From Asparagopsis taxiformis (taxonomy: Eukaryota > Rhodophyta > Florideophyceae > Bonnemaisoniales > Bonnemaisoniaceae): a DNA stretch of 64,000 nucleotides. Made by a program: the position numbers and the translations under genes. The stretch covers positions 1 through 64,000 of the forward strand of contig JALQPE010002475.1 in NCBI GenBank assembly GCA_030407315.1, in the 5' to 3' direction. Below are positions 1 through 64,000 of this stretch, in pieces. Positions within the stretch are counted from its first letter, which is position 1; each line of letters begins with the position of its first letter. Below the pieces are notes generated by a model, which was not told the DNA's origin, did no database searches, and worked only from the letters and a program-made list of their open reading frames with translations.

Positions 1-339
1 TATTGATTGTCGTTAAGCTCATCGACCGTATTCACAATGACGACATATAGCATGCTTTCGTGAATGCCTCCTATCAGATCAAGCGATGGAGAGACTTTTG
101 CGATCATTTCCATTCTACATTTCAGCTTAATGCTCAATCTCCACAATGATTCAAGCAGCAACAGACAGCCACATTCGCCATAATATATGACCAAAATTCC
201 CCTCCAATTTCCGAGGCCGCCTCTTCTGTACTCTCGTCCCGATTCATACCCGTCAGTTGTGTTCGTAAACGTCAGATATTTCGAATTTTTCCCCCAGTCA
301 TTGGCTAATACTAGAGAACACCCCTGCACTTCATGCCCA
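1..339. other. No gene recognised
   Basis: No reading frame, RNA gene or repeat boundary that I can support. The sequence is AT-rich with stops in all frames. It lies just upstream of the duplicated segment that starts near 340. Confidence 0.5.
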
Positions 340-1790
340 GATTCTTGATTTCTCTCCCCGTATAAACAGTTTAGGTATATCTGTAGGTTAATCAGATCCA
401 CGAAGTTCGGAATAGCTCTCGCATCAACGCTTCCGAATCCCTGTGCGGACCTCGTTGCGTAAGCAGGCCTGCAAGTATACAAAATCAGGGCACCAGCAAG
501 CGAGGAATCTCATATCACATGAGAGGACATGGTTTCCTCAGAATAGAGGTCTGCTGTTGTTCAGCGCAGATGTTAAATCATAAGTGGCTTTCTTTCACCA
601 GGTTTTCTTAGCCATGTTTTCATCGCTTTGATAGGCATTGGGCGGATCCTTCTATCTCTCATCGGGTCTTGCTCACAGATGATTTCTTTGCCAATTATCT
701 CTGTTCTTGTTCTCTCGCTTATTGCTCTTTCTATATTCTGGAGGAGAGCCTTGCTGAGGGAGGGAATTTTGCACCCGGAATCCATCCCAAATCATTGGGA
801 AAACAACGAAACCATGATTCTTCAAGTTCCGTGAATCACCAACAAGAACCATCCCAAGGGTTCCTACCACCTCTACTTTTCGATGATAAACAGGGAGATT
901 CTGGTCCCATAGCACCACCAACACACCAAGTATATCTTCTTCTCTCCTCCTACCGTTACTGTACTCACTACGAATGCAATCCCACCAACAACAGCCTCTA
1001 CTGAGGCTACGACGCAATCAAGTTTTTCTTCTACTTTCCATTTCTACGTTGCTGTATCCTCTACTATTGCAGTCCTGCCAACTACAGCCACGACCGGAGC
1101 TACAACGCTGCCAACTATACCAAGTTCACCTCCTACGTCTCCTCCTACCAGTACTGCATTCACTATGACTTCTACCTTTATAACACTGCAGTTCAGTTTA
1201 CCGCAGCCCCCGTAGCGACAACTTGTGGACCACAAAGAGATGCACTAGGAAACGCTGAAAACAAGGAGGAGAGTTGTCTACTTATTTTGTCAAGGGCTTC
1301 CAATGACCTCAGATTGGCTCGGATGGAGAGAATGGAGCGGAAAGGAGGTTGAAATGGGAGAGAACAAATTTGAGAGAAGCCACTGGAAATATAAGACGCA
1401 TTCTCGGAGCAATTCGAGCCACCAGAAGTTCTTTGAGATTTGCCACTGGAAGGAGGAGAAGAGAATTGCAAAATAGGTTGCAACTTTTGCTCCGCAGCCT
1501 TCGACCAGCTCGACGCCAAAGAAATCTTGCAGCGAGATCTCTGCGGGGTTCAAGAACGCGTCTGGCAGCAGCTTTGAATCAGGAGAATAGGGTGAATGGA
1601 TCTGTGAGGACTCTTGAGGATACACTGGAATCTGTTCGTGACAGACTCATATCACTTCGAGCACTGTAATCTGCAATGTAGGAATGGTTTTTAGTTGTGT
1701 GATCAAATAGACGTGAGCTGATTGCTGTGATTCTTTTCAACGATGCATGCCATGCTTTTGGTCGACCAGAAATGGCACGCTCATTTGCCA
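340..1790 (+). repeat. Duplicated host segment, copy 1 (decayed)
   Basis: This segment matches 28950-30360 at nucleotide level from a leader region, through a coding region, to a conserved tail. The leaders share stretches around TATAAAC/ATAAACT, AGATCCAC, GTATACAAAA and TTTCCTCAGAATAGA. The tails share GGTTTTTAGTTGTGTGATC. Similarity runs well past the coding part on both sides, so this is a segmental duplication rather than a retrocopy. The copies have diverged by substitutions and several small indels. All the large insertions between 2.4 and 28.9 kb separate the two copies today. Confidence 0.85.
679..1669 (+). pseudogene. Decayed secreted coiled-coil gene, paralogue of 29289-30260
   Basis: The start (ATG at 679) encodes the same hydrophobic leader as the intact paralogue at 29289: an N-terminal basic/polar start followed by LVLSLIALSIFW. 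The frame then shifts near 740, passes through a Ser/Pro-rich part (to about 1004), and is recovered as a charged helical C-terminal part at 1349-1669. That last part contains the family motif ILGAIRATRSSLRF and runs of RRR and RQRNLA. At least two frameshifts separate these blocks. The parent protein is predicted to be secreted or membrane-anchored with a coiled-coil C-terminus. Function is unknown. Recognition as a broken copy rests on direct comparison with the intact gene in this window. Confidence 0.85.
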
Positions 1791-2425
1791 ATGCCATGAA
1801 AGAGATACATCAATGTTTGCCTGAAAGAGCCACCGCTCTCAAACTTGTTGGCCCAGCATAGGTTGACAATATAAGGTGCAAAATGATGGACATCATTACT
1901 CGCTGGAAATAGATCGCACGAGCATATACGATTGGACTGAAGAGATGTTATTGCTATTTGTTGAGAAATTGATGGTAGATATATGCGAGTAGCTCGTTTT
2001 GGTATGAAGAAAAGCAATTGGTTGGTTTTTTCTAGATAGAAGATAGATGTGCTGCCTTGCTCGAATGGAAAAAGCGCGAGCTGTAAACAGGGCATGATCG
2101 GGAGCGGCAGCGCACGTGCGCATGTAAATTGTGTGATTCGACATGGACGACATCTGGAAGCAGAACGGTGACATTGTGGCCAATGGTGGGCGCGGTGTAA
2201 GCTCTCCTCTAGATATTGGAGAGAGTGCGCTTGTCCTAGAAAGTGGCAAAAATTGTGCGCTTTGTATTCGCGCGCGACATGTATCAAGCGGAACGAGTGT
2301 TGTATTGTTGTAGATGTGGAGTGAGTTTTCTTGAAAGAAATATCGGAGAGCGCGCACATCAACGAGAGTGAATTAGTGCGGCGCGAGAAAATCGATGCGG
2401 CAGTTAAAATTAGAAAATTGTGGCC
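1791..2425. other. No gene recognised
   Basis: Open frames on the minus strand here (about 1781-2362) show no recognisable domain and overlap each other in different frames. I treat the stretch as non-coding host DNA between the coiled-coil pseudogene and the copia-1 target site. Confidence 0.4.
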
Positions 2426-2430
2426 ACATC

Positions 2431-2536
2431 TGACGAAAACTTAACATTACACTAGCATTACACCAGTATGATATTTAATTGACACGCCGACGACCAACGC
2501 GGCGACAATAAACGACCATCAGCGATTATCTTCACA
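2431..2536 (+). repeat. copia-1 5' LTR (106 bp)
   Basis: It starts TGACGAAAAC and ends ATTATCTTCACA, and is flanked on the left by the target duplication acatc. It matches 7009-7117 with a few substitutions and small indels. Compared with the longest version of the 3' LTR (6961-7117) it lacks about 48 bp next to the start, between two copies of TGACGAATAACT. Either that piece was lost or the 3' LTR really begins at the second copy. Confidence 0.9.
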
Positions 2537-2551
2537 GGTTATTCGGCCCAG
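2537..2551 (+). promoter_or_regulatory. copia-1 primer-binding site (half-tRNA type)
   Basis: Immediately after the LTR the sequence reads GGTTATTCGGCCCAG. It resembles the cleaner copia-2 site (8492-8505), which complements the anticodon arm of initiator tRNA-Met, but carries changes in the middle. The site is inferred from position and from that comparison. Confidence 0.55.
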
Positions 2552-2754
2552 ACGCTAACCCAAGAATCCCACGCCACTCCCACCCGGCGACCCGACATCC
2601 TCCCGCCCACCATCCCCAGCGCGACCATCATCCCGCCCACCTTTCCCACGGCGACGCATTCTCCGCCCACCATCCCCACGGCGACGCATTCTCCCGCCAA
2701 TCCCAACACAATCGACTCCCATTTTTACGGCGACGCATCCTCCCGCCCAACTCC

Positions 2755-3816
2755 GTGCCCTACTATCCAAGTTCCTGTCCATCAGTGCCATTCTATCATC
2801 CGACATGTCAGTCACACCCCACTCACAAACCACACCACCCGGTTACCCGCCAATGGAAATTCCAACCCTGCACTTTTCCAATTATATCCCATGGCGATTG
2901 TGTATCGAGCACTTCGCACGCGCTCAAAATGTCTCATACTACCTCCATCATGCAATACCGGCGACAGAATCCCAAGCAGACCTCTCGAAAAACATACAGC
3001 AGGACATTCCCAAGCACAATTGCTCGTACTCATGTCACTCTCACCGGAAATTACCGAGCAATCACTGACATAGACCTCGAGGGACCTGTACACCTCCTAT
3101 TCGATCGCATTCGTATCAAATTAACCGACACACACCCTGAACACTCCCCTTCCAGCCTTCGCCGCAAAGCACAACAGATCAAATGGTCCTCAAGCATGAC
3201 TGTTAATGATTATCATGCACAACACGAAAAAGTCCGTTTGTTAATGATCCGATCAAACTATCCGGAAATCGCCAATGAGCAAACGACGATCAGGTTTATC
3301 CTCGAAGGCCTCGAAAACCACCCTGATTGGACAACCTTCAACCAGATGATATGCAATTGTTCCGACCTCAATCCCTCCCACCCGCTGACAATTTCTCAAC
3401 TCGTCACAATGATGACGAAACATGACGAGATAACCAAACAATCTAATCACCCGAAGCCTGCAAAAACCGATCGGCCACAGGAAGCTATGTTAAACGAACA
3501 TTCCGCAAATGGGAACCGTTCACAAACAACACACCATTTCACAATTCTACCTTCCGCCCACACCGGTACCATTCACAAAACCAATCTGCCCCACCGCCAA
3601 GCCACCCAGGAATGTGGTGCTCGTTCCACGGTTCGCCTACACACTGGACGAAACATTGCAGAGCTCGCCAAATTCACCTCACACGCCCAGCCAGACCACA
3701 CAAACCCGAAAAGCGATCTGCCTTTGAAACCTCCCACCAGCCACCGCCACCACACTTACAAGCACAGGAAAATGCCTACACAGCTGACTCTGACACCGAT
3801 ACGTCAGACTTCGTAA
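2755..3816 (+). pseudogene. copia-1 gag (frameshifted)
   Basis: The open frame contains a region typical of copia Gag (UBN2-like): a helical stretch with a conserved FILEGLE..PDW segment about 180-200 residues in. The zinc knuckle is in a different frame (from about 3612) and reads C-x2-H-x5-H-x4-C, so at least one frameshift lies near 3600. Gag would form the particle and bind the RNA template. Upstream of about 2755 the leader (2552-2754) is C-rich with tandem GGCGACGCATTCT-type repeats, and no coding was recognised there. Confidence 0.75.
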
Positions 3817-4970
3817 GTGACCTCAACTCCAAACAAATTCATCCTGGACTCCGGTGCTAACCCATCGTACATTACATCACCCGTACCAGGAATGAAAAAG
3901 GCCAACCACACCACAGTCATCGCTGATGGTACCCACAAATCCATCACACACTGTGATAAACTTTCAATCCCCCTCTCTAAATCACATTCCCTCCCACCAC
4001 ACATGGTTCGGTAGCTCCACAACTCCATAAAAACCTCTTATCCGTTGGACAAATCACAAAAACCCATGACGTCCTCTTCCAATCCAAACGAGCTTTCATC
4101 ACCAAGAAAGGCAAAGCACCTTCACCGAAAAAGACCATTGCGATCATCCCTCGCAAGAAAAATGCTCTATACGAGTTCACTTCTCGACCCATACAAAAAG
4201 GATCTGCCCACGCTGCACGCACTTAAACCACCCTCCCAAAAAGCCCAACAAACCTAAACGTTCCAACAAGATCCTCCCCACCTCGACCGCCCGCCGAATC
4301 CTCCGCGCACCCATTCAGAAATCATTCGCACCACGCTTCAAAAAATTCCAACGCCCCTCAAGGAAACCAGCACCCAAACGAAAATTGGAACCACGCAGCA
4401 GACCTACACGGAAAATCCATGTAGATCTCCCTTCTACAATACGGGACTACTACAACTGGCACATGAAAATGAACCACGTGCACCCCATTAAACTACACTT
4501 CATGGCCAAGAACAAACTTGTCGACAATTTGCCACCGACCCTTCTTCGTATACCGCCACCGTTTACATGCTCGGGATGCGCACTTGGAAAGAAATCGGCC
4601 GCTCCCTTCCACCGCACTATCCGCCGCAGCCAGATAGGCACCCACGTCCACATCGAGATTTGTGGCCCCCTCCCGACTGAATCATTCCTAAAGAACAGAT
4701 ACTTCATAACATTCCTCGACGAAGGAAGCCGTTATTTGCACATCGAATGCACACCAGCAAAATCGGACGCCCCTTCTCATATCACAGACCACATCAACCA
4801 TACCCATCACACCACCCCCATCGCATTGAACACCTAACATCGGACAATGCCAAAGAATTCTTCACAAAGTCCCTCACAGAATTCTATGACCAGAATAACA
4901 TCACTACCCATCCACGATCCCTCACACGCCACAAGAAAACGCCCTCGCGGAGCGCATTAACCGATCCATC
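3817..4970 (+). pseudogene. copia-1 protease and integrase (broken)
   Basis: The frame starting at 3817 carries the retropepsin signature FILDSGANPSYIT. After a damaged stretch, 4385-4837 carries the integrase zinc-binding part (His pair, then CSGCALGK) and the start of the catalytic core. There the first catalytic Asp is replaced by Glu (HIEICGP). The second catalytic position is in SDNAKEFF, in the next frame. The third, in a short ENALAER motif near 4933, is in yet another frame. At least three frameshifts are needed to explain the layout. Confidence 0.85.
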
Positions 4971-6962
4971 ATGGATACAGCTCGGGCGACACTCCTCTCC
5001 TCAAAACTCCCACTAGAACTTTGGGACTACGCCGTACTGTCCGCTGCAGACGTACACAATCACACTCCCCACAGTGCTACAAAACAACTTCCCGCTGCCA
5101 TGTGGTTCGGCTCAAAACCCAGTGTCCACACTCTCCTTCCATTCGGAACAACCGATTACATCCACAACCCCTCTCCCAAACACAAACTGGCACCCCGTGC
5201 CACACTCGTACACTATATTGGTCGTCATGACTACCGCCACTACATTGTCTACGATCCCACAACACACGACATAACACGATGTCCCACCAAGGACTTCTCC
5301 ACATACGACCCAACCACGGACCCCGTCGCCACGTCACATGCAAACAACGCCACACCCCCTACATTCACAGAACCCAAGACACTAGCACAAGCAAGACGTG
5401 CACCCGATGCACAAGAATGGGCGATCGCGTATAACAAAGAGGTCAACGGACTGGAGAAACGCGGCACGCTAACATACGTCCACCGGTCTACACTACCGGC
5501 AAACACAAAACTACTTCCCACCACAACAGTACTCCGCGTCAAAAAAGACAGCAGCGGCAAACCCATTTTACGCAAAGCCAGATGCACAATACGCGGCGAC
5601 CGCCAAATCGAAGGCATCCACTACGACGCATCCGACCTCTCAAGTCCTGTAGCAAACCGAGACAGCGTCCGCGCTGCGCTCGCTCTCGCCGCCGCCCATA
5701 ACTATTCGACATTTCACTGGGACCTAGAATCGGCTTTTCTACACGAAAGGTTCACAGAAGATCGCGATATCTACGTACGTCAACCAAGACAATTTGACGG
5801 TTCTGAACGATATCCTGACCACGTAGTAAGACTCACTGGAAATATGTATGGATGCCGACAGGCATGCAAAATATTCACCGACGGTTTGGCTGCTTACCTG
5901 ACCAGCATTCATTTTTCCCGGCTCCCATCCGATCCGTGCTCCTTTATCCTTCACAGCAACAAAAACCCACAACATTTTGTCCTACTCGTTATTACAGTCG
6001 ACGATTTCCTCGTGGTCACTAACCACACCCCGCTGTCTAACCAGGTGAGAAATCAACTCTCCCGCAAATACAAACTCAAAGACCTGGGAAGGGTACAACA
6101 CCTCCTCGGCTGGAAAATCACACACTCCACCGAAGGCATCACAATCTCACAGCCAAGCTACATCCAGGAGCTCCTCGACAAATATGGCCTCACCAACGCC
6201 AAAACATTCTCCTCACCAATAGCCTCTGAGCTTATCACCCCCGACACAACATCGGCTAAACCGCTTGACGAAAAGACCCACGACTACAAAGGCGTAATAG
6301 GATCCTTGCGTTACCTCGCTGATTCAACTCGCCCCGACATCTCATTCATCGTAGGTTTCCTCAGCCGATCCGCACACCAACCCACAAAGCATGATTGGAA
6401 GTCTGCCATTCGCGTATTGCGCTATCTCAAAGGCACCAAAGACACCGGCATCACCTTCCCGCGCAACTTCACATCCGCAATCTCCGCCTACTCAGACTCC
6501 GACCACGCCGCATGCCCCTCCACCCGCAGGTCAACGACCGGCTCCATAATCTTCTACAATAATGCCCCACTATCCTGGCAATCTAAACGCCAACGGAGCG
6601 TATCCCCTTCAACCTTTGCAGCCGAATATGTGGCATCATTTCACACCACAGAACTGCTACGCACTGTATCAAACTTCTTCACCGACCTGAACCATCCAAT
6701 CCCCACACCCATTCCGCTCTACATTGATAACGCGGCAGCCATTACGACTGCCAAGGCCAAATTCCCGACACCCAAATCACGTCACATCGACGTCAAATAC
6801 CACTGGTTACGCGAGCAAGTACACAACAACTTTATCCTCCCAACTCACATCCCGACGACTTCAAACCCCGCTGACCTGCTCACTAAAGCACTCAAACCAG
6901 CTCAATACACATCCAAACACCCACTCCTTCGACTAACAACGCCCACGGTGCACGGCGACTGA
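4971..6962 (+). CDS. copia-1 reverse transcriptase / RNase H (open part of pol)
   Basis: This 663-codon open stretch has the copia reverse transcriptase domain (RVT_2 type). It includes the segment FHWDLESAFLHE, the catalytic VDDFLVV box (the family's YVDD, here with Thr before VDD) and KDLGRVQHLLGW. It then has the RNase H domain with YSDSDHAACPSTRRSTTGS, LSWQSKRQ and FAAEYVA, and the terminal HIDVKYHWLRE and DLLTKAL motifs. The Met given as start is internal: the frame follows directly on the integrase C-terminus (LAERINRS region), so this is the downstream end of pol rather than a separate gene. The stop at 6960-6962 overlaps the first possible LTR nucleotide. Confidence 0.9.
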   Translation: MDTARATLLSSKLPLELWDYAVLSAADVHNHTPHSATKQLPAAMWFGSKPSVHTLLPFGTTDYIHNPSPKHKLAPRATLVHYIGRHDYRHYIVYDPTTHDITRCPTKDFSTYDPTTDPVATSHANNATPPTFTEPKTLAQARRAPDAQEWAIAYNKEVNGLEKRGTLTYVHRSTLPANTKLLPTTTVLRVKKDSSGKPILRKARCTIRGDRQIEGIHYDASDLSSPVANRDSVRAALALAAAHNYSTFHWDLESAFLHERFTEDRDIYVRQPRQFDGSERYPDHVVRLTGNMYGCRQACKIFTDGLAAYLTSIHFSRLPSDPCSFILHSNKNPQHFVLLVITVDDFLVVTNHTPLSNQVRNQLSRKYKLKDLGRVQHLLGWKITHSTEGITISQPSYIQELLDKYGLTNAKTFSSPIASELITPDTTSAKPLDEKTHDYKGVIGSLRYLADSTRPDISFIVGFLSRSAHQPTKHDWKSAIRVLRYLKGTKDTGITFPRNFTSAISAYSDSDHAACPSTRRSTTGSIIFYNNAPLSWQSKRQRSVSPSTFAAEYVASFHTTELLRTVSNFFTDLNHPIPTPIPLYIDNAAAITTAKAKFPTPKSRHIDVKYHWLREQVHNNFILPTHIPTTSNPADLLTKALKPAQYTSKHPLLRLTTPTVHGD

Positions 6963-7117
6963 CGAATAACTTCGCTTCCTTTTCGCACCGTGACCATTCT
7001 CAGTCTCTGACGAATAACTTATACATTACACTAGCATTACAGCTCAGTACTGATATTAATTGACACGCCGACGACCAACGCGGCGACAATAAACGACATC
7101 AGACGATTATCTTCACA
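6961..7117 (+). repeat. copia-1 3' LTR
   Basis: TGACGAATAACT occurs twice, at 6961 and 7009. The copy at 7009 gives a 109-bp LTR equal in length to the left one. The copy at 6961 gives 157 bp and directly follows the pol stop and a GGCGAC stretch similar to the GGGGGAC before the copia-2 LTR. It ends ATTATCTTCACA and is followed by the target duplication acatc. Confidence 0.85.
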
Positions 7118-7122
7118 ACATC

Positions 7123-7722
7123 AATTCCATCCGATGCTTCTAAACTCCGTAAAGTACAGCGCTCATCGCTTTACGTTTTTGATCAGCACTGATCAAACGT
7201 GTCTGCCGCCAACTCACCAGCGCCACTTCTGTGCATGTGATAAAACTTATCAACTGACCGTTTGCAGTTCCATAACTGCCGACGGAAAGCAAACGCGGCG
7301 CCACCACATGAGTTTGACAAAGTGAACGGCTTGTCTAGCTCGTATTTGGGACGCGTTGAAAACGTGCACATAAACGCAGCGCGACCGCAATTGTTCCTCC
7401 TGACGTGGGCAAGCGATATCGCGCCGTCGTTGTGCCATTTCGTGCACAATTATCGAGACGTGCGCAGGATACAGCAAGTCAGCGCGTGAAATTTCTCCAA
7501 ATTAACAGACTGCTTGTTGCATTGTTGCTGCTTTGTGTTGCAGAAAGTAAGGCTCAAACTGTCGTGGATCGACGAATCTCACATTTTGTTGCCCGTTTTA
7601 TGACGACCTCTGACGACGACGACATGTATCATCAGCCACTTTGATTCGCCTGTTGCATCCATCCATCGGATTACAGACAACTAAAATCCTGCTAAGCTAA
7701 GCCACAATCTTGGCTGCATACT
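7123..7722. other. No gene recognised
   Basis: Short overlapping frames on both strands have no recognisable domain. This is host-type DNA between copia-1 and the Harbinger MITE. Confidence 0.4.
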
Positions 7723-8277
7723 AGAGGGTTTTGGAAAATTCCCATATGGGAAGTTTATGGGAATTTTGTGGCTAAGCGATTCAGCAGACTCCACAGTATC
7801 TAAAATTAGTAACCAGGGAACAGAAATGTGCTTACAGAATGTTTTCACCGTCGACAGTAAAGTATCGCCGGCGGAGACAGGTTTTAGTGAAACATCTTTT
7901 GAATGTAACGCGATGGCATCAAGTGTGACGCCGATCAACCAAAGACAGTTGTCTGTAGTAGACAACAGCAATAGATCATCTTGTCCGCCACCAATTTATG
8001 TGTAGATGCACGCATGCAGTGTTGAGCATTCTTTACGGACACCTGTCTGGTGCGAATAGTCGTCACGCAAACCGTGTTCCGTGACTGGCAAATATCCTTC
8101 ATCTTTACTTTCACATTTTTGTGCTGGTTTACTTCACTTTTCAAATCGCGTTGAAACTGCTTACACAACTACTCTATCTCCCCATCACCTCAGCATAGTT
8201 CAGCGAGTCTATTTTCAGGCTTGCGCGCCCCTCCTTTTTCCCACAAACTTCCCGCTGGTGGGTTACCAAAACCCTCT
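7723..8277. mobile_element. Non-autonomous PIF/Harbinger MITE (555 bp)
   Basis: Both tips are AGAGGGTTTTGG, inverted, and both are flanked by the trinucleotide ACT (7720-7722 and 8278-8280). The next bases inside each tip are G/A/T-rich with a repeated GGGAAGTTT.TGGG segment, as in the 8.3-kb Harbinger element at 20451. The tips and the 3-bp duplication are the same as those of that autonomous-type element, so its transposase could mobilise this MITE. It contains no coding sequence. Confidence 0.92.
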
Positions 8278-8350
8278 ACTGTATCGGAAAGCGTATGCAA
8301 TGTCGAAATTTTGACGCTCAAAAATCGAGCCGTGCCTCAGCTATCGTTCT

Positions 8351-8491
8351 TGTCACTACGCACACTGAACTCGCTACAGACAGGCTGTCATAAGACCATG
8401 CCGTCGACCACGGCGAGCAGAAGTAAGGATAAATTCGGAGTTCAGCGATTTCACTAAGGAGAGAATAAAGCTACGCAAAGCGGTTCTAACA
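8351..8491 (+). repeat. copia-2 5' LTR (141 bp, shortened)
   Basis: It starts TGTCACTACGC and ends GCGGTTCTAACA, directly after the target duplication gttct. It aligns with 13478-13617, and also with the full 3' LTR (13395-13617) if 82 bp between two copies of GTCACTACGC are missing. Confidence 0.9.
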
Positions 8492-8505
8492 GGTTATGAG
8501 CCCAG
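8492..8505 (+). promoter_or_regulatory. copia-2 primer-binding site, half initiator-tRNA-Met type
   Basis: GGTTATGAGCCCAG follows the LTR without a gap. It is complementary to the anticodon stem-loop of eukaryotic initiator tRNA-Met (CTGGGCTCATAACC, with the CAU anticodon), not to a tRNA 3' end. Drosophila copia and yeast Ty5 are known to prime from this internal fragment. The match is seen directly. The tRNA sequence of this organism is not in the window. Confidence 0.75.
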
Positions 8506-9770
8506 TCACGCGAAAAACCCGCGTCAAGACAACAAATACCACCGCGTCGAGCAACAGTTCAGCCTCACAAAAACCTCATCCAGAAACCACACCACCCCAG
8601 AGTGCGAAAACACCGTTCGAAACATCCCGCGCCAACAGAATCAGCTATCGCGACACGGCTACCATCTGGTCCGAGCTCTGGCGCTGCGCATTAATCAATC
8701 CGAAGAACATATTCATCGCATATGAACTGACAGAATGGAGCGTTCCGTCGAGACCCAGCCTCACGAGCTGAGCCGAAACCTCCGCGAGGACCACTCCCCC
8801 AACAATCCTCCAGATGAAATAATAGAGGCAATCGGCGAAGCCCGTCGCCAATACTCCAGCGAAAGCTCTCAAGACGAGGACGAAACCGAACATACGTATA
8901 CAATCGAATCCGGAGCACATCCCACCCACTTGAACCACCCCATGCCCTAAATGAGCCCCCTCCCATCACCAATCCCATCAATCACCGCGACAGAAGATAA
9001 CACACAGTCCACTCACCGCAGAACCGCGAAAATACAGAATGATCAAGGATTCATCCTTGAGCTACCTGCCGTATAGAACCCGTCACTAAAATCAAACCTA
9101 CTCTCAGTTCATTCCATCGTTGAGCAACACGGAATTGTCGCATTCGACGCTCGTGCAGCATACATCATCAACACCAAAATCAATAAACCACGAGTTATCG
9201 GTACGGCTCTATTCCGCAAGGGATGTTACAACCTTTCAAAAGCATTGTCAGCCAGAACTCAGCATGGCCAAGCATCGGGTTCACGAGACAACAAATCAAA
9301 CAGAAAAGCCACCCCAGCAAACAACCCTAACAGGATAGGCCCAACCGCCATCGAAACTCGAACGAAGCACCGCCTTTCGGATTCCCAGATGTGCAGTTCG
9401 CACACACCATTCCCAAAACAGGGCGCATTCCACTTCTGGCACCTCATATTTAACCACATAAACCTCCGCATCCTGCAGAAAATGGCCATAGAACAACTCA
9501 TTCCGCTTCCGGCCATCCTCAAAGAACCCCCTCCCCCAATCATATGCTCCGGATGCCAACACGGCAAAATAAGACCAAAGCCACACAGAAGCACAAGTCA
9601 CACTTACCACATTGGACTGTCTCTCTCATCAGACATATGCGGACAAATCACACCCAAATCGATACAAGGCAACTCTTACTTTAGAACCTTCGTTGACACA
9701 AAATCCCGACATACCATTGTCGAGTGCCGCCCCAACCGACAGAATATACCAAAACGCATCTAACAAGTCG
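8496..9770 (+). pseudogene. copia-2 gag and integrase start (degenerate)
   Basis: Short frames from 8496, 8735 and 9245 together cover a degenerate gag and the integrase start. Only the last, to 9763, is recognisable: a His/His...Cys/Cys zinc finger (FHFWHLIFNH, CSGCQHGK), then the first catalytic position SSDICGQITPKS. Frameshifts and stops are numerous, and no usable protease frame was found. Confidence 0.7.
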
Positions 9771-9943
9771 TATCATACATCGAGAATCAAATTGGATCCA
9801 AACCCAAAATATTCACAACTGAAAACGCCCGCGAATACATATCAGAGCAGGCCACATCACTATAAAAATCCCTCGGCATACATCACAAACTCAGTGTTCC
9901 ATAATCTCCACAGGAAAACGGAATAGCAGAGCGACTTAACGAT

Positions 9944-10452
9944 ATGCTAGTCAAAGCAGCCCGCGCAGCGCTGTATCACAGCAACCTTCCCCCGAATACT
10001 GGGAAGACGCACTACGAGACGCAGTATTCATTCAAGTACAACATAGCCCGCCACTCCATCACTGGTCAACTCCCATACACAGCATGGAATGGCCACCCGC
10101 CGACCATCACCCATCTATACCCCTTCTGCCAACATGAATCCATAACAATTCGAGCACCCTCATCGAAACTTGAACCCCGAGGATTATCAGTTGAATACAT
10201 GTACGCAGAATCCCCTGAACACATACTAACCAGATGCATCACCGACGGAAAGTACCATCGCTCGCGGACCATAGATTTCCAACCATACTTCCCCGAGCTA
10301 GACATCGTCAAAAGCGCCACCACAGCACGAAAGGCCCACCTACCACACCCAGACCCACACGAAATAGCACCGACGACACCCGCTCCCCACTCTCACAAGC
10401 AAGCTACGTGCTGCCCAGACAACAACAAATGGGCGGATGCCCATAACACAGA
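9944..10452 (+). pseudogene. copia-2 integrase C-terminal part, cut by solo LTR A
   Basis: The frame resembles the region after the integrase catalytic Glu in copia-1 (ARAALYHSNLPP, then HSITGQLPYTAWNG). It continues to the conserved segment before reverse transcriptase, ending in WADAHNTD. Solo LTR A begins at 10453 inside this frame. The continuation of the protein is on the minus strand at 11894-11139. Confidence 0.85.
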
Positions 10453-11138
10453 TGTAGCAGGTAAAAAATCCGCAGGAGCGGCAAACCACTGGACAGGTGT
10501 CCCAAGCCTCGGTAGAGGAGATTGCAGAGCAGATGAACCTTATAGCGTACCCAGCAGGTAGTCTCGTATGAGAGAAGGTATCGCTACCCGGATGGGGTTG
10601 TGCGACTATAGTGCTCACGCGAGGTGCGTATTAATGGAGCAAAGTGACGTAATCCGTCGAGCTGTTGGCTAACCCTAAGGTTTTCCCGGAGAGGGGTTGA
10701 ACAATAGGTATGCGAACACTGTTCCAGTGGGTCGTAATTCCACTTGAGTTTACGTTACTCTAGAAACTGTTCCTACTGGCTATTCCAGTGGCGTATTTAT
10801 ACTAAGTCTACTGTAAGCTAGGGTTAGTGGTTAGGAATAAATATCCAGTTATTGACCAACCAGAGCCCAGTTAACGGTACTCGCCTACCCACGAGGTTAT
10901 TGCCAGTTAGGCTTACATTGTAATGTACAGCTGATCAGCTTAAGTCAGAGATATGCCCCTTGTGGGGTCTTGGCCGGGGCCGATAGGCCCGAATAGGGTA
11001 TTTACAGCCTTGCGCTAGTCCCAATTACAGGAAACACGCCCAGTTGGCTGGTGCCATATGATTGGCACATCCCTTAAGTGGGTACCCAATAGGGAAGCGA
11101 CACGGCTCAGATTGAGAGGACCGCCAGGCGGTACGACA
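10453..11138 (-). repeat. Solo LTR A of the gypsy-2 family (686 bp)
   Basis: On the plus strand it starts TGTAGCAGG and ends TACGACA. It is nearly identical to the inverted copy at 11895-12581 and to the LTR at 48913-49595. Strand minus is assigned because the family's TATA box (AGTATAAATA) and the polypurine tract of the gypsy-2 copy indicate transcription that way. Its flanks are acaga (10448-10452) and attag (11139-11143). These do not match each other but match the flanks of LTR B when reversed. Confidence 0.92.
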
Positions 11139-11894
11139 ATTAGCTTGCCTTTTTTGCTCGAGCACTTGACGTATATAATGTGATTGACACAGGTGGATGC
11201 CTGTCTGGTTGTATGTTATTGTCCATCCGAGGTATTTCTGGGGTTTCCCCAGCTGTTTGATGTTGTAACGAGTGAATAGTGCAGTGTGCAATGATTTCAC
11301 TTGTGTTTTGTTAGACGCGAACACAAGGAAGTCATCGCTGCTTATTGCGAGGATTGTGAACTTGGATGGGGACTCAATATTGAAGAATAGGCAAGGGTCT
11401 TGTTCGTTTTGTGAGAAGCCATGTTTGTGGAGGAATTTCATGACACCTTGCGTGTAGTAGTATCCTCCAGAGTGGTTGCTGTACAGGTTTCTGAGGAGTA
11501 TGCCATACTTTCCGGGGTGCTGCATAGATCCATCGAATCTCGGGTACTGACGAACATATACCGGTTTCTCGTATTGGTATTTCTCGTGTAGGTAGGCAGA
11601 CTTCATGTCGAAGTGTTCGATCTCTTATGAACCGGCGGCTGCAACTGCGAACAGGAGACGTATTGTTGTTTTGTCTGCCATTGGAGCATTGGTGTGATTG
11701 GGGTTGTAGTGTACACCAGGTTTCATTAGGTCTCCTCTTATTGCGCAACGAGCTTTGCGTTCAATGATGTTACCGTCGTTGTCGCGTTTATAACGGTAAT
11801 TCATGGCGAGGGGTATCGTCCGCGTGCCGGTGGGTACATCGGGGTCTTGTATCCATCGTATTGTGTACTGCTCGTCTATCTTGTTGAGTTCTGT
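11139..11894 (-). pseudogene. copia-2 reverse transcriptase middle, inverted
   Basis: Read on the minus strand, 11894-11625 encodes the reverse transcriptase N-terminal part (the sequence after ARCAIRGDL...NAPMADK). Then 11606-11139 encodes FDMKSAYLHE-type and DDFLVFAS motifs and LGKPQKYLGWTITY. This fits exactly between the plus-strand pieces that end at 10452 (WADAHNTD) and restart at 12582 (NANPSPK). A stop lies near 11622. The orientation is opposite to the rest of the element. Confidence 0.92.
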
Positions 11895-12581
11895 TGTCAT
11901 ATCGCCTGGCGGTCCTCTCAATCTGAGCCGTGTCGCTTCCCTATTGGGTACCCACTTAAGGGATGTGCCAATCATATGGCACCAGCCAACTGGGCGTGTT
12001 TCCTGTAATTGGGACTAGCGCAAGGCTGTAAATACCCTATTCGGGCCTATCGGCCCCGGCCAAGACCCCACAAGGGGCATATCTCTGACTTAAGCTGATC
12101 AGCTGTACATTACAATGTAAGCCTAACTGGCAATAACCTCGTGGGTAGGCGAGTACCGTTAACTGGGCTCTGGTTGGTCAATAACTGGATATTTATTCCT
12201 AACCACTAACCCTAGCTTACAGTAGACTTAGTATAAATACGCCACTGGAATAGCCAGTAGGAACAGTTTTCTAGAGTAACGTAAACTCAAGTGGAATTAC
12301 GACCCACTGGAACAGTGTTCGCATACCTATTGTTCAACCCCTCTCCGGGAAAACCTTAGGGTTAGCCAACAGCTCGACGGATTACGTCACTTTGCTCCAT
12401 TAATACGCACCTCGCGTGAGCACTATAGTCGCACAACCCCATCCGGGTAGCGATACCTTCTCTCATACGAGACTACCTGCTGGGTACGCTATAAGGTTCA
12501 TCTGCTCTACAATCTCCTCTACCGAGGCTTGGGACACCTGTCCAGTGGTTTGCCGCTCCTGCGGATTTTTTACCTGCTACA
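11895..12581 (+). repeat. Solo LTR B of the gypsy-2 family (687 bp), inverted relative to A
   Basis: It is the near-exact reverse complement of 10453-11138, starting TGTCATATCGCC and ending CCTGCTACA on the plus strand. It is flanked by tctgt (11890-11894) and ctaat (12582-12586). In reverse complement these are acaga and attag, the two flanks of LTR A. Differences from A include one base in a run of A and a few substitutions. Confidence 0.92.
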
Positions 12582-13366
12582 CTAATGCCAACCCCAGCCC
12601 TAAACCGTACTCAGACGGCTTACCGCTCCACAATCTCACGGACGACGATGAAGCATACCCGTCAATCTTGCCAATCTACCGCGCAGCAATCGGCACTATG
12701 CGATAAATCGCGGACTCGACGCGGCCCGACATTGCTTACATCGTCAGCAAACTAGTCGCTGCTAACAATTCACCAACAAAGCGACACTGGCTACACCTAA
12801 AACGCCTAGCCAGATATCTAAAATGAACCATTACCGAAGGCATCCAATACACAAAATCGCCAAACAAGTCCATAAAACTAGTCAGCTATGCCGATGCCGA
12901 CTACGCCGGGGACGCAACGGACTTCAAATCCACAAGCGGCTGAGTGCATACCATAAACGGCTCCCCAATTTCCTGGTCGTCCATTAAGCAAACAATGCAG
13001 GCGCTATCGACGTGCGCAGCTGAATATATATCTGCATCACACGCAGTTCAAACTACGCAATGGCTACGACGAATATTAGCTGAGCTGCAAACCTTACCCC
13101 GAACGCCAACCAGCGTCCGAATAGATAACCAGGCCGCCATTGCCGTCGCAACAAATACCGCCCCAACCAAAAAGCGCAATTTCATAGACCTGAGACACCA
13201 CTACATCAGAGAACATATCCAAAAGAGACACATCAAGCTCGAACATGTCCCATCCAGCCTAATGCTTGTCGACATACTCACTAAGCCTATAAAAGGCCAT
13301 GCATTCATCACACTCAAATCTCTACTTAACATAACCACGGGGAAACGACAAGTACACGCCTCCTAG
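12582..13366 (+). pseudogene. copia-2 reverse transcriptase end and RNase H
   Basis: It continues pol with DSTRPDIAYIVSKL, the RNase H motif YADADYAGDATDFKSTSG, ISWSSIKQ, AAEYISASHA and the terminal LRHHYIREH and DILTKPI. Internal stops (for example near 12704, 12823 and 12943) break the frame before the open stretch 12944-13366. The stop at 13364-13366 lies 28 bp before the purine tract of the 3' LTR. Confidence 0.88.
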
Positions 13367-13394
13367 GCCATTCCCCGCATCGGAACAGGGGGAC

Positions 13395-13617
13395 TGTCAC
13401 TACGCCGACAAGTTGGCGAAACCGCTATACTAGCTCCAACGCGAACAATGACCTACACGGCACACGAGTCACTTCGCGTCACTACGCACACTGAACTCGC
13501 TATAGACAGGCTTTCACAAGACCACGCCGTCGACCACGGCGAGCAGAAGTAAGGATATATATGGAGTTCAGTGATCTCACTAAGGAGAGAATAAAGCTAC
13601 GCAAAACGGTTCTAACA
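13395..13617 (+). repeat. copia-2 3' LTR (223 bp)
   Basis: It starts TGTCACTACGC at 13395, directly after the purine-rich GGAACAGGGGGAC, which fits a polypurine tract. It ends GGTTCTAACA before the target duplication gttct. A second GTCACTACGC at 13478 marks where the left LTR resumes. It is 82 bp longer than the 5' LTR. Confidence 0.85.
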
Positions 13618-13654
13618 GTTCTGAAGTTAAAATATCTTCTTCGTGCCTTGAAAT

Positions 13655-14712
13655 GGTTATGGCCGAATCTACTTGGAGTAGGGCGTGTAGACAATGTCGG
13701 GCCTCTTCATGTTATGAAGAGGCCCGACAGTGGTTCGTCCACCGTATTCAGCCAATCAGTGAGCTTTGTCCACCACAGCGACTGCAGCGAATCGGAGTGG
13801 TTCGTCCACCAAGCATGGCATTTTGATTGGCTCTGATCAAACATATTGGGAAAATATCATTCAGGGTGGCCCGTAAAATGGGTCAGTTTCGACTGTCAAC
13901 GGATCAGCCACTAAGCGTTACGTTCGACGTGACAGAGCCGTTTTCTAAGATCCAAAGTTCGGTAAACGAAAACTGCTTTCACGCGGTATCCGCCCGCCGC
14001 CAAAACTGAAACGTAAAATGAGTGAAAACACAAATGAAAATTTCACTGGCCGCCGTCCACGAAGTGGACCGCTCCAATTCCGGACCATGATGGACCCGGG
14101 CGGCACAATTTGGGAAGGGCATTCTAGAAGCCGTCCCCGTGTGCATGATATGCACCCCAGCAATAGTCTCGTCGACGCATCGCTACATTCCCACTTCCAC
14201 CACCATTCTCGCCACCAATTACGATCTATGCTGTCGCCAGCGCAAAAAAGTTTATCTGAACGATCATATCCTGCACTGCCGCTCCCGTATGCACCAAATT
14301 CATTGCAAACAAGAAACGAAACACGGCTGGAGACCAGCGTTACGGAGTTCAACGGGAAAATTGATATCTTCCTGTGTCTCTCTCTCAAACGCGCGAACAT
14401 GTACGTATTGGAACTACATTTTCGGCGAAACAAGAATCTAAACACCAACAAAGAACATGGTTGCTAATTTTTGTGTTTTACTCTGTCTTCTCTGCGGTAT
14501 TTCTCGTAAAGAAACAGCTGACGGCGTTGTTGGAAGATATATCTTTCTAGCTCTTCATAAGCTGCATAAGAGAACGTGATACGCGAACTGCTGCGACAGG
14601 GCCTGCGATTAATGAATGAACGGGTGGAGCAAAGTATTAGCAATGATGAAAATTCAGCACTCGCAAAATTCAAATGCCCTCTGACCGAAATTGGTATGCA
14701 GCTCGACAGAAA
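13655..14712. repeat. MULE-1 left TIR (about 1,058 bp)
   Basis: It is the reverse complement of 19628-20450 joined to 28732-28940. Identity is so high that reading frames inside are conserved in both arms. The inner 130 bp contains the start of the Ulp1 gene, so the left arm carries a dead copy of that gene's 5' end. A perfect hairpin at 13696-13728 is present only in this arm. The trinucleotide AGT at 13885-13887 is the unoccupied counterpart of the Harbinger insertion site. Confidence 0.93.
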
Positions 14713-15190
14713 AGTGCTTAACTTGGTATAATGTACGGTCAAAGAGGTGTGGTATTGGATGAACTTGTGAACAAGGCAGTATTGTTTAGAAAGATGAGTA
14801 ACGTATGCAACATGAAACAGTGATTGAGGGTTTCAGGCAGGAGGATCTATTTCGGAGAATTCGAAGTGAGAACATACTTGTTGAATTTGTAATTCAGGAC
14901 ATTGTATCCTTGTGAGTTGCGATTGATCGAAAACGTCCTGTACTGAAGCTGAGAAGCTCAGAAAGAATCAAGTCGATTTGACTAGAATGATACACATATG
15001 TATTATACATACTTTGAATAGTCGTGAAGTGATTCATAGCGAATTTGTGTGTTCCACAGAAAAGAAATCTATTTGGAATCGCTGCTGCGTTTGTTTCTTC
15101 ACGTGTTAACCTTTAGCTGATTTTGTGTGTTTTTGCAGGCTTTATATGATTTGGGGGACATTTTTGGAGAAGTTTGTACATGGATTACAA
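14713..15190. other. Non-coding interior of MULE-1
   Basis: AT-rich sequence between the left TIR and the 3' end of the transposase pseudogene. I see no gene. It presumably holds the 3' untranslated region and terminator of the minus-strand transcript. Confidence 0.5.
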
Positions 15191-15196
15191 AAGAAC

Positions 15197-18100
15197 TTAT
15201 GGGGGATCTATCTTTGCGGTCTCAAATCGCAGAGCCAGTTTCAATTTCGATTTTCTGTCAGGTTTTGGTTTGAAAGGCTTCTTCTTATACCTTTCGTAGA
15301 ATCCAGTCTTCCGCTTGAGTGAAATCTTCTTCATTTTCAGTGGAGGACTGCGAACAATTGATTTTCCCTGTTCATCAGACAACCCATTACTGACAAGCTC
15401 AACTAATGTTTCACTACTCGTTTGCAAAGTTGTTCCTGCACGATAGTTCCAAGAAAGACGAATTGGCCGGTCCACTGATATTCCAGTACCAGGCTTTTGG
15501 CCTCTCGACACCTGCGTCCAGACAAATGACAGTAAAGATTCCAATGCGTCTGTAGCATCTTCCCCAAGCATTTTTGCTGCCCGAAAGACTTGGTCAAACC
15601 TAGCTTTGACGTTGCTGTACTTGACAGTCTTATCAAAATTTGAAGAACTACCCTTGTCACCCTTGTCACCATCACCTTCATAATCAGCCACAGCTGTTCC
15701 TCATTTCAGACTCACCTGAGGTATGGATTTATAGGCTTTGTGCCTATTGATTTCATCCACCCACCACCTTCTCTCTCGCATCAGTACTTGTGCATACAAG
15801 CTGTAACGTCCAGATCTTCATTGCTTCCGAGAAAACCTTTTATAGCAGTGTTGTTGGTGTATTCAGGGTAAAGAACAGTGACTCTAATAACATGTTGGCA
15901 AGGCAATCCTGCAGTTTTGAAGAATGCACAGTTGCAAAATGCGGTTAGCTCTGTACCTCTTACAGAATTGCTGCACCATACGAAAACTTGTTGCTGGATT
16001 GTAGCCGACCTCACTTTCTTCTCTAGAAAGAACCTGACGTGTTTACGCCCAGGATTGAAAGCTCCTCCATTGAGACAACTGTGATTATGACTTTCAATTT
16101 CAGAGTTTCTCTGCACATAGTACAACCGAGCGGAATCTTCAGCGGCAATTCCGGTTTCTTCTTGTGTATCATTGACATTTTCATGACGCAAAATCCTCCA
16201 ATAGATTGAAGGAATGTAGCATATATCCATGACATTCTTCAAGGTATACTCTGTATAGGTTCGCATGAGACGGTCTAATTCAGCCCCTATCTTCAACCCA
16301 GCTGTATGAATAAGTTTTTTCAGCGTTTTTGAAAAAGAATCAGACTTTAGCCAGCGTTCCTGTTCAATGCGCCGCGTATATTTATCCAATTCCAGAAGCA
16401 TATCCCCAAGACGAACTCTTCGTTTCATAATTTCTGAACAGAAAATGGCATTGAAGCACTCACTGTACCCACTCCCCTGAAACAGGAAACGTAGGCCTCA
16501 CTCAGTTCTGCTATAGCATTGAATAACCATGCGGTGCATTTTGTGATACAACAAAATGTACCACTTTGGGAAACTCTTGGGATCAAGCGAGGAGAAATAC
16601 AATGACTCCAACGCTTCTCTTCTCTGCAAAAACACTGCCTCTGTGGAGCTTCGTCTCCAACAATACAAGTCGTTTGACATACAGGAGGCACCAGATGCAA
16701 CTGTTGTACCCTCTGCGCTTGTCTGTCGCCGAAAAATATTGTTCCCCTCAGTACATCTTTGCAGCATATCAGTATTCCCATGTTCATTGAAAAATGCGGC
16801 TGTATTCTTCATCTGATTTATATTGAGATGCCATTCGTCCAGCATGATGTGAGAGTTCGGCCACACCCGCTGAGCTGCTTTAATTCCAGCTGCGTGCTGA
16901 TCAAGAGCGACGATGTTCGGACCACAGAGACTCATTTTCCGAAATTCATTCATTGCCCAGAACAAACTACTCTCTGTCTCATCACTAAGTAATCCCACCA
17001 TACAGAGCAAATTGTGGCCTTCATTACTCCTCCCAGCAAAACAAATCATAGGAAGACCGTAAATGTTTGAAACTGATTTATAGTCTATTGAGATTCCAGG
17101 AATGATGCCATTCATCTCGTACATATCTCTCCATTGTGGGAGAGAACAACATACTGAATTCAAACTGGAATCGGCGTTGAGGCGAATTCTGAAGTACATT
17201 CTCGGGTTGTCGCTTTGTAAGTCCGATAAATTTTGAAATAGTCGCATACAGTCAGTATTCAACGGGTGGGATCTTCGAAAGTTGTAGCTCAGAAACTTGT
17301 GGAATCGATCACGTTGGATTATTATGCTGTACTTATCCTGAACGTATCGGATAATATCGGAGCATCGCATGTAAGACTCATTGCTCATTGAAAGAGCTTC
17401 TTTTATGGTTTCAGGTGGTATGCTTTCCCGAATTGCTTTCTGGGATGGAGGATGGAAATGGGATCCATTGGACAGCGTAAAGAAATGCTGTATACTCATG
17501 TTGTTTTTCGTCGCTCCATCGGCTGAAATTTCTTCATCCAGGTCCCCTCCGCAGTTGTTTTCATAAATTACATGACCACGAACAATGAACTTGAAGGGAC
17601 AATTGGCATCATTTCTTTGGCACACAAGTTTGACAGTGTTCATGTACCGTTTCGAGGAATCGAAATACTCTGAAGTCCGAATGGTGAGACGGAATCCGAA
17701 TACCTCTGAGACGTGTCGAATGGCTGAGATGAGTCCACAGCTGTCTGACCCGGCACTGTCATGAAGTGAAGCAACAGTCAACATTGCTTCACCGACTGTA
17801 CATTCCATATCTTTGCACTCTGTTCCATATTTTCCCTTTCTATGACCCATTCCTTCCTCTGCACCTGTAATTCCAAAACGTTTGGAGGATTCTATTCCAC
17901 CAGCAGTGGGATCAATTGTAGGAATTGTCGGGGATAGAGGACAATTTGTAGGTCTATGAGCATTTTCAGGAAACAATGCGGAAGGTGTAGAGTCTTCTGG
18001 AGGGCCATTTTCTACATTCGTAGTCTTTGTGTATATCATATTCTCCGATGTAGGGATAGAAGTTTTCTTGGATCGCATGAATTCTGCACGATTCTGCCAT

Positions 18101-18279
18101 GTCACGGCAGGATTCCTCGGCATGATGACATGCTCTGGTTGGATTTCACTAATGTGCATACCTGAATTTTCCTCGTTCTCAATTTTTCGTATAGTTTCGA
18201 GAACATCTCTGTATCTCTTCGATTGTCTATTTTTTGCTTGACTATTAGGCGGAACATTGACATGTTTATGGACGTTCAA
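15197..18279 (-). pseudogene. MULE-1 transposase, main part (frameshifted)
   Basis: The order on the minus strand is: 18279-16498, with the second zinc-binding module (CPFKFIVRGH...SNGSHFHP) and the catalytic core (SIDYKSVSN, ALDQHAAG, LDEWHLNINQMKN); 16428-15781, with the SWIM zinc finger NCAFFKTAGLPCQH; and 15691-15197, a basic Lys-rich C-terminus. It aligns throughout with the MULE-2 transposase (40059-43299). The pieces are in different frames or separated by stops near 16497-16430 and 15780-15692. It would have cut and joined element ends. Asp and Asp of the catalytic triad are visible, but the protein cannot be made in one piece. Confidence 0.92.
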
Positions 18280-18283
18280 ATGT

Positions 18284-18678
18284 ATAGCTGGAACAGCCTT
18301 AGCCGTGTTCCTTTAATCCGTCTGTTAGGGCTCCTGAGCCCGCTTAGCTTCTATTCTCCTACTACCATCGCTACCTTGGTGTATTTATACCCCGAACATC
18401 TTCTACTACTGCCGCGAGGTGCTTGTGATGACAAGCAGTGTGCTGTACTGATTCCGGGATCGTTTCAGCTGCTGTAATAGTCATTCAGCATAGACGCATG
18501 CTGAATGGTACCGAACTCCAGTGTATATTGAATAGGCCATTATTCTCCCGTTAATTAACGACATTGAATAATGTTATTAATTGGAGATCCATATATCAGT
18601 AATCCGGCACTGAAAACAACTTACCCCAATCATTCAATGCTATTTGCCAATTCTGTTGGACCAGGTTTCGCCAGTCTA
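18284..18678. mobile_element. 395-bp insertion in the MULE-1 transposase
   Basis: It is flanked by the direct repeat caaatgt (18277-18283 and 18679-18685). Removing the insert and one repeat joins the transposase frame exactly, and the joined part aligns with MULE-2. The tips are weakly inverted (ATAGCTGG... against TAGACTGG...). Inside are a TATA-like TATTTATACC near 18380 and a small hairpin TTCAGCAT...ATGCTGAA near 18483. It has no coding sequence. It could be a MITE or an odd solo LTR, since the ends TGTA...TACA overlap the duplicated bases. Confidence 0.8.
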
Positions 18679-19278
18679 CAAATGTTTCACTGACCACACC
18701 GGTTCACGTCTTGCCCTCCACGCGTGCAGCTCAGCTGGACACTTGCTTTCTCTCAGTCTTTCTACACACAAAAGCTTCAGGTGCGTATGGTAATTGCGGG
18801 ACTTCTTGAGAGCAATGACTGTTGGCGAACCGAAGCAGAAACTCATGCTGTTCATGACATCACTCAGAAAATTCTGAAGTCCCCCTGGAACACGTGTACA
18901 ATCTGATACACCCGGCTCAAATCGGGAATCACACACAGCGCCTCTGGGTTCCTGAAACACTTCCCCACCATGATGAGATGGGAATGGATGGCGAATGTTT
19001 TTCAAAATAGAGCTGTTCCCCAACGAGATGGAAACATGCAACGGATCTTCATCAGCTGAAAACGGCTGGTCAATCTCCCTTGGCATCAAACTTGATTCTG
19101 TAGCAGCTTCTGATATACGAATATCACAGTCTGATTGGGCCCCGCCTAAAATTTTAGAATGAATTAATCTACCAGTTTCAAATTTCTCAGATCCGTTTCC
19201 ACCACCGAGCTCTGCTAGACAAAATTCATGGCCTCGAAGCTCAGCGCCATACTCGATTTGATGATGGGTTGTATTCAC
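18679..19278 (-). pseudogene. MULE-1 transposase N-terminal zinc module
   Basis: The last third aligns with residues about 45-115 of the MULE-2 transposase: GGLQNFLSD against GSLEKFLQD, then LKLLCVERLRESKCPAELHAWRA against VRLQCAERRRSSLCPVELYAWRM. This is the FAR1/WRKY-GCM1-type Cys/His DNA-binding region. The protein is then interrupted by the 395-bp insertion. The upstream two thirds are acidic and not recognised. They may be the remains of the Ulp1 C-terminal tail joined by a deletion. Confidence 0.8.
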
Positions 19279-19759
19279 CTTTCGTGAATTGTATGTTGAT
19301 AGTAATTACTAGTGTAAATCCTGAATCAGGATCTAACCACGCGTCAAGTATATTATTCCGGATATTCTGAAAGTTCAAGTCTTGGTCGTTTATTTCATCT
19401 TCAGATGAGTAGCACGTTGCACCAGCGCTGAAATACTGTCCAGTATTACACCCAAATACAACCACATTTACATTACACTCCAACTCCGTGAGTCCAGACA
19501 AGAGTAAATGGTCATCGAGCATCTGTCCAATAAATGTATTCTCTATCCATGGCTTAAAATCATCTGCCGAAGATGTATTCCGGAGAAGTTTCAGAAGATA
19601 CTTATCCAGCACATTAAGCTCCCTTCTGTCGAGCTGCATACCAATTTCGGTCAGAGGGCATTTGAATTTTGCGAGTGCTGAATTTTCATCATTGCTAATA
19701 CTTTGCTCCACCCGTTCATTCATTAATCGCAGGCCCTGTCGCAGCAGTTCGCGTATCAC
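19279..19759 (-). pseudogene. MULE-1 Ulp1-like protease, truncated before the catalytic His
   Basis: It aligns with residues 1 to about 140 of the MULE-2 protease (DDHLLLSGLTELE against DDHLMLAGMTEFT, then VFGCNTGQYFSAGA against VFGCNTAQFFSSGA). Homology stops at the Asn-Ile just before the position of the catalytic His-Trp. The catalytic His, Asp and Cys region is absent, apparently through an internal deletion. The first 44 codons lie inside the TIR. Confidence 0.88.
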
Positions 19760-20450
19760 GTTCTCTTATGCAGCTTATGAAGAGCTAGAAAGATATATCT
19801 TCCAACAACGCCGTCAGCTGTTTCTTTACGAGAAATACCGCAGAGAAGACAGAGTAAAACACAAAAATTAGCAACCATGTTCTTTGTTGGTGTTTAGATT
19901 CTTGTTTCGCCGAAAATGTAGTTCCAATACGTACATGTTCGCGCGTTTGAGAGAGAGACACAGGAAGATATCAATTTTCCCGTTGAACTCCGTAACGCTG
20001 GTCTCCAGCCGTGTTTCGTTTCTTGTTTGCAATGAATTTGGTGCATACGGGAGCGGCAGTGCAGGATATGATCGTTCAGATAAACTTTTTTGCGCTGGCG
20101 ACAGCATAGATCGTAATTGGTGGCGAGAATGGTGGTGGAAGTGGGAATGTAGCGATGCGTCGACGAGACTATTGCTGGGGTGCATATCATGCACACGGGG
20201 ACGGCTTCTAGAATGCCCTTCCCAAATTGTGCCGCCCGGGTCCATCATGGTCCGGAATTGGAGCGGTCCACTTCGTGGACGGCGGCCAGTGAAATTTTCA
20301 TTTGTGTTTTCACTCATTTTACGTTTCAGTTTTGGCGGCGGGCGGATACCGCGTGAAAGCAGTTTTCGTTTACCGAACTTTGGATCTTAGAAAACGGCTC
20401 TGTCACGTCGAACGTAACGCTTAGTGGCTGATCCGTCGACAGTCGAAACT
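19628..20450. repeat. MULE-1 right TIR, inner part
   Basis: Reverse complement of 13888-14712. It ends at the ACT (20448-20450) where the Harbinger element begins. The continuation of the arm resumes at 28732. Confidence 0.93.
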
Positions 20451-20738
20451 AGAGGGTTTTGGAAAAAGCCGAAGTAGGAATTTTTACGGTATTTTGTAGC
20501 TCAGCGATTCAGCAGGCACCACATATTCCAAGAATAGTATCCAGGGGTAAAGTTGTGAACAGTTCTGTTCACGGTTCAAATGTGAAATGTTTCTGAAAAA
20601 GTAGCGGCGGCGGTGAGTTTGTTGCAGAAATCGGTTTGTTCATGTTCGACTTTAAGAAGTGTGACGAACAGAACGAAATCGTGACAGAAACGAGAGTAGG
20701 ACACTTGTCCTAGGAACCACACAAAAAGAAATTCTGTT

Positions 20739-20846
20739 ACCTGGCTGGCAAGTCGAGATGACACAAGTTGACGACCTCCACATCGACGTGTGCAATTCCA
20801 CAGTGGAATTCCTCACGTCGATGTGGAGCTTGTCAACCAGCCAGGT
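20739..20846. promoter_or_regulatory. 108-bp interrupted palindrome upstream of the Harbinger transposase
   Basis: The arms pair in three blocks: ACCTGGCTGG with CCAGCCAGGT, CTCCACATCGACGTG with CACGTCGATGTGGAG, and an inner AATTCCAC/GTGGAATT. It ends 30 bp before the start codon. Such a structure could be a transposase-binding region, or could form a long RNA hairpin if transcribed. Its role is inference. Confidence 0.8.
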
Positions 20847-20875
20847 ATTTTTTTGTTTAAACAAACTTACACCTT

Positions 20876-22072
20876 ATGGCTAGACTTCCCAGCAGACAGA
20901 GAGACCAAACGCGAGCAAGGGTGATTGATCGGAACACAAGAAATATTATCTTCCTCGTGAGGTGTAGGTTGATGAATGTGTCGAGACCGTTGGGAATGTA
21001 CTTCCTCGATGAGGCCCAGAGAGAGTACATGGACTTGCAATTGAAACAAGAGCGTCGTTACAGTGTATTCGAGAATCGTTTCGATCTTGAAAAGCTGGAC
21101 GATCAAGAATGTCTCAGACGCTTCCGATTCCTGAAAAAAGACGTCGTGCGAGTGGTTTCACTTCTGGAATGGGGGGAAGAATTATTTTCAACTTCAAGGA
21201 GGGGATATCGTGCGAGTGGTATTGAGGCGTTCTGCACAATTGGAAGGAGACTCAGTACTCCATGTGTATGGAGCGATTTAGAGAACGAGTTCGGGAGGTC
21301 TGGATCGGCACTATGTGAGATATTCTACGAGACAATTGAACAATTATACAAGGAAAAAGGTCATTTGGTGGAGGAATTCAAAGCAGGGTTCATAATTGAA
21401 AGAAGTGAAGAGTATGCGACAAAGGTGTTTGAATCAGGGGCTCCATTGGACAGCTGTGTTGGGTTTGTGGATGGAACCAACGTTTTTATCGCACGGCCGG
21501 GTGGAGATATGCAGAGAGAAGCGTACAACGGTCACAAAAAGCGCCATTGTATCAAATTTCAGGCTCTTACTACGCCGGGCGGAATGATATTACACCTGAG
21601 TGGTCCAGTAGAAGGATGTAGACATGACATGACCATGTTCAGACAATCTAATCTCAATCATCATTTACACACGCATATGGAAATTTCTGGGCGGCAGTTC
21701 TATGTATATGCGGACTCAGCCTACCAGTTGCAGCCGTACATGATGGTGGGATATAGAGGCAGCAATTTGTCCACTCAACAGAGAGCATTCAATGGACGTA
21801 TGTCGAAGGCACGTATATCTGTTGAGTGGACGTTTAAGGAGATTAAGAAGTACTACACACATGTCGATGTAACGCGAAAGATGGTTGTGGGTAAGTCTCC
21901 AGTCGGTTTGTGGTACTGTGCAGCTGCACTACTTCTAAATTTCAGAACATGTTTATACGGCTCCCAGACAAGCCGATATTTTCATTGCCACTCACCTTCG
22001 TTGGAATCGTACATGAATCTTCCAGTTTATGGAAATGAAAGTACAGCATTAGGAACCAATGGGGAGAGCTGA
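20876..22072 (+). CDS. PIF/Harbinger transposase (DDE endonuclease, HARBI1 family)
   Basis: A 398-residue intact frame, normal length for the family. The DDE_Tnp_4-type catalytic residues are D199 (GFVDGTN), D280 (VYADSAY) and E317 (ISVEWTFKEI), with the usual GHKKRHCIKFQ and DMTMFRQS segments between them. The N-terminal about 100 residues are basic and helical (HTH-like). It cuts at the element's tips and joins them to a 3-bp target, and in the family it needs a Myb-like partner for nuclear import and DNA binding. That partner is likely the gene at 27220-28430, which is broken here. No stop or frameshift, so this copy may still make active protein that acts on MITEs such as 7723-8277. Confidence 0.96.
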   Translation: MARLPSRQRDQTRARVIDRNTRNIIFLVRCRLMNVSRPLGMYFLDEAQREYMDLQLKQERRYSVFENRFDLEKLDDQECLRRFRFLKKDVVRVVSLLEWGEELFSTSRRGYRASGIEAFCTIGRRLSTPCVWSDLENEFGRSGSALCEIFYETIEQLYKEKGHLVEEFKAGFIIERSEEYATKVFESGAPLDSCVGFVDGTNVFIARPGGDMQREAYNGHKKRHCIKFQALTTPGGMILHLSGPVEGCRHDMTMFRQSNLNHHLHTHMEISGRQFYVYADSAYQLQPYMMVGYRGSNLSTQQRAFNGRMSKARISVEWTFKEIKKYYTHVDVTRKMVVGKSPVGLWYCAAALLLNFRTCLYGSQTSRYFHCHSPSLESYMNLPVYGNESTALGTNGES

Positions 22073-22950
22073 AATATGAATGCAGTAGTAGATTTTATTT
22101 AGACAGTCGATACTTGCTACTGAGCTACTTCCCGAGATGTTGCGTGGCTCGTGCGGAACAGCAGCGGCAGTTAACCCCACAAGATGTTCCAGCAGTTCTG
22201 ATAGACGAAAATAAACTCTTTGAAAAGCTATGTTCTTTGAAGTCCGACACATTGTTGCACGGTACCAACAGTTCAAGAATGCGAGAAGAATTAATTCGAG
22301 AAGCATTACATGCTGATATTTGGAGCCTTTCTGACGAGAAAGGGCAGAGAAGAGGAAAGATGACATTCGGAGATCTACAGAAACGGCCATTTGTTCAGCT
22401 TGAGCCTTGTCAACAGAAGAGTGTTTTACCTCCACTCAATGAGCTATACTAGCTTGCTGATAACGGCGGCACCCCATCGACGCCACCATCATTCTCGCCC
22501 CCATTGTAGACTTCCTGCCCACCATTCGTATATTCTGCATCATGTCCTTCTAGATTTCCATCATTTTCCTACCCCAACCGACCACTTGTTGAACGATACA
22601 CCGACTTCGATTTATTGTACTCATTCCCATCCCTTCCGCACAAAGCTGCCTCTCCTCCACTTCGTCCTTTATCGACCGACTTGCACCGCATCATATTTGG
22701 TGTAGTCTCAATAATCTTTCCTTGACACAGAAAAACTGTTGTAAACACCGTCACTAGCTGCCAAATCTCCATTGCGCTCCCATTGGGAATACGACAACAA
22801 GTCGTCGCTAGACCGCCACCGACGTAGCGGCTCGTTCCCCTACGGAAACGACTGTATACGGCGCGGCATTTTATCCAAGCGGTCTACGTTGTGCAGTGCC
22901 GGATGGACGTCACGATACGTCGGCGCTGTGGTGAGGCACGGGAAAACGGC
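22073..22950. other. Harbinger interior, no gene recognised
   Basis: A short frame at 22114-22452 and its opposite-strand partner show no domain. It could be the tail of the transposase transcript. From 22453 to 22950 the sequence is C/T-rich with no usable frame. The transition to captured host sequence probably lies in this interval. Confidence 0.45.
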
Positions 22951-23969
22951 GTCTCATTGACTCATTTCCTGCTCTGCCAACTCCCAGACCAACTAATCAC
23001 CCGCATATTCCACTTTTTCTGCGACCAAACTACCGATGCTCCAGGCGCCCTTCACCTCGGATCACTCCACCAAGCTGGTCATGCCTTCTCCCTGGCCAGA
23101 TGTTCCCGCGCCCTTCTCCACATCTTTCGAACGTCCTGTCTCCGATCCATACATGCCTCCCTCCCGCCCCATCTTCTTTGAAGATGCGATGGTTCGCGCC
23201 GTGAAAGAAAAACTTCCCAACCTCAACATTGTCCACTATTCAGAACCAGAAGAGCCTCTGTTCGAACCGCGTTCGCACTTTTACGACTACTCATCGCGAG
23301 ATTTTTTCCTGCAGAAGATGACAGACACCGCGCAATTCGTGCGAAGAAACATTAGTCGCAACCATGTACTCGCTGATCTGCAAGTCACTGGCAGTGAACG
23401 AGCAATCCGATACAGTCTCACTGCATTTCCGTGCTTCTGTACCGAGCGTCGATTTCAAGGCCGCTGTTCTAGCGCGTTTCGAGAATCTTTGTGGTGTGCT
23501 GTCAGACGCATTGCTGTGCGCTACAAATGTTACATGCCTACACATTCCTCCTGAAGTGGCCAAGTACCTGGCAAAAGGCAGAGCAAAATTGAGCTCTGTA
23601 CTTCAAAATCTCGGCAATCTCACATCACTCGTGCTTGGGGATGAAAATTGTCGAGGCGAGTGTACGCGGGAATTTCCAAAGCCAGTGTTGGAAAACCTTC
23701 CATTGCTGCTTCGACTGATATTTGAGTTTTGGCCGATGCTGGAAAGCCTTTTCATTCAAGATAATTTTTGGAAGAGCGCCAGCTCTCATTGTTCCCGACG
23801 AAAAATTCGGCATGCTCTCAATTGTTTACGATCTCTAGAGAAGAGACATCCCAAGCTGGATGCTGGCACTGTTCACGTGTGGTTGAACCGATTACTGGAA
23901 ATTCGTTTGAATTTCTGTCGTGGTCATGAGATGCAAGTGTACCCAATAGCAGACGAAATCCAAACTTGA
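22951..23969 (+). pseudogene. Captured F-box/LRR-like gene fragment
   Basis: The F-box motif is at about 22970-23130: LPDQLITRIFHFF followed about 20 residues later by ARCSRALLHIF. The sequence then moves to a second frame with PNLNIVHYSEPEEP, then a third (23364-23969) with a leucine-rich part, VLQNLGNLTSLVLGDENC. F-box proteins bind Skp1 and present substrates for ubiquitination. Two frameshifts make this copy non-functional. No introns are needed to align the blocks. The assignment rests on motif pattern only. Confidence 0.6.
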
Positions 23970-24095
23970 GTTCACCGCCATCTTGTGCGCTGAAAGTTGT
24001 TCACCAACTCCAATTGTTCGTGTCTCCGCGACAACTGCAACGTGCACTTCAAGCTAATCGAGACCAGTGTCGCGAAATTGAAACGGTACCATATC

Positions 24096-24866
24096 ATGGC
24101 ACAACAGAATGCAGCCAAAGTAGTGTCCCAATGTCCGCTCCCTCCGAATCGCTACTACGAGTCTGGCGCACTTCGCACAAACGGTCCACCGCTTGCACCG
24201 ACTGCAAATGACTCGTACAGCATGTTCAGGCGCGTCTACACGACGGATGACGCGCTTCCCTCGCTGGAAGAATCGGGACGAGTACGACTGGTCGACGCTG
24301 ACAAACGGCCAAGCGAAGAGCTTGCCAGACTGAACAAATAATTATTGGCGCTGTTTATGAAGCTGGTACGAAGCCTGTGCGAGCCGTTGCCGCTGGATTT
24401 GCCGCCACAACCGCACAAGGAGATCATTCAGGAAGCTGAAGACACGATAGTGAATATGCAGCATCTGACCAATGTGATGAGACCGGCGCAAGCCGCCATG
24501 GATCTCAACACGCTGCTCGATCGCCAGACTGCGACGCGTAAAGATATGGCAGAGAAATTGAATGATAGTGTAAAACGCGCGTGGGATCTGATCGGCGATG
24601 CGGCGGAGAAATTGTCGCAGCCAAGTGTGCAGCTTTCGAAGGATTCCATGGCGCTGCCGTTTTTGAAGCGCGACGGGGTTGGGAGCGAGGAATGTGATGA
24701 GTGTGGCGTTCATTTGATGAAAGTATACTTGACAGAGGCGGTTTTAAGACTGCTTGAACATTCACCCATCAGAAGAGCCAAAGTTGAGGTGGGAATAATG
24801 ATTCTGCTTGGTTTCAATTGCCAACGCGGTATAGTTGGATGCGAGTTACCCTGCAAGAAGACTTAG
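24096..24866 (+). pseudogene. MED7: Captured Mediator subunit MED7 with one in-frame stop
   Basis: From the ATG at 24096 the sequence follows the MED7 plan. A Pro-rich N-terminal part (PLPPNRYYESG) is followed by a PSLEESG motif and by ELARLN. The helical domain comes next, with DTIVNMQHLTNVMRPAQAA and the basic, Gln/Arg-rich helix after it, which correspond to the family's NMHHLINEYRPHQAR region. A TAA at 24339-24341 interrupts it right after LNK, and the frame continues without a shift. MED7 links head/middle modules of Mediator and is normally essential, so a functional copy must exist elsewhere. The end of homology is near 24640, and the frame then stays open to 24866. Confidence 0.8.
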
Positions 24867-24869
24867 AAG

Positions 24870-25266
24870 GACATTGGTTGCGCAGGGATGAACTGGATTA
24901 CAGATAACCACCATGCAAGGTCTTCTAGGCTTTGTTGTGGAATGCTGGGAACGGCCGTTAGCGTCGCAGTTGAGAAATATATTTGACCACGCTGAATATT
25001 TATAAATATGAACCAATCTGCTCCCGTTTTAATCTATCGCGGCGATCCTTCACCTCACCCGCGTAAAACTCCTCCAGATCCCGACGCGACGCATCGCCAA
25101 TCCCCCGCACCCGAATGAATCCAATGTCTCTCCCAGATCTAGCCTTCGTTTCTTCCCTGGGGAGTCTGGCAAGCAAACGTTCATTCAACGGCACAGCCAT
25201 CAACTCCAAGACTTCACACCTCCCCAATACAGTCCGATGATGATCACATCCAACCGCAAATGTATC
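24870..25266. other. Divergent upstream region of the dapF-like gene; 89-codon minus-strand frame of unknown status
   Basis: A minus-strand frame (start 25269-25267, end 25000) begins inside the same CATG that gives the dapF start on the plus strand. It is rich in Arg, Glu and Leu, and I do not recognise it. It may be a captured piece of a neighbouring gene or chance. No plus-strand frame joins dapF here because of stops shortly upstream (TGATGA near 25238). Confidence 0.4.
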
Positions 25267-25267
25267 C

Positions 25268-26134
25268 ATGACGACATTTCGTAAATACCACGGTATAGGG
25301 AACGATTTTGTCCTCGTCGACAATCGTTCACGCTCAGATCCCGTCTTCTCTCCAGAACAGTCTGTTCAAATCTGCGACAGAAACACCGGCGTGGGCGCCG
25401 ATGGCGTCATATTCCTGCTCCCGTCGCAGATAAACAGTTCAGACTTTTCCATGCGCCTCTACAATTCCGATGGTACAGAACCCGAGATGTGCCGAAATGG
25501 AATCCGTTGTCTCGCCCGTTTCGCAGCTGACTTGGGCGTGGAAAGCCAATCGCCCACAAAATATGTCATTGATACTGGCGCGGGCGTCATTATACCTGAG
25601 ATAATACCGCACACGCCGTTAGTGCGCGTGGATATGGGCACGCCGATATTAGAGCCTGCCGAGGTGCCCACCACACTGAATACGTCTGCCGCTAACGACT
25701 TTGTAGATGTTCTCCGGGATGTTGCCGGAAGAGACTGGACGTTTTCGTGTGTTTCAATGGGTAATCCACACGCGGTTACGTTTGTTACAAAGGACGTTTA
25801 CGACGAAATGGACGTTGCACTCGAGTCTGTCGGACCTGACTTTGAGTGTAATGCCGCGTTTCCGTCCAGGACGAACACAGAGTTTGTGTTTTCGCAAAGT
25901 CGAACCGAGTTTGATATACTGGTTTGGGTGCGGGGCTCCGGAAGGACTATGGCGTGTGGAACCGGAGCTTGTGCTGTGCTAGTCGCGGCTGTGTTGACTG
26001 GGAGAGCTGATAAGGATGTTCCGACGACTGTACATTTGCCGGGCGGTGATTTGACGATCGAGTGGCTGTCGAGCACAAATCATGTGCTGATGACTGGTCC
26101 GGCGCAACTTGTTTTCAAGGGTTCGTTTCCGTAA
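25268..26134 (+). CDS. dapF: Diaminopimelate epimerase-like protein carried by the Harbinger element
   Basis: A 288-residue intact frame, close to the usual length of the bacterial enzyme. DapF converts LL- to meso-diaminopimelate in lysine synthesis, in algae normally in the plastid. Both catalytic cysteines are present, C75 in NSDGTEPEMCRNG and C230 in TMACGTGACA. The N-terminal KYHGIGNDFVLVD and the substrate-contact segments MGNPHAV and TNTEF are also present. The Glu that normally precedes Arg-Gly in the ERGxG segment is Val here (V221-R222), and this Glu contacts substrate in known structures. There is no transit peptide: the protein begins at the mature domain and stops lie just upstream. 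It may be a captured copy that is intact but not targeted, or a degenerating one. Confidence 0.93.
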   Translation: MTTFRKYHGIGNDFVLVDNRSRSDPVFSPEQSVQICDRNTGVGADGVIFLLPSQINSSDFSMRLYNSDGTEPEMCRNGIRCLARFAADLGVESQSPTKYVIDTGAGVIIPEIIPHTPLVRVDMGTPILEPAEVPTTLNTSAANDFVDVLRDVAGRDWTFSCVSMGNPHAVTFVTKDVYDEMDVALESVGPDFECNAAFPSRTNTEFVFSQSRTEFDILVWVRGSGRTMACGTGACAVLVAAVLTGRADKDVPTTVHLPGGDLTIEWLSSTNHVLMTGPAQLVFKGSFP

Positions 26135-26371
26135 TGCTGTGTGCAGAGCTTTTTTTCTGAATGAACAAATGGATGCAACTAGTTCATTGTTGAAATGATG
26201 TATAGCATCGTTGGAGAAGATGGTGCGCTCAATTCGACTAGTTTGGTTTGTGGATAGTAAAATGATTGTCAAACACCTGTGCATGCGTGGTTACAGGAAG
26301 AAATGTGTATTTACAGGGTAGTAGCAATGTCTATTGGTGCATTCGTCTACGATCCGGTCTGTCACGATGCT

Positions 26372-27060
26372 TTAATCGATGTAACCATCGAGAGCAGCGG
26401 CAGCACTGTAGATGTTCTCCTCTCTGAAGTAATCAAATTCCTTATCGAACCAAACAATAGTATCTCCATCCTGCGCACCAGCCTCGATCAACTTTTGATA
26501 AACACCAATCGCGGCGAGAATCCTTTGAAAACGATCAATACCCTCAAAATAATCCCAGTTTGTCATGCGATACGTTCTCTCAACCTTGTAACCGCTAATC
26601 TCAAACTTTCCTTCTTCAATCTGCTCAACAACAACAGGCTCCTGACCGAGCCCATCTTCATCTCCCAGCACGACGACATTATCATCATCACCAATGCTGT
26701 CCACAAGTTTGCAAACTCTGCGCATGACATCGGCCAAGCCTTGTTTTGATTTATCACTAATAACAGCAATGCGCTTGTGCTCTCAAATAACTTGCACAAG
26801 CTCGTCCTTGAGATGTGCGTCCCACTTGTCTCGCACGCCCGGCAAGTCAAGCTTATTCACCTGCACGACATCCTTCTTCCGCGCCAGACACTCATCAAAC
26901 AGCTCCATTTCGAGCCGAATGGTCTTGTAATGTTCAATGACATTTTCGACACTGCCATCTAAAATATGCACAACGACCTTGCATCTCTCCACATGTCTGA
27001 GAAATGACACGCCCATACCAATACCGCGATGGGCGCACCTGATCAACGCGCCGTACTTGA
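26372..27060 (-). pseudogene. obg: Captured 3' half of an Obg-family GTPase gene
   Basis: On the minus strand, 27046-26786 encodes the GTPase part after the switch region (CAHRGIGMGVSFLRHVER, VVVHILDG) and the G4 motif NKLD. A TGA at 26783-26785 interrupts the frame. It resumes with AVISDKSKQGLADVM (G5 region) and ends in the Obg C-terminal domain, FEISGYKVERTYRM...FQRILAAIGV...EAGAQDGDTI. The G1 motif and the N-terminal glycine-rich Obg fold are missing because homology ends near 27060. Obg proteins act in ribosome assembly in bacteria and organelles. This is a truncated, broken copy. Confidence 0.85.
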
Positions 27061-27219
27061 GTCAAAAAACCAGCAAATTTACGAATTCTGATTATGAACT
27101 ACATGTTATCCATCTCCAAATGTTGACTGCGCCAGGCATTTTTCCAGGAAGGACAAAAGGGTTCTTCACGAACCCAGCCATGACTAACTTTATTGGCAAG
27201 GACCGGAACGGACTAGTTA

Positions 27220-28430
27220 CTAGTCCTTCTTTTCTAAAACACCACGAACCAGCTGTAACATTGATTCCTGCATTTTGAAGAATGATTCGCTGGCCTCCGC
27301 TTCCTTTTCTGCTCTCTGCGCCTCTCTAATTTCTCTCTCTTCTTCCCTTTTCTCCCTTCTCTCCTCTCTGTTTTCCCTTCTTGTTTCCCTCTCTTCTTTC
27401 ATTCTCTCCACTTCTACCTTCCGTTCCTCTGCTGTGGCATTTCTTTCGTCTAGTTCCAACCGTCTGCTGATCGCATTTTTTCCAACTCGTGATGTGCTGT
27501 TTCCATTTCCAGCCTTTTATTCTCACGCCGTTCATTGCGCTCAGCAGAGGCCCTCGCGAACTCCTCAGATTTCTCTAGTAACCTTACAGCTTCCTCGTTA
27601 GCTTCAAGCGGATTATACCTTTCACTGAAAGGTGTAGGGCTCCTAATGTTTCGAGTGTTACGAGTTCGTGGAGTGCTAGCAGAATTCTCTTCGTCTCCCG
27701 GAAGAAAATCAACCTCTGCTGTGATTCTGCACATTGCCCTGTTCCGAAGCTCCGAAGCAAACGAGCTTCTGCGTACTTCTCGAGCCTCATTTTCACGCCT
27801 CTCCTCGGCTATCCTACGTTCATCCCCTTCCTTCTCCTCTATCATTCGCGAGCACAAATTAAAAAGCTCCAGAGCTCCTCCTCTGCGGCGAACTCTAAGT
27901 CCCCTTCTCTCCTTATGTTTTGTAATGATAACCTTGAGTCTTTCTATGCAATGCTTGCTGTCCGTCATCCATGGTAATTTTCCTGATCTGTTCAGCGTCT
28001 CCGAAATTGTATCAAAGACATGCCTCTAGTTCCTCTTTCCACCCAAATGAACTTTGATTTTCAACACTTCTTCCACGAGCAAAATATCATGCGAAACATC
28101 GAAAATCCTTCTCCGACATTTTTCACGAGACTGGACCCCCTCATCCAGATCACCATCAGACTGTAGCTCGCTATTCCTGTTGTTAGCAGCTGTCAGCATT
28201 ATCTCTGTGTCAGCGTCAAGATCTATGGGAATTTCTTCTGATACCAGTGGTGTTCCGATCATCTGGTCTGTTCCTGGCCCTCTTGTGATGGTTCCCGTTT
28301 GCAAATTGGCGTCGTCACCTATAAGCGAGGATATAAAGAATCCTGGAGCTATTGTCTGAAGAAGACATATCAGTTTGGGATGAGTTTGTAGTTGTACTTT
28401 TTCCTGCAGCCTTTGATCAGACACAGGCAT
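27220..28430 (-). pseudogene. Harbinger accessory protein: Myb/SANT-like domain plus coiled coil
   Basis: Reading from 28430 towards 27450, an acidic leader is followed by a trihelix/Myb-like domain. It comprises DVSHDILLVEEVLKIK, then HVFDTISETLN, then DSKHCIERLKVIITKHKERR. A TAG at 28026-28028 stands where the fold usually has Trp, and the frame continues after it. The C-terminal part is a long Arg/Glu-rich helix that changes frame near 27455 and ends at 27220 (EERETRRENREERREK). The partner protein of Harbinger transposases has this architecture. It is antisense to, and at the opposite end from, the transposase gene. The nonsense codon and the frameshift suggest this copy depends on another element for the partner protein. 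Confidence 0.78.
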
Positions 28431-28731
28431 TTCAGTTCGGTATCAGTTCGATCCACATCTGGATCAAACCTTGTCCATAGACAGCTGTCCAGATTGAAGC
28501 GATGTAACGCGGCGCAAAGTCCGTGACACCACCGCGACGTCCAGGATTTTCCTTGCATTAGTTTCAAAACTGTGAAACTTTGACTACAGTGCTAAAAAAC
28601 TTTCGGTATCTTGAGCTTTGGCAAGTTCGGCTCCCGCAAACAGTTCGACTGTTCAGCGATCTTATTATTATAAATACGGTCCCCGACCTTCCTACAAAAT
28701 ACCTACCGGCGGGATTCCAAAACCCTCTACT

Positions 28732-28940
28732 GACCCATTTTACGGGCCACCCTGAATGATATTTTCCCAATATGTTTGATCAGAGCCAATCAAAATGCCA
28801 TGCTTGGTGGACGAACCACTCCGATTCGCTGCAGTCGCCGTGGTGGACAAAGCTCACTGATTGGCTGAATACGGTGGACGAACCACTGTCGGGCCTCCTC
28901 ATGTCTACACGCCCTACTCCAAGTAGATTCGGCCATACCC
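28732..28940. repeat. MULE-1 right TIR, outer part
   Basis: Reverse complement of 13655-13884, ending GGCCATACCC before the 9-bp duplication ccttgaaat at 28941-28949. Unlike the left arm it lacks the inserted half of the 13696-13728 hairpin. Confidence 0.93.
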
Positions 28941-28949
28941 CCTTGAAAT

Positions 28950-30360
28950 CCTACTCTGTATACCCGAATAAACTTTTTATATATATCTGTAGATTTAAAC
29001 AGATCCACAAAAGTTCGGCAAAGCTCTCGCAATCTACACTTCCAAATCTCTGAGCGGACATCGGTGCGTGAGCAGGCCCGGAAGTATACAAAACCTGGAC
29101 ACCCCCTAGCGATGAATCTCATCTCTCATGAGAGGGCATCGGTTTCCTCAGAATAGATGTCAACACTGGTTCGACGTGGATGTTAAATCGCAACTAGAAT
29201 TATTTTACCACATTTTCCTAGCCTCGTATCATCGCTTCGACAAGCATCGAGCGGATCCTTCCATTTCCCTTCGGGTCTTGCTCACAAGATGGTTTCTTTG
29301 CCAATTTTCTCCATTCTTGTTCTATCGCTTATTGCTCTTTCTATATTCTGGAGGGAGAGCCCATCGGAGGGAGGTAATTCTGCTCCCGGAATCCATCCCA
29401 AACCATGGGGAAAACAACGAAACTCTTATTCTTCAAGTTCCGTAGATCACCAACAAGAACCTTCCCAAGGGTTCCTACCACCTCTACCTATCGATGGTAA
29501 CCAAGGGGATACTGGTCCCATGACGCCTCTAGCATCACCGAGTATATCTTCTTCGTCTCCTACCGTTGCTGTACTCACTGCTATTGCAGTCCCGCCAACA
29601 ACAGCCACGACTGGGGCTACAATGCTTTCAACACTACCAATTCTTTCTTCTATTTCTCCTCCTACGTTTGCTATGTCCACTAACTTTGCTCCAGCCCCTA
29701 TTCTAGCCCCTGGTTCACCACCTCTTTCAGCCCCTGCCCCAGTTCCTGCCCCAGCTCCTGCCCCAGCTCCAGTAACACCTCAGAGGATATGTGGACAACA
29801 AAGAGATGCGTTTGAAAATACAAAAAACAAAGAGACTATATGTCAACTTCGTTTCACTCAGGCTTCAAGGAAGGTTGGATTGGCTCGGAGGGAAAGAATT
29901 GAGGCTGAAAGGCAGGTTGAAATTAGCGAGAATAATTTGAGAGAAGCTGATGCAAATATTATACGCATACTCGGAGCAATTCGAGCCACTAGAAGTGCTT
30001 TGCGATTCGAAACAGGAATGAGGAGAAGAGAATTGCTAAATAGGTTGCAGCTTTTGCGTCGCAGCCTTCAACCAGCTCGACGCCAAAGAAATCTTGCGGA
30101 GAGAACTTTGCGGGGTGCAAGAAGGCGTCTGGCAACAGCTTTGAGTCGGGAGAATGTAGCGAACGGAGATGTTAAGACTCTTGAGGATGCACTAGCATCT
30201 GTTCGTGAAGCACTCCTGTCACTTCGAGCAGAGTATCTGGAATGTAAGGATGGTTTTTAGTTGTGTGATCAAATAGACGTTGACTGATTGCTGTGATTCC
30301 TTTCAATGATGCATGCTTGGTTTTAGTCGGCCAGAAATTGCCACTACGCTTGCGGTGCTG
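28950..30360 (+). repeat. Duplicated host segment, copy 2 (intact)
   Basis: Counterpart of 340-1790, including the leader with GTATACAAAA and TTTCCTCAGAATAGA and the tail GGTTTTTAGTTGTGTGATC. It begins almost immediately outside the MULE-1 target duplication. Confidence 0.85.
29289..30260 (+). CDS. Secreted coiled-coil protein of unknown function (intact member of a small family)
   Basis: A 323-residue frame. Residues 1-22 form a hydrophobic leader (SILVLSLIALSIFW) that could be a signal peptide or anchor. Residues about 30-165 are Ser/Thr/Pro-rich, ending in a run of alternating Pro-Ala (APAPVPAPAPAPAP). Two cysteines follow, spaced C-x16-C (RICGQ...TICQL). From about 195 to 310 lies a long Arg/Glu-rich helix predicted as coiled coil, with the motif RILGAIRATRS. 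A decayed paralogue is at 679-1669 and a divergent one on the opposite strand at 30827-31258. The architecture suggests a cell-wall or secreted structural protein, but that is inference. The start is the ATG that begins the leader, conserved in the paralogue. Confidence 0.85.
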   Translation: MVSLPIFSILVLSLIALSIFWRESPSEGGNSAPGIHPKPWGKQRNSYSSSSVDHQQEPSQGFLPPLPIDGNQGDTGPMTPLASPSISSSSPTVAVLTAIAVPPTTATTGATMLSTLPILSSISPPTFAMSTNFAPAPILAPGSPPLSAPAPVPAPAPAPAPVTPQRICGQQRDAFENTKNKETICQLRFTQASRKVGLARRERIEAERQVEISENNLREADANIIRILGAIRATRSALRFETGMRRRELLNRLQLLRRSLQPARRQRNLAERTLRGARRRLATALSRENVANGDVKTLEDALASVREALLSLRAEYLECKDGF

Positions 30361-30826
30361 ATGGACAGCAGAGTACTGTATGAAAAACTGCCTAGAGATG
30401 GACGGTGGCGGAAGCTAGCCGCCCGAAGATGAACAAGAGGAAGTAAGAACGAAAAGGACATAGACGAGTTACAGCAGTGTAGTAGTTATTGTTGGATCGC
30501 CCAACTAAGGCACGAGCTGCTATATGATTTGCATATACCTAAAATCTTAGTTCAGGATACACCAGTTACTCATGCAGCTCAGCTGCCCACGGGACACACG
30601 TTTCGGGTCCAGCCTCACAACTTACCCTGTAAACTACCTTTCAAGTGGGCTATTGAGTCCTGTTCTGCCTTTTCTTTTTCTTCGAAAACTCATAGTCGTC
30701 TACAGTATATGCTATAGTTGATGAAAATTAATGCTATGTAGAGTTGTGCCTTGAAAGTATTATGACTCTCCGGGAGTGATTGTGTATCACGAAGGTTGCG
30801 TAGCACTCGTGTGTATGACACGAAAT
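30361..30826. other. No gene recognised
   Basis: Intergenic sequence between the convergent coiled-coil gene and its divergent minus-strand relative. A 62-codon frame at 30529-30717 shows no domain. Confidence 0.4.
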
Positions 30827-31258
30827 ATCCTTACCTCTGCAGGTGTCTGTGATATTGACAGTTGGCTTATAGTTGCCCGAATAGCTCCTTGAATACGTCT
30901 CACTTTTCTATCTGCGACGTTAAAATCACTCCGTCTTTCATCAATATCACGTTTAGCTGCGCCCCTTCTCCTTCAACCTTCACTCAGCCCCTTTGTAGCT
31001 CTAGTGAGTAAGCGTACACAGGCCTCTTCCTTGCGTCTTGTCGCTTGTATTTCTTCACCATCAGCACAAACGTTTCCAGCTGTGAACTGACGCATTGCAG
31101 TAGTAAAAGAAACGGCTGAAGTCGAGGGTGGCATGGTCAGAATAGTAAGTTCTGGAATATGGAAGAGTGACGAAGTTGTTGCGAGCTCTTTTTTCCTCAA
31201 AATCATCTAAAGAATAGAGAGGAAGAAGGAGAGAAGCGATGAATATCAAGATAAGCAT
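30827..31258 (-). pseudogene. Divergent third member of the secreted coiled-coil family
   Basis: Reading on minus from 31258: a strong hydrophobic leader (LILIFIASLLLPLYSL), then after a frame change a Ser/Thr-rich part. Next comes the family core, with the paired cysteines NVCADGEEIQATRRKEEAC and, after one in-frame TGA near 30973, RRIQGAIRATISQ. This corresponds to RILGAIRATRS in the intact gene. The pyrimidine-rich stretch ending in TTTAG near 31208 and a GAGGTAAGG near 30837 look like splice signals. An intron, rather than a frameshift, could therefore explain part of the layout. Confidence 0.65.
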
Positions 31259-31347
31259 CCTCTTTGAGTTGATGGTGATGGAAAAGAATATTATGCTCGA
31301 TGAGAGTCAAAGATGCTGTTCATGGGATTGGGATTCATTTATATTGG

Positions 31348-31675
31348 TGTCACGCATTCCAAATAATGCGATTCAAATGGAGATCCCAAATTCGGTTCTA
31401 TTATGCCCATTATCATCTTTCCTGTATTTCCTCTCAAGACTCCGTTTGGCGCAGCCAAATGCTACCCAATTAATGGAAGACCTTTTCTTTTTGACTGGCT
31501 AACTAGGAAACTTTGGCGGTGCAAGCTGTTTATCGCTGGGAATTGGACATAGTCAATGAAACAGAAAATATAGCTAGGGAGATATCGAGTGTATTTAAAC
31601 GCAGGTAGCAGAGAGTAGAAGTAAAGGAGGCAGGAAAAACCACCTCAACAAAAACTCAAACCACGATTAACTACA
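31348..31675 (+). repeat. gypsy-1 5' LTR (328 bp)
   Basis: It starts TGTCACGCATTCC and ends GATTAACTACA. TATTTAAACG near 31595 is a plausible TATA box. It reads GAAAATATAG where the 3' LTR reads GAAAACATAG. Confidence 0.95.
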
Positions 31676-31726
31676 GTGATCACTAGTGAAGCCAATTGTG
31701 GCTTACTGAGTTTTCTTTGCCCAAAA

Positions 31727-34700
31727 ATGACACCTACAAACAGCTGTCACCACACAGGGCAACAACTTTTCACCCCTATCACACACCCGGAGTTGCGACA
31801 GCTTGGTCGCAAAGCCATTGACGAATTCGTGAAAGCACGTCAACGGTACCTACAGCGCATTAGCGACATTGATGCGCAAGGTGGAGTAGCTACTGCTATC
31901 TCACTCAAATCTTCATTCGACCCCGACCTGCTGCTGTCTCTCGTTGAGTTCAAGGAATTTAAAGACGTCAATACAGTGGAAGAGCTTAATGAGGACGTTC
32001 TAAAGAAATGGTTGGAAGAGAAGACTGCCATCTCTCTCGACTCCATCACACCCCATGATTTGGAACAGGCTGTCATAGCGAACGTGCAAATCAATATATA
32101 CGAGGATGACCCAGAGCTTCGTATAAAGAACCTGTTCATGGAATACAAAAAGTTTCTCAGAAGCAGGCACTGGGATACACTAATAACAATCAACCCACAG
32201 GTGGCTACTACACACATATGCGCTCTCCTGAAGCCTGCAGAGTTGCAGGGTAAGATACTGGCAGATCTGAGCCTGTGTAAGACTGCATTGAAAACTGATT
32301 GGCTTTCGTTCTACCAGTATGTGGTTGAGCAAGCTGTACAATGTAACCCCTTCATCCCTGTCCGATCCGCATCAGTGGATCAACAGAGAGGTGAAATACT
32401 AGCTGGAGAGATTGCGAATACATCTGAGGCCTTGAAAAATACATCATTTCATAGCTCAGCCGCTTGCATTCCAGCTAGAACTAATCGTAACACCCCAACA
32501 CTATCTGCATCTCCCTGTTCGCTACCAAAACGTTCAAATACGGTAAGCACGGCTAGTAGTAAGAATATCGCAGCTGCCGCAGGTGAAGATAAGAGCCAGG
32601 ATGCATCCAAGAAGCAGTTACCTTTATGCCTCAATAAGGAAAAGTGCAATGGAAGGCATATGATAAGGGATTGTCCTAGAACTAGCAGCAAGGAGAAGGA
32701 AAAGTTTCTGAAGGAATATTATGCGGAGCGATCTAAATCCGGAAGACTCAACTCTTTGTCACATAATCATGATTCCGAAGCTCGTGAAGCATTACAGGGA
32801 ACTGGCAGGTACTTTGCAAAACTGGCTGACACTGTGAGTGTAATCGTAAACGGTGATTATGGAGCAGATCACTCTGCATTAAGCCAGAATCACCTTGACA
32901 AATGCGCGGAGCAGGGAGTATTTGTATCTGTGCTCCCATTGTCCAATCCAGTACCGGTATCATTGGCTATTGACACATCTGGTGACACCACAAGGATATA
33001 TGCACACAAAAAGGCAAGACTGTCAACAACACTCATGACATCTGAGGGCCCGTTTCGACTACGCAATTTGGAATTCCTAGTCTTTGATCATAACATGCCT
33101 GAAGTTCTCATATCACGCCCTGTACTGCAGTCACTAGGATTCAACCTGGACGCCCACATTGTGTCCGTACGTAGTATATACCACAACACAGACTTCTCGG
33201 ATGTCGGCTTTGAATGTCGTTCCCAGAGACGTACAGACAGTCATGCTCCGCCCCATACAACTAACTTGGCAATGATTCTCGGACAGACATATCCAAATGA
33301 GGCAAATGTCACAGAGATGCCACTGCACCTAGATGCAGACGAACACACTATTGGACCCAAAGATTTGCAAGGTGATAACAGTACGGAAAGTATGCACACT
33401 GCAATTACCGCAGACGCTTTATATGACGATGGCATTGCACTCGAAACGCTAGAAGATATTATTGGTGAAGAGAGTGTTGAAGAAGTTCAAGCGAATATAC
33501 AAGCCATGATTGACAATGCTGTAAGGGAAGGATTACCACAGGACTATGTTCAAGAATTCAGCACTCTATTGTTCGAATTTGCAGACATATTCCGAACAAA
33601 GCTGGGAAGGGATCCGCCAATCAGAGCTCCCCCTATGAAGATCCGTTTGAAAGATGATGCAAAGCCAGTTCGTGTCAAAGTACGTCGGTATACCCCGCAA
33701 CAACAGGAATTTATGCGTAGCAAGATTGATGAATTCATACGGCTCGGTATCGTCAAATCTAATAATGAGAGTGCATGGGCTTGCGCTCCACTCATTGTCC
33801 CCAAGTCTGGTCCAGAAGGATTTCGTTTTACTGTCGACCTTCGTCCCGTTAACATGCAGACTGTCCCACACTGTTGGCCGATGCCGAACATTGAATCAGC
33901 AACGGCCCAATTAGCTGGTACGAAATGCTATGCTATAATTGATCTATGTCATGGCTACTTTCAGCTTGCTCTTGATAAGGATTCACAGGAATGCCAAAGC
34001 TTTATCACTTGTGATGGTGTTTACACTCCAACCAGAGTGTTGCAGGGCCAAACAAATGCTGCAGCCTTCTTTCAGAGTACGCTACAGCAGCTTCTAGGAG
34101 TGATGAAGAATGACATCATACAATGGCTGGATGATTTACTATTGTACGCAAAGTCTGCACACTTACTCATTCTAAAGCTTCGATTACTGTTTACAATATG
34201 CAGGAAAAAACGAATCAAGCTTCATGCTACTAAGTGTCGCTTATTCCTTTCGGAGGTTAAATGGTGTGGACGAATTATATCCAGTGGTGGCATAACAATG
34301 GATCCCAGCAGACTTCAAAGTCTCCTTCAATTACAAACGCCTGTGACTGGAGCTGATTTACAGCAGTTCATCTGTGCAGCCAATTGGATGCGCAGTGTCA
34401 TTCCACAATTCACACAGCTTGTTGCTCCTCTTGTTCGCGTATTGGAAAAGGTCTATGAAGCCGTCGGAGCTCGTACCCGGAGAGCAGCATCCCAATTCCA
34501 ACTGCATTCACAGTTGTGGACAGACGAACACCAGGAAACGTTTGGGGCTGTGCGCAATGAACTAGCAAATTCCAATTCCGTGATGCTAGCACATCCAGAT
34601 GATTCTAAGGCTTTCCAGTTGTTTACAGATGCATCTGAAGAGCATTGGACAGGGATTTTAACACAAGTGCCAACCAATGAGGTGGATATACAATTTGCTG

Positions 34701-36226
34701 AACAGCATCATGAGCCTCTTGCGTTTCTATCCGGCTCATTCAGAGGTGCTAGTAGCCGATGGTCTACAATTGAGAAAGAAGCATATGCCATTGTGTCTTC
34801 TGTCACACGCCTAGACTACCTTCTCATGCGACCAAGAGGATTCAACATATTCACAGATCACAAGAACCTCACATTTATTTTCGATCCCTACTCGACGAAA
34901 CCAGGCATCACTAAGCATGTAGCCAATAAGGTTGAGCGTTGGGCTTTGAAACTTTCTGCTTTTCGCTACACTATTTCTCATGTTGCTGGAGATGATAATG
35001 TTTGGGCAGACCTCCTCTCGCGCTGGGGCAGTAAGCCCCTGCATGAAGGTAAATCCGTGCAACTTTCTGCATTATTTCGCGCACCAGTCGCGCCTGACTT
35101 AGATCCTGATTTTACCTGGCCCAGTGACGAGGAAATTTACACCGCGCAGCGTGCGGCATTAGACGAAGGGGAGGAACCCATGGGATGTCTTCAAGATGGA
35201 TTGATACGTTCTGAATCTGGGACAATCTGGATACCTTCTAATTCCATCCAATTGCAGATGCGCATATGCATTGTGGGTCATTGCGGTCGTGGAGGTCATC
35301 GCGGAGTCGCTGCAACTACATTTGCAATCAAGTCTTACTGTGTATGGAATACAATTGAGGCGGACATCAAGGCGTTCTGCAATTCTTGCTTGCATTGCTT
35401 ATCCACGATTGGCGGAGAGAAGGTAGCAAGGCCAATGGGGCATGCACTACATGCAGACAAACCGAACGAGCTTATTCATTTTGATTTTTTATACATGGGG
35501 GACAGCAAAGATGGTTACAGCTACGTGCTAATAGTCATGGATGACGCTTCCATGTACAGCTGGCTTGAACCTTGCAAGAATGCTGATGCGCTGACAACAT
35601 GTCAAACATTGCTCAAGTGGTTTACAACATTCGGTGTCGTCCTATCATGGAACTCAGATCGCGGTCCGCATTTTAAAAATACATTGATGAATGCACTCAA
35701 CCGTTCATTACATGCGCAGCATCATTTTACAACCCCATACACTCCACAAGCCAATGGAACAGTTGGGGCTATATGCAAACAAGTCTTAAGAGCAACGAGA
35801 GCTCTTCTTTCTGAGTTTCGCATGCGCGAAAAGGATTGGCCATCTGTGCTAACACTTGTTCAAAGCATAATTAACCACACACCTCGCACTGGACTAGCTA
35901 ACCTTGCGCCGATAACAATAATGACACAGCTTCCTGCAGACAATCCATTGCGAACGATGCTCAAGCCACGTGCTACAAAAACCAAGAGCATATCTTTCGT
36001 CAAAGCACAGAAGATATGCAATGTGCAGTCACTCCAACAATCATTGGAGGAGTTTCACAAAAGTGTTGCAGCAAGCAGAACAAGAAATAGGGAACGTTCA
36101 ATCAAAGCTCACAACGAAAAAACTAATGTACAAGATGTCAACTTTGATGTCGGGGATTTCGTATTGGTAGCTAAGGTTGTATCTCAACATGGAGATAAGT
36201 TGCGAGTCAAATGGACAGGGCCGTAG
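31727..36226 (+). CDS. gypsy-1 gag-pol polyprotein (protease, reverse transcriptase, RNase H, integrase)
   Basis: The first ATG after the LTR is at 31727, and the frame is open for 1,499 codons. Domain order: helical Gag; Cys/His knuckle CNGRHMIRDC (about residue 320); retropepsin-like GDYGADHSALS; reverse transcriptase with FTVDLRPVN, IIDLCHGYFQLAL and the catalytic WLDDLLLYA. RNase H follows with FTDASEEHWTG, then integrase with a His...CNSCLHCL zinc finger, catalytic FDFLYMGD and SDRGPHFKN, and a KWTGP module. LDD replaces the common YxDD. A single TAG at 36224-36226 separates the chromodomain. Gag and pol share one frame, as in several chromoviruses. Confidence 0.93.
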   Translation: MTPTNSCHHTGQQLFTPITHPELRQLGRKAIDEFVKARQRYLQRISDIDAQGGVATAISLKSSFDPDLLLSLVEFKEFKDVNTVEELNEDVLKKWLEEKTAISLDSITPHDLEQAVIANVQINIYEDDPELRIKNLFMEYKKFLRSRHWDTLITINPQVATTHICALLKPAELQGKILADLSLCKTALKTDWLSFYQYVVEQAVQCNPFIPVRSASVDQQRGEILAGEIANTSEALKNTSFHSSAACIPARTNRNTPTLSASPCSLPKRSNTVSTASSKNIAAAAGEDKSQDASKKQLPLCLNKEKCNGRHMIRDCPRTSSKEKEKFLKEYYAERSKSGRLNSLSHNHDSEAREALQGTGRYFAKLADTVSVIVNGDYGADHSALSQNHLDKCAEQGVFVSVLPLSNPVPVSLAIDTSGDTTRIYAHKKARLSTTLMTSEGPFRLRNLEFLVFDHNMPEVLISRPVLQSLGFNLDAHIVSVRSIYHNTDFSDVGFECRSQRRTDSHAPPHTTNLAMILGQTYPNEANVTEMPLHLDADEHTIGPKDLQGDNSTESMHTAITADALYDDGIALETLEDIIGEESVEEVQANIQAMIDNAVREGLPQDYVQEFSTLLFEFADIFRTKLGRDPPIRAPPMKIRLKDDAKPVRVKVRRYTPQQQEFMRSKIDEFIRLGIVKSNNESAWACAPLIVPKSGPEGFRFTVDLRPVNMQTVPHCWPMPNIESATAQLAGTKCYAIIDLCHGYFQLALDKDSQECQSFITCDGVYTPTRVLQGQTNAAAFFQSTLQQLLGVMKNDIIQWLDDLLLYAKSAHLLILKLRLLFTICRKKRIKLHATKCRLFLSEVKWCGRIISSGGITMDPSRLQSLLQLQTPVTGADLQQFICAANWMRSVIPQFTQLVAPLVRVLEKVYEAVGARTRRAASQFQLHSQLWTDEHQETFGAVRNELANSNSVMLAHPDDSKAFQLFTDASEEHWTGILTQVPTNEVDIQFAEQHHEPLAFLSGSFRGASSRWSTIEKEAYAIVSSVTRLDYLLMRPRGFNIFTDHKNLTFIFDPYSTKPGITKHVANKVERWALKLSAFRYTISHVAGDDNVWADLLSRWGSKPLHEGKSVQLSALFRAPVAPDLDPDFTWPSDEEIYTAQRAALDEGEEPMGCLQDGLIRSESGTIWIPSNSIQLQMRICIVGHCGRGGHRGVAATTFAIKSYCVWNTIEADIKAFCNSCLHCLSTIGGEKVARPMGHALHADKPNELIHFDFLYMGDSKDGYSYVLIVMDDASMYSWLEPCKNADALTTCQTLLKWFTTFGVVLSWNSDRGPHFKNTLMNALNRSLHAQHHFTTPYTPQANGTVGAICKQVLRATRALLSEFRMREKDWPSVLTLVQSIINHTPRTGLANLAPITIMTQLPADNPLRTMLKPRATKTKSISFVKAQKICNVQSLQQSLEEFHKSVAASRTRNRERSIKAHNEKTNVQDVNFDVGDFVLVAKVVSQHGDKLRVKWTGP

Positions 36227-36556
36227 AGAATCACAAGGGCATTATCAGATTACACCTACGAGGTGGAAGATATGATATCAAAGAAACTACACACAATTCA
36301 TTGCAATAGACTCAAGTTCTATGCTGATTCATCGCTGGACGTCACTCAAGATTTATTGGATTCTATTGACCACAATAGCCCGCACTACGAAACCGTCACT
36401 AAGATACTAGGATTACGCTTCAACGAAGCAATTGGACGCTATGAAGTTTGCTGCAAGTGGCGTGGATTTGACCACGAGGAGCCTACATGGGAGCCAATGG
36501 ACATCATGCGCGAGGATATTCCAGTGTTGCTGGACAGGTTTCTAGACAGCTATTGA
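36227..36556 (+). pseudogene. gypsy-1 chromodomain tail, cut off by one TAG
   Basis: It is in the same frame as the polyprotein before the stop, and reads straight on (RITRALSDYTYEVED). It contains a chromodomain: TKILGLRFNEAIGRYEVC, CKWRGFDHEEPTWEP. Chromodomains of this kind guide integration to particular chromatin. The single stop could be a point mutation or a leaky stop. Mutation is more likely since readthrough is not known at this place. Confidence 0.85.
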
Positions 36557-36601
36557 GACCAAGATCTGGTCAGAGATGCTCGAAATGCTTAGTGGCTCTT
36601 C

Positions 36602-36614
36602 AAAAAGAAGGGGC
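36602..36614 (+). promoter_or_regulatory. gypsy-1 polypurine tract
   Basis: AAAAAGAAGGGGC lies immediately before the TG of the 3' LTR, the expected place for plus-strand priming. Confidence 0.85.
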
Positions 36615-36942
36615 TGTCACGCATTCCAAATAATGCGATTCAAATGGAGATCCCAAATTCGGTTCTATTATGCCCATTATCATCTTTCCTGTATTTCCTC
36701 TCAAGACTCCGTTTGGCGCAGCCAAATGCTACCCAATTAATGGAAGACCTTTTCTTTTTGACTGGCTAACTAGGAAACTTTGGCGGTGCAAGCTGTTTAT
36801 CGCTGGGAATTGGACATAGTCAATGAAACAGAAAACATAGCTAGGGAGATATCGAGTGTATTTAAACGCAGGTAGCAGAGAGTAGAAGTAAAGGAGGCAG
36901 GAAAAACCACCTCAACAAAAACTCAAACCACGATTAACTACA
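36615..36942 (+). repeat. gypsy-1 3' LTR (328 bp)
   Basis: Same length and ends as the 5' LTR, with one substitution seen. It is followed by the target duplication attgg. Confidence 0.95.
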
Positions 36943-37234
36943 ATTGGCAAGAGGAAATCTATTCGTCGATTTCGAGAGGATGTGGTTTCCTGAATACGGA
37001 CCTGAACAGGATCTATAGTCAGCATCTCCGACAGATGGGGTGCAAACGGTGGATGAGTCATCGCGTAATGTTGAAGATGAGATGATCGCCTCGTTGTGTA
37101 CAGCCATGATGTTGTTCAACATTATGGATATGATATACTGGAAACAGCCTGAAATGGGTGAAAGGAATATCATCCGCTTTGCGTTGGAACGCGGGTGTCT
37201 GGAGTGAAACGAGATGAGAGTGCCGCATGAACTC

Positions 37235-37562
37235 TGTAGTTAATCGTGGTTTGAGTTTTTGTTGAGGTTGTTTTTCCTGCCCACTTTACTTCTACTCTCT
37301 GCTACTTGCGTTTAAATACACCCGATATCTCCCTAGCTATGTTTTCTGTTTCATTAACTATGTCCAATTCCCAGCGATAAACAGCTTGCACCGCCAAAGT
37401 TTCCTAGTTGGCCAGTCAAAAGGAAAAGGTCTTCCATTAATTGGGTAGCATTTGGCAGCGCTAAACGGAGTCTTGAGAGGAAATACAAGAAAGATGATAA
37501 TGGGCATAATAGAACCGAATTTGGGATCTCCATTTGAATCGCATTATTTGGAATGCGTGACA
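37235..37562 (-). repeat. Solo LTR of the gypsy-1 family, inverted
   Basis: Reverse complement of the gypsy-1 LTR, 328 bp, flanked by a perfect duplication aactc (37230-37234 and 37563-37567). It carries a number of substitutions relative to the gypsy-1 LTRs, so it is older. It results from recombination between the two LTRs of an element once present here. Confidence 0.95.
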
Positions 37563-37790
37563 AACTCAGCGACCTTTTTAATTGCTGAGAGTACCGACGG
37601 TAGGATGATTCCGAGTTTACTACGTCGCATGCCGACCTAGTTTACTCGGAATTAAGCTCTTATTTTTGCACAGGTATAACTAAATCTTCATTATCAAATG
37701 CTCTAAACTCGATTACGTATATCTGTTTCGTGGCGGAAAGTCAGACTCATATTGCTGGGGTGCGAACAATCTACCGGCGGTACAGACGGT

Positions 37791-38646
37791 ACAGTATCGT
37801 GCAACAGCAATGTTTCGTTCTGTATTTTGGACCAATAGCATTGCTTCGTTCTGCGAAACACTTGGACCAATAAAAATGGTTCGTTCTGCATTTATCGACA
37901 CGTAGGAAACCGTGATTGGCTACCGGCCCCAATATTTGAAAAAATACCCTGAGGGGCACAAGTGCATACCAAGCTGAAAAACGGTCATTGCGGACACGTA
38001 GCCCACACGTGGCATTCCGTGACAGCCGGCGTGACTTCTTCCCTGAGGAATCGTTTTCAGAAACTTTCCACAAATAATCTGAAACCGAAAACCTCACCGA
38101 CGCCAAAACCCCAAATATCAAAATGAAAAACTCACCGCCGTGAATTCCACCGCCCGTCGCTTCGCCCGGTCCATCCAAACCGGGTCAATCGATTGACCCG
38201 GACCACTGCATTTTGGCGCTCAAAAGCTTTTAGAAACACACCACGTCATGATCTGTTTCCGCATCCTGCATGACCACGCACCACGTTTCCTCGCCTTTCG
38301 CATCCACTCTCCGACATCCACCTCAAGCTTTGCGCATCCCCGCACCGAAATTTCCCACACTCTGCGTATCCGCACATCGCGCCAAGCTGTATTGGGGCAC
38401 CGAGAATCGATCCACACCGTAAATTGCACGCTGTGAGTATCAGCACAGAAAAATTCGCACCACCCACCACTCTCAATCTATCTAACCCCCTATTATGCGC
38501 TTCTACTGATTGCGTTGCGCATGCCTGTTCGAATTTTCAAAGAGAAAGATACCGAAAAAGCTGCTGCGTTTCACCATCCATCCATACTTGGAGATCCGAA
38601 AGTTTCTCTTCCCCTTCTCTTCTGACGACCGTATCACGAAACACTC
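37791..38646. repeat. MULE-2 left TIR
   Basis: Reverse complement of 44156-45015 with few differences. It contains CCAAT-type boxes (GACCAATA, GATTGGCT) and a short palindrome GGGTCAATCGATTGACCC near 38183. The inner end lies 40 bp before the protease start codon, so the promoter of the protease gene is probably inside the TIR. Confidence 0.9.
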
Positions 38647-38685
38647 TTACCTACAGATCCACTGTCTAAATTGTCTCTTGTGGCT

Positions 38686-40059
38686 ATGAGAGAACAAAGA
38701 AGAAACATCGATATTGCATCTTCAAGATTTCTAAGACGCCTTACTGCAATAGGTGTGAAAATAACAGAAGTAGAAGAGGATATACTTCGCATGTACATGG
38801 GGCGACTTTTTGCGATGTTTAATATAAATGATGCAGCCGATATTTGGATTGCATATACGGAGCCTGCGAAAGAGCTTGATGACCACTTGATGCTTGCTGG
38901 AATGACAGAGTTTACTCTTCGAAAGAATACAATAGTTTTTGGTTGTAATACTGCTCAATTCTTCAGTTCTGGAGCACATAATTACACCCAGGAAGAAGGA
39001 ATTGGCAAAAAAGACGTCATGTTTGAAGACGTGCGGGATAGTATTCTAGAAGTATGGAATGACGAAAGCGTCGCTTTGTCGTTTGTGATTCCTGTCAATA
39101 TCGACCAGACTCATTGGGGTGCTGTATATGGTGTGCCAGATTTGGAAGAGGGATTTGGAACTATATATTGGGGTGACAGTCTTGGATTTCCCCCTCCACG
39201 AAATTTATTGGCATTTGTCGAATCATTCCTGCTTGAAATACCCCGAGCTACTATCTGGGAAGTTTCAAAAGAAAACTACATGCTTGATGTACTAGGATAC
39301 GAGAAACAAGAAGACTCATACAGTTGCGGGTTCTATGTTCTTGCAACAATCGCTTCCTTTTCCACTTCTATCGGTGGGATGCCGGAGGTATCGTTCAGGA
39401 AATATTCTGCAGATCTAACCGAAGCTATTCGAGCATGCTGTACAAGGAAATATGTTTCTGCAGTGTTGGAAGTTGCAAAAGTGGAAAAATATGCCAGAGG
39501 AGTTGATGATCTAGCAGTCTATAAGTACCTGTACTCACTGCTGCTAGGAAATCAAGTGAGATGCGACGCAGGTCATGAGATTTCCGCTGACATGATCGTT
39601 GAAATTGAAGCTGACGAAGGAGCAAACGAGATCATTGATTTAGACTGTCCCAGTTCCAACAACCTGTGCGATGGAAAACTGTACTGCCAACATGTTCCTC
39701 CGAATTGCGAAACGGACGACGTGAATGATTTCCTCATTACCATTACTGGAATTCAATGTAATTCTCCTACAGCCCCAGAACCGGAATCAATCGAATGGGA
39801 TGAGAGCGAGAATCTGGCCGAAGAACTCGAGAAGGAGCCTCACGATCAACATTCATTGGATCATTTTAGTACTGAAAGCCGCTGCGAAGAGGATGATGAA
39901 GCCATGAGAGAAGAACGTACCTATGAATGCAGTGTGAAAAACCCAACAATAGACGAAGAAACTCTTGCTGATGCTGAATCTCCTATTGAGGTTGAAGAGA
40001 ATATTGTTGAATACACCGCTGGAAGCAGCATGTACGGTAACAGAATCATTTTTCGCTGA
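38686..40059 (+). CDS. Ulp1/SENP-type cysteine protease of MULE-2
   Basis: From the first ATG, 457 residues, intact. The C48-family catalytic set is clear: H143 (IDQTHWGAV), D164 (YWGDSLG), Q208 and C214 (QEDSYSCGFYVL) with the expected Q-x5-C spacing. The N-terminal part (residues about 60-110) is shared with the MULE-1 remnant. After residue about 300 it becomes an acidic, low-complexity tail. Ulp1-like domains occur in some plant MULEs (Kaonashi type), where their role in transposition is not known. The stop TGA overlaps the transposase start (TGATG), suggesting coupled translation of one mRNA. Confidence 0.93.
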   Translation: MREQRRNIDIASSRFLRRLTAIGVKITEVEEDILRMYMGRLFAMFNINDAADIWIAYTEPAKELDDHLMLAGMTEFTLRKNTIVFGCNTAQFFSSGAHNYTQEEGIGKKDVMFEDVRDSILEVWNDESVALSFVIPVNIDQTHWGAVYGVPDLEEGFGTIYWGDSLGFPPPRNLLAFVESFLLEIPRATIWEVSKENYMLDVLGYEKQEDSYSCGFYVLATIASFSTSIGGMPEVSFRKYSADLTEAIRACCTRKYVSAVLEVAKVEKYARGVDDLAVYKYLYSLLLGNQVRCDAGHEISADMIVEIEADEGANEIIDLDCPSSNNLCDGKLYCQHVPPNCETDDVNDFLITITGIQCNSPTAPEPESIEWDESENLAEELEKEPHDQHSLDHFSTESRCEEDDEAMREERTYECSVKNPTIDEETLADAESPIEVEENIVEYTAGSSMYGNRIIFR

Positions 40060-42605
40060 TGAATTATGACGTAACCCTTGGGAATAATGACCCTGTATCG
40101 GTACCACTGGGTACAGGAGGCCCTTCGCTAGAGAGGCTCCCAGTTCAAGAGCCACAGAAAAGTGCTGATAAGGTTATCTTGCATGGATCTCTGGAAAAAT
40201 TCTTGCAGGATTGCATTACAAATCAGAACCTACACTATGGGTCAATGTCTGCTACAAATTTGAAAAAGGCTGACTCACCCCATTACGTGCGGGTGAGATT
40301 GCAATGTGCAGAACGGAGAAGGTCTTCACTGTGTCCAGTTGAACTGTACGCTTGGAGGATGAAAGGAAGGAATGCGTGGCTATTGAAAACAACAAGCGAA
40401 CATAATCACACTACTGGTGGGCCTCCTTCCAAACGGTTCAATGCAGTTCTTGCAAGTATCCGAGAACTGGAGAAGGAATTTACTGCTAGAGATCTTGAAA
40501 ACACAAGGTCAACTATGTGCGAAACTGAATCCACGATAAATGGTTCTATTTTCCCAGACATTAGTGGTATACGGCGCATTCACCGCAAAAGGACTCCGGG
40601 TGGTTATCGTAGTAGTAAATGTATTCGTGGTGAAGCTCAAGAATCCAATGAATACATTCCTGCTAAAGATGGAAGCAAAGAATACTCCCAATCTCCCCTC
40701 TCAAAATCTCCAATTTCCTGTTCAACTTCACCTCGCTTCAAAACATACGATGAAACCTCTCCTGGACAAAATGGTATATCATATCCAACTGGACTGTCAA
40801 CCTACCGCATCAAAACTAATACTTCTCCAGATTCCATACTAAGAAATCATCCTTGTACGGAAGAAGAAAGAGACGAGATGAAGCGGACAGTTGGAGATGC
40901 TATGGTTTGTGTAACTAGATCGCAGGATGGGGATGACAGCACTGGATTAATTGCTGCTCTGAAACATACATCTGAGAGCTTCGGATATAAGGTCACCGTG
41001 CGTCGCTCGAAGTATTTTGATGATGGCCGCCGATATATTGACAATGCTACATTGCTGTGTAGTGGTGACGTCCAAGTTGGATGTCCATTCGAGGTAAGGT
41101 TGCGAGGTGCCTTGTTCTGCCCTCTGACGCCGAAGGATAATGAGGATGTACCATCTTCCGGTAGTGATAATAATGTCGCGGAGGGGAATTGGAAACGTAT
41201 TCAGCATACTCTGTATGTTGTCAACGGAACGCACAACCATCAACCATCTGAAGAAATCATCAGGGGAGCAATTCCACCTGAAGCTCTAGAGGAAGCTACA
41301 TCAATGAAAATGTCATATTTGAAGTTCTCTGACATATCACAATACATCGAGGACAAATACGAAATCTTCATTCAACGCGCTAAACTGCGGAGGATTCTAG
41401 CATACAGAAACATGAAGCTCCATCCTTTAGATCAGGACTGTATGCTTCTCCTTGAAAAACTTGTCTCAATGCAAGTGAAAAATCCAAGAACTTATTTCAC
41501 CATGAAATTAACTGTCGGAAATAACTTACATTCCGTTTGCTGGTCACTCCCAGAATGGAGAACGAATTATGAGCAGAATAGCATTAGACCTGGAGTGTCT
41601 ATCGACTGCAAGTCGGTCTCGAATGAATATGGCCTGCCCATGATTGGAATTTCGGGAAGGAACCATGAAGGAAAGAATATGATTTATATGATTGGTATAA
41701 TATACAATCAAACAGAAGAATGCCTGCGATGGGCGTTGAAATCCTTCGATGAGATGATCCCAGCTCCCCCAAACGTTGTTGCTTTAGACCAAGATACCGC
41801 TGGGATAAATGCAGCTAAATCTGTTTGGCCTAATGCGTACCTTCTCTTGGACGATTGGCACTTGAACAGGAATCAAATGAAGAACATTTCCAACTTCCTA
41901 CAGAAGTACCAGTCAACTGAACTATTCTCCATGATTTCAAGCGGAAACAGTGTATTCTCTCGACCACATCGCCAAGTGCCGAGTTCGAGTGTATCCCCGT
42001 ACGACTGTATGAGCTCAGATCTCCATCTTCTACGCAATTCGGTGACTGAAGCTGAATTTTTAATGAGGAGAGATTCTTTCGAGTCATTGTACTTCTCGTT
42101 TCTTCGAGGAGATGGACATCCTCGGTGGTACACTTTCCTGTATCGTAGACTCGAAAAGCTTGTAGTCAAGTGCTACAACAGAACAATGTGCGGATACCGC
42201 TTCCTTTTTCAAGGAACTGAATATTCCGAAAGCTTCAACTCAATCTTCCGCTCCGTTACTATGAAGCGTCGTGTCAGGCTGGGAGACATACCTGTAGAGA
42301 TGCAGAAGTATACTGCTCGGAAAGAGCAGGAGCGAGTACTGGAGTCAAATAGAATTCCGAAAAGGCTGACGGACATGGTGCAATCGTCTGGAATGAAAAG
42401 AGAGGGAACTGTTGCATCATTTGTTGGGAAGTATACAGTTTATTGCATTGAGAAGTTGTTACAACTATCACATCTCCCATCATTTCACTGGCATATCACC
42501 CATTATGAGCTCCTTGCCCAGGTCACGAACACAGCGGATCTCGGGAACTGTAATATCAACAGCACGCGCGGTGTCAAATTTTTTTTTGAGAAAGACGAGC
42601 AGTGA
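40059..42605 (+). CDS. MULE-2 transposase (Mutator family), ends early at a T-run frameshift
   Basis: 848 residues. Two Cys/His DNA-binding modules of FAR1/WRKY-GCM1 type are visible: about 80-125 (LQCAERRRSSLCPVEL...SEHNH) and about 330-390 (LLCSGDVQVGCPFEV...NGTHNH). The catalytic core has D516 (VSIDCKSVSN), D577 (VALDQDTAG), the conserved DDWHLNRNQMKN and E724 (YSESFNS). The frame ends 18 bp after a run of nine T (42579-42587). The SWIM finger and the basic C-terminus follow in the +1 frame. The start ATG overlaps the protease stop. It cuts and inserts the element. Confidence 0.92.
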   Translation: MNYDVTLGNNDPVSVPLGTGGPSLERLPVQEPQKSADKVILHGSLEKFLQDCITNQNLHYGSMSATNLKKADSPHYVRVRLQCAERRRSSLCPVELYAWRMKGRNAWLLKTTSEHNHTTGGPPSKRFNAVLASIRELEKEFTARDLENTRSTMCETESTINGSIFPDISGIRRIHRKRTPGGYRSSKCIRGEAQESNEYIPAKDGSKEYSQSPLSKSPISCSTSPRFKTYDETSPGQNGISYPTGLSTYRIKTNTSPDSILRNHPCTEEERDEMKRTVGDAMVCVTRSQDGDDSTGLIAALKHTSESFGYKVTVRRSKYFDDGRRYIDNATLLCSGDVQVGCPFEVRLRGALFCPLTPKDNEDVPSSGSDNNVAEGNWKRIQHTLYVVNGTHNHQPSEEIIRGAIPPEALEEATSMKMSYLKFSDISQYIEDKYEIFIQRAKLRRILAYRNMKLHPLDQDCMLLLEKLVSMQVKNPRTYFTMKLTVGNNLHSVCWSLPEWRTNYEQNSIRPGVSIDCKSVSNEYGLPMIGISGRNHEGKNMIYMIGIIYNQTEECLRWALKSFDEMIPAPPNVVALDQDTAGINAAKSVWPNAYLLLDDWHLNRNQMKNISNFLQKYQSTELFSMISSGNSVFSRPHRQVPSSSVSPYDCMSSDLHLLRNSVTEAEFLMRRDSFESLYFSFLRGDGHPRWYTFLYRRLEKLVVKCYNRTMCGYRFLFQGTEYSESFNSIFRSVTMKRRVRLGDIPVEMQKYTARKEQERVLESNRIPKRLTDMVQSSGMKREGTVASFVGKYTVYCIEKLLQLSHLPSFHWHITHYELLAQVTNTADLGNCNINSTRGVKFFFEKDEQ

Positions 42606-43299
42606 ACATACTGCCAGTACGTCTGTCACCCTATGGACTGAAAGGCATGCGAGTAAATCTATATGGCGGGCTGACTGCCCTTGCTGTCTTTTCAAAACGG
42701 CTGGTATCCCGTGTAGGCATATCGTTCGTGTAATTTCTATGTTCACTGAGTACAACACAGATGGAAGAATTTCAGAGTTTCTCGGTAGTCCCGGAAAAAT
42801 CGACATAGACCATCTCATCCACAATTTCTGGTTACGTGAAAGGGGAGAATGGCTCAGTGAGATCACGCGTTCTATTCATATCCGCCATTTTAACGGAGAA
42901 GGAAGTAATGGAATGGGTACAAATAACGACACGAATACGCTCAATACTAACATGCCTGCTGTTGAAAGCTCCACAGATACCATGTTTCAAAGCTCTCTTG
43001 CCTACAGCAATGCCAAAGCATCTTTTGACCAAATGTTTCGGTATGCTCAAATGCAGGGTATACATGCTACACAAACATTCATTTCATCCCTACAGAACGG
43101 TATATCCGGGGCTTCCAGAGGCGAGCCAGTACTGTTGCAGTTTTCGTCTGTAGAACGTCGCCATCCAGACAGTTCCAAGTTACCAACTATAACAAGTGAG
43201 GGAAAGAACATAATTATCCGGAAGCAAATCCAAAATCCTCCGTTGCGAACGAGTCGGGTTTCCCTAAAACGAAAGAAGGGTTATTATGAGAGAAAGTAA
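42588..43299 (+). pseudogene. MULE-2 transposase C-terminal part in the +1 frame (SWIM zinc finger)
   Basis: This frame gives the SWIM motif C-x-C...C-x-H (CPCCLFKTAGIPCRH) and a Lys/Arg-rich end (SLKRKKGYYERK). Both match the MULE-1 remnant (CAFFKTAGLPCQH and SLKRKTGFYERYKK). Counting eight rather than nine T at 42579-42587 would give the residues FFL seen in MULE-1 and a continuous protein. The present sequence has nine. Confidence 0.88.
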
Positions 43300-44155
43300 T
43301 GCTCTAGAATCAGTTTTCTGTCCGAGTAAAGCCTTTCAAAATCCATCTGTTCATTACACTGTGTAGTATACCACAATTGTTTACCAAATTCAAGATGGAT
43401 GAACAGCTTCAATGTGTATCACGTGAGAGTGGAATGATACAGAACGTACTTCATCATCAACTGCAACTCGTGGAACTACAACATTGACGCGAATATACGG
43501 TTCTTGACGTCATATGGCATACCTGAACAAACTGGGCATACGCCCATTGCGATAAATGCTGCCATTAGTTGAGTCCACTGGTTCACTTCAGATTCTTTCA
43601 TTAAAGCTTTTCCCATGAAAGCAATTTTTGGTTTCCAAGGGACCATACTTTGTCTAATCACTTCAAAACTGCAATACACAGTAAACGTGATATAACAAAA
43701 ACCTACAAGACGGGTAATCTGCTCTTGGAATCGACAAAGCATCACATAATAGTTATTATCGCCGCACTTGATTCATAAACATCATTCATAGCACTATATT
43801 CATTTGTCTTGGCTACTTCCTGCGTTTCCCAGATCACCTGACCAGTTCTCCAGTGATGATTGTTTGATGATGCCAATATCCTCAACACCACTATTATCCT
43901 CCAGAATATTTCAGTTCGACACATTCAATTCTTTCAAGCTGCGTATCCAGAAATCTCCATTTCGAGAAAGATACATTCTCTCTTTGGCAGGAAAACATGT
44001 ACTGTTTCCATATTTCAATGTCAAACCTTGTACATAATCGTCTGTTTCTGGGATACCGAACACTTCAGCGCACAACTTTCTTGACCGCTTGCACAACACT
44101 TTCACAACAACCGTGATCTTGATAAATACGTTTTGTGCCCTGTTATAAGAGAGTA
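43300..44155. other. MULE-2 interior after the transposase
   Basis: A 90-codon minus-strand frame at 43476-43745 with hydrophobic stretches shows no recognisable domain. Nothing else is seen. It corresponds in position to the non-coding 14713-15190 of MULE-1. Confidence 0.45.
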
Positions 44156-45015
44156 ACAAAGTGTTCTGTGATGCGGTCGTCAGAAGAGAAGGGGAGGAGA
44201 AACTTTCGGATCTCCAAGTATGGATGGATGGTGAAACGCAGCAGCTTTTTCGGTATCTTTCTCTTTGAAAATTCGAACAGGCATGCGCAACGCAATCAGT
44301 AGAAGCGCATAATAGGGGGTTAGATAGATTGAGAGTGGTGGGTGGTGCGAATTTTTCTGTGCTGATACTCACAGCGTGCAATTTACGGTGTGGATCGATT
44401 CTCGGTGCCCCAATACAGCTTGGCGCGATGTGCGGATACGCAGAGTGTGGGAAATTTCGGTGCGGGGATGCGCAAAGCTTGAGGTGGATGTCGGAGAGTG
44501 GATGCGAAAGGCGAGGAAACGTGGTGCGTGGTCATGCAGGATGCGGAAACAGATCATGACGTGGTGTGTTTCTAAAAGCTTTTGAGCGCCAAAATGCAGT
44601 GGTCCGGGTCAATCGATTGACCCGGTTTGGATGGACCGGGCGAAGCGACGGGCGGTGGAATTCACGGCGGTGAGTTTTTCATTTTGATATTTGGGGGTTT
44701 TGGCGTCGGTGAGGTTTTCGGTTTCAGATTATTTGTGGAAAGTTTCTGAAAACGATTCCTCAGGGAAGAAGTCACGCCGGCTGTCACGGAATGCCACGTG
44801 TGGGCTACGTGTCCGCAATGACCGTTTTTGAGCTTGGTATGCACTTGTGCCCCTCAGGGTATTTTTTCAAATATTGGGGCCGGTAGCCAATCACGGTTTC
44901 CTACGTGTCGATAAATGCAGAACGAACCATTTTTATTGGTCCAAGTGTTTCGCAGAACGAAGCAATGCTATTGGTCCAAAATACAGAACGAAACATTGCT
45001 GTTGCACGATACTGT
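44156..45015. repeat. MULE-2 right TIR, truncated by copia-3
   Basis: Reverse complement of the left arm. It stops abruptly at 45015, where the LTR of copia-3 starts (TGTGAAAAGG). Confidence 0.9.
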
Positions 45016-45673
45016 TGTGAAAAGGTCCATGTGGAACGCAGTCGGAGGGTGGAATACTCTACAAGATGGATCGGCAAAACAGATTTGGCACGTAGCCACT
45101 TCGCTCCCTCGCTCGTGCCTTTTTTTCTTTCTAGCTTCTCTAGATGCTGCTATTTATAATAAACACCGCTGTGCTCCATGTGAGCTACCAGCATTGCTTC
45201 TGCGTTCCAGGTGAACTGCCAGATGTGCTTCCGCGCTCCAGGTGAGCTGCCGGATATTATTGCTGTCCCGCTCCATGTGAGCTACTGACTCAGCCGCAGT
45301 TAATATCTCAATACTAAGCTGCTGATAGTGCGTGGGGTAGCGGATGCTGATCGTAGCGTCGGGGAGCTAATGCTGTTGGTCGGCGCCAACTTCTGGTGCT
45401 GAGTATACAAGCTCCATTGACCTGCATATGCCAAGGTGCTGGTGATAGCGTCATTAATCGTATCTGCTAATATAAGCACACTGACAGAGCCCGTATGTCA
45501 GTCGTGCAATCGCGCGGCGGCGATTGGCTGCTCCTGTAATCTTTCGCTCGGCGGCGACAGGAATATAGTAATATAAGCTCTCATGCGGCGATGAGTTCAC
45601 ACGTGTGATACAGCACACGTGTAACTGTGGAACTATTTCCACTTCGTATCATATTCATTGGATTTCTCACACA
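45016..45673 (-). repeat. copia-3 3' LTR (about 658 bp)
   Basis: On the minus strand it begins TGTGTGAGAAATCC just after the purine-rich AACTGGGGG and ends CCTTTTCACA at the MULE-2 junction. TTATTATAAATAGC (plus strand 45150-45163, reversed) is a good TATA box. The right limit is inferred from the tract and TG, because there is no second LTR to compare. Confidence 0.7.
45173..45287 (-). repeat. Four-fold direct repeat in the copia-3 LTR
   Basis: Four copies of a motif close to CTCCAGGTGAGCTGCCAG occur, spaced about 33-37 bp, just upstream (minus strand) of the TATA-like box. They resemble tandem enhancer elements of LTR promoters. Confidence 0.75.
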
Positions 45674-45762
45674 CCCCCAGTTGGTGTAGTTTCACAACGA
45701 AACCAACTTCGCAGCAAGCACTTGATTTCTAGAGATATCAAGTGGAGCCATGGAAGCTCTGC

Positions 45763-47522
45763 TTATTTCCATGTAATGCTGTCGAGCTCTTTCCCGACGT
45801 TAAAATCAATGCTTAACTCACCGCTCGTGCAGATGTTATTCAGCTGTTCATATAGGTGTAAGTTGCGTTTGGTGAGCGCGTCTGCCACATTCAAGTGTCC
45901 TGGTATCCATCGCAACGTGTCCAAGTCTCCAGACTCAAAGCTGTTTCTTATACGCTCGACAGCTTGCCTAAGCCTGAAATCTCTGCCTTCGTGCAAAGAG
46001 GTAATTGTATCATATAAAGCGTGTGAGTCAACTTGTAACTTATGCTTCAGGCGTGTAGAGGAAAATATGGAGTTGTAAGCGGACTTCAGATAATAACCGC
46101 GGTCATCTGCGTCAGCAGCGGCAAGGATCTCGGCCCCATAAGAGGAGTAGCATACCCTTCTCTGTTTGTTGCTTGTCCAGTCGATGGGATGAAATATAGT
46201 CTCGTTGCTTCCTACGTGGACCAAAAGTCCGGTTAGTAATCCGGTCTGTCCATATGAGCGATGTCGTGATATGTTGAAGGCTGCATCTGCGAATGTGCAA
46301 ATGTATGCGGTAATCACCTGGTGTCCGCACACTCGTTTGAATGTGATCACTGGTTTCAGCTTCATTAGTTCTTTTACGCAGTTGTTAGCATCAACGAGGT
46401 GTCCGACCGTTAGTTGGGATGTACTCTGCTGCATCCACGACGCCACGAATGATGCTTGTGGTAATGCACCACCTCCAAGAAAGTTGACGATGCCGGCCAA
46501 GCTTTTTAGCATTGTTACTTCGTTATCGGTAGCCTTTTCTCCCTGCTCTTTCTTACGTGTCCTCGATAGTTCAATGGGTTTGATTCTTGCGAAGTAATTT
46601 TCCATGGATAAAGTGATGGTGCCCAGCGAAGTTTGTGAAAGGTCGCATCCGTTGAATGTGAAGGGTTTATCGACAACATACTTTCCAATCTCGAATCGGT
46701 TGCCCAGCTCTTTCGCAAAGTGGTTTATGCTTTCAATTTCGCCAGCAATTAGGAAGTCGTCAGTAACTTTAGCAACAATTAGGCTTAGCGTACCTTGGTG
46801 GTCTTTCACAATATATATTTGGCTTATCCCGAATACTCTTTGCATCCCGTACGCATCGATCATCCATTGTTCGATTGTGGTCGCCCATTGTCTTCCAGCT
46901 TCTGCAATACCATAAGGGAGTAGTGTTAGTTTCCATAGGAGCCGCGGTCTCCGTTCCATTCTTTCGGTGGGCGAACAAATATGTCGCGCTTGATGGGTCC
47001 GCTCTGGAGGTAAGCTCCTTTGAGGTCCGCAAGAGCGAGTCGAAAGTTGAAGATGGCAGCGATGGAAAGCACGAGTCTGATGCAATCGAATTGTGCAGTC
47101 GAAGAGTCCTTCCGTATGTCGTTCTTTTCCTTGTCTCTATTCCCGTGGGGGACAATACGCGCTTTCAGTTTCCGCTCACCTGATTCCGATGTTTTGATCT
47201 TGTAAACTACATCTGATGATATCACATTTGATTCTGCTGGTACTTCTTTTTCAGGTACGATTGTATATGCTTCTTTCCAATTTCCGTCGTGCTCTTCCTC
47301 AAATGCTGTCTCTAGAATCCATGGGGGCGCAAATTCGAGGCCTTTTCGATTGACCTGGGACGTTCCTATTTCATCGAATATCTGTTGCAAAACAAGTTGT
47401 TTTCTTGATTGGAGCTCTGTATATAGTTGTGGTGGTTCTCTTGGTGTTGACGTGCTTCCAATGTCTTTCTGTGCGTCTCTGGTGTGGCTTGGTTCTTTTG
47501 GGGTGTTATCATTGTTGCTCAT
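45763..47522 (-). pseudogene. copia-3 reverse transcriptase and RNase H (one frameshift)
   Basis: 47522-46926 starts MSNNDNTPKEPS and contains KARIVPHGNRDKEKND and LADLKGAYLQSGP. The frame changes near 46935. The rest, to 45763, has LPYGIAEAGRQW, the catalytic VTDDFLIAGE, RNase H parts (TFADAAFNISR, IDWTSNKQRR, SYGAEILAAADA) and WIPGHLNVADALTKR at the C-terminus. The single frameshift separates the start of the palm from the catalytic box. The C-terminus is longer than in copia-1. Confidence 0.85.
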
Positions 47523-47569
47523 TTTGTTGAGGCAGAGGTGACGCTTCTGGGATGCTTGTAGCGATCTTA

Positions 47570-47583
47570 CTCACACACCCCCC
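47570..47583 (-). promoter_or_regulatory. Second polypurine tract inside copia-3
   Basis: CTCACACACCCCCC (reverse GGGGGGTGTGTGAG) repeats the sequence that joins the polypurine tract to the LTR start at 45666-45678. It lies in the gap between the integrase and reverse transcriptase frames, so it could work as a central plus-strand primer. Confidence 0.5.
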
Positions 47584-47627
47584 ACCTCTGTCTCACATTT
47601 TATGTAGGTCATTCGGGTATGTTTTGC

Positions 47628-48912
47628 TTATTGTGTGAGTGTGGTGTCGGTTCCATGCTGTAGGGCTTCTTCTACGGTGTAGGTTGCGAGATCTTCTGTT
47701 AGTTGTCCTTGAGGGACGAGTCGGATGTCTTCGTAAGCCACTTTCATAGGGGGTCCGTGTGTAGCTGTTATTCCTTTTGCAATAAGGAAGTGTGGGTGAC
47801 ATGATATTACTCTGGCTTTTTCCCATTGATTCGGCTCGTTATGTTTGGTGGATTTGTGATATACCCATATCAGTCTGTTGACAGGCAACATGTTGGTAGG
47901 GATAGTGTTAGGTGCGCGTGTATGCAAGAGTTTGTGTAATGCGCGGGTGGCAGTCTGCGATTTGTATGCTTCGAGGAGATCTTGAGGGATGGTGCTTGTG
48001 GGTATGCCAAGGATGGACGGCGAGTATCCTCTGGCGAGTTGGAATGAGCTTAGGAGTTTTGAACCTGAGAACAGGTTTGATAGGAAGCAAGAGCGTGCGA
48101 TGATGGACTCAGTTTTTGATGAGCAGCGTTCGGCTGAGATTCGGGCTATAATGTTCTTGATAATTGCGTTCTTTCGTTCGACGATTCCAGATTTGTTGTG
48201 GCGTCTGATGGGTCTTGGGCATATGGTGATATGATGTCTTGTGCATAGGGCGTGAATAGCGCTCTTGTCGAATTCCTGGTCTCCTGAGAGCTTACTGGGA
48301 GCTCCGTGTCTAAATATCCATTCATTTTCTATGGATGTTGCAATGAAGTCCTGGGAACGGGTTGGCGCGATTATGACTTCAGAGTAAGAGGAAAAAGTTT
48401 CCACTATATGGAGACACACTAATTGTCTCTTCCTTACATTAGTCCAGAAGAAGTCGAGTTGAATCTCTTCGTTAAACTGACTGTTAATTCGAGAGAAAGA
48501 GATCTTCCGTGTGATGGATGGTCTTCCGTGGCCTGAGCAGATTTCGCATGCGCTGGCGACGGATTTGAGGCAGTGGTCCAGGGGCGGAGTGAGGCAGTTG
48601 GCGCGTTTGAGAAGCTCTTTCATATCTTCGTATCGGGCATGGGAGTAGCGATCAATTCTCTTTGCGATAGAAAGTGGGCTGGCGTGGGTAAGGAGATTAT
48701 TGGAGGATATAATAGATCTGGCTGTGCTGTAGCGATGAGGTACAATATCCACGTGGATTCGTTCGTTTCCATTTGCATCTTTTGTCACATGTGTAAAAAA
48801 TTTTCGGGGCTTTGAGTCGCAAGGACGTGAGATGATGACGAATGGTTTGGTGGTAAGGTTATATGTGTCGGAGAACTTCCGTGCGTCAAGGCCGATGATG
48901 ACTGGTGCTGGA
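47628..48912 (-). CDS. copia-3 integrase (N-terminal part of pol, truncated)
   Basis: An open frame with the integrase zinc-binding motif (H in THASPLSI and SHARYED, C in CEICSGHG). The complete catalytic triad is also present: IQLDFFW, LSGDQEFD and SGIVERKN. After the core there is a KARVISCHPHF segment typical of the C-terminal domain. The N-terminus is cut at the gypsy-2 LTR, and the apparent Met inside the LTR is not the original start. Confidence 0.85.
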
Positions 48913-49595
48913 TGTAGCAGGTAGAAAATCCGCGAGAGCGGCAAACCACCCGACAGGTGTCCCGAGCCTCGGTAGAGGAAGTGGTAGAGCAGATGAACCT
49001 TATAGGTACCCGGCGGGTAGTCTCGTGAGAGAGAAGGGATCGCTACCCGGAGGGGGTTGTGCGATTATAGCGCTCACGCGAGATGCGTATTAATGGAGCA
49101 AGATGACGTAATCCGTCGAGCTGTTGGCTAACCCTAAGGTTTTCCCGGAGAGGGGTTGAACAATAGGTATGCAAACACTGTTCCCGTGGGTCGTAATTCC
49201 ACTTGAGTTTACGTTACTCTAGAAACCGTGCCTACTGGCTATTCCAGTGGCAGTTTTATACTAAGTCTACTGTAAGCTAGGGTTAGTGGTTAGGAATAAA
49301 TATCCAGTTAGTGACCAATCAGAACCCAATTACTGGCGCTCGCCTACCCGCGAGGTCATTGCCAATAGGCTTACATTGTAATGTATGGCTGATCAGCCTA
49401 AGTTAAAATTTGCCCCTTGTGGGGTCTTGGCCGGGGCCGATAGGCCCGGGTGGGGTTATTTGTCAGCCTTAGCTGGTCCTAAGTATAGGAAACACGCCAG
49501 TTGGCTGGTGCCTTCTGATTGGCACATCCCGTAAGTGGGTACCCAATAGGGAAGCGACACGGCTCGATCAGCGAGGACCGCCAGGCGGTACGACA
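48913..49595 (-). repeat. gypsy-2 3' LTR (683 bp)
   Basis: On minus it starts TGTCGTACCGCC and ends CCTGCTACA. It has CCAAT boxes and a TATA box (AGTATAAAAC, near plus 49255) in this orientation. It is preceded on minus by a purine tract. The outer flank ctgga (48908-48912) has no partner because the other end of the element is lost. It is nearly identical to solo LTRs A and B in copia-2. Confidence 0.88.
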
Positions 49596-49610
49596 CGGCC
49601 CCCTCCTGAG
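49596..49610 (-). promoter_or_regulatory. gypsy-2 polypurine tract
   Basis: The minus strand reads CTCAGGAGGGGGCCG directly before the LTR's TG. The core TCAGGAGGGGGCC is repeated at 54545-54557 inside pol. Here a small hairpin (TTTGTCG-TCC-CGACAAA) follows, and the internal copy is followed by an analogous hairpin with the same TCC loop. Confidence 0.7.
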
Positions 49611-50095
49611 AGATTTGTCGTCCCGACAAAATTTGATCAAATAAAATTACAATTTTTGGCTGTGGCCGTTGCATTGTGCAATTCAAAATTTTCCCGCGCG
49701 CGGCGCGTGCACACTAAATGTGTTGTCCATCCGACTCTTCCCGAGTTCCGCCCGACCGTTTCCTATTGGAATCAATACCTGTTTCAGGTCCATCATCGCC
49801 CTAACGCAGCACAGCGTATTCACCCCGTCGGTGTCCAACTGCGTCCACGCATTCGCGTCCTTTCCATTATCCCTCAAAGGGTTTTTGCGTCCATCTGCTA
49901 AATAATTAGCCGCGTGATCGCACGAGCGGTGCCAATTCGAGGCTTGCATTCGCCGTTTCGGCCCATTGCCTCGCGATCCCCCTTCCTGGGTTGAATAGCG
50001 CAGCTCCCTCCCGGAGACTTAAGCCAATAGGCCACTTTTTCGTCCCGCTTCAGGGTTTTTATCAACGTCCGTCATCGCCTCTACTGGCTTTTAGG
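49611..50095. other. gypsy-2 region between the antisense frame and the 3' LTR
   Basis: No frame recognised. If the antisense gene is transcribed, its promoter and leader should be here. CCTATTGG near 49770 is a possible CCAAT box in reverse. Confidence 0.4.
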
Positions 50096-53000
50096 ATGAC
50101 CCCTCGTGCTCCGATTCAATTCGAATCCTCTGAAGAGGAAGGAGACAATATGGGTTCGCCCAACCGTCCTACCACACGCTCCAGCGTTCGCCGTCCCACG
50201 ACGCGCCACCAGGCTTCCTCCTCCCGCATCGGGGTTCCGCCTACACCGGCTAAGTCCTCGTCGACTTCAGCGCCACGCGTGCCGTCAGCCACCGCGGCTC
50301 AATCGCAAACGCGAACGCGTTCGACTGCCGCCAAAGGCACCGCTGACCCAGCGTCGCCTGCTGGCAAGGTTGTGAGTGCGCAAGCACGTTCCGAAGAGAC
50401 GGTCCCCCCTACCAGGGCAAGCGCACAAGAGCGCGACTCTGTTCCGGCTGAATCGCCTGCTTCCCCGAAGCCTTCCACCCCAGTGGCAAGTGTCAAACCG
50501 TCATCGGTTAATCCGCCGTCACGCGAAGGTGAGTCATCGAAGGCCGCCGGCCCGTCCCCAAGGGGAGCCATGCCGGCCGACACCGAGGAGGTGATAGAAG
50601 TCGTCGCCGAGGGAGGCGCAACGCCCAGGCCAACAAGGCAGCCGAACGTCAGGCCTTCGCCAAGATCGCGTCCGATTACTTCTCGTCCTTCCGCCCCGGC
50701 GGCTCGTACCTCTTCTGGTCATGACGCTTCAGCGAATCCCTATGAGGACTATGGCCGCCGCAACCAACAGATACTGGCGGACGCTCGAAAGCGTAGGGAA
50801 GAAGAATTGCGCCGCGAGGCTGCTCGAGCAGAAGCCGAGAAGGCTGCAGCCGAAAAGGCTAATGCTCAACCTGTCGAGAAGGTCATAGACCCATATGCCT
50901 CTACTGGCAGAGTTACCCGAAGTGGGTCTGGTGCGGCTGCCGCCGATGCCTCTGGAGGCGTAAGACCGTCGGGCACCGCCTTGGTTGACCCTTACGCGGT
51001 TGCGTCTGTTCCAGCACCAGCTGTTCCGTCACACGACACTCCCCCTCGGGCACCTAAGCCGACTGCCAATTGGCGCTCCATGGGAGAATTTTACCCAGCC
51101 AATGCTGATGAACTGGTGGTATTCGATTCGCAAGCCTTGCCTTTCAGGCGTGAGCTCGCCGCTCCTTGGGAACACTACCCGTTTGCGCGACTCCCTCGTA
51201 GGGACTTTACGGATCGCCCGAGAAGCGAGTTACGTCGCGATATGCTTCTCATGAGCTCCCTCCGGGGTCAAAACCATCAGGTTCAAAACGAATGTTGGTC
51301 GGCGTATGCCCGTCTCCCTCGAGTCGCCCTATGCGTCACTTCCGTGTCCCCCATACGCTATGCAGCGACAGGACTTTCCTGCTCCATCCCGGAGATGCGC
51401 TGTACGTCGAACGTATGAATCGTCGCTTGTTCCAGGAAGGATCGTACCAAGGCTCCGTAGCGGATCTACCGATGGTTCGGTCACGCTGGTTTGCGTACCC
51501 TCCACGTCCCGATACGGGTAGCTACGAGCATCATATGCGTTTGCACGCTAGGGTTACTTCCCGAAGGATGGGACGTCAGGTGACGGCGAATGATTATCGC
51601 GTGTTCGCGCACCGTCATGGTAGCTCTGCTGAGCCGGTCACTAGACCCATGAAGGTAGCTAGGGAAGCTTTGGACCCGCTATGGGATGATCCCACTTGGG
51701 AAGGCAAGTCATCTCCACCGATGTGTTTGCCCGTTGCCGACCCTCCGTCGCTGGTGTATTTCCACAATTCCGCTCTTCGCGACGCGCCCGAATGGCGAAT
51801 GGACAGGTTCCGATCGTACCTCGAGTTGGAGAGGGATATCCTTATAGGGATCGAGTTGGCTCGTACCGCCGAGACGCGGGGCTTTGTGCCGGTGATGGCG
51901 GAGGAACTCCTCAATAGGGTGAGCAGTACTTGGTACGATATCCCGAAGGTTCCGGTGTCGGACGTGGTCCCCTATAGTCGGGAGTTACCTGGTTCGGTAG
52001 TGCGTCGGTTGCTGAAGGTGGCCCTTGGGGGTGATGATTATCCGCAGGAATTGGTCAGTACCAACATCACGGGAGTGGCACCGGAGAAGGTGGTTATCTA
52101 CAGGACTGTTGACTTGCCGGTGAGGGCGTTACGTATTAACGTGTTAAACCATCGAGATGGTACAGTCGCCGAGCTGCCGCCTTATCGCAGAGATGGTGAG
52201 TTCACCGAAGATGGGTATTACGGCGTGGAGCCTGACAGGTATTCCGACGGTCACCCCGACTCTTACAAATATCAGCCTGTTGGCGAGGCATTTGTGCCGC
52301 GTCCGTGGTGGACGGCCGCCGAGGCGGGAGGCCCAGCGGGCGTTCGCCTTACGCAGGACGGAGCTTAGCTCCTGTTGCTTCCTTACCACCCAGTGGTGCC
52401 GATGACTTGTACGAAAGTCAGGTCCCGATGACCGTCGCGCCTACCGCGCCAACCCTTCAGCCCACAGCTGCCCCTTCATCCCAAGTGGGTCCCGCCATGG
52501 AGGCGCTTCTGACATCCGACCAAGGCTCTGAGCCATCCGTGAACGGTGATGATGTAGTCACGCGTCAGCCTCCTGCTGTTGATATCCTACGTGGGGAATT
52601 GTCGAGTCGCGAATTGCTATCGATTCCGCATGTGCGGCGGTTGGCCGATGATCTCGGGGATGGTACGGTGGCTTCCATTTTTGCCTCTGCCAATGGGCGT
52701 TACATCGTAAGATCCGCGTTGGATGGACTCGCATTGTCGTGCATCACGTTAGCTGCTCGCTATAAGCAAGGACGCGAACAGCGTAACATCGCCCGAGAGC
52801 GTCGCCGCACAGCGGATAGGGAGGTTGAGGCCGCACGCCTGGAGGCAGCAGAATTGCGAACCCGGGTTGGGGAATTAGAAGGTGAGTTGGAGGACGCCAG
52901 GCGTCTACTGCAGCAAGCAGTTATTCCCGAAGAGGGTGGCGAGGAGGCCGTTCAGCCTGGTTACTCGCGTCGTCGCGCTAGGTCTCCCGATGAGGGTCTT

Positions 53001-53360
53001 CCCGAACGCAACGTGCGTACTCGTCTTCATTCCCCCGTGGGTGCTGCGGATGCTAGTAATCCTTTACTTGCGCGTCTTGATGCCCGGTTAGGGTCGCCTG
53101 AGTCGCCAGATGTTTCTCCGCCTCCCGCGTCCATCCCAGCAGTTGGGTTATCCGCCTCTGCGGTTGCGTCTTCGCATGGCCCTGTGCCTGCCCGTCGTCG
53201 GGGTTCTAGTGCAGTTCCGCAACGCGGTTTGCGTCGTAATCCTACCTTCACAAGGGTTGCACCCCGCCATCCTCGTCCTTCGACGAATGTACGCGCTCCT
53301 GCCCCTACGGCACCGTCTGCCTCTCATCGGCCTCGGCCTTCTAGCCATTATCGTCGCTAA
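50096..53360 (+). pseudogene. Antisense reading frame of gypsy-2 (about 1,080 residues, two frameshifts)
   Basis: Three consecutive open stretches in different frames, 50096-about 51290, about 51290-52368 and about 52360-53360, together form one long frame. The first part is Pro/Ser/Thr/Arg-rich with a short acidic patch, then an Ala/Glu/Arg helix near 50750-50880. The middle has folded-looking sequence rich in Arg, Tyr and Trp (MRLHARVTSRRMG, YLELERDILIGIELA). The last carries a clear coiled coil (EAARLEAAELRTRVGELEGE) and a Pro/Arg-rich tail. No domain is recognised. It is opposite to pol and lies between the chromodomain and the 3' LTR, like the antisense frames of plant Tat-lineage elements. 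It could also be a captured gene. Confidence 0.7.
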
Positions 53361-53667
53361 GGACTGGCAATTGCCTTTGGGAGAATAACCTCTAACGGTA
53401 GTTTGAACACGCTTTTGCGTTGCGCCATTGTTCATCAGGTAGTCCTGAGGCACCTCTGAGGTACATTAAAGATGCATCATCACGCTGACGTGCGGATTTG
53501 TTTGTTGAAACCCTTTTTGGTCAATTTTTTCATTTCCTGAAAATCTTAATTTCCGCAATGGCTCCGGTTGGCGGTGATAAAGTGCGCCCTTTTTGGCTTG
53601 ACCCTCCGAGGTTTGGTAGCTCCACCCAGTGGGTACCTTGTTAGGTTCTTATCCCTGTGGGGTTATT
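53361..53667. other. Convergent gap between the antisense frame and pol
   Basis: About 300 bp with no gene, containing the 3' ends of both the plus-strand frame and pol. It should hold terminators for both. Confidence 0.4.
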
Positions 53668-54345
53668 CTACTTCTTCCCTCTCTTGGGTTTGCGCGTGCG
53701 CGCTCGGCGTGGTTGCCTGTCACCTTCGCGGTGTTGTCTTCGACGGAAGTACCTTGATGCCCATTCAGGGGGGACGTTCGCGCGTTGCGTCCATGTCGGC
53801 TTTCGGTAGCCATACCACTTCACCAGGAACCATTGTTCCCCGTCGTCGTCAGTGACGTAATCGATGAGATCATCGATGGGATATTCCTCCTCTGAGGTTG
53901 CGCGTTCGGCGTCGCTACTTCCCTCTGGGGTTTCCTTCGTCCCTTCAGGGAGAGCTACTCGTTCCGAGTTCGGCTGCGTGCCCTGTGGTGCTTTCTCTTG
54001 TTCCCCATTGGGGGTGGCTTCCAAGACCTTACGGGGTTTGCCGTGGCTATCTTCTTCGCACTTGAGCGAGTGTGTCGACCCGGTTTGGGTTTTGCCAAAT
54101 GGGCGGGTGCTTGACTTGCTTGGTTCGCTATGCGAAGTTCGGCTCCCGGTGGAGGGTTCGCGTCCCGTTGAGGGAAAGTCGGCGTTTGTACGCGTGCTTT
54201 GATTGAGCGTCGCCTGGTCGCGTTTGCGTTGGTCAAATGCCTTGGGGCTGAGTCTGTGGCGTCGGTGCCTGCCATACTTTGCGAGTTGCTCGCTTGTGCG
54301 ACGGGAGAGCCCTGTCAGGGTTGACGTATTGGTCTTGGTCTGCAT
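53668..54345 (-). pseudogene. gypsy-2 chromodomain and C-terminal tail
   Basis: The chromodomain lies near the end: YPIDDLIDYVTDDDGEQWFL, VKWYGYRKPTWTQ and a basic Arg-rich tail. It is in a different frame from the integrase part (54233-55549), so there is a frameshift in the shared 54233-54345. The linker before it is Ser/Thr/Pro-rich. Confidence 0.85.
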
Positions 54346-55878
54346 TGGCAGAGTTGTCGTGGCGTCTTTGTTGACTTCTTCGCAATTGTGTGCGATTGCG
54401 GTTGGTAGTTACCGGCTGTGTGGGTGAACGACTTGGGTCGTGTGCGTCGTTCCCAATTGTGGGTGAGTTACCGAAGGGTGAAAGACTACAAGGTTGATCC
54501 CGAGAGGGAGTTGCAAAATTTTTGCTTACGCGCCTAGCGTCGGGGGCCCCCTCCTGAAGGGTGGTTTGTCCCAAACCACTACCTTCAGGTGTTATCCTAA
54601 TTGTAGGTTGTCGTGGAGACGATAGTTGATCCCTGAAGGGGTATTCCTGATTAGGAGTTGGCGGAAGTGATTCGCTTTGTGCGTTCTGTTGGCCGTCGCC
54701 TGTCGGTTGGCGTGATTGTGTCTTTGGCGCGAGGGCATCTGCACCTGATGGTGACGCTTGTGCGTTAGCGGCATGTAGCCGAGGTGGTAAGGTTGGTTCC
54801 TCGGTTGGTCGCGGAGCGAGTGCAACTCTATCGAGACTAACCTTTTCGGTGATACCATCGCGGTCGATGTAAACCGTTCGCCGTCCGGCACGGATAACCC
54901 TATAGGGACCTTGAGCTATTGGAGTTAGCTTGTTCCGTTCACGGACTTCTGGATTATCCAGATAAACGTAATCATCGGTAGTGATGAGTCGTTTAGACTT
55001 CCGGATTGACCGGTCGAAGTTACGCTTGTAGCGTGCTTGCGCGCTGTGAAGGCGTTTACCTGCCATATCAATGGTATCCGTAATACGGCGTAGGAAGTCT
55101 TGCTTCGTGAACGCGTCTGGCGTTGCCCTCCTTTTCACCGAATGCTGTGTCGCATATGGCGGTGGAGGTCGGCTTAGTATGAGGTCGAAGGGTGTAGTTC
55201 CCGTTGTGCGATGCACGTGCGTGTTGTACGCATAGGTTAACGCTGATGCGTAGACATCCCAGTCGTCCTGGTTATCATTGACGTAATTACGTAGCATGCT
55301 CAATAGAGTACGGTTATACCGTTCGACTTGCCCATTTGTCTGGGGATGGTAAGCCGTCGTGAAGACGTTCTTCGTTCCTAACTGGAGGCAGACGGCCTGG
55401 AAGAACTTCGACGCAAATTGCGGACCGTTATCGGATAGTAATGTCCGTGGAGGACCATACTTAAACACCCAATGTGTACAAAAGGCTACTGCCACATGGT
55501 AAGCCGTAATGCTTCGCAGGGGCACCACTTGGGTGAGGTAAAGCGACACGATATCACCAGTAGGTGCACGTTACCCTTCTTGGTACGAGGTAGAGGACCG
55601 AGGAGGTCGATTGCAACGTCATCCAATGGTGTGGTAGCTGGGAACAGCTGGAGGGTACTCGCATGTTTGCGCAACCGTAATCGGTTTCTCGCGCACGCTG
55701 AACAGCGTTCAACCGTTCCGGTTATGTCCGCAGCCATTGCAGGCCAATAATAAGATAGGCGCATCGTGTCGTACATGCGGTTCTGACCAGGATGTCCTGC
55801 CAAGATGCCGTGGTGGCACATCGTCAATAGACGTTGCCGTAAGGCTTTGGGTACCACAATCTGGGATGACCCGTCCAA
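54233..55878 (-). pseudogene. gypsy-2 integrase (frameshift near 55510)
   Basis: 55878-55486 has the zinc finger (HHGILAGHPGQNRMYDTM, CSACARNR) and the first catalytic residue (VAIDLLGPLP). 55549-54233 has the other two, SDNGPQFASKFF and HPQTNGQVERYN, then a GPYRVI-type module and a long Pro/Ser/Gln-rich tail. The polypurine-like sequence 54545-54557 lies in this tail. Confidence 0.88.
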
Positions 55879-56212
55879 TTTGGACTTCCTACAAAGGACA
55901 CCGTCTTCATCTTCGAAGAAGAGCGAGTCAGACTTCTGAGAGGCTAGAGCCTGTTGACAGAAGTCGTCTGTTCGTTGCTCTTCGAGCCACTCCTTGCGAG
56001 TTATCGGGCAGTAGTTTTCCGTTTGCGGATGAGTCGTTAAGACGGGGGTACCCTTGGGGGGTGAAGTTCCATTTGCTTGGCTCTTGCTAGAGAAAGGTCG
56101 TAGAACCAGACATCTGTGTCGTCATCAACGGATGTTTCACCTTGCGGTGCGTGCGTGGCCAACAGAGTTGGTATTTCATCGTCAATAGTGACGGGCGTCT
56201 CGCCGTTAGTCT

Positions 56213-57940
56213 CTACACGCGAAAGGCGTCTGGTAGTTGGTGAACCCGACCGGGTCGGTAGACTATTTGATAGTCAAATTCCGCAAGTCGGAGGCGCCAG
56301 CGGCATAGTCTCCCTGAAGGGTCATTGATATTCATAAGCCAACGCAGTGCGTTATGGTCCGTCCGGACTACAAACTTTGTTTGCTCCAAGTATGGACGTA
56401 GGATAGTGACAGCCCATACGACGGCTAGACATTCACGCTCCGTAGGGGAGTAACCTCTTTCAGGTTTAGTCAAGGTCCGCGACCAATAGCCAATTGGCTT
56501 GAGATCGTTCTCTTCCCCTTGCTGCTGAAGCAGAGCGCATCCTATTTGGTATGCGGAAGCGTCCGTGTCTACGGTGTAGGGTTGACCCAACTTGGGTAGA
56601 GCCAGTATCGGCGGCTTGGTCATGACCTCTTTGAGAGCGTTGAACGCGCGGCGTTGGTCCTCGGTAGGAGGTTCTTTCCCGAATTTAGGGAGGCTGTCTT
56701 TGGTCAGCATTTCGTTCAAGGGGTGCGCAATTGCGGCATACCCTTTGATGAATCGTCGAAAGACGCCACAGCTTCCGAGGAAGGATCGCATTTGCGTAGG
56801 CGTTTGCGGAAAGATCGCGTCAGCGATAGCCGAAGTGGCGTTCTGTGCAACAGCTAGCTTTCCTGGCATCACGACATGTCCCAGGTAATCAACCTTCTTT
56901 TCGAAGAAATGACACTTTGTCAACTTCAGGGTGACACCTGCTTCCCGTAGGAGGGAGAGTACTTGGTCCACATGGTGGAGATGTTCGGCCTCGTCCCGAG
57001 AGAATACGATTACATCGTCTAAGTAAATCAGACAGGTCTGCCAGCGAACGCTGCTAAGAATAATGTCGATGGCACGCTGAAACGTTGCCGGAGCATTCTT
57101 TAAGCCAAAAGGCAAACGCTTGAAGCGATAGGTCCCCAAGTGGGAGGTGAATGCCGTTTTGTCACGGTCGTCCTGTGCAACAGGGATCTGCCAATAGCCA
57201 GAATTACAATCCAATGTGGTGAATACTTGAGCATCTCCGAGGGAGTCAATGCAATCATCCATTCGTGGAAGGGGGTACACATCATTGACAGTGATGTCGT
57301 TAAGACCCCTATAGTCGACGCAAAAGCGTAATTTACCATCCTTCTTCGGGACAAGAACCACTGGGCTAGCCCATTCGGAGGTCGACGGTTCGATCACTCC
57401 TTTTTCCAGCATGCTGGTTATTTCCTTACGGGCAATCTCTCGGCGAGCGGGTCCCATCCGGTAGGGTTGTTGCCGTCTAGGCTTGCTCCCTTCGACTATG
57501 TCGATTCGGTGTTCCGTAGCGCGGATGTCCCCTAGGGATCCATCCCACATAGACTCGTGTCGAGATAGCATGCTAAGGATGCGTTCCCTCAACGGGATTT
57601 GACCAAGGTGGTCCAGAGAGACTTCTTGCTTCCAGCTTGGTGGTTGGGTGGCCTCGGCCTTTTGCTCCTGATGGAGAGTAGTCACCATAGTGGAGGCCTC
57701 TTGGGAGGAAGGGGTAGAACGGCTGAGAGCCATGGGGCGCATTGGCCGTTCGGGTGCCCGAAGGGCATAGCCTATAATTGTCCCCTTTGGGAGGTACTTG
57801 TCGGATGTACCGAAGTTAGTTAAATAGTCAGGAATTCCTGTCGCGGGATGACTTCCGCAACCCCATTCGGGATAGAGACACGATGTCGGTGAAGGATCCG
57901 ATCTCTCGGTGAGAGTATACTCAAGCCGCCACCGGCACAT
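56213..57940 (-). CDS. gypsy-2 reverse transcriptase and RNase H
   Basis: A 575-residue open stretch, mid-polyprotein. Motifs: LRFCVDYRGLN, FTTLDCNSGYWQIP, catalytic CLIYLDDVIVFS, VDYLGHVV. RNase H: TVDTDASAYQIG, ERECLAVVW, VVRTDHNALRW. The C-terminal end (YRPGRVHQLPDAFRV) is the usual transition towards integrase. The linking region 55879-56212 has stops and frame changes. The protein as a whole looks less damaged than its neighbours. Confidence 0.92.
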   Translation of the reverse strand: MCRWRLEYTLTERSDPSPTSCLYPEWGCGSHPATGIPDYLTNFGTSDKYLPKGTIIGYALRAPERPMRPMALSRSTPSSQEASTMVTTLHQEQKAEATQPPSWKQEVSLDHLGQIPLRERILSMLSRHESMWDGSLGDIRATEHRIDIVEGSKPRRQQPYRMGPARREIARKEITSMLEKGVIEPSTSEWASPVVLVPKKDGKLRFCVDYRGLNDITVNDVYPLPRMDDCIDSLGDAQVFTTLDCNSGYWQIPVAQDDRDKTAFTSHLGTYRFKRLPFGLKNAPATFQRAIDIILSSVRWQTCLIYLDDVIVFSRDEAEHLHHVDQVLSLLREAGVTLKLTKCHFFEKKVDYLGHVVMPGKLAVAQNATSAIADAIFPQTPTQMRSFLGSCGVFRRFIKGYAAIAHPLNEMLTKDSLPKFGKEPPTEDQRRAFNALKEVMTKPPILALPKLGQPYTVDTDASAYQIGCALLQQQGEENDLKPIGYWSRTLTKPERGYSPTERECLAVVWAVTILRPYLEQTKFVVRTDHNALRWLMNINDPSGRLCRWRLRLAEFDYQIVYRPGRVHQLPDAFRV

Positions 57941-58674
57941 ACAACAGTAGTTGTTACTTGACTCCGCGGAGGAACATTCACACTTTGTGACAATCGAATG
58001 CCATGAGGTTGGCGGTCTAAGTTAATCCCATTAGAGGGTCGCGAGGCATCCACGTAGCACGAAAGGGTGGGGGATGTTTTACGCGTAGGCGACATCACTA
58101 GGATAGCTATCGACCCGCCGTCGTGAATATCAATTCGTTGGGCCCGGCACCTAATTGCGTCTACGTGGGTATTCATTGCCCCAGTTCCCAAGATGAGGGG
58201 TACGGCCAACTTAGGCGCGACGAAGAATTCTTCCTCAAAGGACTTGTGGCCTAACTGTAATGACAGTATTATCTTGCCTTTTATCCGAAGAGGATTGCCG
58301 TTAGCATCGGCTAGTTGCGGAACCTTCCCCGTAGGGACTTGGAATTGTTCCCAATTTTGGGGTAAGCTCCTTTCATGGATGACCGATGGTCCGGACCCGG
58401 TGTCCATCACCATACGCATGGGCGTGAGAATTGACGGATCGAGTCCGATGGAACCCATTACTACGTAATGGGCAGCCTTAAGCAGGCATGAGGCTTTCGG
58501 CCTTGAGGTTCGAGTCCCTGTGGGGGAACCCGAAGGGGTTGGTGTCTGGGAAAGACTTTGGTCCCTAGAGGGAGTTGCAGCCTTTTCCTGCGGAGGTGGT
58601 TGTGGTGAGATGTCCACCGAGTAGCGTAATCGCTCCACCTCCTGACGGGAGTGCGACACCTCACTCCCCGTCAT
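57820..58674 (-). CDS. gypsy-2 protease region
   Basis: The retropepsin motif MVMDTGSGPSVI is at about residue 85 and the flap and ILGTG motif about 80 residues later (VPLILGTGAMNTH). It overlaps the reverse transcriptase frame by 120 bp in another frame, so a programmed or mutational frameshift lies at 57820-57940. Confidence 0.85.
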   Translation of the reverse strand: MTGSEVSHSRQEVERLRYSVDISPQPPPQEKAATPSRDQSLSQTPTPSGSPTGTRTSRPKASCLLKAAHYVVMGSIGLDPSILTPMRMVMDTGSGPSVIHERSLPQNWEQFQVPTGKVPQLADANGNPLRIKGKIILSLQLGHKSFEEEFFVAPKLAVPLILGTGAMNTHVDAIRCRAQRIDIHDGGSIAILVMSPTRKTSPTLSCYVDASRPSNGINLDRQPHGIRLSQSVNVPPRSQVTTTVVCAGGGLSILSPRDRILHRHRVSIPNGVAEVIPRQEFLTI

Positions 58675-58752
58675 TAGTTTTCCGACGACGTGTCGGAGTC
58701 GTCGGAGGTTTCCAAGGCGTCGGCAACGTCTTGAGCCGTTACGGAAGATCCG

Positions 58753-59543
58753 TTACGTTCTAAAACGTCTCGCCTCAGAGGCCCAATTTGGGATGATTTT
58801 CGTCATCGGCGAACGCAACCATGCGTGTTGGAGGGTTTGACCGTTGGAGCACGGCTTTAGGGTAATCCCTTTTTCGGTTGAACCGATTGGACTGGCGCTG
58901 TTGGCGGCGCATAACCTGCTCCGGTTCTTGCTGGTAAGCGTAGTTCGCAAAGGCGAAGTAAGTTCCCACTGAGGGTGGTAGGTAAGGGCAAGTGTACAAC
59001 ACATGCCCGGTTGGCGACAGCCAGAGCATCTCCAAGTAACAGCCCCTTCGGGGATCATACTCTCAGCGAGTTTAAGATGTTCTCCCGTTAGGGTAGGGGC
59101 CTGCATTGGCGCGCCCATTGGGTTCCCGGTAGGGGAAGGTAAGGTCGGCGGCGGGGTCCGCGGTATCACAGCCGTTTCCCGGGTACGGTAGCGAGCAACG
59201 CTTTGCGTTTACGATCCGCGATTTCCCGAGTAGGGTAGGCCTTAGGTTTCGCGGGCAGCGATGCTCGTAAAGAGTCCCCGAGTCCTTTAGCAAGGTTACG
59301 GACAGCAAGGAAATCTTCTCCGCCACTGCGTCTGTGTTCTCGGAAATGGACGCGGACGTCCACAACCTCTAGTACACCTAGTATTACTAGGCGGACGTCC
59401 ATGTTCTCCAGTATTTTTGGATGTCCGCCTAGAACCGGACGTCCATGCGGTCTAGTACGTCTAGTATTACTAGGGCGACATTCATTGTTTCTAGTACCAC
59501 GGATGTCCCCCTCGGGATGGACTTCCGCCATGTCTATGTCCAC
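58753..59543 (-). pseudogene. gypsy-2 gag end with zinc knuckle (frameshifted)
   Basis: Three overlapping frames cover this part. The knuckle is split between frames: CSGC in one and GHVLYTC in another, giving C-x2-C-x4-H-x4-C. Upstream, LAVRNLAKGLGDSLRA resembles the C-terminal part of Gag. The start region (59340-59540) contains repeated CGGACGTCC and CTAGTATTACTAG blocks. Most of a normal Gag is not visible. Confidence 0.65.
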
Positions 59544-60664
59544 CTAGGACGGGCGCCGGTTCAGAAATTCAAAAATTTCGACCCCAGAAATTTCTGCCGC
59601 CGTGCTCGACATGGATGTCCGCATCCATCACGGCGACCACTCTATTTTTCCTTGTCGGTCGACTCCAATTTCGTCTTTAATTTTTTCATCCTCTCGCTCA
59701 CACCCCCTTCCTGTTGGTGCTCACCTCCCCCGTACTGTACCTCAAACACCCCCAATACCACTCTAGCACGCATTTTCAGATACCTATCCCCGCTTCCACG
59801 GTGCACACCTCCATTCCATACCTACTTTTCTGCTCTACCGTACAGATTTCGTATAACCAGTCCTCATACTACCTCAGAATAGGGCAAAACACCCCTATCT
59901 CCTCGACCATGCTCTCCCCCATCACCTTTGAAACGTATTGTTCTTCAGTACCCTCTCTCCTCTACCCTCAACCCCTCCCTTCGCCCTCTACACAAACTTC
60001 CCCTGCAGCTTACTCTTCCAAAACCTCTCACTCCCCATCCCGTACCCGACCTGCTCCACCCCTCCCTCCCTCAGCTGCTCCATGCCCCCACGCCATCCGC
60101 ATCTTCGATACCGTATACACCACCACCACCGGCCCACGCTCCCGCACTGCGGGGTGGCTCCCCCGCCGTATCCCCAGAAACCTCCCCGCTCTGAAACACA
60201 TATCAACCCCCCACTCCGCACCCTTCCTCCCACTCCCCTCCCTCCCCAAATACAATAACCCCCTTCTTCTCCATCACATCCCCACTCACCACAGCCAGAA
60301 CAGACGCCACCCCTCCCCTTCTTTCTCCTCACTTTCCTAAAAACCCCTCCTCTCGGCGCCTTCAACCGCACCCTCCTACGGTCCCACCTAAACACCTCCT
60401 CCGCCCTCACTACCCCAACACCCCGCAGCGTCTCCCCAATCCCCATAATATGCTTGTCGGCACTCCTCTCCGAATCACAATCCATTCTAAACCCGCACTC
60501 CGTACATTTCCACCTCCCCCTGTACCATCCCAAGATTCCATCCCCCCACAGAACACATCCTCATACCACAGAAGAATTTTCTTCCTCTCATACCTCATCC
60601 TTAAAACCTCCATCAGCTCCATGTAAATTTCGATGAAAATATTTTCTCTACTATGCAATCTCAA
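59544..60664 (-). other. Pyrimidine-rich tract with a possible zinc-ribbon gene remnant
   Basis: The plus strand is strongly C/T-rich and G-poor over about 59700-60650, which produces long chance frames on both strands. On the minus strand, 60533 onward encodes WKCTECGFRMDCDSERSADK followed by HIMGIG, which resembles the C-terminal zinc ribbon of TnpB/Fanzor-type proteins (C-x2-C-G...D-x-D-x-x-A-x-x-x-I). The preceding frame (60664-60534) has ERKKILLWYEDVF. The match is short and the surrounding sequence is low complexity, so this is only a suggestion. Confidence 0.3.
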
Positions 60665-60944
60665 ACATGTATGAGCCTATGCCTTTCCGCTTTGTCAACC
60701 CTGAATATTGGTACTCATGTATTCATAAAATAGGGCCACCCACATCCCTATCCCGTTCTGCAAGCTTTACAAACCACTAGACGCATACTCCACAACTATA
60801 CAACAAACACTACTCGCTATTTCAGACGACGCGGTACACAAGTAGCGTAGTGTCAACCTTCCGTGACGCCTTCCCTGATGCGTACAAGTGGGAAACACGT
60901 CTAGACGTATATCAGAACTGAGTGCGGGAATTTTCGGCACAGGA

Positions 60945-62000
60945 GATGCTGGGCCACCAAATTGATTTTTCGGAAATTTTAGAATTTCTGGGCTGGCCAG
61001 CAATGCAATCGAGCTGGACATCCACCGGACGTCCATTTCAGGTTGGTCGCGAGAGGGTGGGGCGGGACCATGATGAAACAAGGACCAAGACCTTTCCCTG
61101 ACGTGTTGAGCCTGAAATCGACCCTTCGTGAGACGCGATTTTGGCTTACAGTTGGTGCTAATAGAAGCCAGTGATAGCCCCGATCGGGGCGGCAGCCGGC
61201 TCCGGCTTACAGTTGGTGCTTACAGACGCCAGTGATAGCCCCCGATCGGGGCCGGCGGTCGGTTCCTGGGGCCGTTGTGGCCAAATTAGACACCCTGATT
61301 TGAATTAAAATTTGGGCTATTCTCAAAAACATGCACATGTGAACATGTTTTTGAGATGGGGGTGTGCCGTACGGCACAATCGACCGCCCAAATCGTTGAT
61401 TTTTGCAAGATTTTTTGTGCCCGAAATTTTAGAATTTCTGGGCTGGCCAGCAGTGCATCTGAGCTGGACATCCACCGGACGTCCATTTCAGGTTGGTCGT
61501 GTGCTGCCTACATCCACGCATTGCAGAAACTAAGCCAGCGGGTTCACTACTAATACAAAGTACACGGAATATGAGTAACGTGATAGGTGAGTAGTGTTTG
61601 TGTTGAGGGAGTAAGGCGGGACCATTATGAAACACGGAAGAAGATGCGTACCTAGCATAACTTAGGCTTGAAGCCTGGAATCGACCCATCTTTCGGCGCC
61701 ATTTAGCCTCACAGTTAGTGCTTACAGAAGCCAGTGATGACCCCGCTCGGGGCGGCGGTCGGTTCCTGGGGCCGTTGTGGCCAAATTAGACACCCTGATT
61801 TGAATTAAAATTTGGGCTATTCTCAAAAACATGCACATGTGAACATGTTTTTGAGATGGGGGTGTGCCGTACGGCACAATCGACCGCCCAAATCGATGTT
61901 TTTTGCAATATTTTTTTGTGCCCGAAATTGTAGAATTTCTGGGCCGGCCAGGAATGCATCTGAGTTGGACATCCACCGGACGTCCATTTCAGGTGATCGT
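60945..62000. repeat. Tandem repeat with a 500-bp period (two full copies and a partial)
   Basis: 61203-61510 and 61703-62000 match at an exact offset of 500 bp, and 60945-61200 resembles the part between them. Each full copy holds a hairpin TCTCAAAAACATG...CATGTTTTTGAGA (61321-61355 and 61821-61855), a 14-bp palindrome GTGCCGTACGGCAC, and GACATCCACCGGACGTCC. The CGGACGTCC block also occurs three times in 59340-59460. No coding is likely. Confidence 0.88.
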
Positions 62001-62413
62001 GTATCGTGCACGTCCAGCCATTACCAGAAGCAAGTTGGCGATGAAGCACGTATAAACCCAATTGTTCTGCTATTTCTAGCATAGACCATCGAGTCTAGAG
62101 ATGTGAGGGAATCGTCCTGGAATCATGCTCCAACCCACTAGGGAATGGACAATCTAGTTTGAAAGCATGGAACGGAAGTGCATTATAGTAGGTTCATAGA
62201 TTGAAAGTGATAAAGGAGATGATTATATTCTCGATAATTGTTTGCTAAAGTAGTTGTTGTTAAGATATCTAGCCGTCGGAAAACTGTTCTTCCTCTTCGT
62301 CCTCACTATGATAGTGAACTAGATATCCAGGTTGTCCCGGCAGAAGAGGCACTACCGGGCCACACTCGGTGTGTGCATTACATCCTTGCGAGGTTCTGTC
62401 GTCTTCATCCGCA
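62001..62413. other. No gene recognised
   Basis: A plus-strand frame starting at 62238 is the opposite strand of the gene remnant that follows, and shows no domain. I treat this stretch as non-coding. Confidence 0.4.
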
Positions 62414-64000
62414 TCATTCGGAGCTGCCCTGTCTTCGGCCTACCATCTTTCTTGACCGGGATGGGAACAACTGTCTTGTGGCGAACATTGACAGGTGCCG
62501 GTTGACTTGCCTTGCAGACCGGCGCGGAGCATTGGCGATGACTTCTTCTTCGAATCCCAACCGCCTGATGAAACCAAACGAAACATTGTCGGGAATCGGA
62601 TACGACGCATTCCTGAAATACGTGTGATACCTCGTTGTCGTGTGTGACACAACTCTGTCGACATGCCCTGCCCCGGCATGTTGTACATGGCCGTGACCGA
62701 TGAAGACTGAACGTGGCGGAACGATTACCTTCTTCAGCTTCATCGTCTTGGCGTACATATCTAATTCCAGCGCTTTGGAAAAGACGTACTTGTGGGACCC
62801 TGGACACACCCAGATAGGGAATGGGTCATCTCCGTTGGCAATAACAAAGTAACCCGGAAGTTGATCTTTGCGGTCGCGAGGAGGAACAGGGAAATCATTG
62901 TGTGGGACCTGCCGAGGACACCCCTTTCCCGTTATCAAAAACCGTCCCCCAGATGCCGGCATGACAAGTTTTCTCCCGGTAAACCGCACTCCTCCAGCCC
63001 TGTCAGCCGGACAAGGATTCCCAACCACACATCCAGCAGGGCTCGCCGCGTCACAAACTTGAACCGGTCGATATGCGTCTCATCGTTCTCGGCATAGTCA
63101 ACCAGGCAGTGGCGCGTAGACGTGAAGCGAGCCCTCCCCTCATTCCGGTTCTTCTCGTCTGTTTCATCGTCCCCCGTATATTGACAATGGGACTCCACAG
63201 CTGCCGGTTCCCAGGGTCCTTGTGCACCTGCTCCCCCTCCCACGTTCCCAAAAAGTACCGAAACAATTCCTGGTTAGGAATTTCTTCCATGAGACCCAAG
63301 TCAAATGGGAACTTGTCCGACGCATCTAGGTAGCTTACATCCGCGAAATTGTGCATCACCGTATACCCTCGCTCGTTGATTTCCGTTCGGCAATTGTGGA
63401 AGTACGCCATACCAGTGCCGGCCTCATACGAATCCTTCCAGCTTGTAGACATTCGCGCAACCTGAGCGAAGTCCAGCCTCGAGGGTAGAAACGTCGATGT
63501 AGGCTCACACATCGCCTTGGCAGCCATCTTCCACGCTGCGAAGAACATCGGATAGACGTGATCGATTTCGAATAGCACACGAGCCCGATGTTCTTCCGGA
63601 ATATGCAGCCCCTCAAACACAGGGTCCATCGCCACTTGCTTCAAATACCTCACCTCTCTGCCCTCCTCATCGATTTCCACACTCTCCAATAACAACCTGA
63701 GCTCAATCGGGGGCAGACAGCCAACCCTCACCGATGCGATGACATCCGCGGGACGCTGCGCCAGATGATGCCCTTCGGCTCGGTCTTCGAAATCGTCAGG
63801 AAGAGACGGCATACGGTCGTCGAAGAGGAGGTCGTCTTCAGAAGGAGAGTCACGAACGATGTAACCGTCTTCATCGACTTCCACTCCTTCCGGAACAGTG
63901 AATGTAATTGTCACTTCGCGGACCCCCTTGCTTTCGACTTGGCCCTCGTCTGCACCCTGTTTGTCTTCCTCGTCCGAAGCGGTATGGACAGATTCTTGGT
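62414..64000 (-). pseudogene. 2-oxoglutarate/Fe(II) dioxygenase-like gene, frameshifted and running off the window
   Basis: The minus-strand frame is open from the window edge to 63051. It has an acidic N-terminal part, a helical middle (HVYPMFFAAWKMAAKA) and a segment RGYTVMHNFADVS. The sequence then continues in a second frame (about 63243-62935) and a third (63028-62414). The third has the probable metal-binding residues: His-x-Asp in QVPHNDFPVP, a PGSHKYVFS turn, and His in FIGHGHVQHAGAGH, followed by RYHTYF. This order (HxD...H...R) fits the double-stranded beta-helix dioxygenases. Substrate unknown. At least two frameshifts. The GTG at 63914 is not the start, since the frame continues upstream. 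Confidence 0.6.

Follow-up and report, generated by a model that had tools for sequence, protein, structure and literature searches.

Host genes from more than one locus between the tips of a hybrid PIF/Harbinger element in a red alga

How did a DNA transposon come to hold a stretch of host genes between its own two genes? A locus in Asparagopsis taxiformis raises this question. Within the stretch analysed (64,000 nucleotides; the window), an element of 8,278 bp at 20451-28728 ends in inverted tips and is flanked by a duplicated ACT target. A sequence-only reading had reported exact 12-bp inverted tips; these are present as AGAGGGTTTTGG, exact at 20451-20462 on the forward strand and 28717-28728 on the reverse strand, and the perfect match between both ends extends to 14 bp. 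With at most one mismatch allowed, the window contains 5 tip matches compared to 0.38 expected, a number reached in 0 of 100 shuffles, and exact matches number 100 genome-wide (51 forward, 49 reverse) compared to 13 for a reversed control pattern. The boundary features are:

20448..20450, target-site duplication ACT, left
20451..20464, forward strand, left terminal inverted repeat, 14 bp perfect
28715..28728, reverse strand, right terminal inverted repeat
28729..28731, target-site duplication ACT, right
13885..13887, target site in the opposite arm, unoccupied

The 3-bp duplication and the unoccupied site in the opposite arm had both been noted earlier and were confirmed here, with ACT on both flanks and further unoccupied copies on contigs C2491, C1631, and C1888. 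At these four places, matches to the left and right flanks overlap by exactly three bases, and a single ACT was read in letters at three of them (the arm, C2491, and C1631). Based on the duplication and the unoccupied sites, all 8,278 bp arrived in one insertion, as had been proposed.

The element's own genes and target duplications identify its superfamily.

20876..22069, forward strand, transposase, open frame of 398 aa from ATG (Pfam DDE_Tnp_4)
27220..28442, reverse strand, partner gene, disrupted by a stop and a frameshift

The transposase matched the Pfam families DDE_Tnp_4 (E 2.5e-28) and DDE_Tnp_1 (6.6e-11), PF13359 was among the listed Pfam domains of each of the 12 relatives found, and no solved structure matched by sequence at E 0.01. 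The DDE_Tnp_4 family (IS5-like) is one that we take to be tied to PIF/Harbinger, and the earlier assignment to this superfamily stands, given this transposase and the 3-bp target duplications. Flanks of 3 bp were equal in eight of nine tip pairs read, the exception being C2304 with ATT/ACT; once two pairs that duplicate other sites among the nine are set aside, equal flanks occur at 6/7 distinct sites. The duplications in the nine pairs were ACT, AAT/ATT, and AAA/TTT, and in none TTA or TAA, which form the majority of PIF/Harbinger duplications in rice and maize according to excerpts of PMC8903248. TTA/TAA is a preference of the superfamily and no absolute mark of it. The second gene is conserved in both groups of related elements, A and B, described below, and is open as a 405-aa frame at C1666. 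Its earlier Myb-like label found no backing from Pfam, protein search, or fold: two Pfam scans detected no Myb domain, the protein search gave none at E 0.001, and the fold predicted for part of the protein from a single sequence was poor (mean pLDDT 47).

Between these genes lies the main and newer cargo, a 4.1-kb block collinear with one host locus.

22960..27046, forward strand, captured block collinear with C317:113232-119395
22960..23903, forward strand, three pieces of a 596-aa donor ORF, F-box-like by eye
24096..24657, forward strand, MED7 copy (Pfam), 3' end missing, in-frame stop at 24339-24341
24658..24761, reverse strand, RuvX remnant, 5' end of the gene
25115..26134, forward strand, dapF copy, full length (Pfam DAP_epimerase)
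26372..27046, reverse strand, Obg copy, 3' part, one in-frame stop (Pfam DUF1967, Obg C-terminal domain)

The donor locus spans 6.2 kb, in the order F-box-like ORF, MED7, RuvX, dapF, and Obg. The copy is 94–96% identical to it, diverging by 4–6% in most blocks, and lacks four internal stretches of 483, 253, 380, and 910 bp (2.0 kb). The donor locus is still in place, and DNA neighbouring it was found once only. Because this one contiguous locus explains 22960-27046, we rejected four separate captures; the four gene copies described earlier exist, but they were not taken one by one. The earlier inventory was correct for MED7 and the 3' part of Obg and missed both the RuvX remnant and a GATA-finger-like piece; the F-box label has no Pfam match in the copy or in the C317 donor. 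Pfam detected the Med7 domain as two pieces. The block includes non-coding parts, the spaces between genes, and genes on both strands, in agreement with the earlier proposal that genomic DNA and not cDNA was captured. Capture of spliced RNA was rejected, as the missing stretches span coding sequence as well as gene spaces. The genes in the cargo, which is decaying, are truncated or broken. The assembly comprises 3,156 contigs in which haplotype copies seem to be kept apart, so host and transposon sequence might have been falsely joined; we regard such an error as extremely improbable, since the copy has its own stops and losses in addition to its divergence from the donor, and the whole unit is framed by the target duplication and matched by unoccupied sites.

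The regions on either side of this block have different relatives.

20451..22458, forward strand, 5' half, subfamily A (DNA comparison)
22459..22953, forward strand, older captured piece, GATA-finger-like gene, from C211:396558-397490
22954..22959, 6-nt spacer separating the captured pieces, without an in-register match to either donor
27049..28728, reverse strand, 3' half, subfamily B (DNA comparison)

The 5' half has 84–92% DNA identity to elements at C2955, C880, C2268, C2322, C2321, C1028, and C2608, and the 3' half has 89–91% to C1666, C867, C1696, and C113 but 66–77%, where alignable, to A elements; the genome search for transposase matches scored 105 of 262 candidates. By these identities, the window element is a hybrid with halves of different subfamilies. 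The older piece is 89–91% identical to its C211 source, with 438 bp missing at 22689, and is shared with sister elements; its first part is common to the window element and other A elements. Two unlinked donors, C211 and C317, therefore lie within 6 nt of each other, and the joins have 0–7 shared letters or 2–6 nt of filler.

A hybrid with one host block in its middle is equally expected from fusion, in which neighbouring A and B copies flanking a host segment would have lost their inner ends and had their outer tips mobilised together. Fusion is also the published model for Pack-TYPE elements, including Pack-PIF, in excerpts of PMC8903248, and it suits hybrid halves around a contiguous host block. 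We nevertheless consider fusion, the leading alternative, somewhat unlikely here. Donors from unlinked contigs lie 2–6 nt apart in two elements, which would take several extra events, and contig C317 contains no exact tip and, among the matches listed, no transposase or 3'-half match, though another haplotype could hold one. The sequence-only reading had itself raised the case of two elements flanking host DNA; the halves of two subfamilies bear this out partly and in a different form, whereas a search of the window at up to one mismatch found no internal tip inside the element.

Related tip pairs vary in content. Those at C2304 and C226 enclose frames that look retrotransposon-like by eye, and a long tip pair alone is thus no proof of host cargo. 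C1666, which among the loci compared is nearest to the 3' half, yielded no cargo-free B element: its matching part gives way to retrotransposon-like sequence, and the stretch beyond resembled none of ten other loci compared, its one match (65%) being to another part of the window. For the B element at C113, the interior was rejected as a host gene: it matches many places at 71–83% (40 of 145 candidates scored) and is a repeat. Two further lineages do have host cargo, one from an RRM gene and an MFS transporter and another, at two insertion sites, from a WD40 gene and one further locus. In the C880/C2268 element, two unlinked donors overlap by 2 nt at their junction; in the C2955 element, several donors and small patches follow in succession; and the breakpoints of these elements differ on both sides.

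The C2955-type composite has its cargo at both C2955 and C1974, with different flanks; there, at least, the element and its cargo thus travelled or were copied as a unit. The composite with C317 cargo is known at the window site only, so its joint movement with that cargo is putative. This single site would also fit insertion of an element lacking the C317 cargo, followed by entry of the cargo in place through break repair unrelated to transposition, and filler insertions of this type need no transposase. We judge this sequence of events quite improbable, as the hybrid 3' half would require a separate explanation and the C2955-type composite carries its cargo at a second site.

We think it probable that the middle of this PIF/Harbinger element was rebuilt from host DNA through template switching in repair, a form of transduplication. 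Repair of an excision gap, or of a damaged copy, would have involved DNA synthesis that left the element as template, continued on unlinked host loci, and ended on a second element, with next to no homology where the pieces join. The composite would then have inserted at the window site or, less simply, been rebuilt in place, and the partner protein would have to be supplied by another copy. Template switching is suggested by the single collinear donor with four forward skips and neighbour DNA found once, by the abutting of unlinked donors in the window and in C880/C2268 and the several donors in C2955, by the few letters shared at the joins, by the hybrid halves, by the lack on C317 of an exact tip or listed element match, and by breakpoints that differ between C880/C2268 and C2955. 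Few shared letters are also expected from end-joining after deletions, and the four skips could thus have arisen by deletion at a later time. Neither a repair intermediate nor a cargo-free A/B hybrid was found.

The dapF copy had been described as intact, but it is damaged: codons 42-43, within its N-terminal extension, are both stops, and three conserved residues are changed. Conservation was judged on 120 DapF rows, the best listed of 7,996 scored candidates sharing most words, with the non-DapF rows P0121-P0133 excluded. Of 31 changes in the copy, 12 are non-synonymous, two of these being the stops, compared to an expected non-synonymous fraction of 0.575 for a freely changing copy and a frozen donor (binomial P 0.027). 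The corresponding counts for Obg (18/28) and MED7 (17.5/26) both fit free decay, and dapF differs from the two combined with a Fisher P of 0.022 (half counts rounded). A cruder Poisson test gave P 0.0003–0.0008, the binomial figure being fairer, and dapF was selected for the test only after inspection of the data. Lasting use of the captured dapF is a weak possibility suggested by these substitution counts. A broader scheme, which we hold to be unlikely, is a modular collector: the lineage would swap ends between subfamilies and use template switching to refill its middle repeatedly with multi-gene stretches of host DNA, and dapF, captured whole, would have been under selection and in use for a time before it broke.

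Most described cases of gene capture by DNA transposons come from flowering plants and concern MULEs, CACTA elements, and Helitrons. Pack-MULEs, Pack-CACTA elements, and Helitrons carry and multiply host gene pieces, which are mostly decaying. The window element resembles them in its decaying host gene pieces but belongs to another superfamily, and Pack elements, unlike it, lack a transposase. With its copied genes broken, it is a striking case of a process already described, not of a new one. It does show that cargo in a PIF/Harbinger element can span several genes and several kilobases. Moreover, donors, breakpoints, and unoccupied sites are readable in one genome for several elements that retain transposase sequence, so template switching and fusion can be compared join by join. 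Pack-MULEs, Pack-CACTA elements, and Helitrons are mentioned in excerpts of PMC13317346.

The earlier statement that no Harbinger element with several genes was well described does not hold, as precedents appear in the excerpted accounts of Pifvine-3 (PMC2528002), Turmoil-1 (PMC2572040), and Pack-PIF (PMC8903248), to which the following comparisons are limited. The extra DNA in Pifvine-3 PIF elements of grapevine, neither ORF1 nor transposase, reaches 3.5 kb, corresponds mostly to genomic exons and introns, and is sometimes common to several copies (PMC2528002). Like the window element, the Pifvine-3 elements combine their own genes (the partner gene being broken here) with host genomic DNA that includes non-coding parts. 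Their extra DNA is in the 5' region, however, whereas here it lies between the two genes and consists of a five-gene locus in order on both strands, with several donors and hybrid halves, and their host is a flowering plant rather than a red alga. Turmoil-1, a Harbinger of C. elegans, likewise took up two unrelated protein-coding pieces (PMC2572040), but these are small and lie inside 760-bp terminal repeats, in contrast to multi-kilobase genomic blocks between genes. Maize Pack-PIF elements enclose host gene DNA between PIF tips, as the window element does, in some cases drawn from multiple donors (163 bp and 58 bp; PMC8903248). They are short, non-autonomous, without transposase, and mostly flanked by TTA/TAA, whereas the window element has far longer cargo and an open transposase frame, and because of that frame we do not class it as Pack-TYPE. 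Thus, what is new here is a multi-gene, multi-donor, hybrid PIF/Harbinger capture in a florideophyte red alga, by a process already known.

We compared the 8,278-bp PIF/Harbinger-type element (20451-28728; target duplication ACT) with the 141-Mb eukaryotic assembly (3,156 contigs, the window being contig C2349). Tip matching, flank comparison and reading of the letters showed that the inverted tips, 3-bp duplication and unoccupied site described from the sequence alone are all real. Equal 3-bp flanks were present at eight of nine tip pairs read, the exception lying on contig C2304. A 555-bp element at 7723-8277 shares these tips and is likewise flanked by ACT duplications; it is among 14 tip pairs spanning 481-594 bp in a genome-wide tip search, which constitute a family of small non-autonomous relatives. 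The left flank (19851-20450) is 100% (rounded) identical to the opposite MULE-1 arm, but the right flank (28729-28940) is only 90% identical to that arm, compared to 98-99% for contigs C997, C1888 and C1631; this mismatch may reflect partial homogenization of the two arms or different histories. Several insertion sites have identical flanks on two or three contigs (loci L023/L024, L022/L031-L032 and L026/L027/L028) and are 98-99% alike where compared; haplotypes or strains thus seem to be kept separate in the assembly.

Comparison of 22461-27080 with its own genome yielded one collinear partner, C317:113232-119395, which spans 22960-27046 of the element as five blocks at 94-96% identity over aligned bases. 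Between blocks, 483, 253, 380 and 910 bp of donor sequence are absent from the copy, and these stretches cross both coding sequence and gene spaces. The donor locus carries the following genes, in this order.

Genes of the C317 donor locus
Gene 1: 596-aa ORF, F-box-like by eye
Gene 2: MED7
Gene 3: RuvX, other strand
Gene 4: dapF
Gene 5: Obg, 522-aa frame, other strand

Given this single collinear partner, and as the DNA to its left occurs once in the genome, the alignments indicate that the element took up a gapped copy of a single 6.2-kb locus and that the donor remains in place. We infer that copying ran from locus to element, since the genes of the locus are longer and open and those of the element truncated and broken. 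Thus, host gene DNA is present, as the sequence-only reading of four captured genes held, but 22960-27046 derives from one locus rather than separate sources; its F-box fragment matches the F-box-like donor ORF, which has no Pfam match.

The two halves of the element have different relatives. Among the matches listed, the transposases of C1974, C2955, C2321 and C2322 (subfamily A) match that of the window element at 90-91% identity, compared to 71-72% for those of C297, C115, C113 and C450. The 3' half, again among matches listed, is 89-91% identical to C1666, C867, C1696 and C113 (subfamily B), compared to 66-77% for A elements over aligning parts. These comparisons identify the element as an A/B hybrid. 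C113 couples a B-type 3' half with a 71% transposase; no contig but the window combined a transposase of ≥85% with a 3' half of ≥89% among the matches listed (for the transposase, the best 105 of 262 candidates), and additional contigs with both an A transposase and a B 3' half may exist. A repeat that matches some dozens of places at 71-83% (best 40 of 145 candidates) occupies the middle of the B-type element on C113 (locus L055, 264-2826). Elsewhere in the window, a retrotransposon-like stretch (59326-60964, copia-like by eye) is 95.6% identical to sequence adjoining the C1666 element. Inside the 8,278-bp element, 20767-20858 is a near-palindrome (35-nt arms, 89% complementary, 1 nt between), where compared relatives align to ~20795 and resume at ~20859, leaving ~63 bp extra in the window.

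Left of the C317 block is an older captured piece, 22459-22953, which aligns with C211:396558-397490 at 89-91% identity, with 438 bp absent. The match is part of a 503-aa frame with a GATA finger scoring 24.5 bits, just under the Pfam cut-off of 26.8 bits. This piece, with nearly the same start point, is also in the C880/C2268 and C2322/C2321/C1028 elements, and its capture therefore probably preceded their separation.

Sister elements carry other cargo. The C880 and C2268 elements, treated as two haplotype copies given their equal flanks (in opposite orientation) and 98% likeness, contain 1.15 kb from C1944 (RRM gene) and ~1.0 kb from C2661 (MFS transporter), both at ~93%, which meet with a 2-nt overlap. 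In the C2955/C2608 element, a WD40-repeat gene on C1558 accounts for 1.8 kb of the cargo (94%), and two further blocks align with C244, C237 and C2732 (87 and 93%); C244, where one long frame examined had no Pfam match, may be a repeat. Breakpoints of these two element types are unlike on both sides. Between the main donors in C2955 (locus L022, 4470-4837), patches matching C2015 and C318 (81 bp, 94%) and C582 (131 query bases, 75%) give the impression of copying from several short templates. C2955-type cargo is matched piecewise on C1974, whose tip on the transposase side has another flank; the composite has therefore moved or been copied together with its cargo. At least one host-derived piece was present in 5/5 A-type sites (window, C880/C2268, C2955/C2608/C3147, C1974 and C2322/C2321/C1028), a non-random sample chosen for tips or strong matches, with C1974 judged from matches alone. 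Long tip pairs on C2304 and C226 enclose retrotransposon-like frames and, with the repeat middle of C113, speak against host cargo as a general rule.

Joins in the window share 0-5 letters or contain filler of 2 and 6 nt; those in sister elements share ≤7 letters or have 5 nt separating matches. We favor template switching during repair synthesis, as it fits the unlinked donors, the forward skips and the return to a different element: synthesis would switch among unlinked host donors within one element, skip forward along one donor (C317), and end by returning to another element copy, leaving a hybrid. The joins by themselves would look the same if the skips were later deletions, a reading we favor less. 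Fusion of two neighboring elements (PMC8903248) would likewise yield a hybrid enclosing a host block, but is less natural, fitting less well where donors meet within a few bases, and C317 has no exact tip and no element match among those listed.

The transposase frame is open in the window element, and the partner gene is disrupted by one stop and one frame change (its C1666 counterpart stays open over 405 aa). Both the MED7 and the Obg copy are truncated, with one in-frame stop apiece. The dapF copy, previously read as intact, is full length but has two stops in an N-terminal extension and changes at three conserved core codons: 127 and 268 (conserved in 119/120 DapF relatives among matches listed) and 272 (120/120). 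Donor dapF retains the conserved residue at all three; codon 127 lies within the MCGNG motif, adjoining a catalytic cysteine. The best named relatives of host DapF, among matches listed, are those of Agarophyton chilense (75%), Gracilaria domingensis (74%) and Chondrus crispus (72%), all florideophyte red algae, which makes a florideophyte host probable. Copy-to-donor dS was 0.068-0.081 across MED7, dapF and Obg. In dapF, 12 of 31 changes are non-synonymous (two of them stops), below the free-decay prediction (P 0.027, binomial; small numbers, gene picked out post hoc), a shortage that hints at use of the copy for a time.

The gene-carrying Harbinger element is thus real and well resolved, and its lineage is more informative as a family than the one window element. 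Among the titles and abstract openings listed, which cover little subscription literature, none concerned a Harbinger with a multi-gene host locus or such capture in a red alga. The earlier view that gene-carrying Harbinger elements lack precedent does not hold, however: Pifvine-3 (PMC2528002) already documents gene capture by PIF elements that retain coding capacity.
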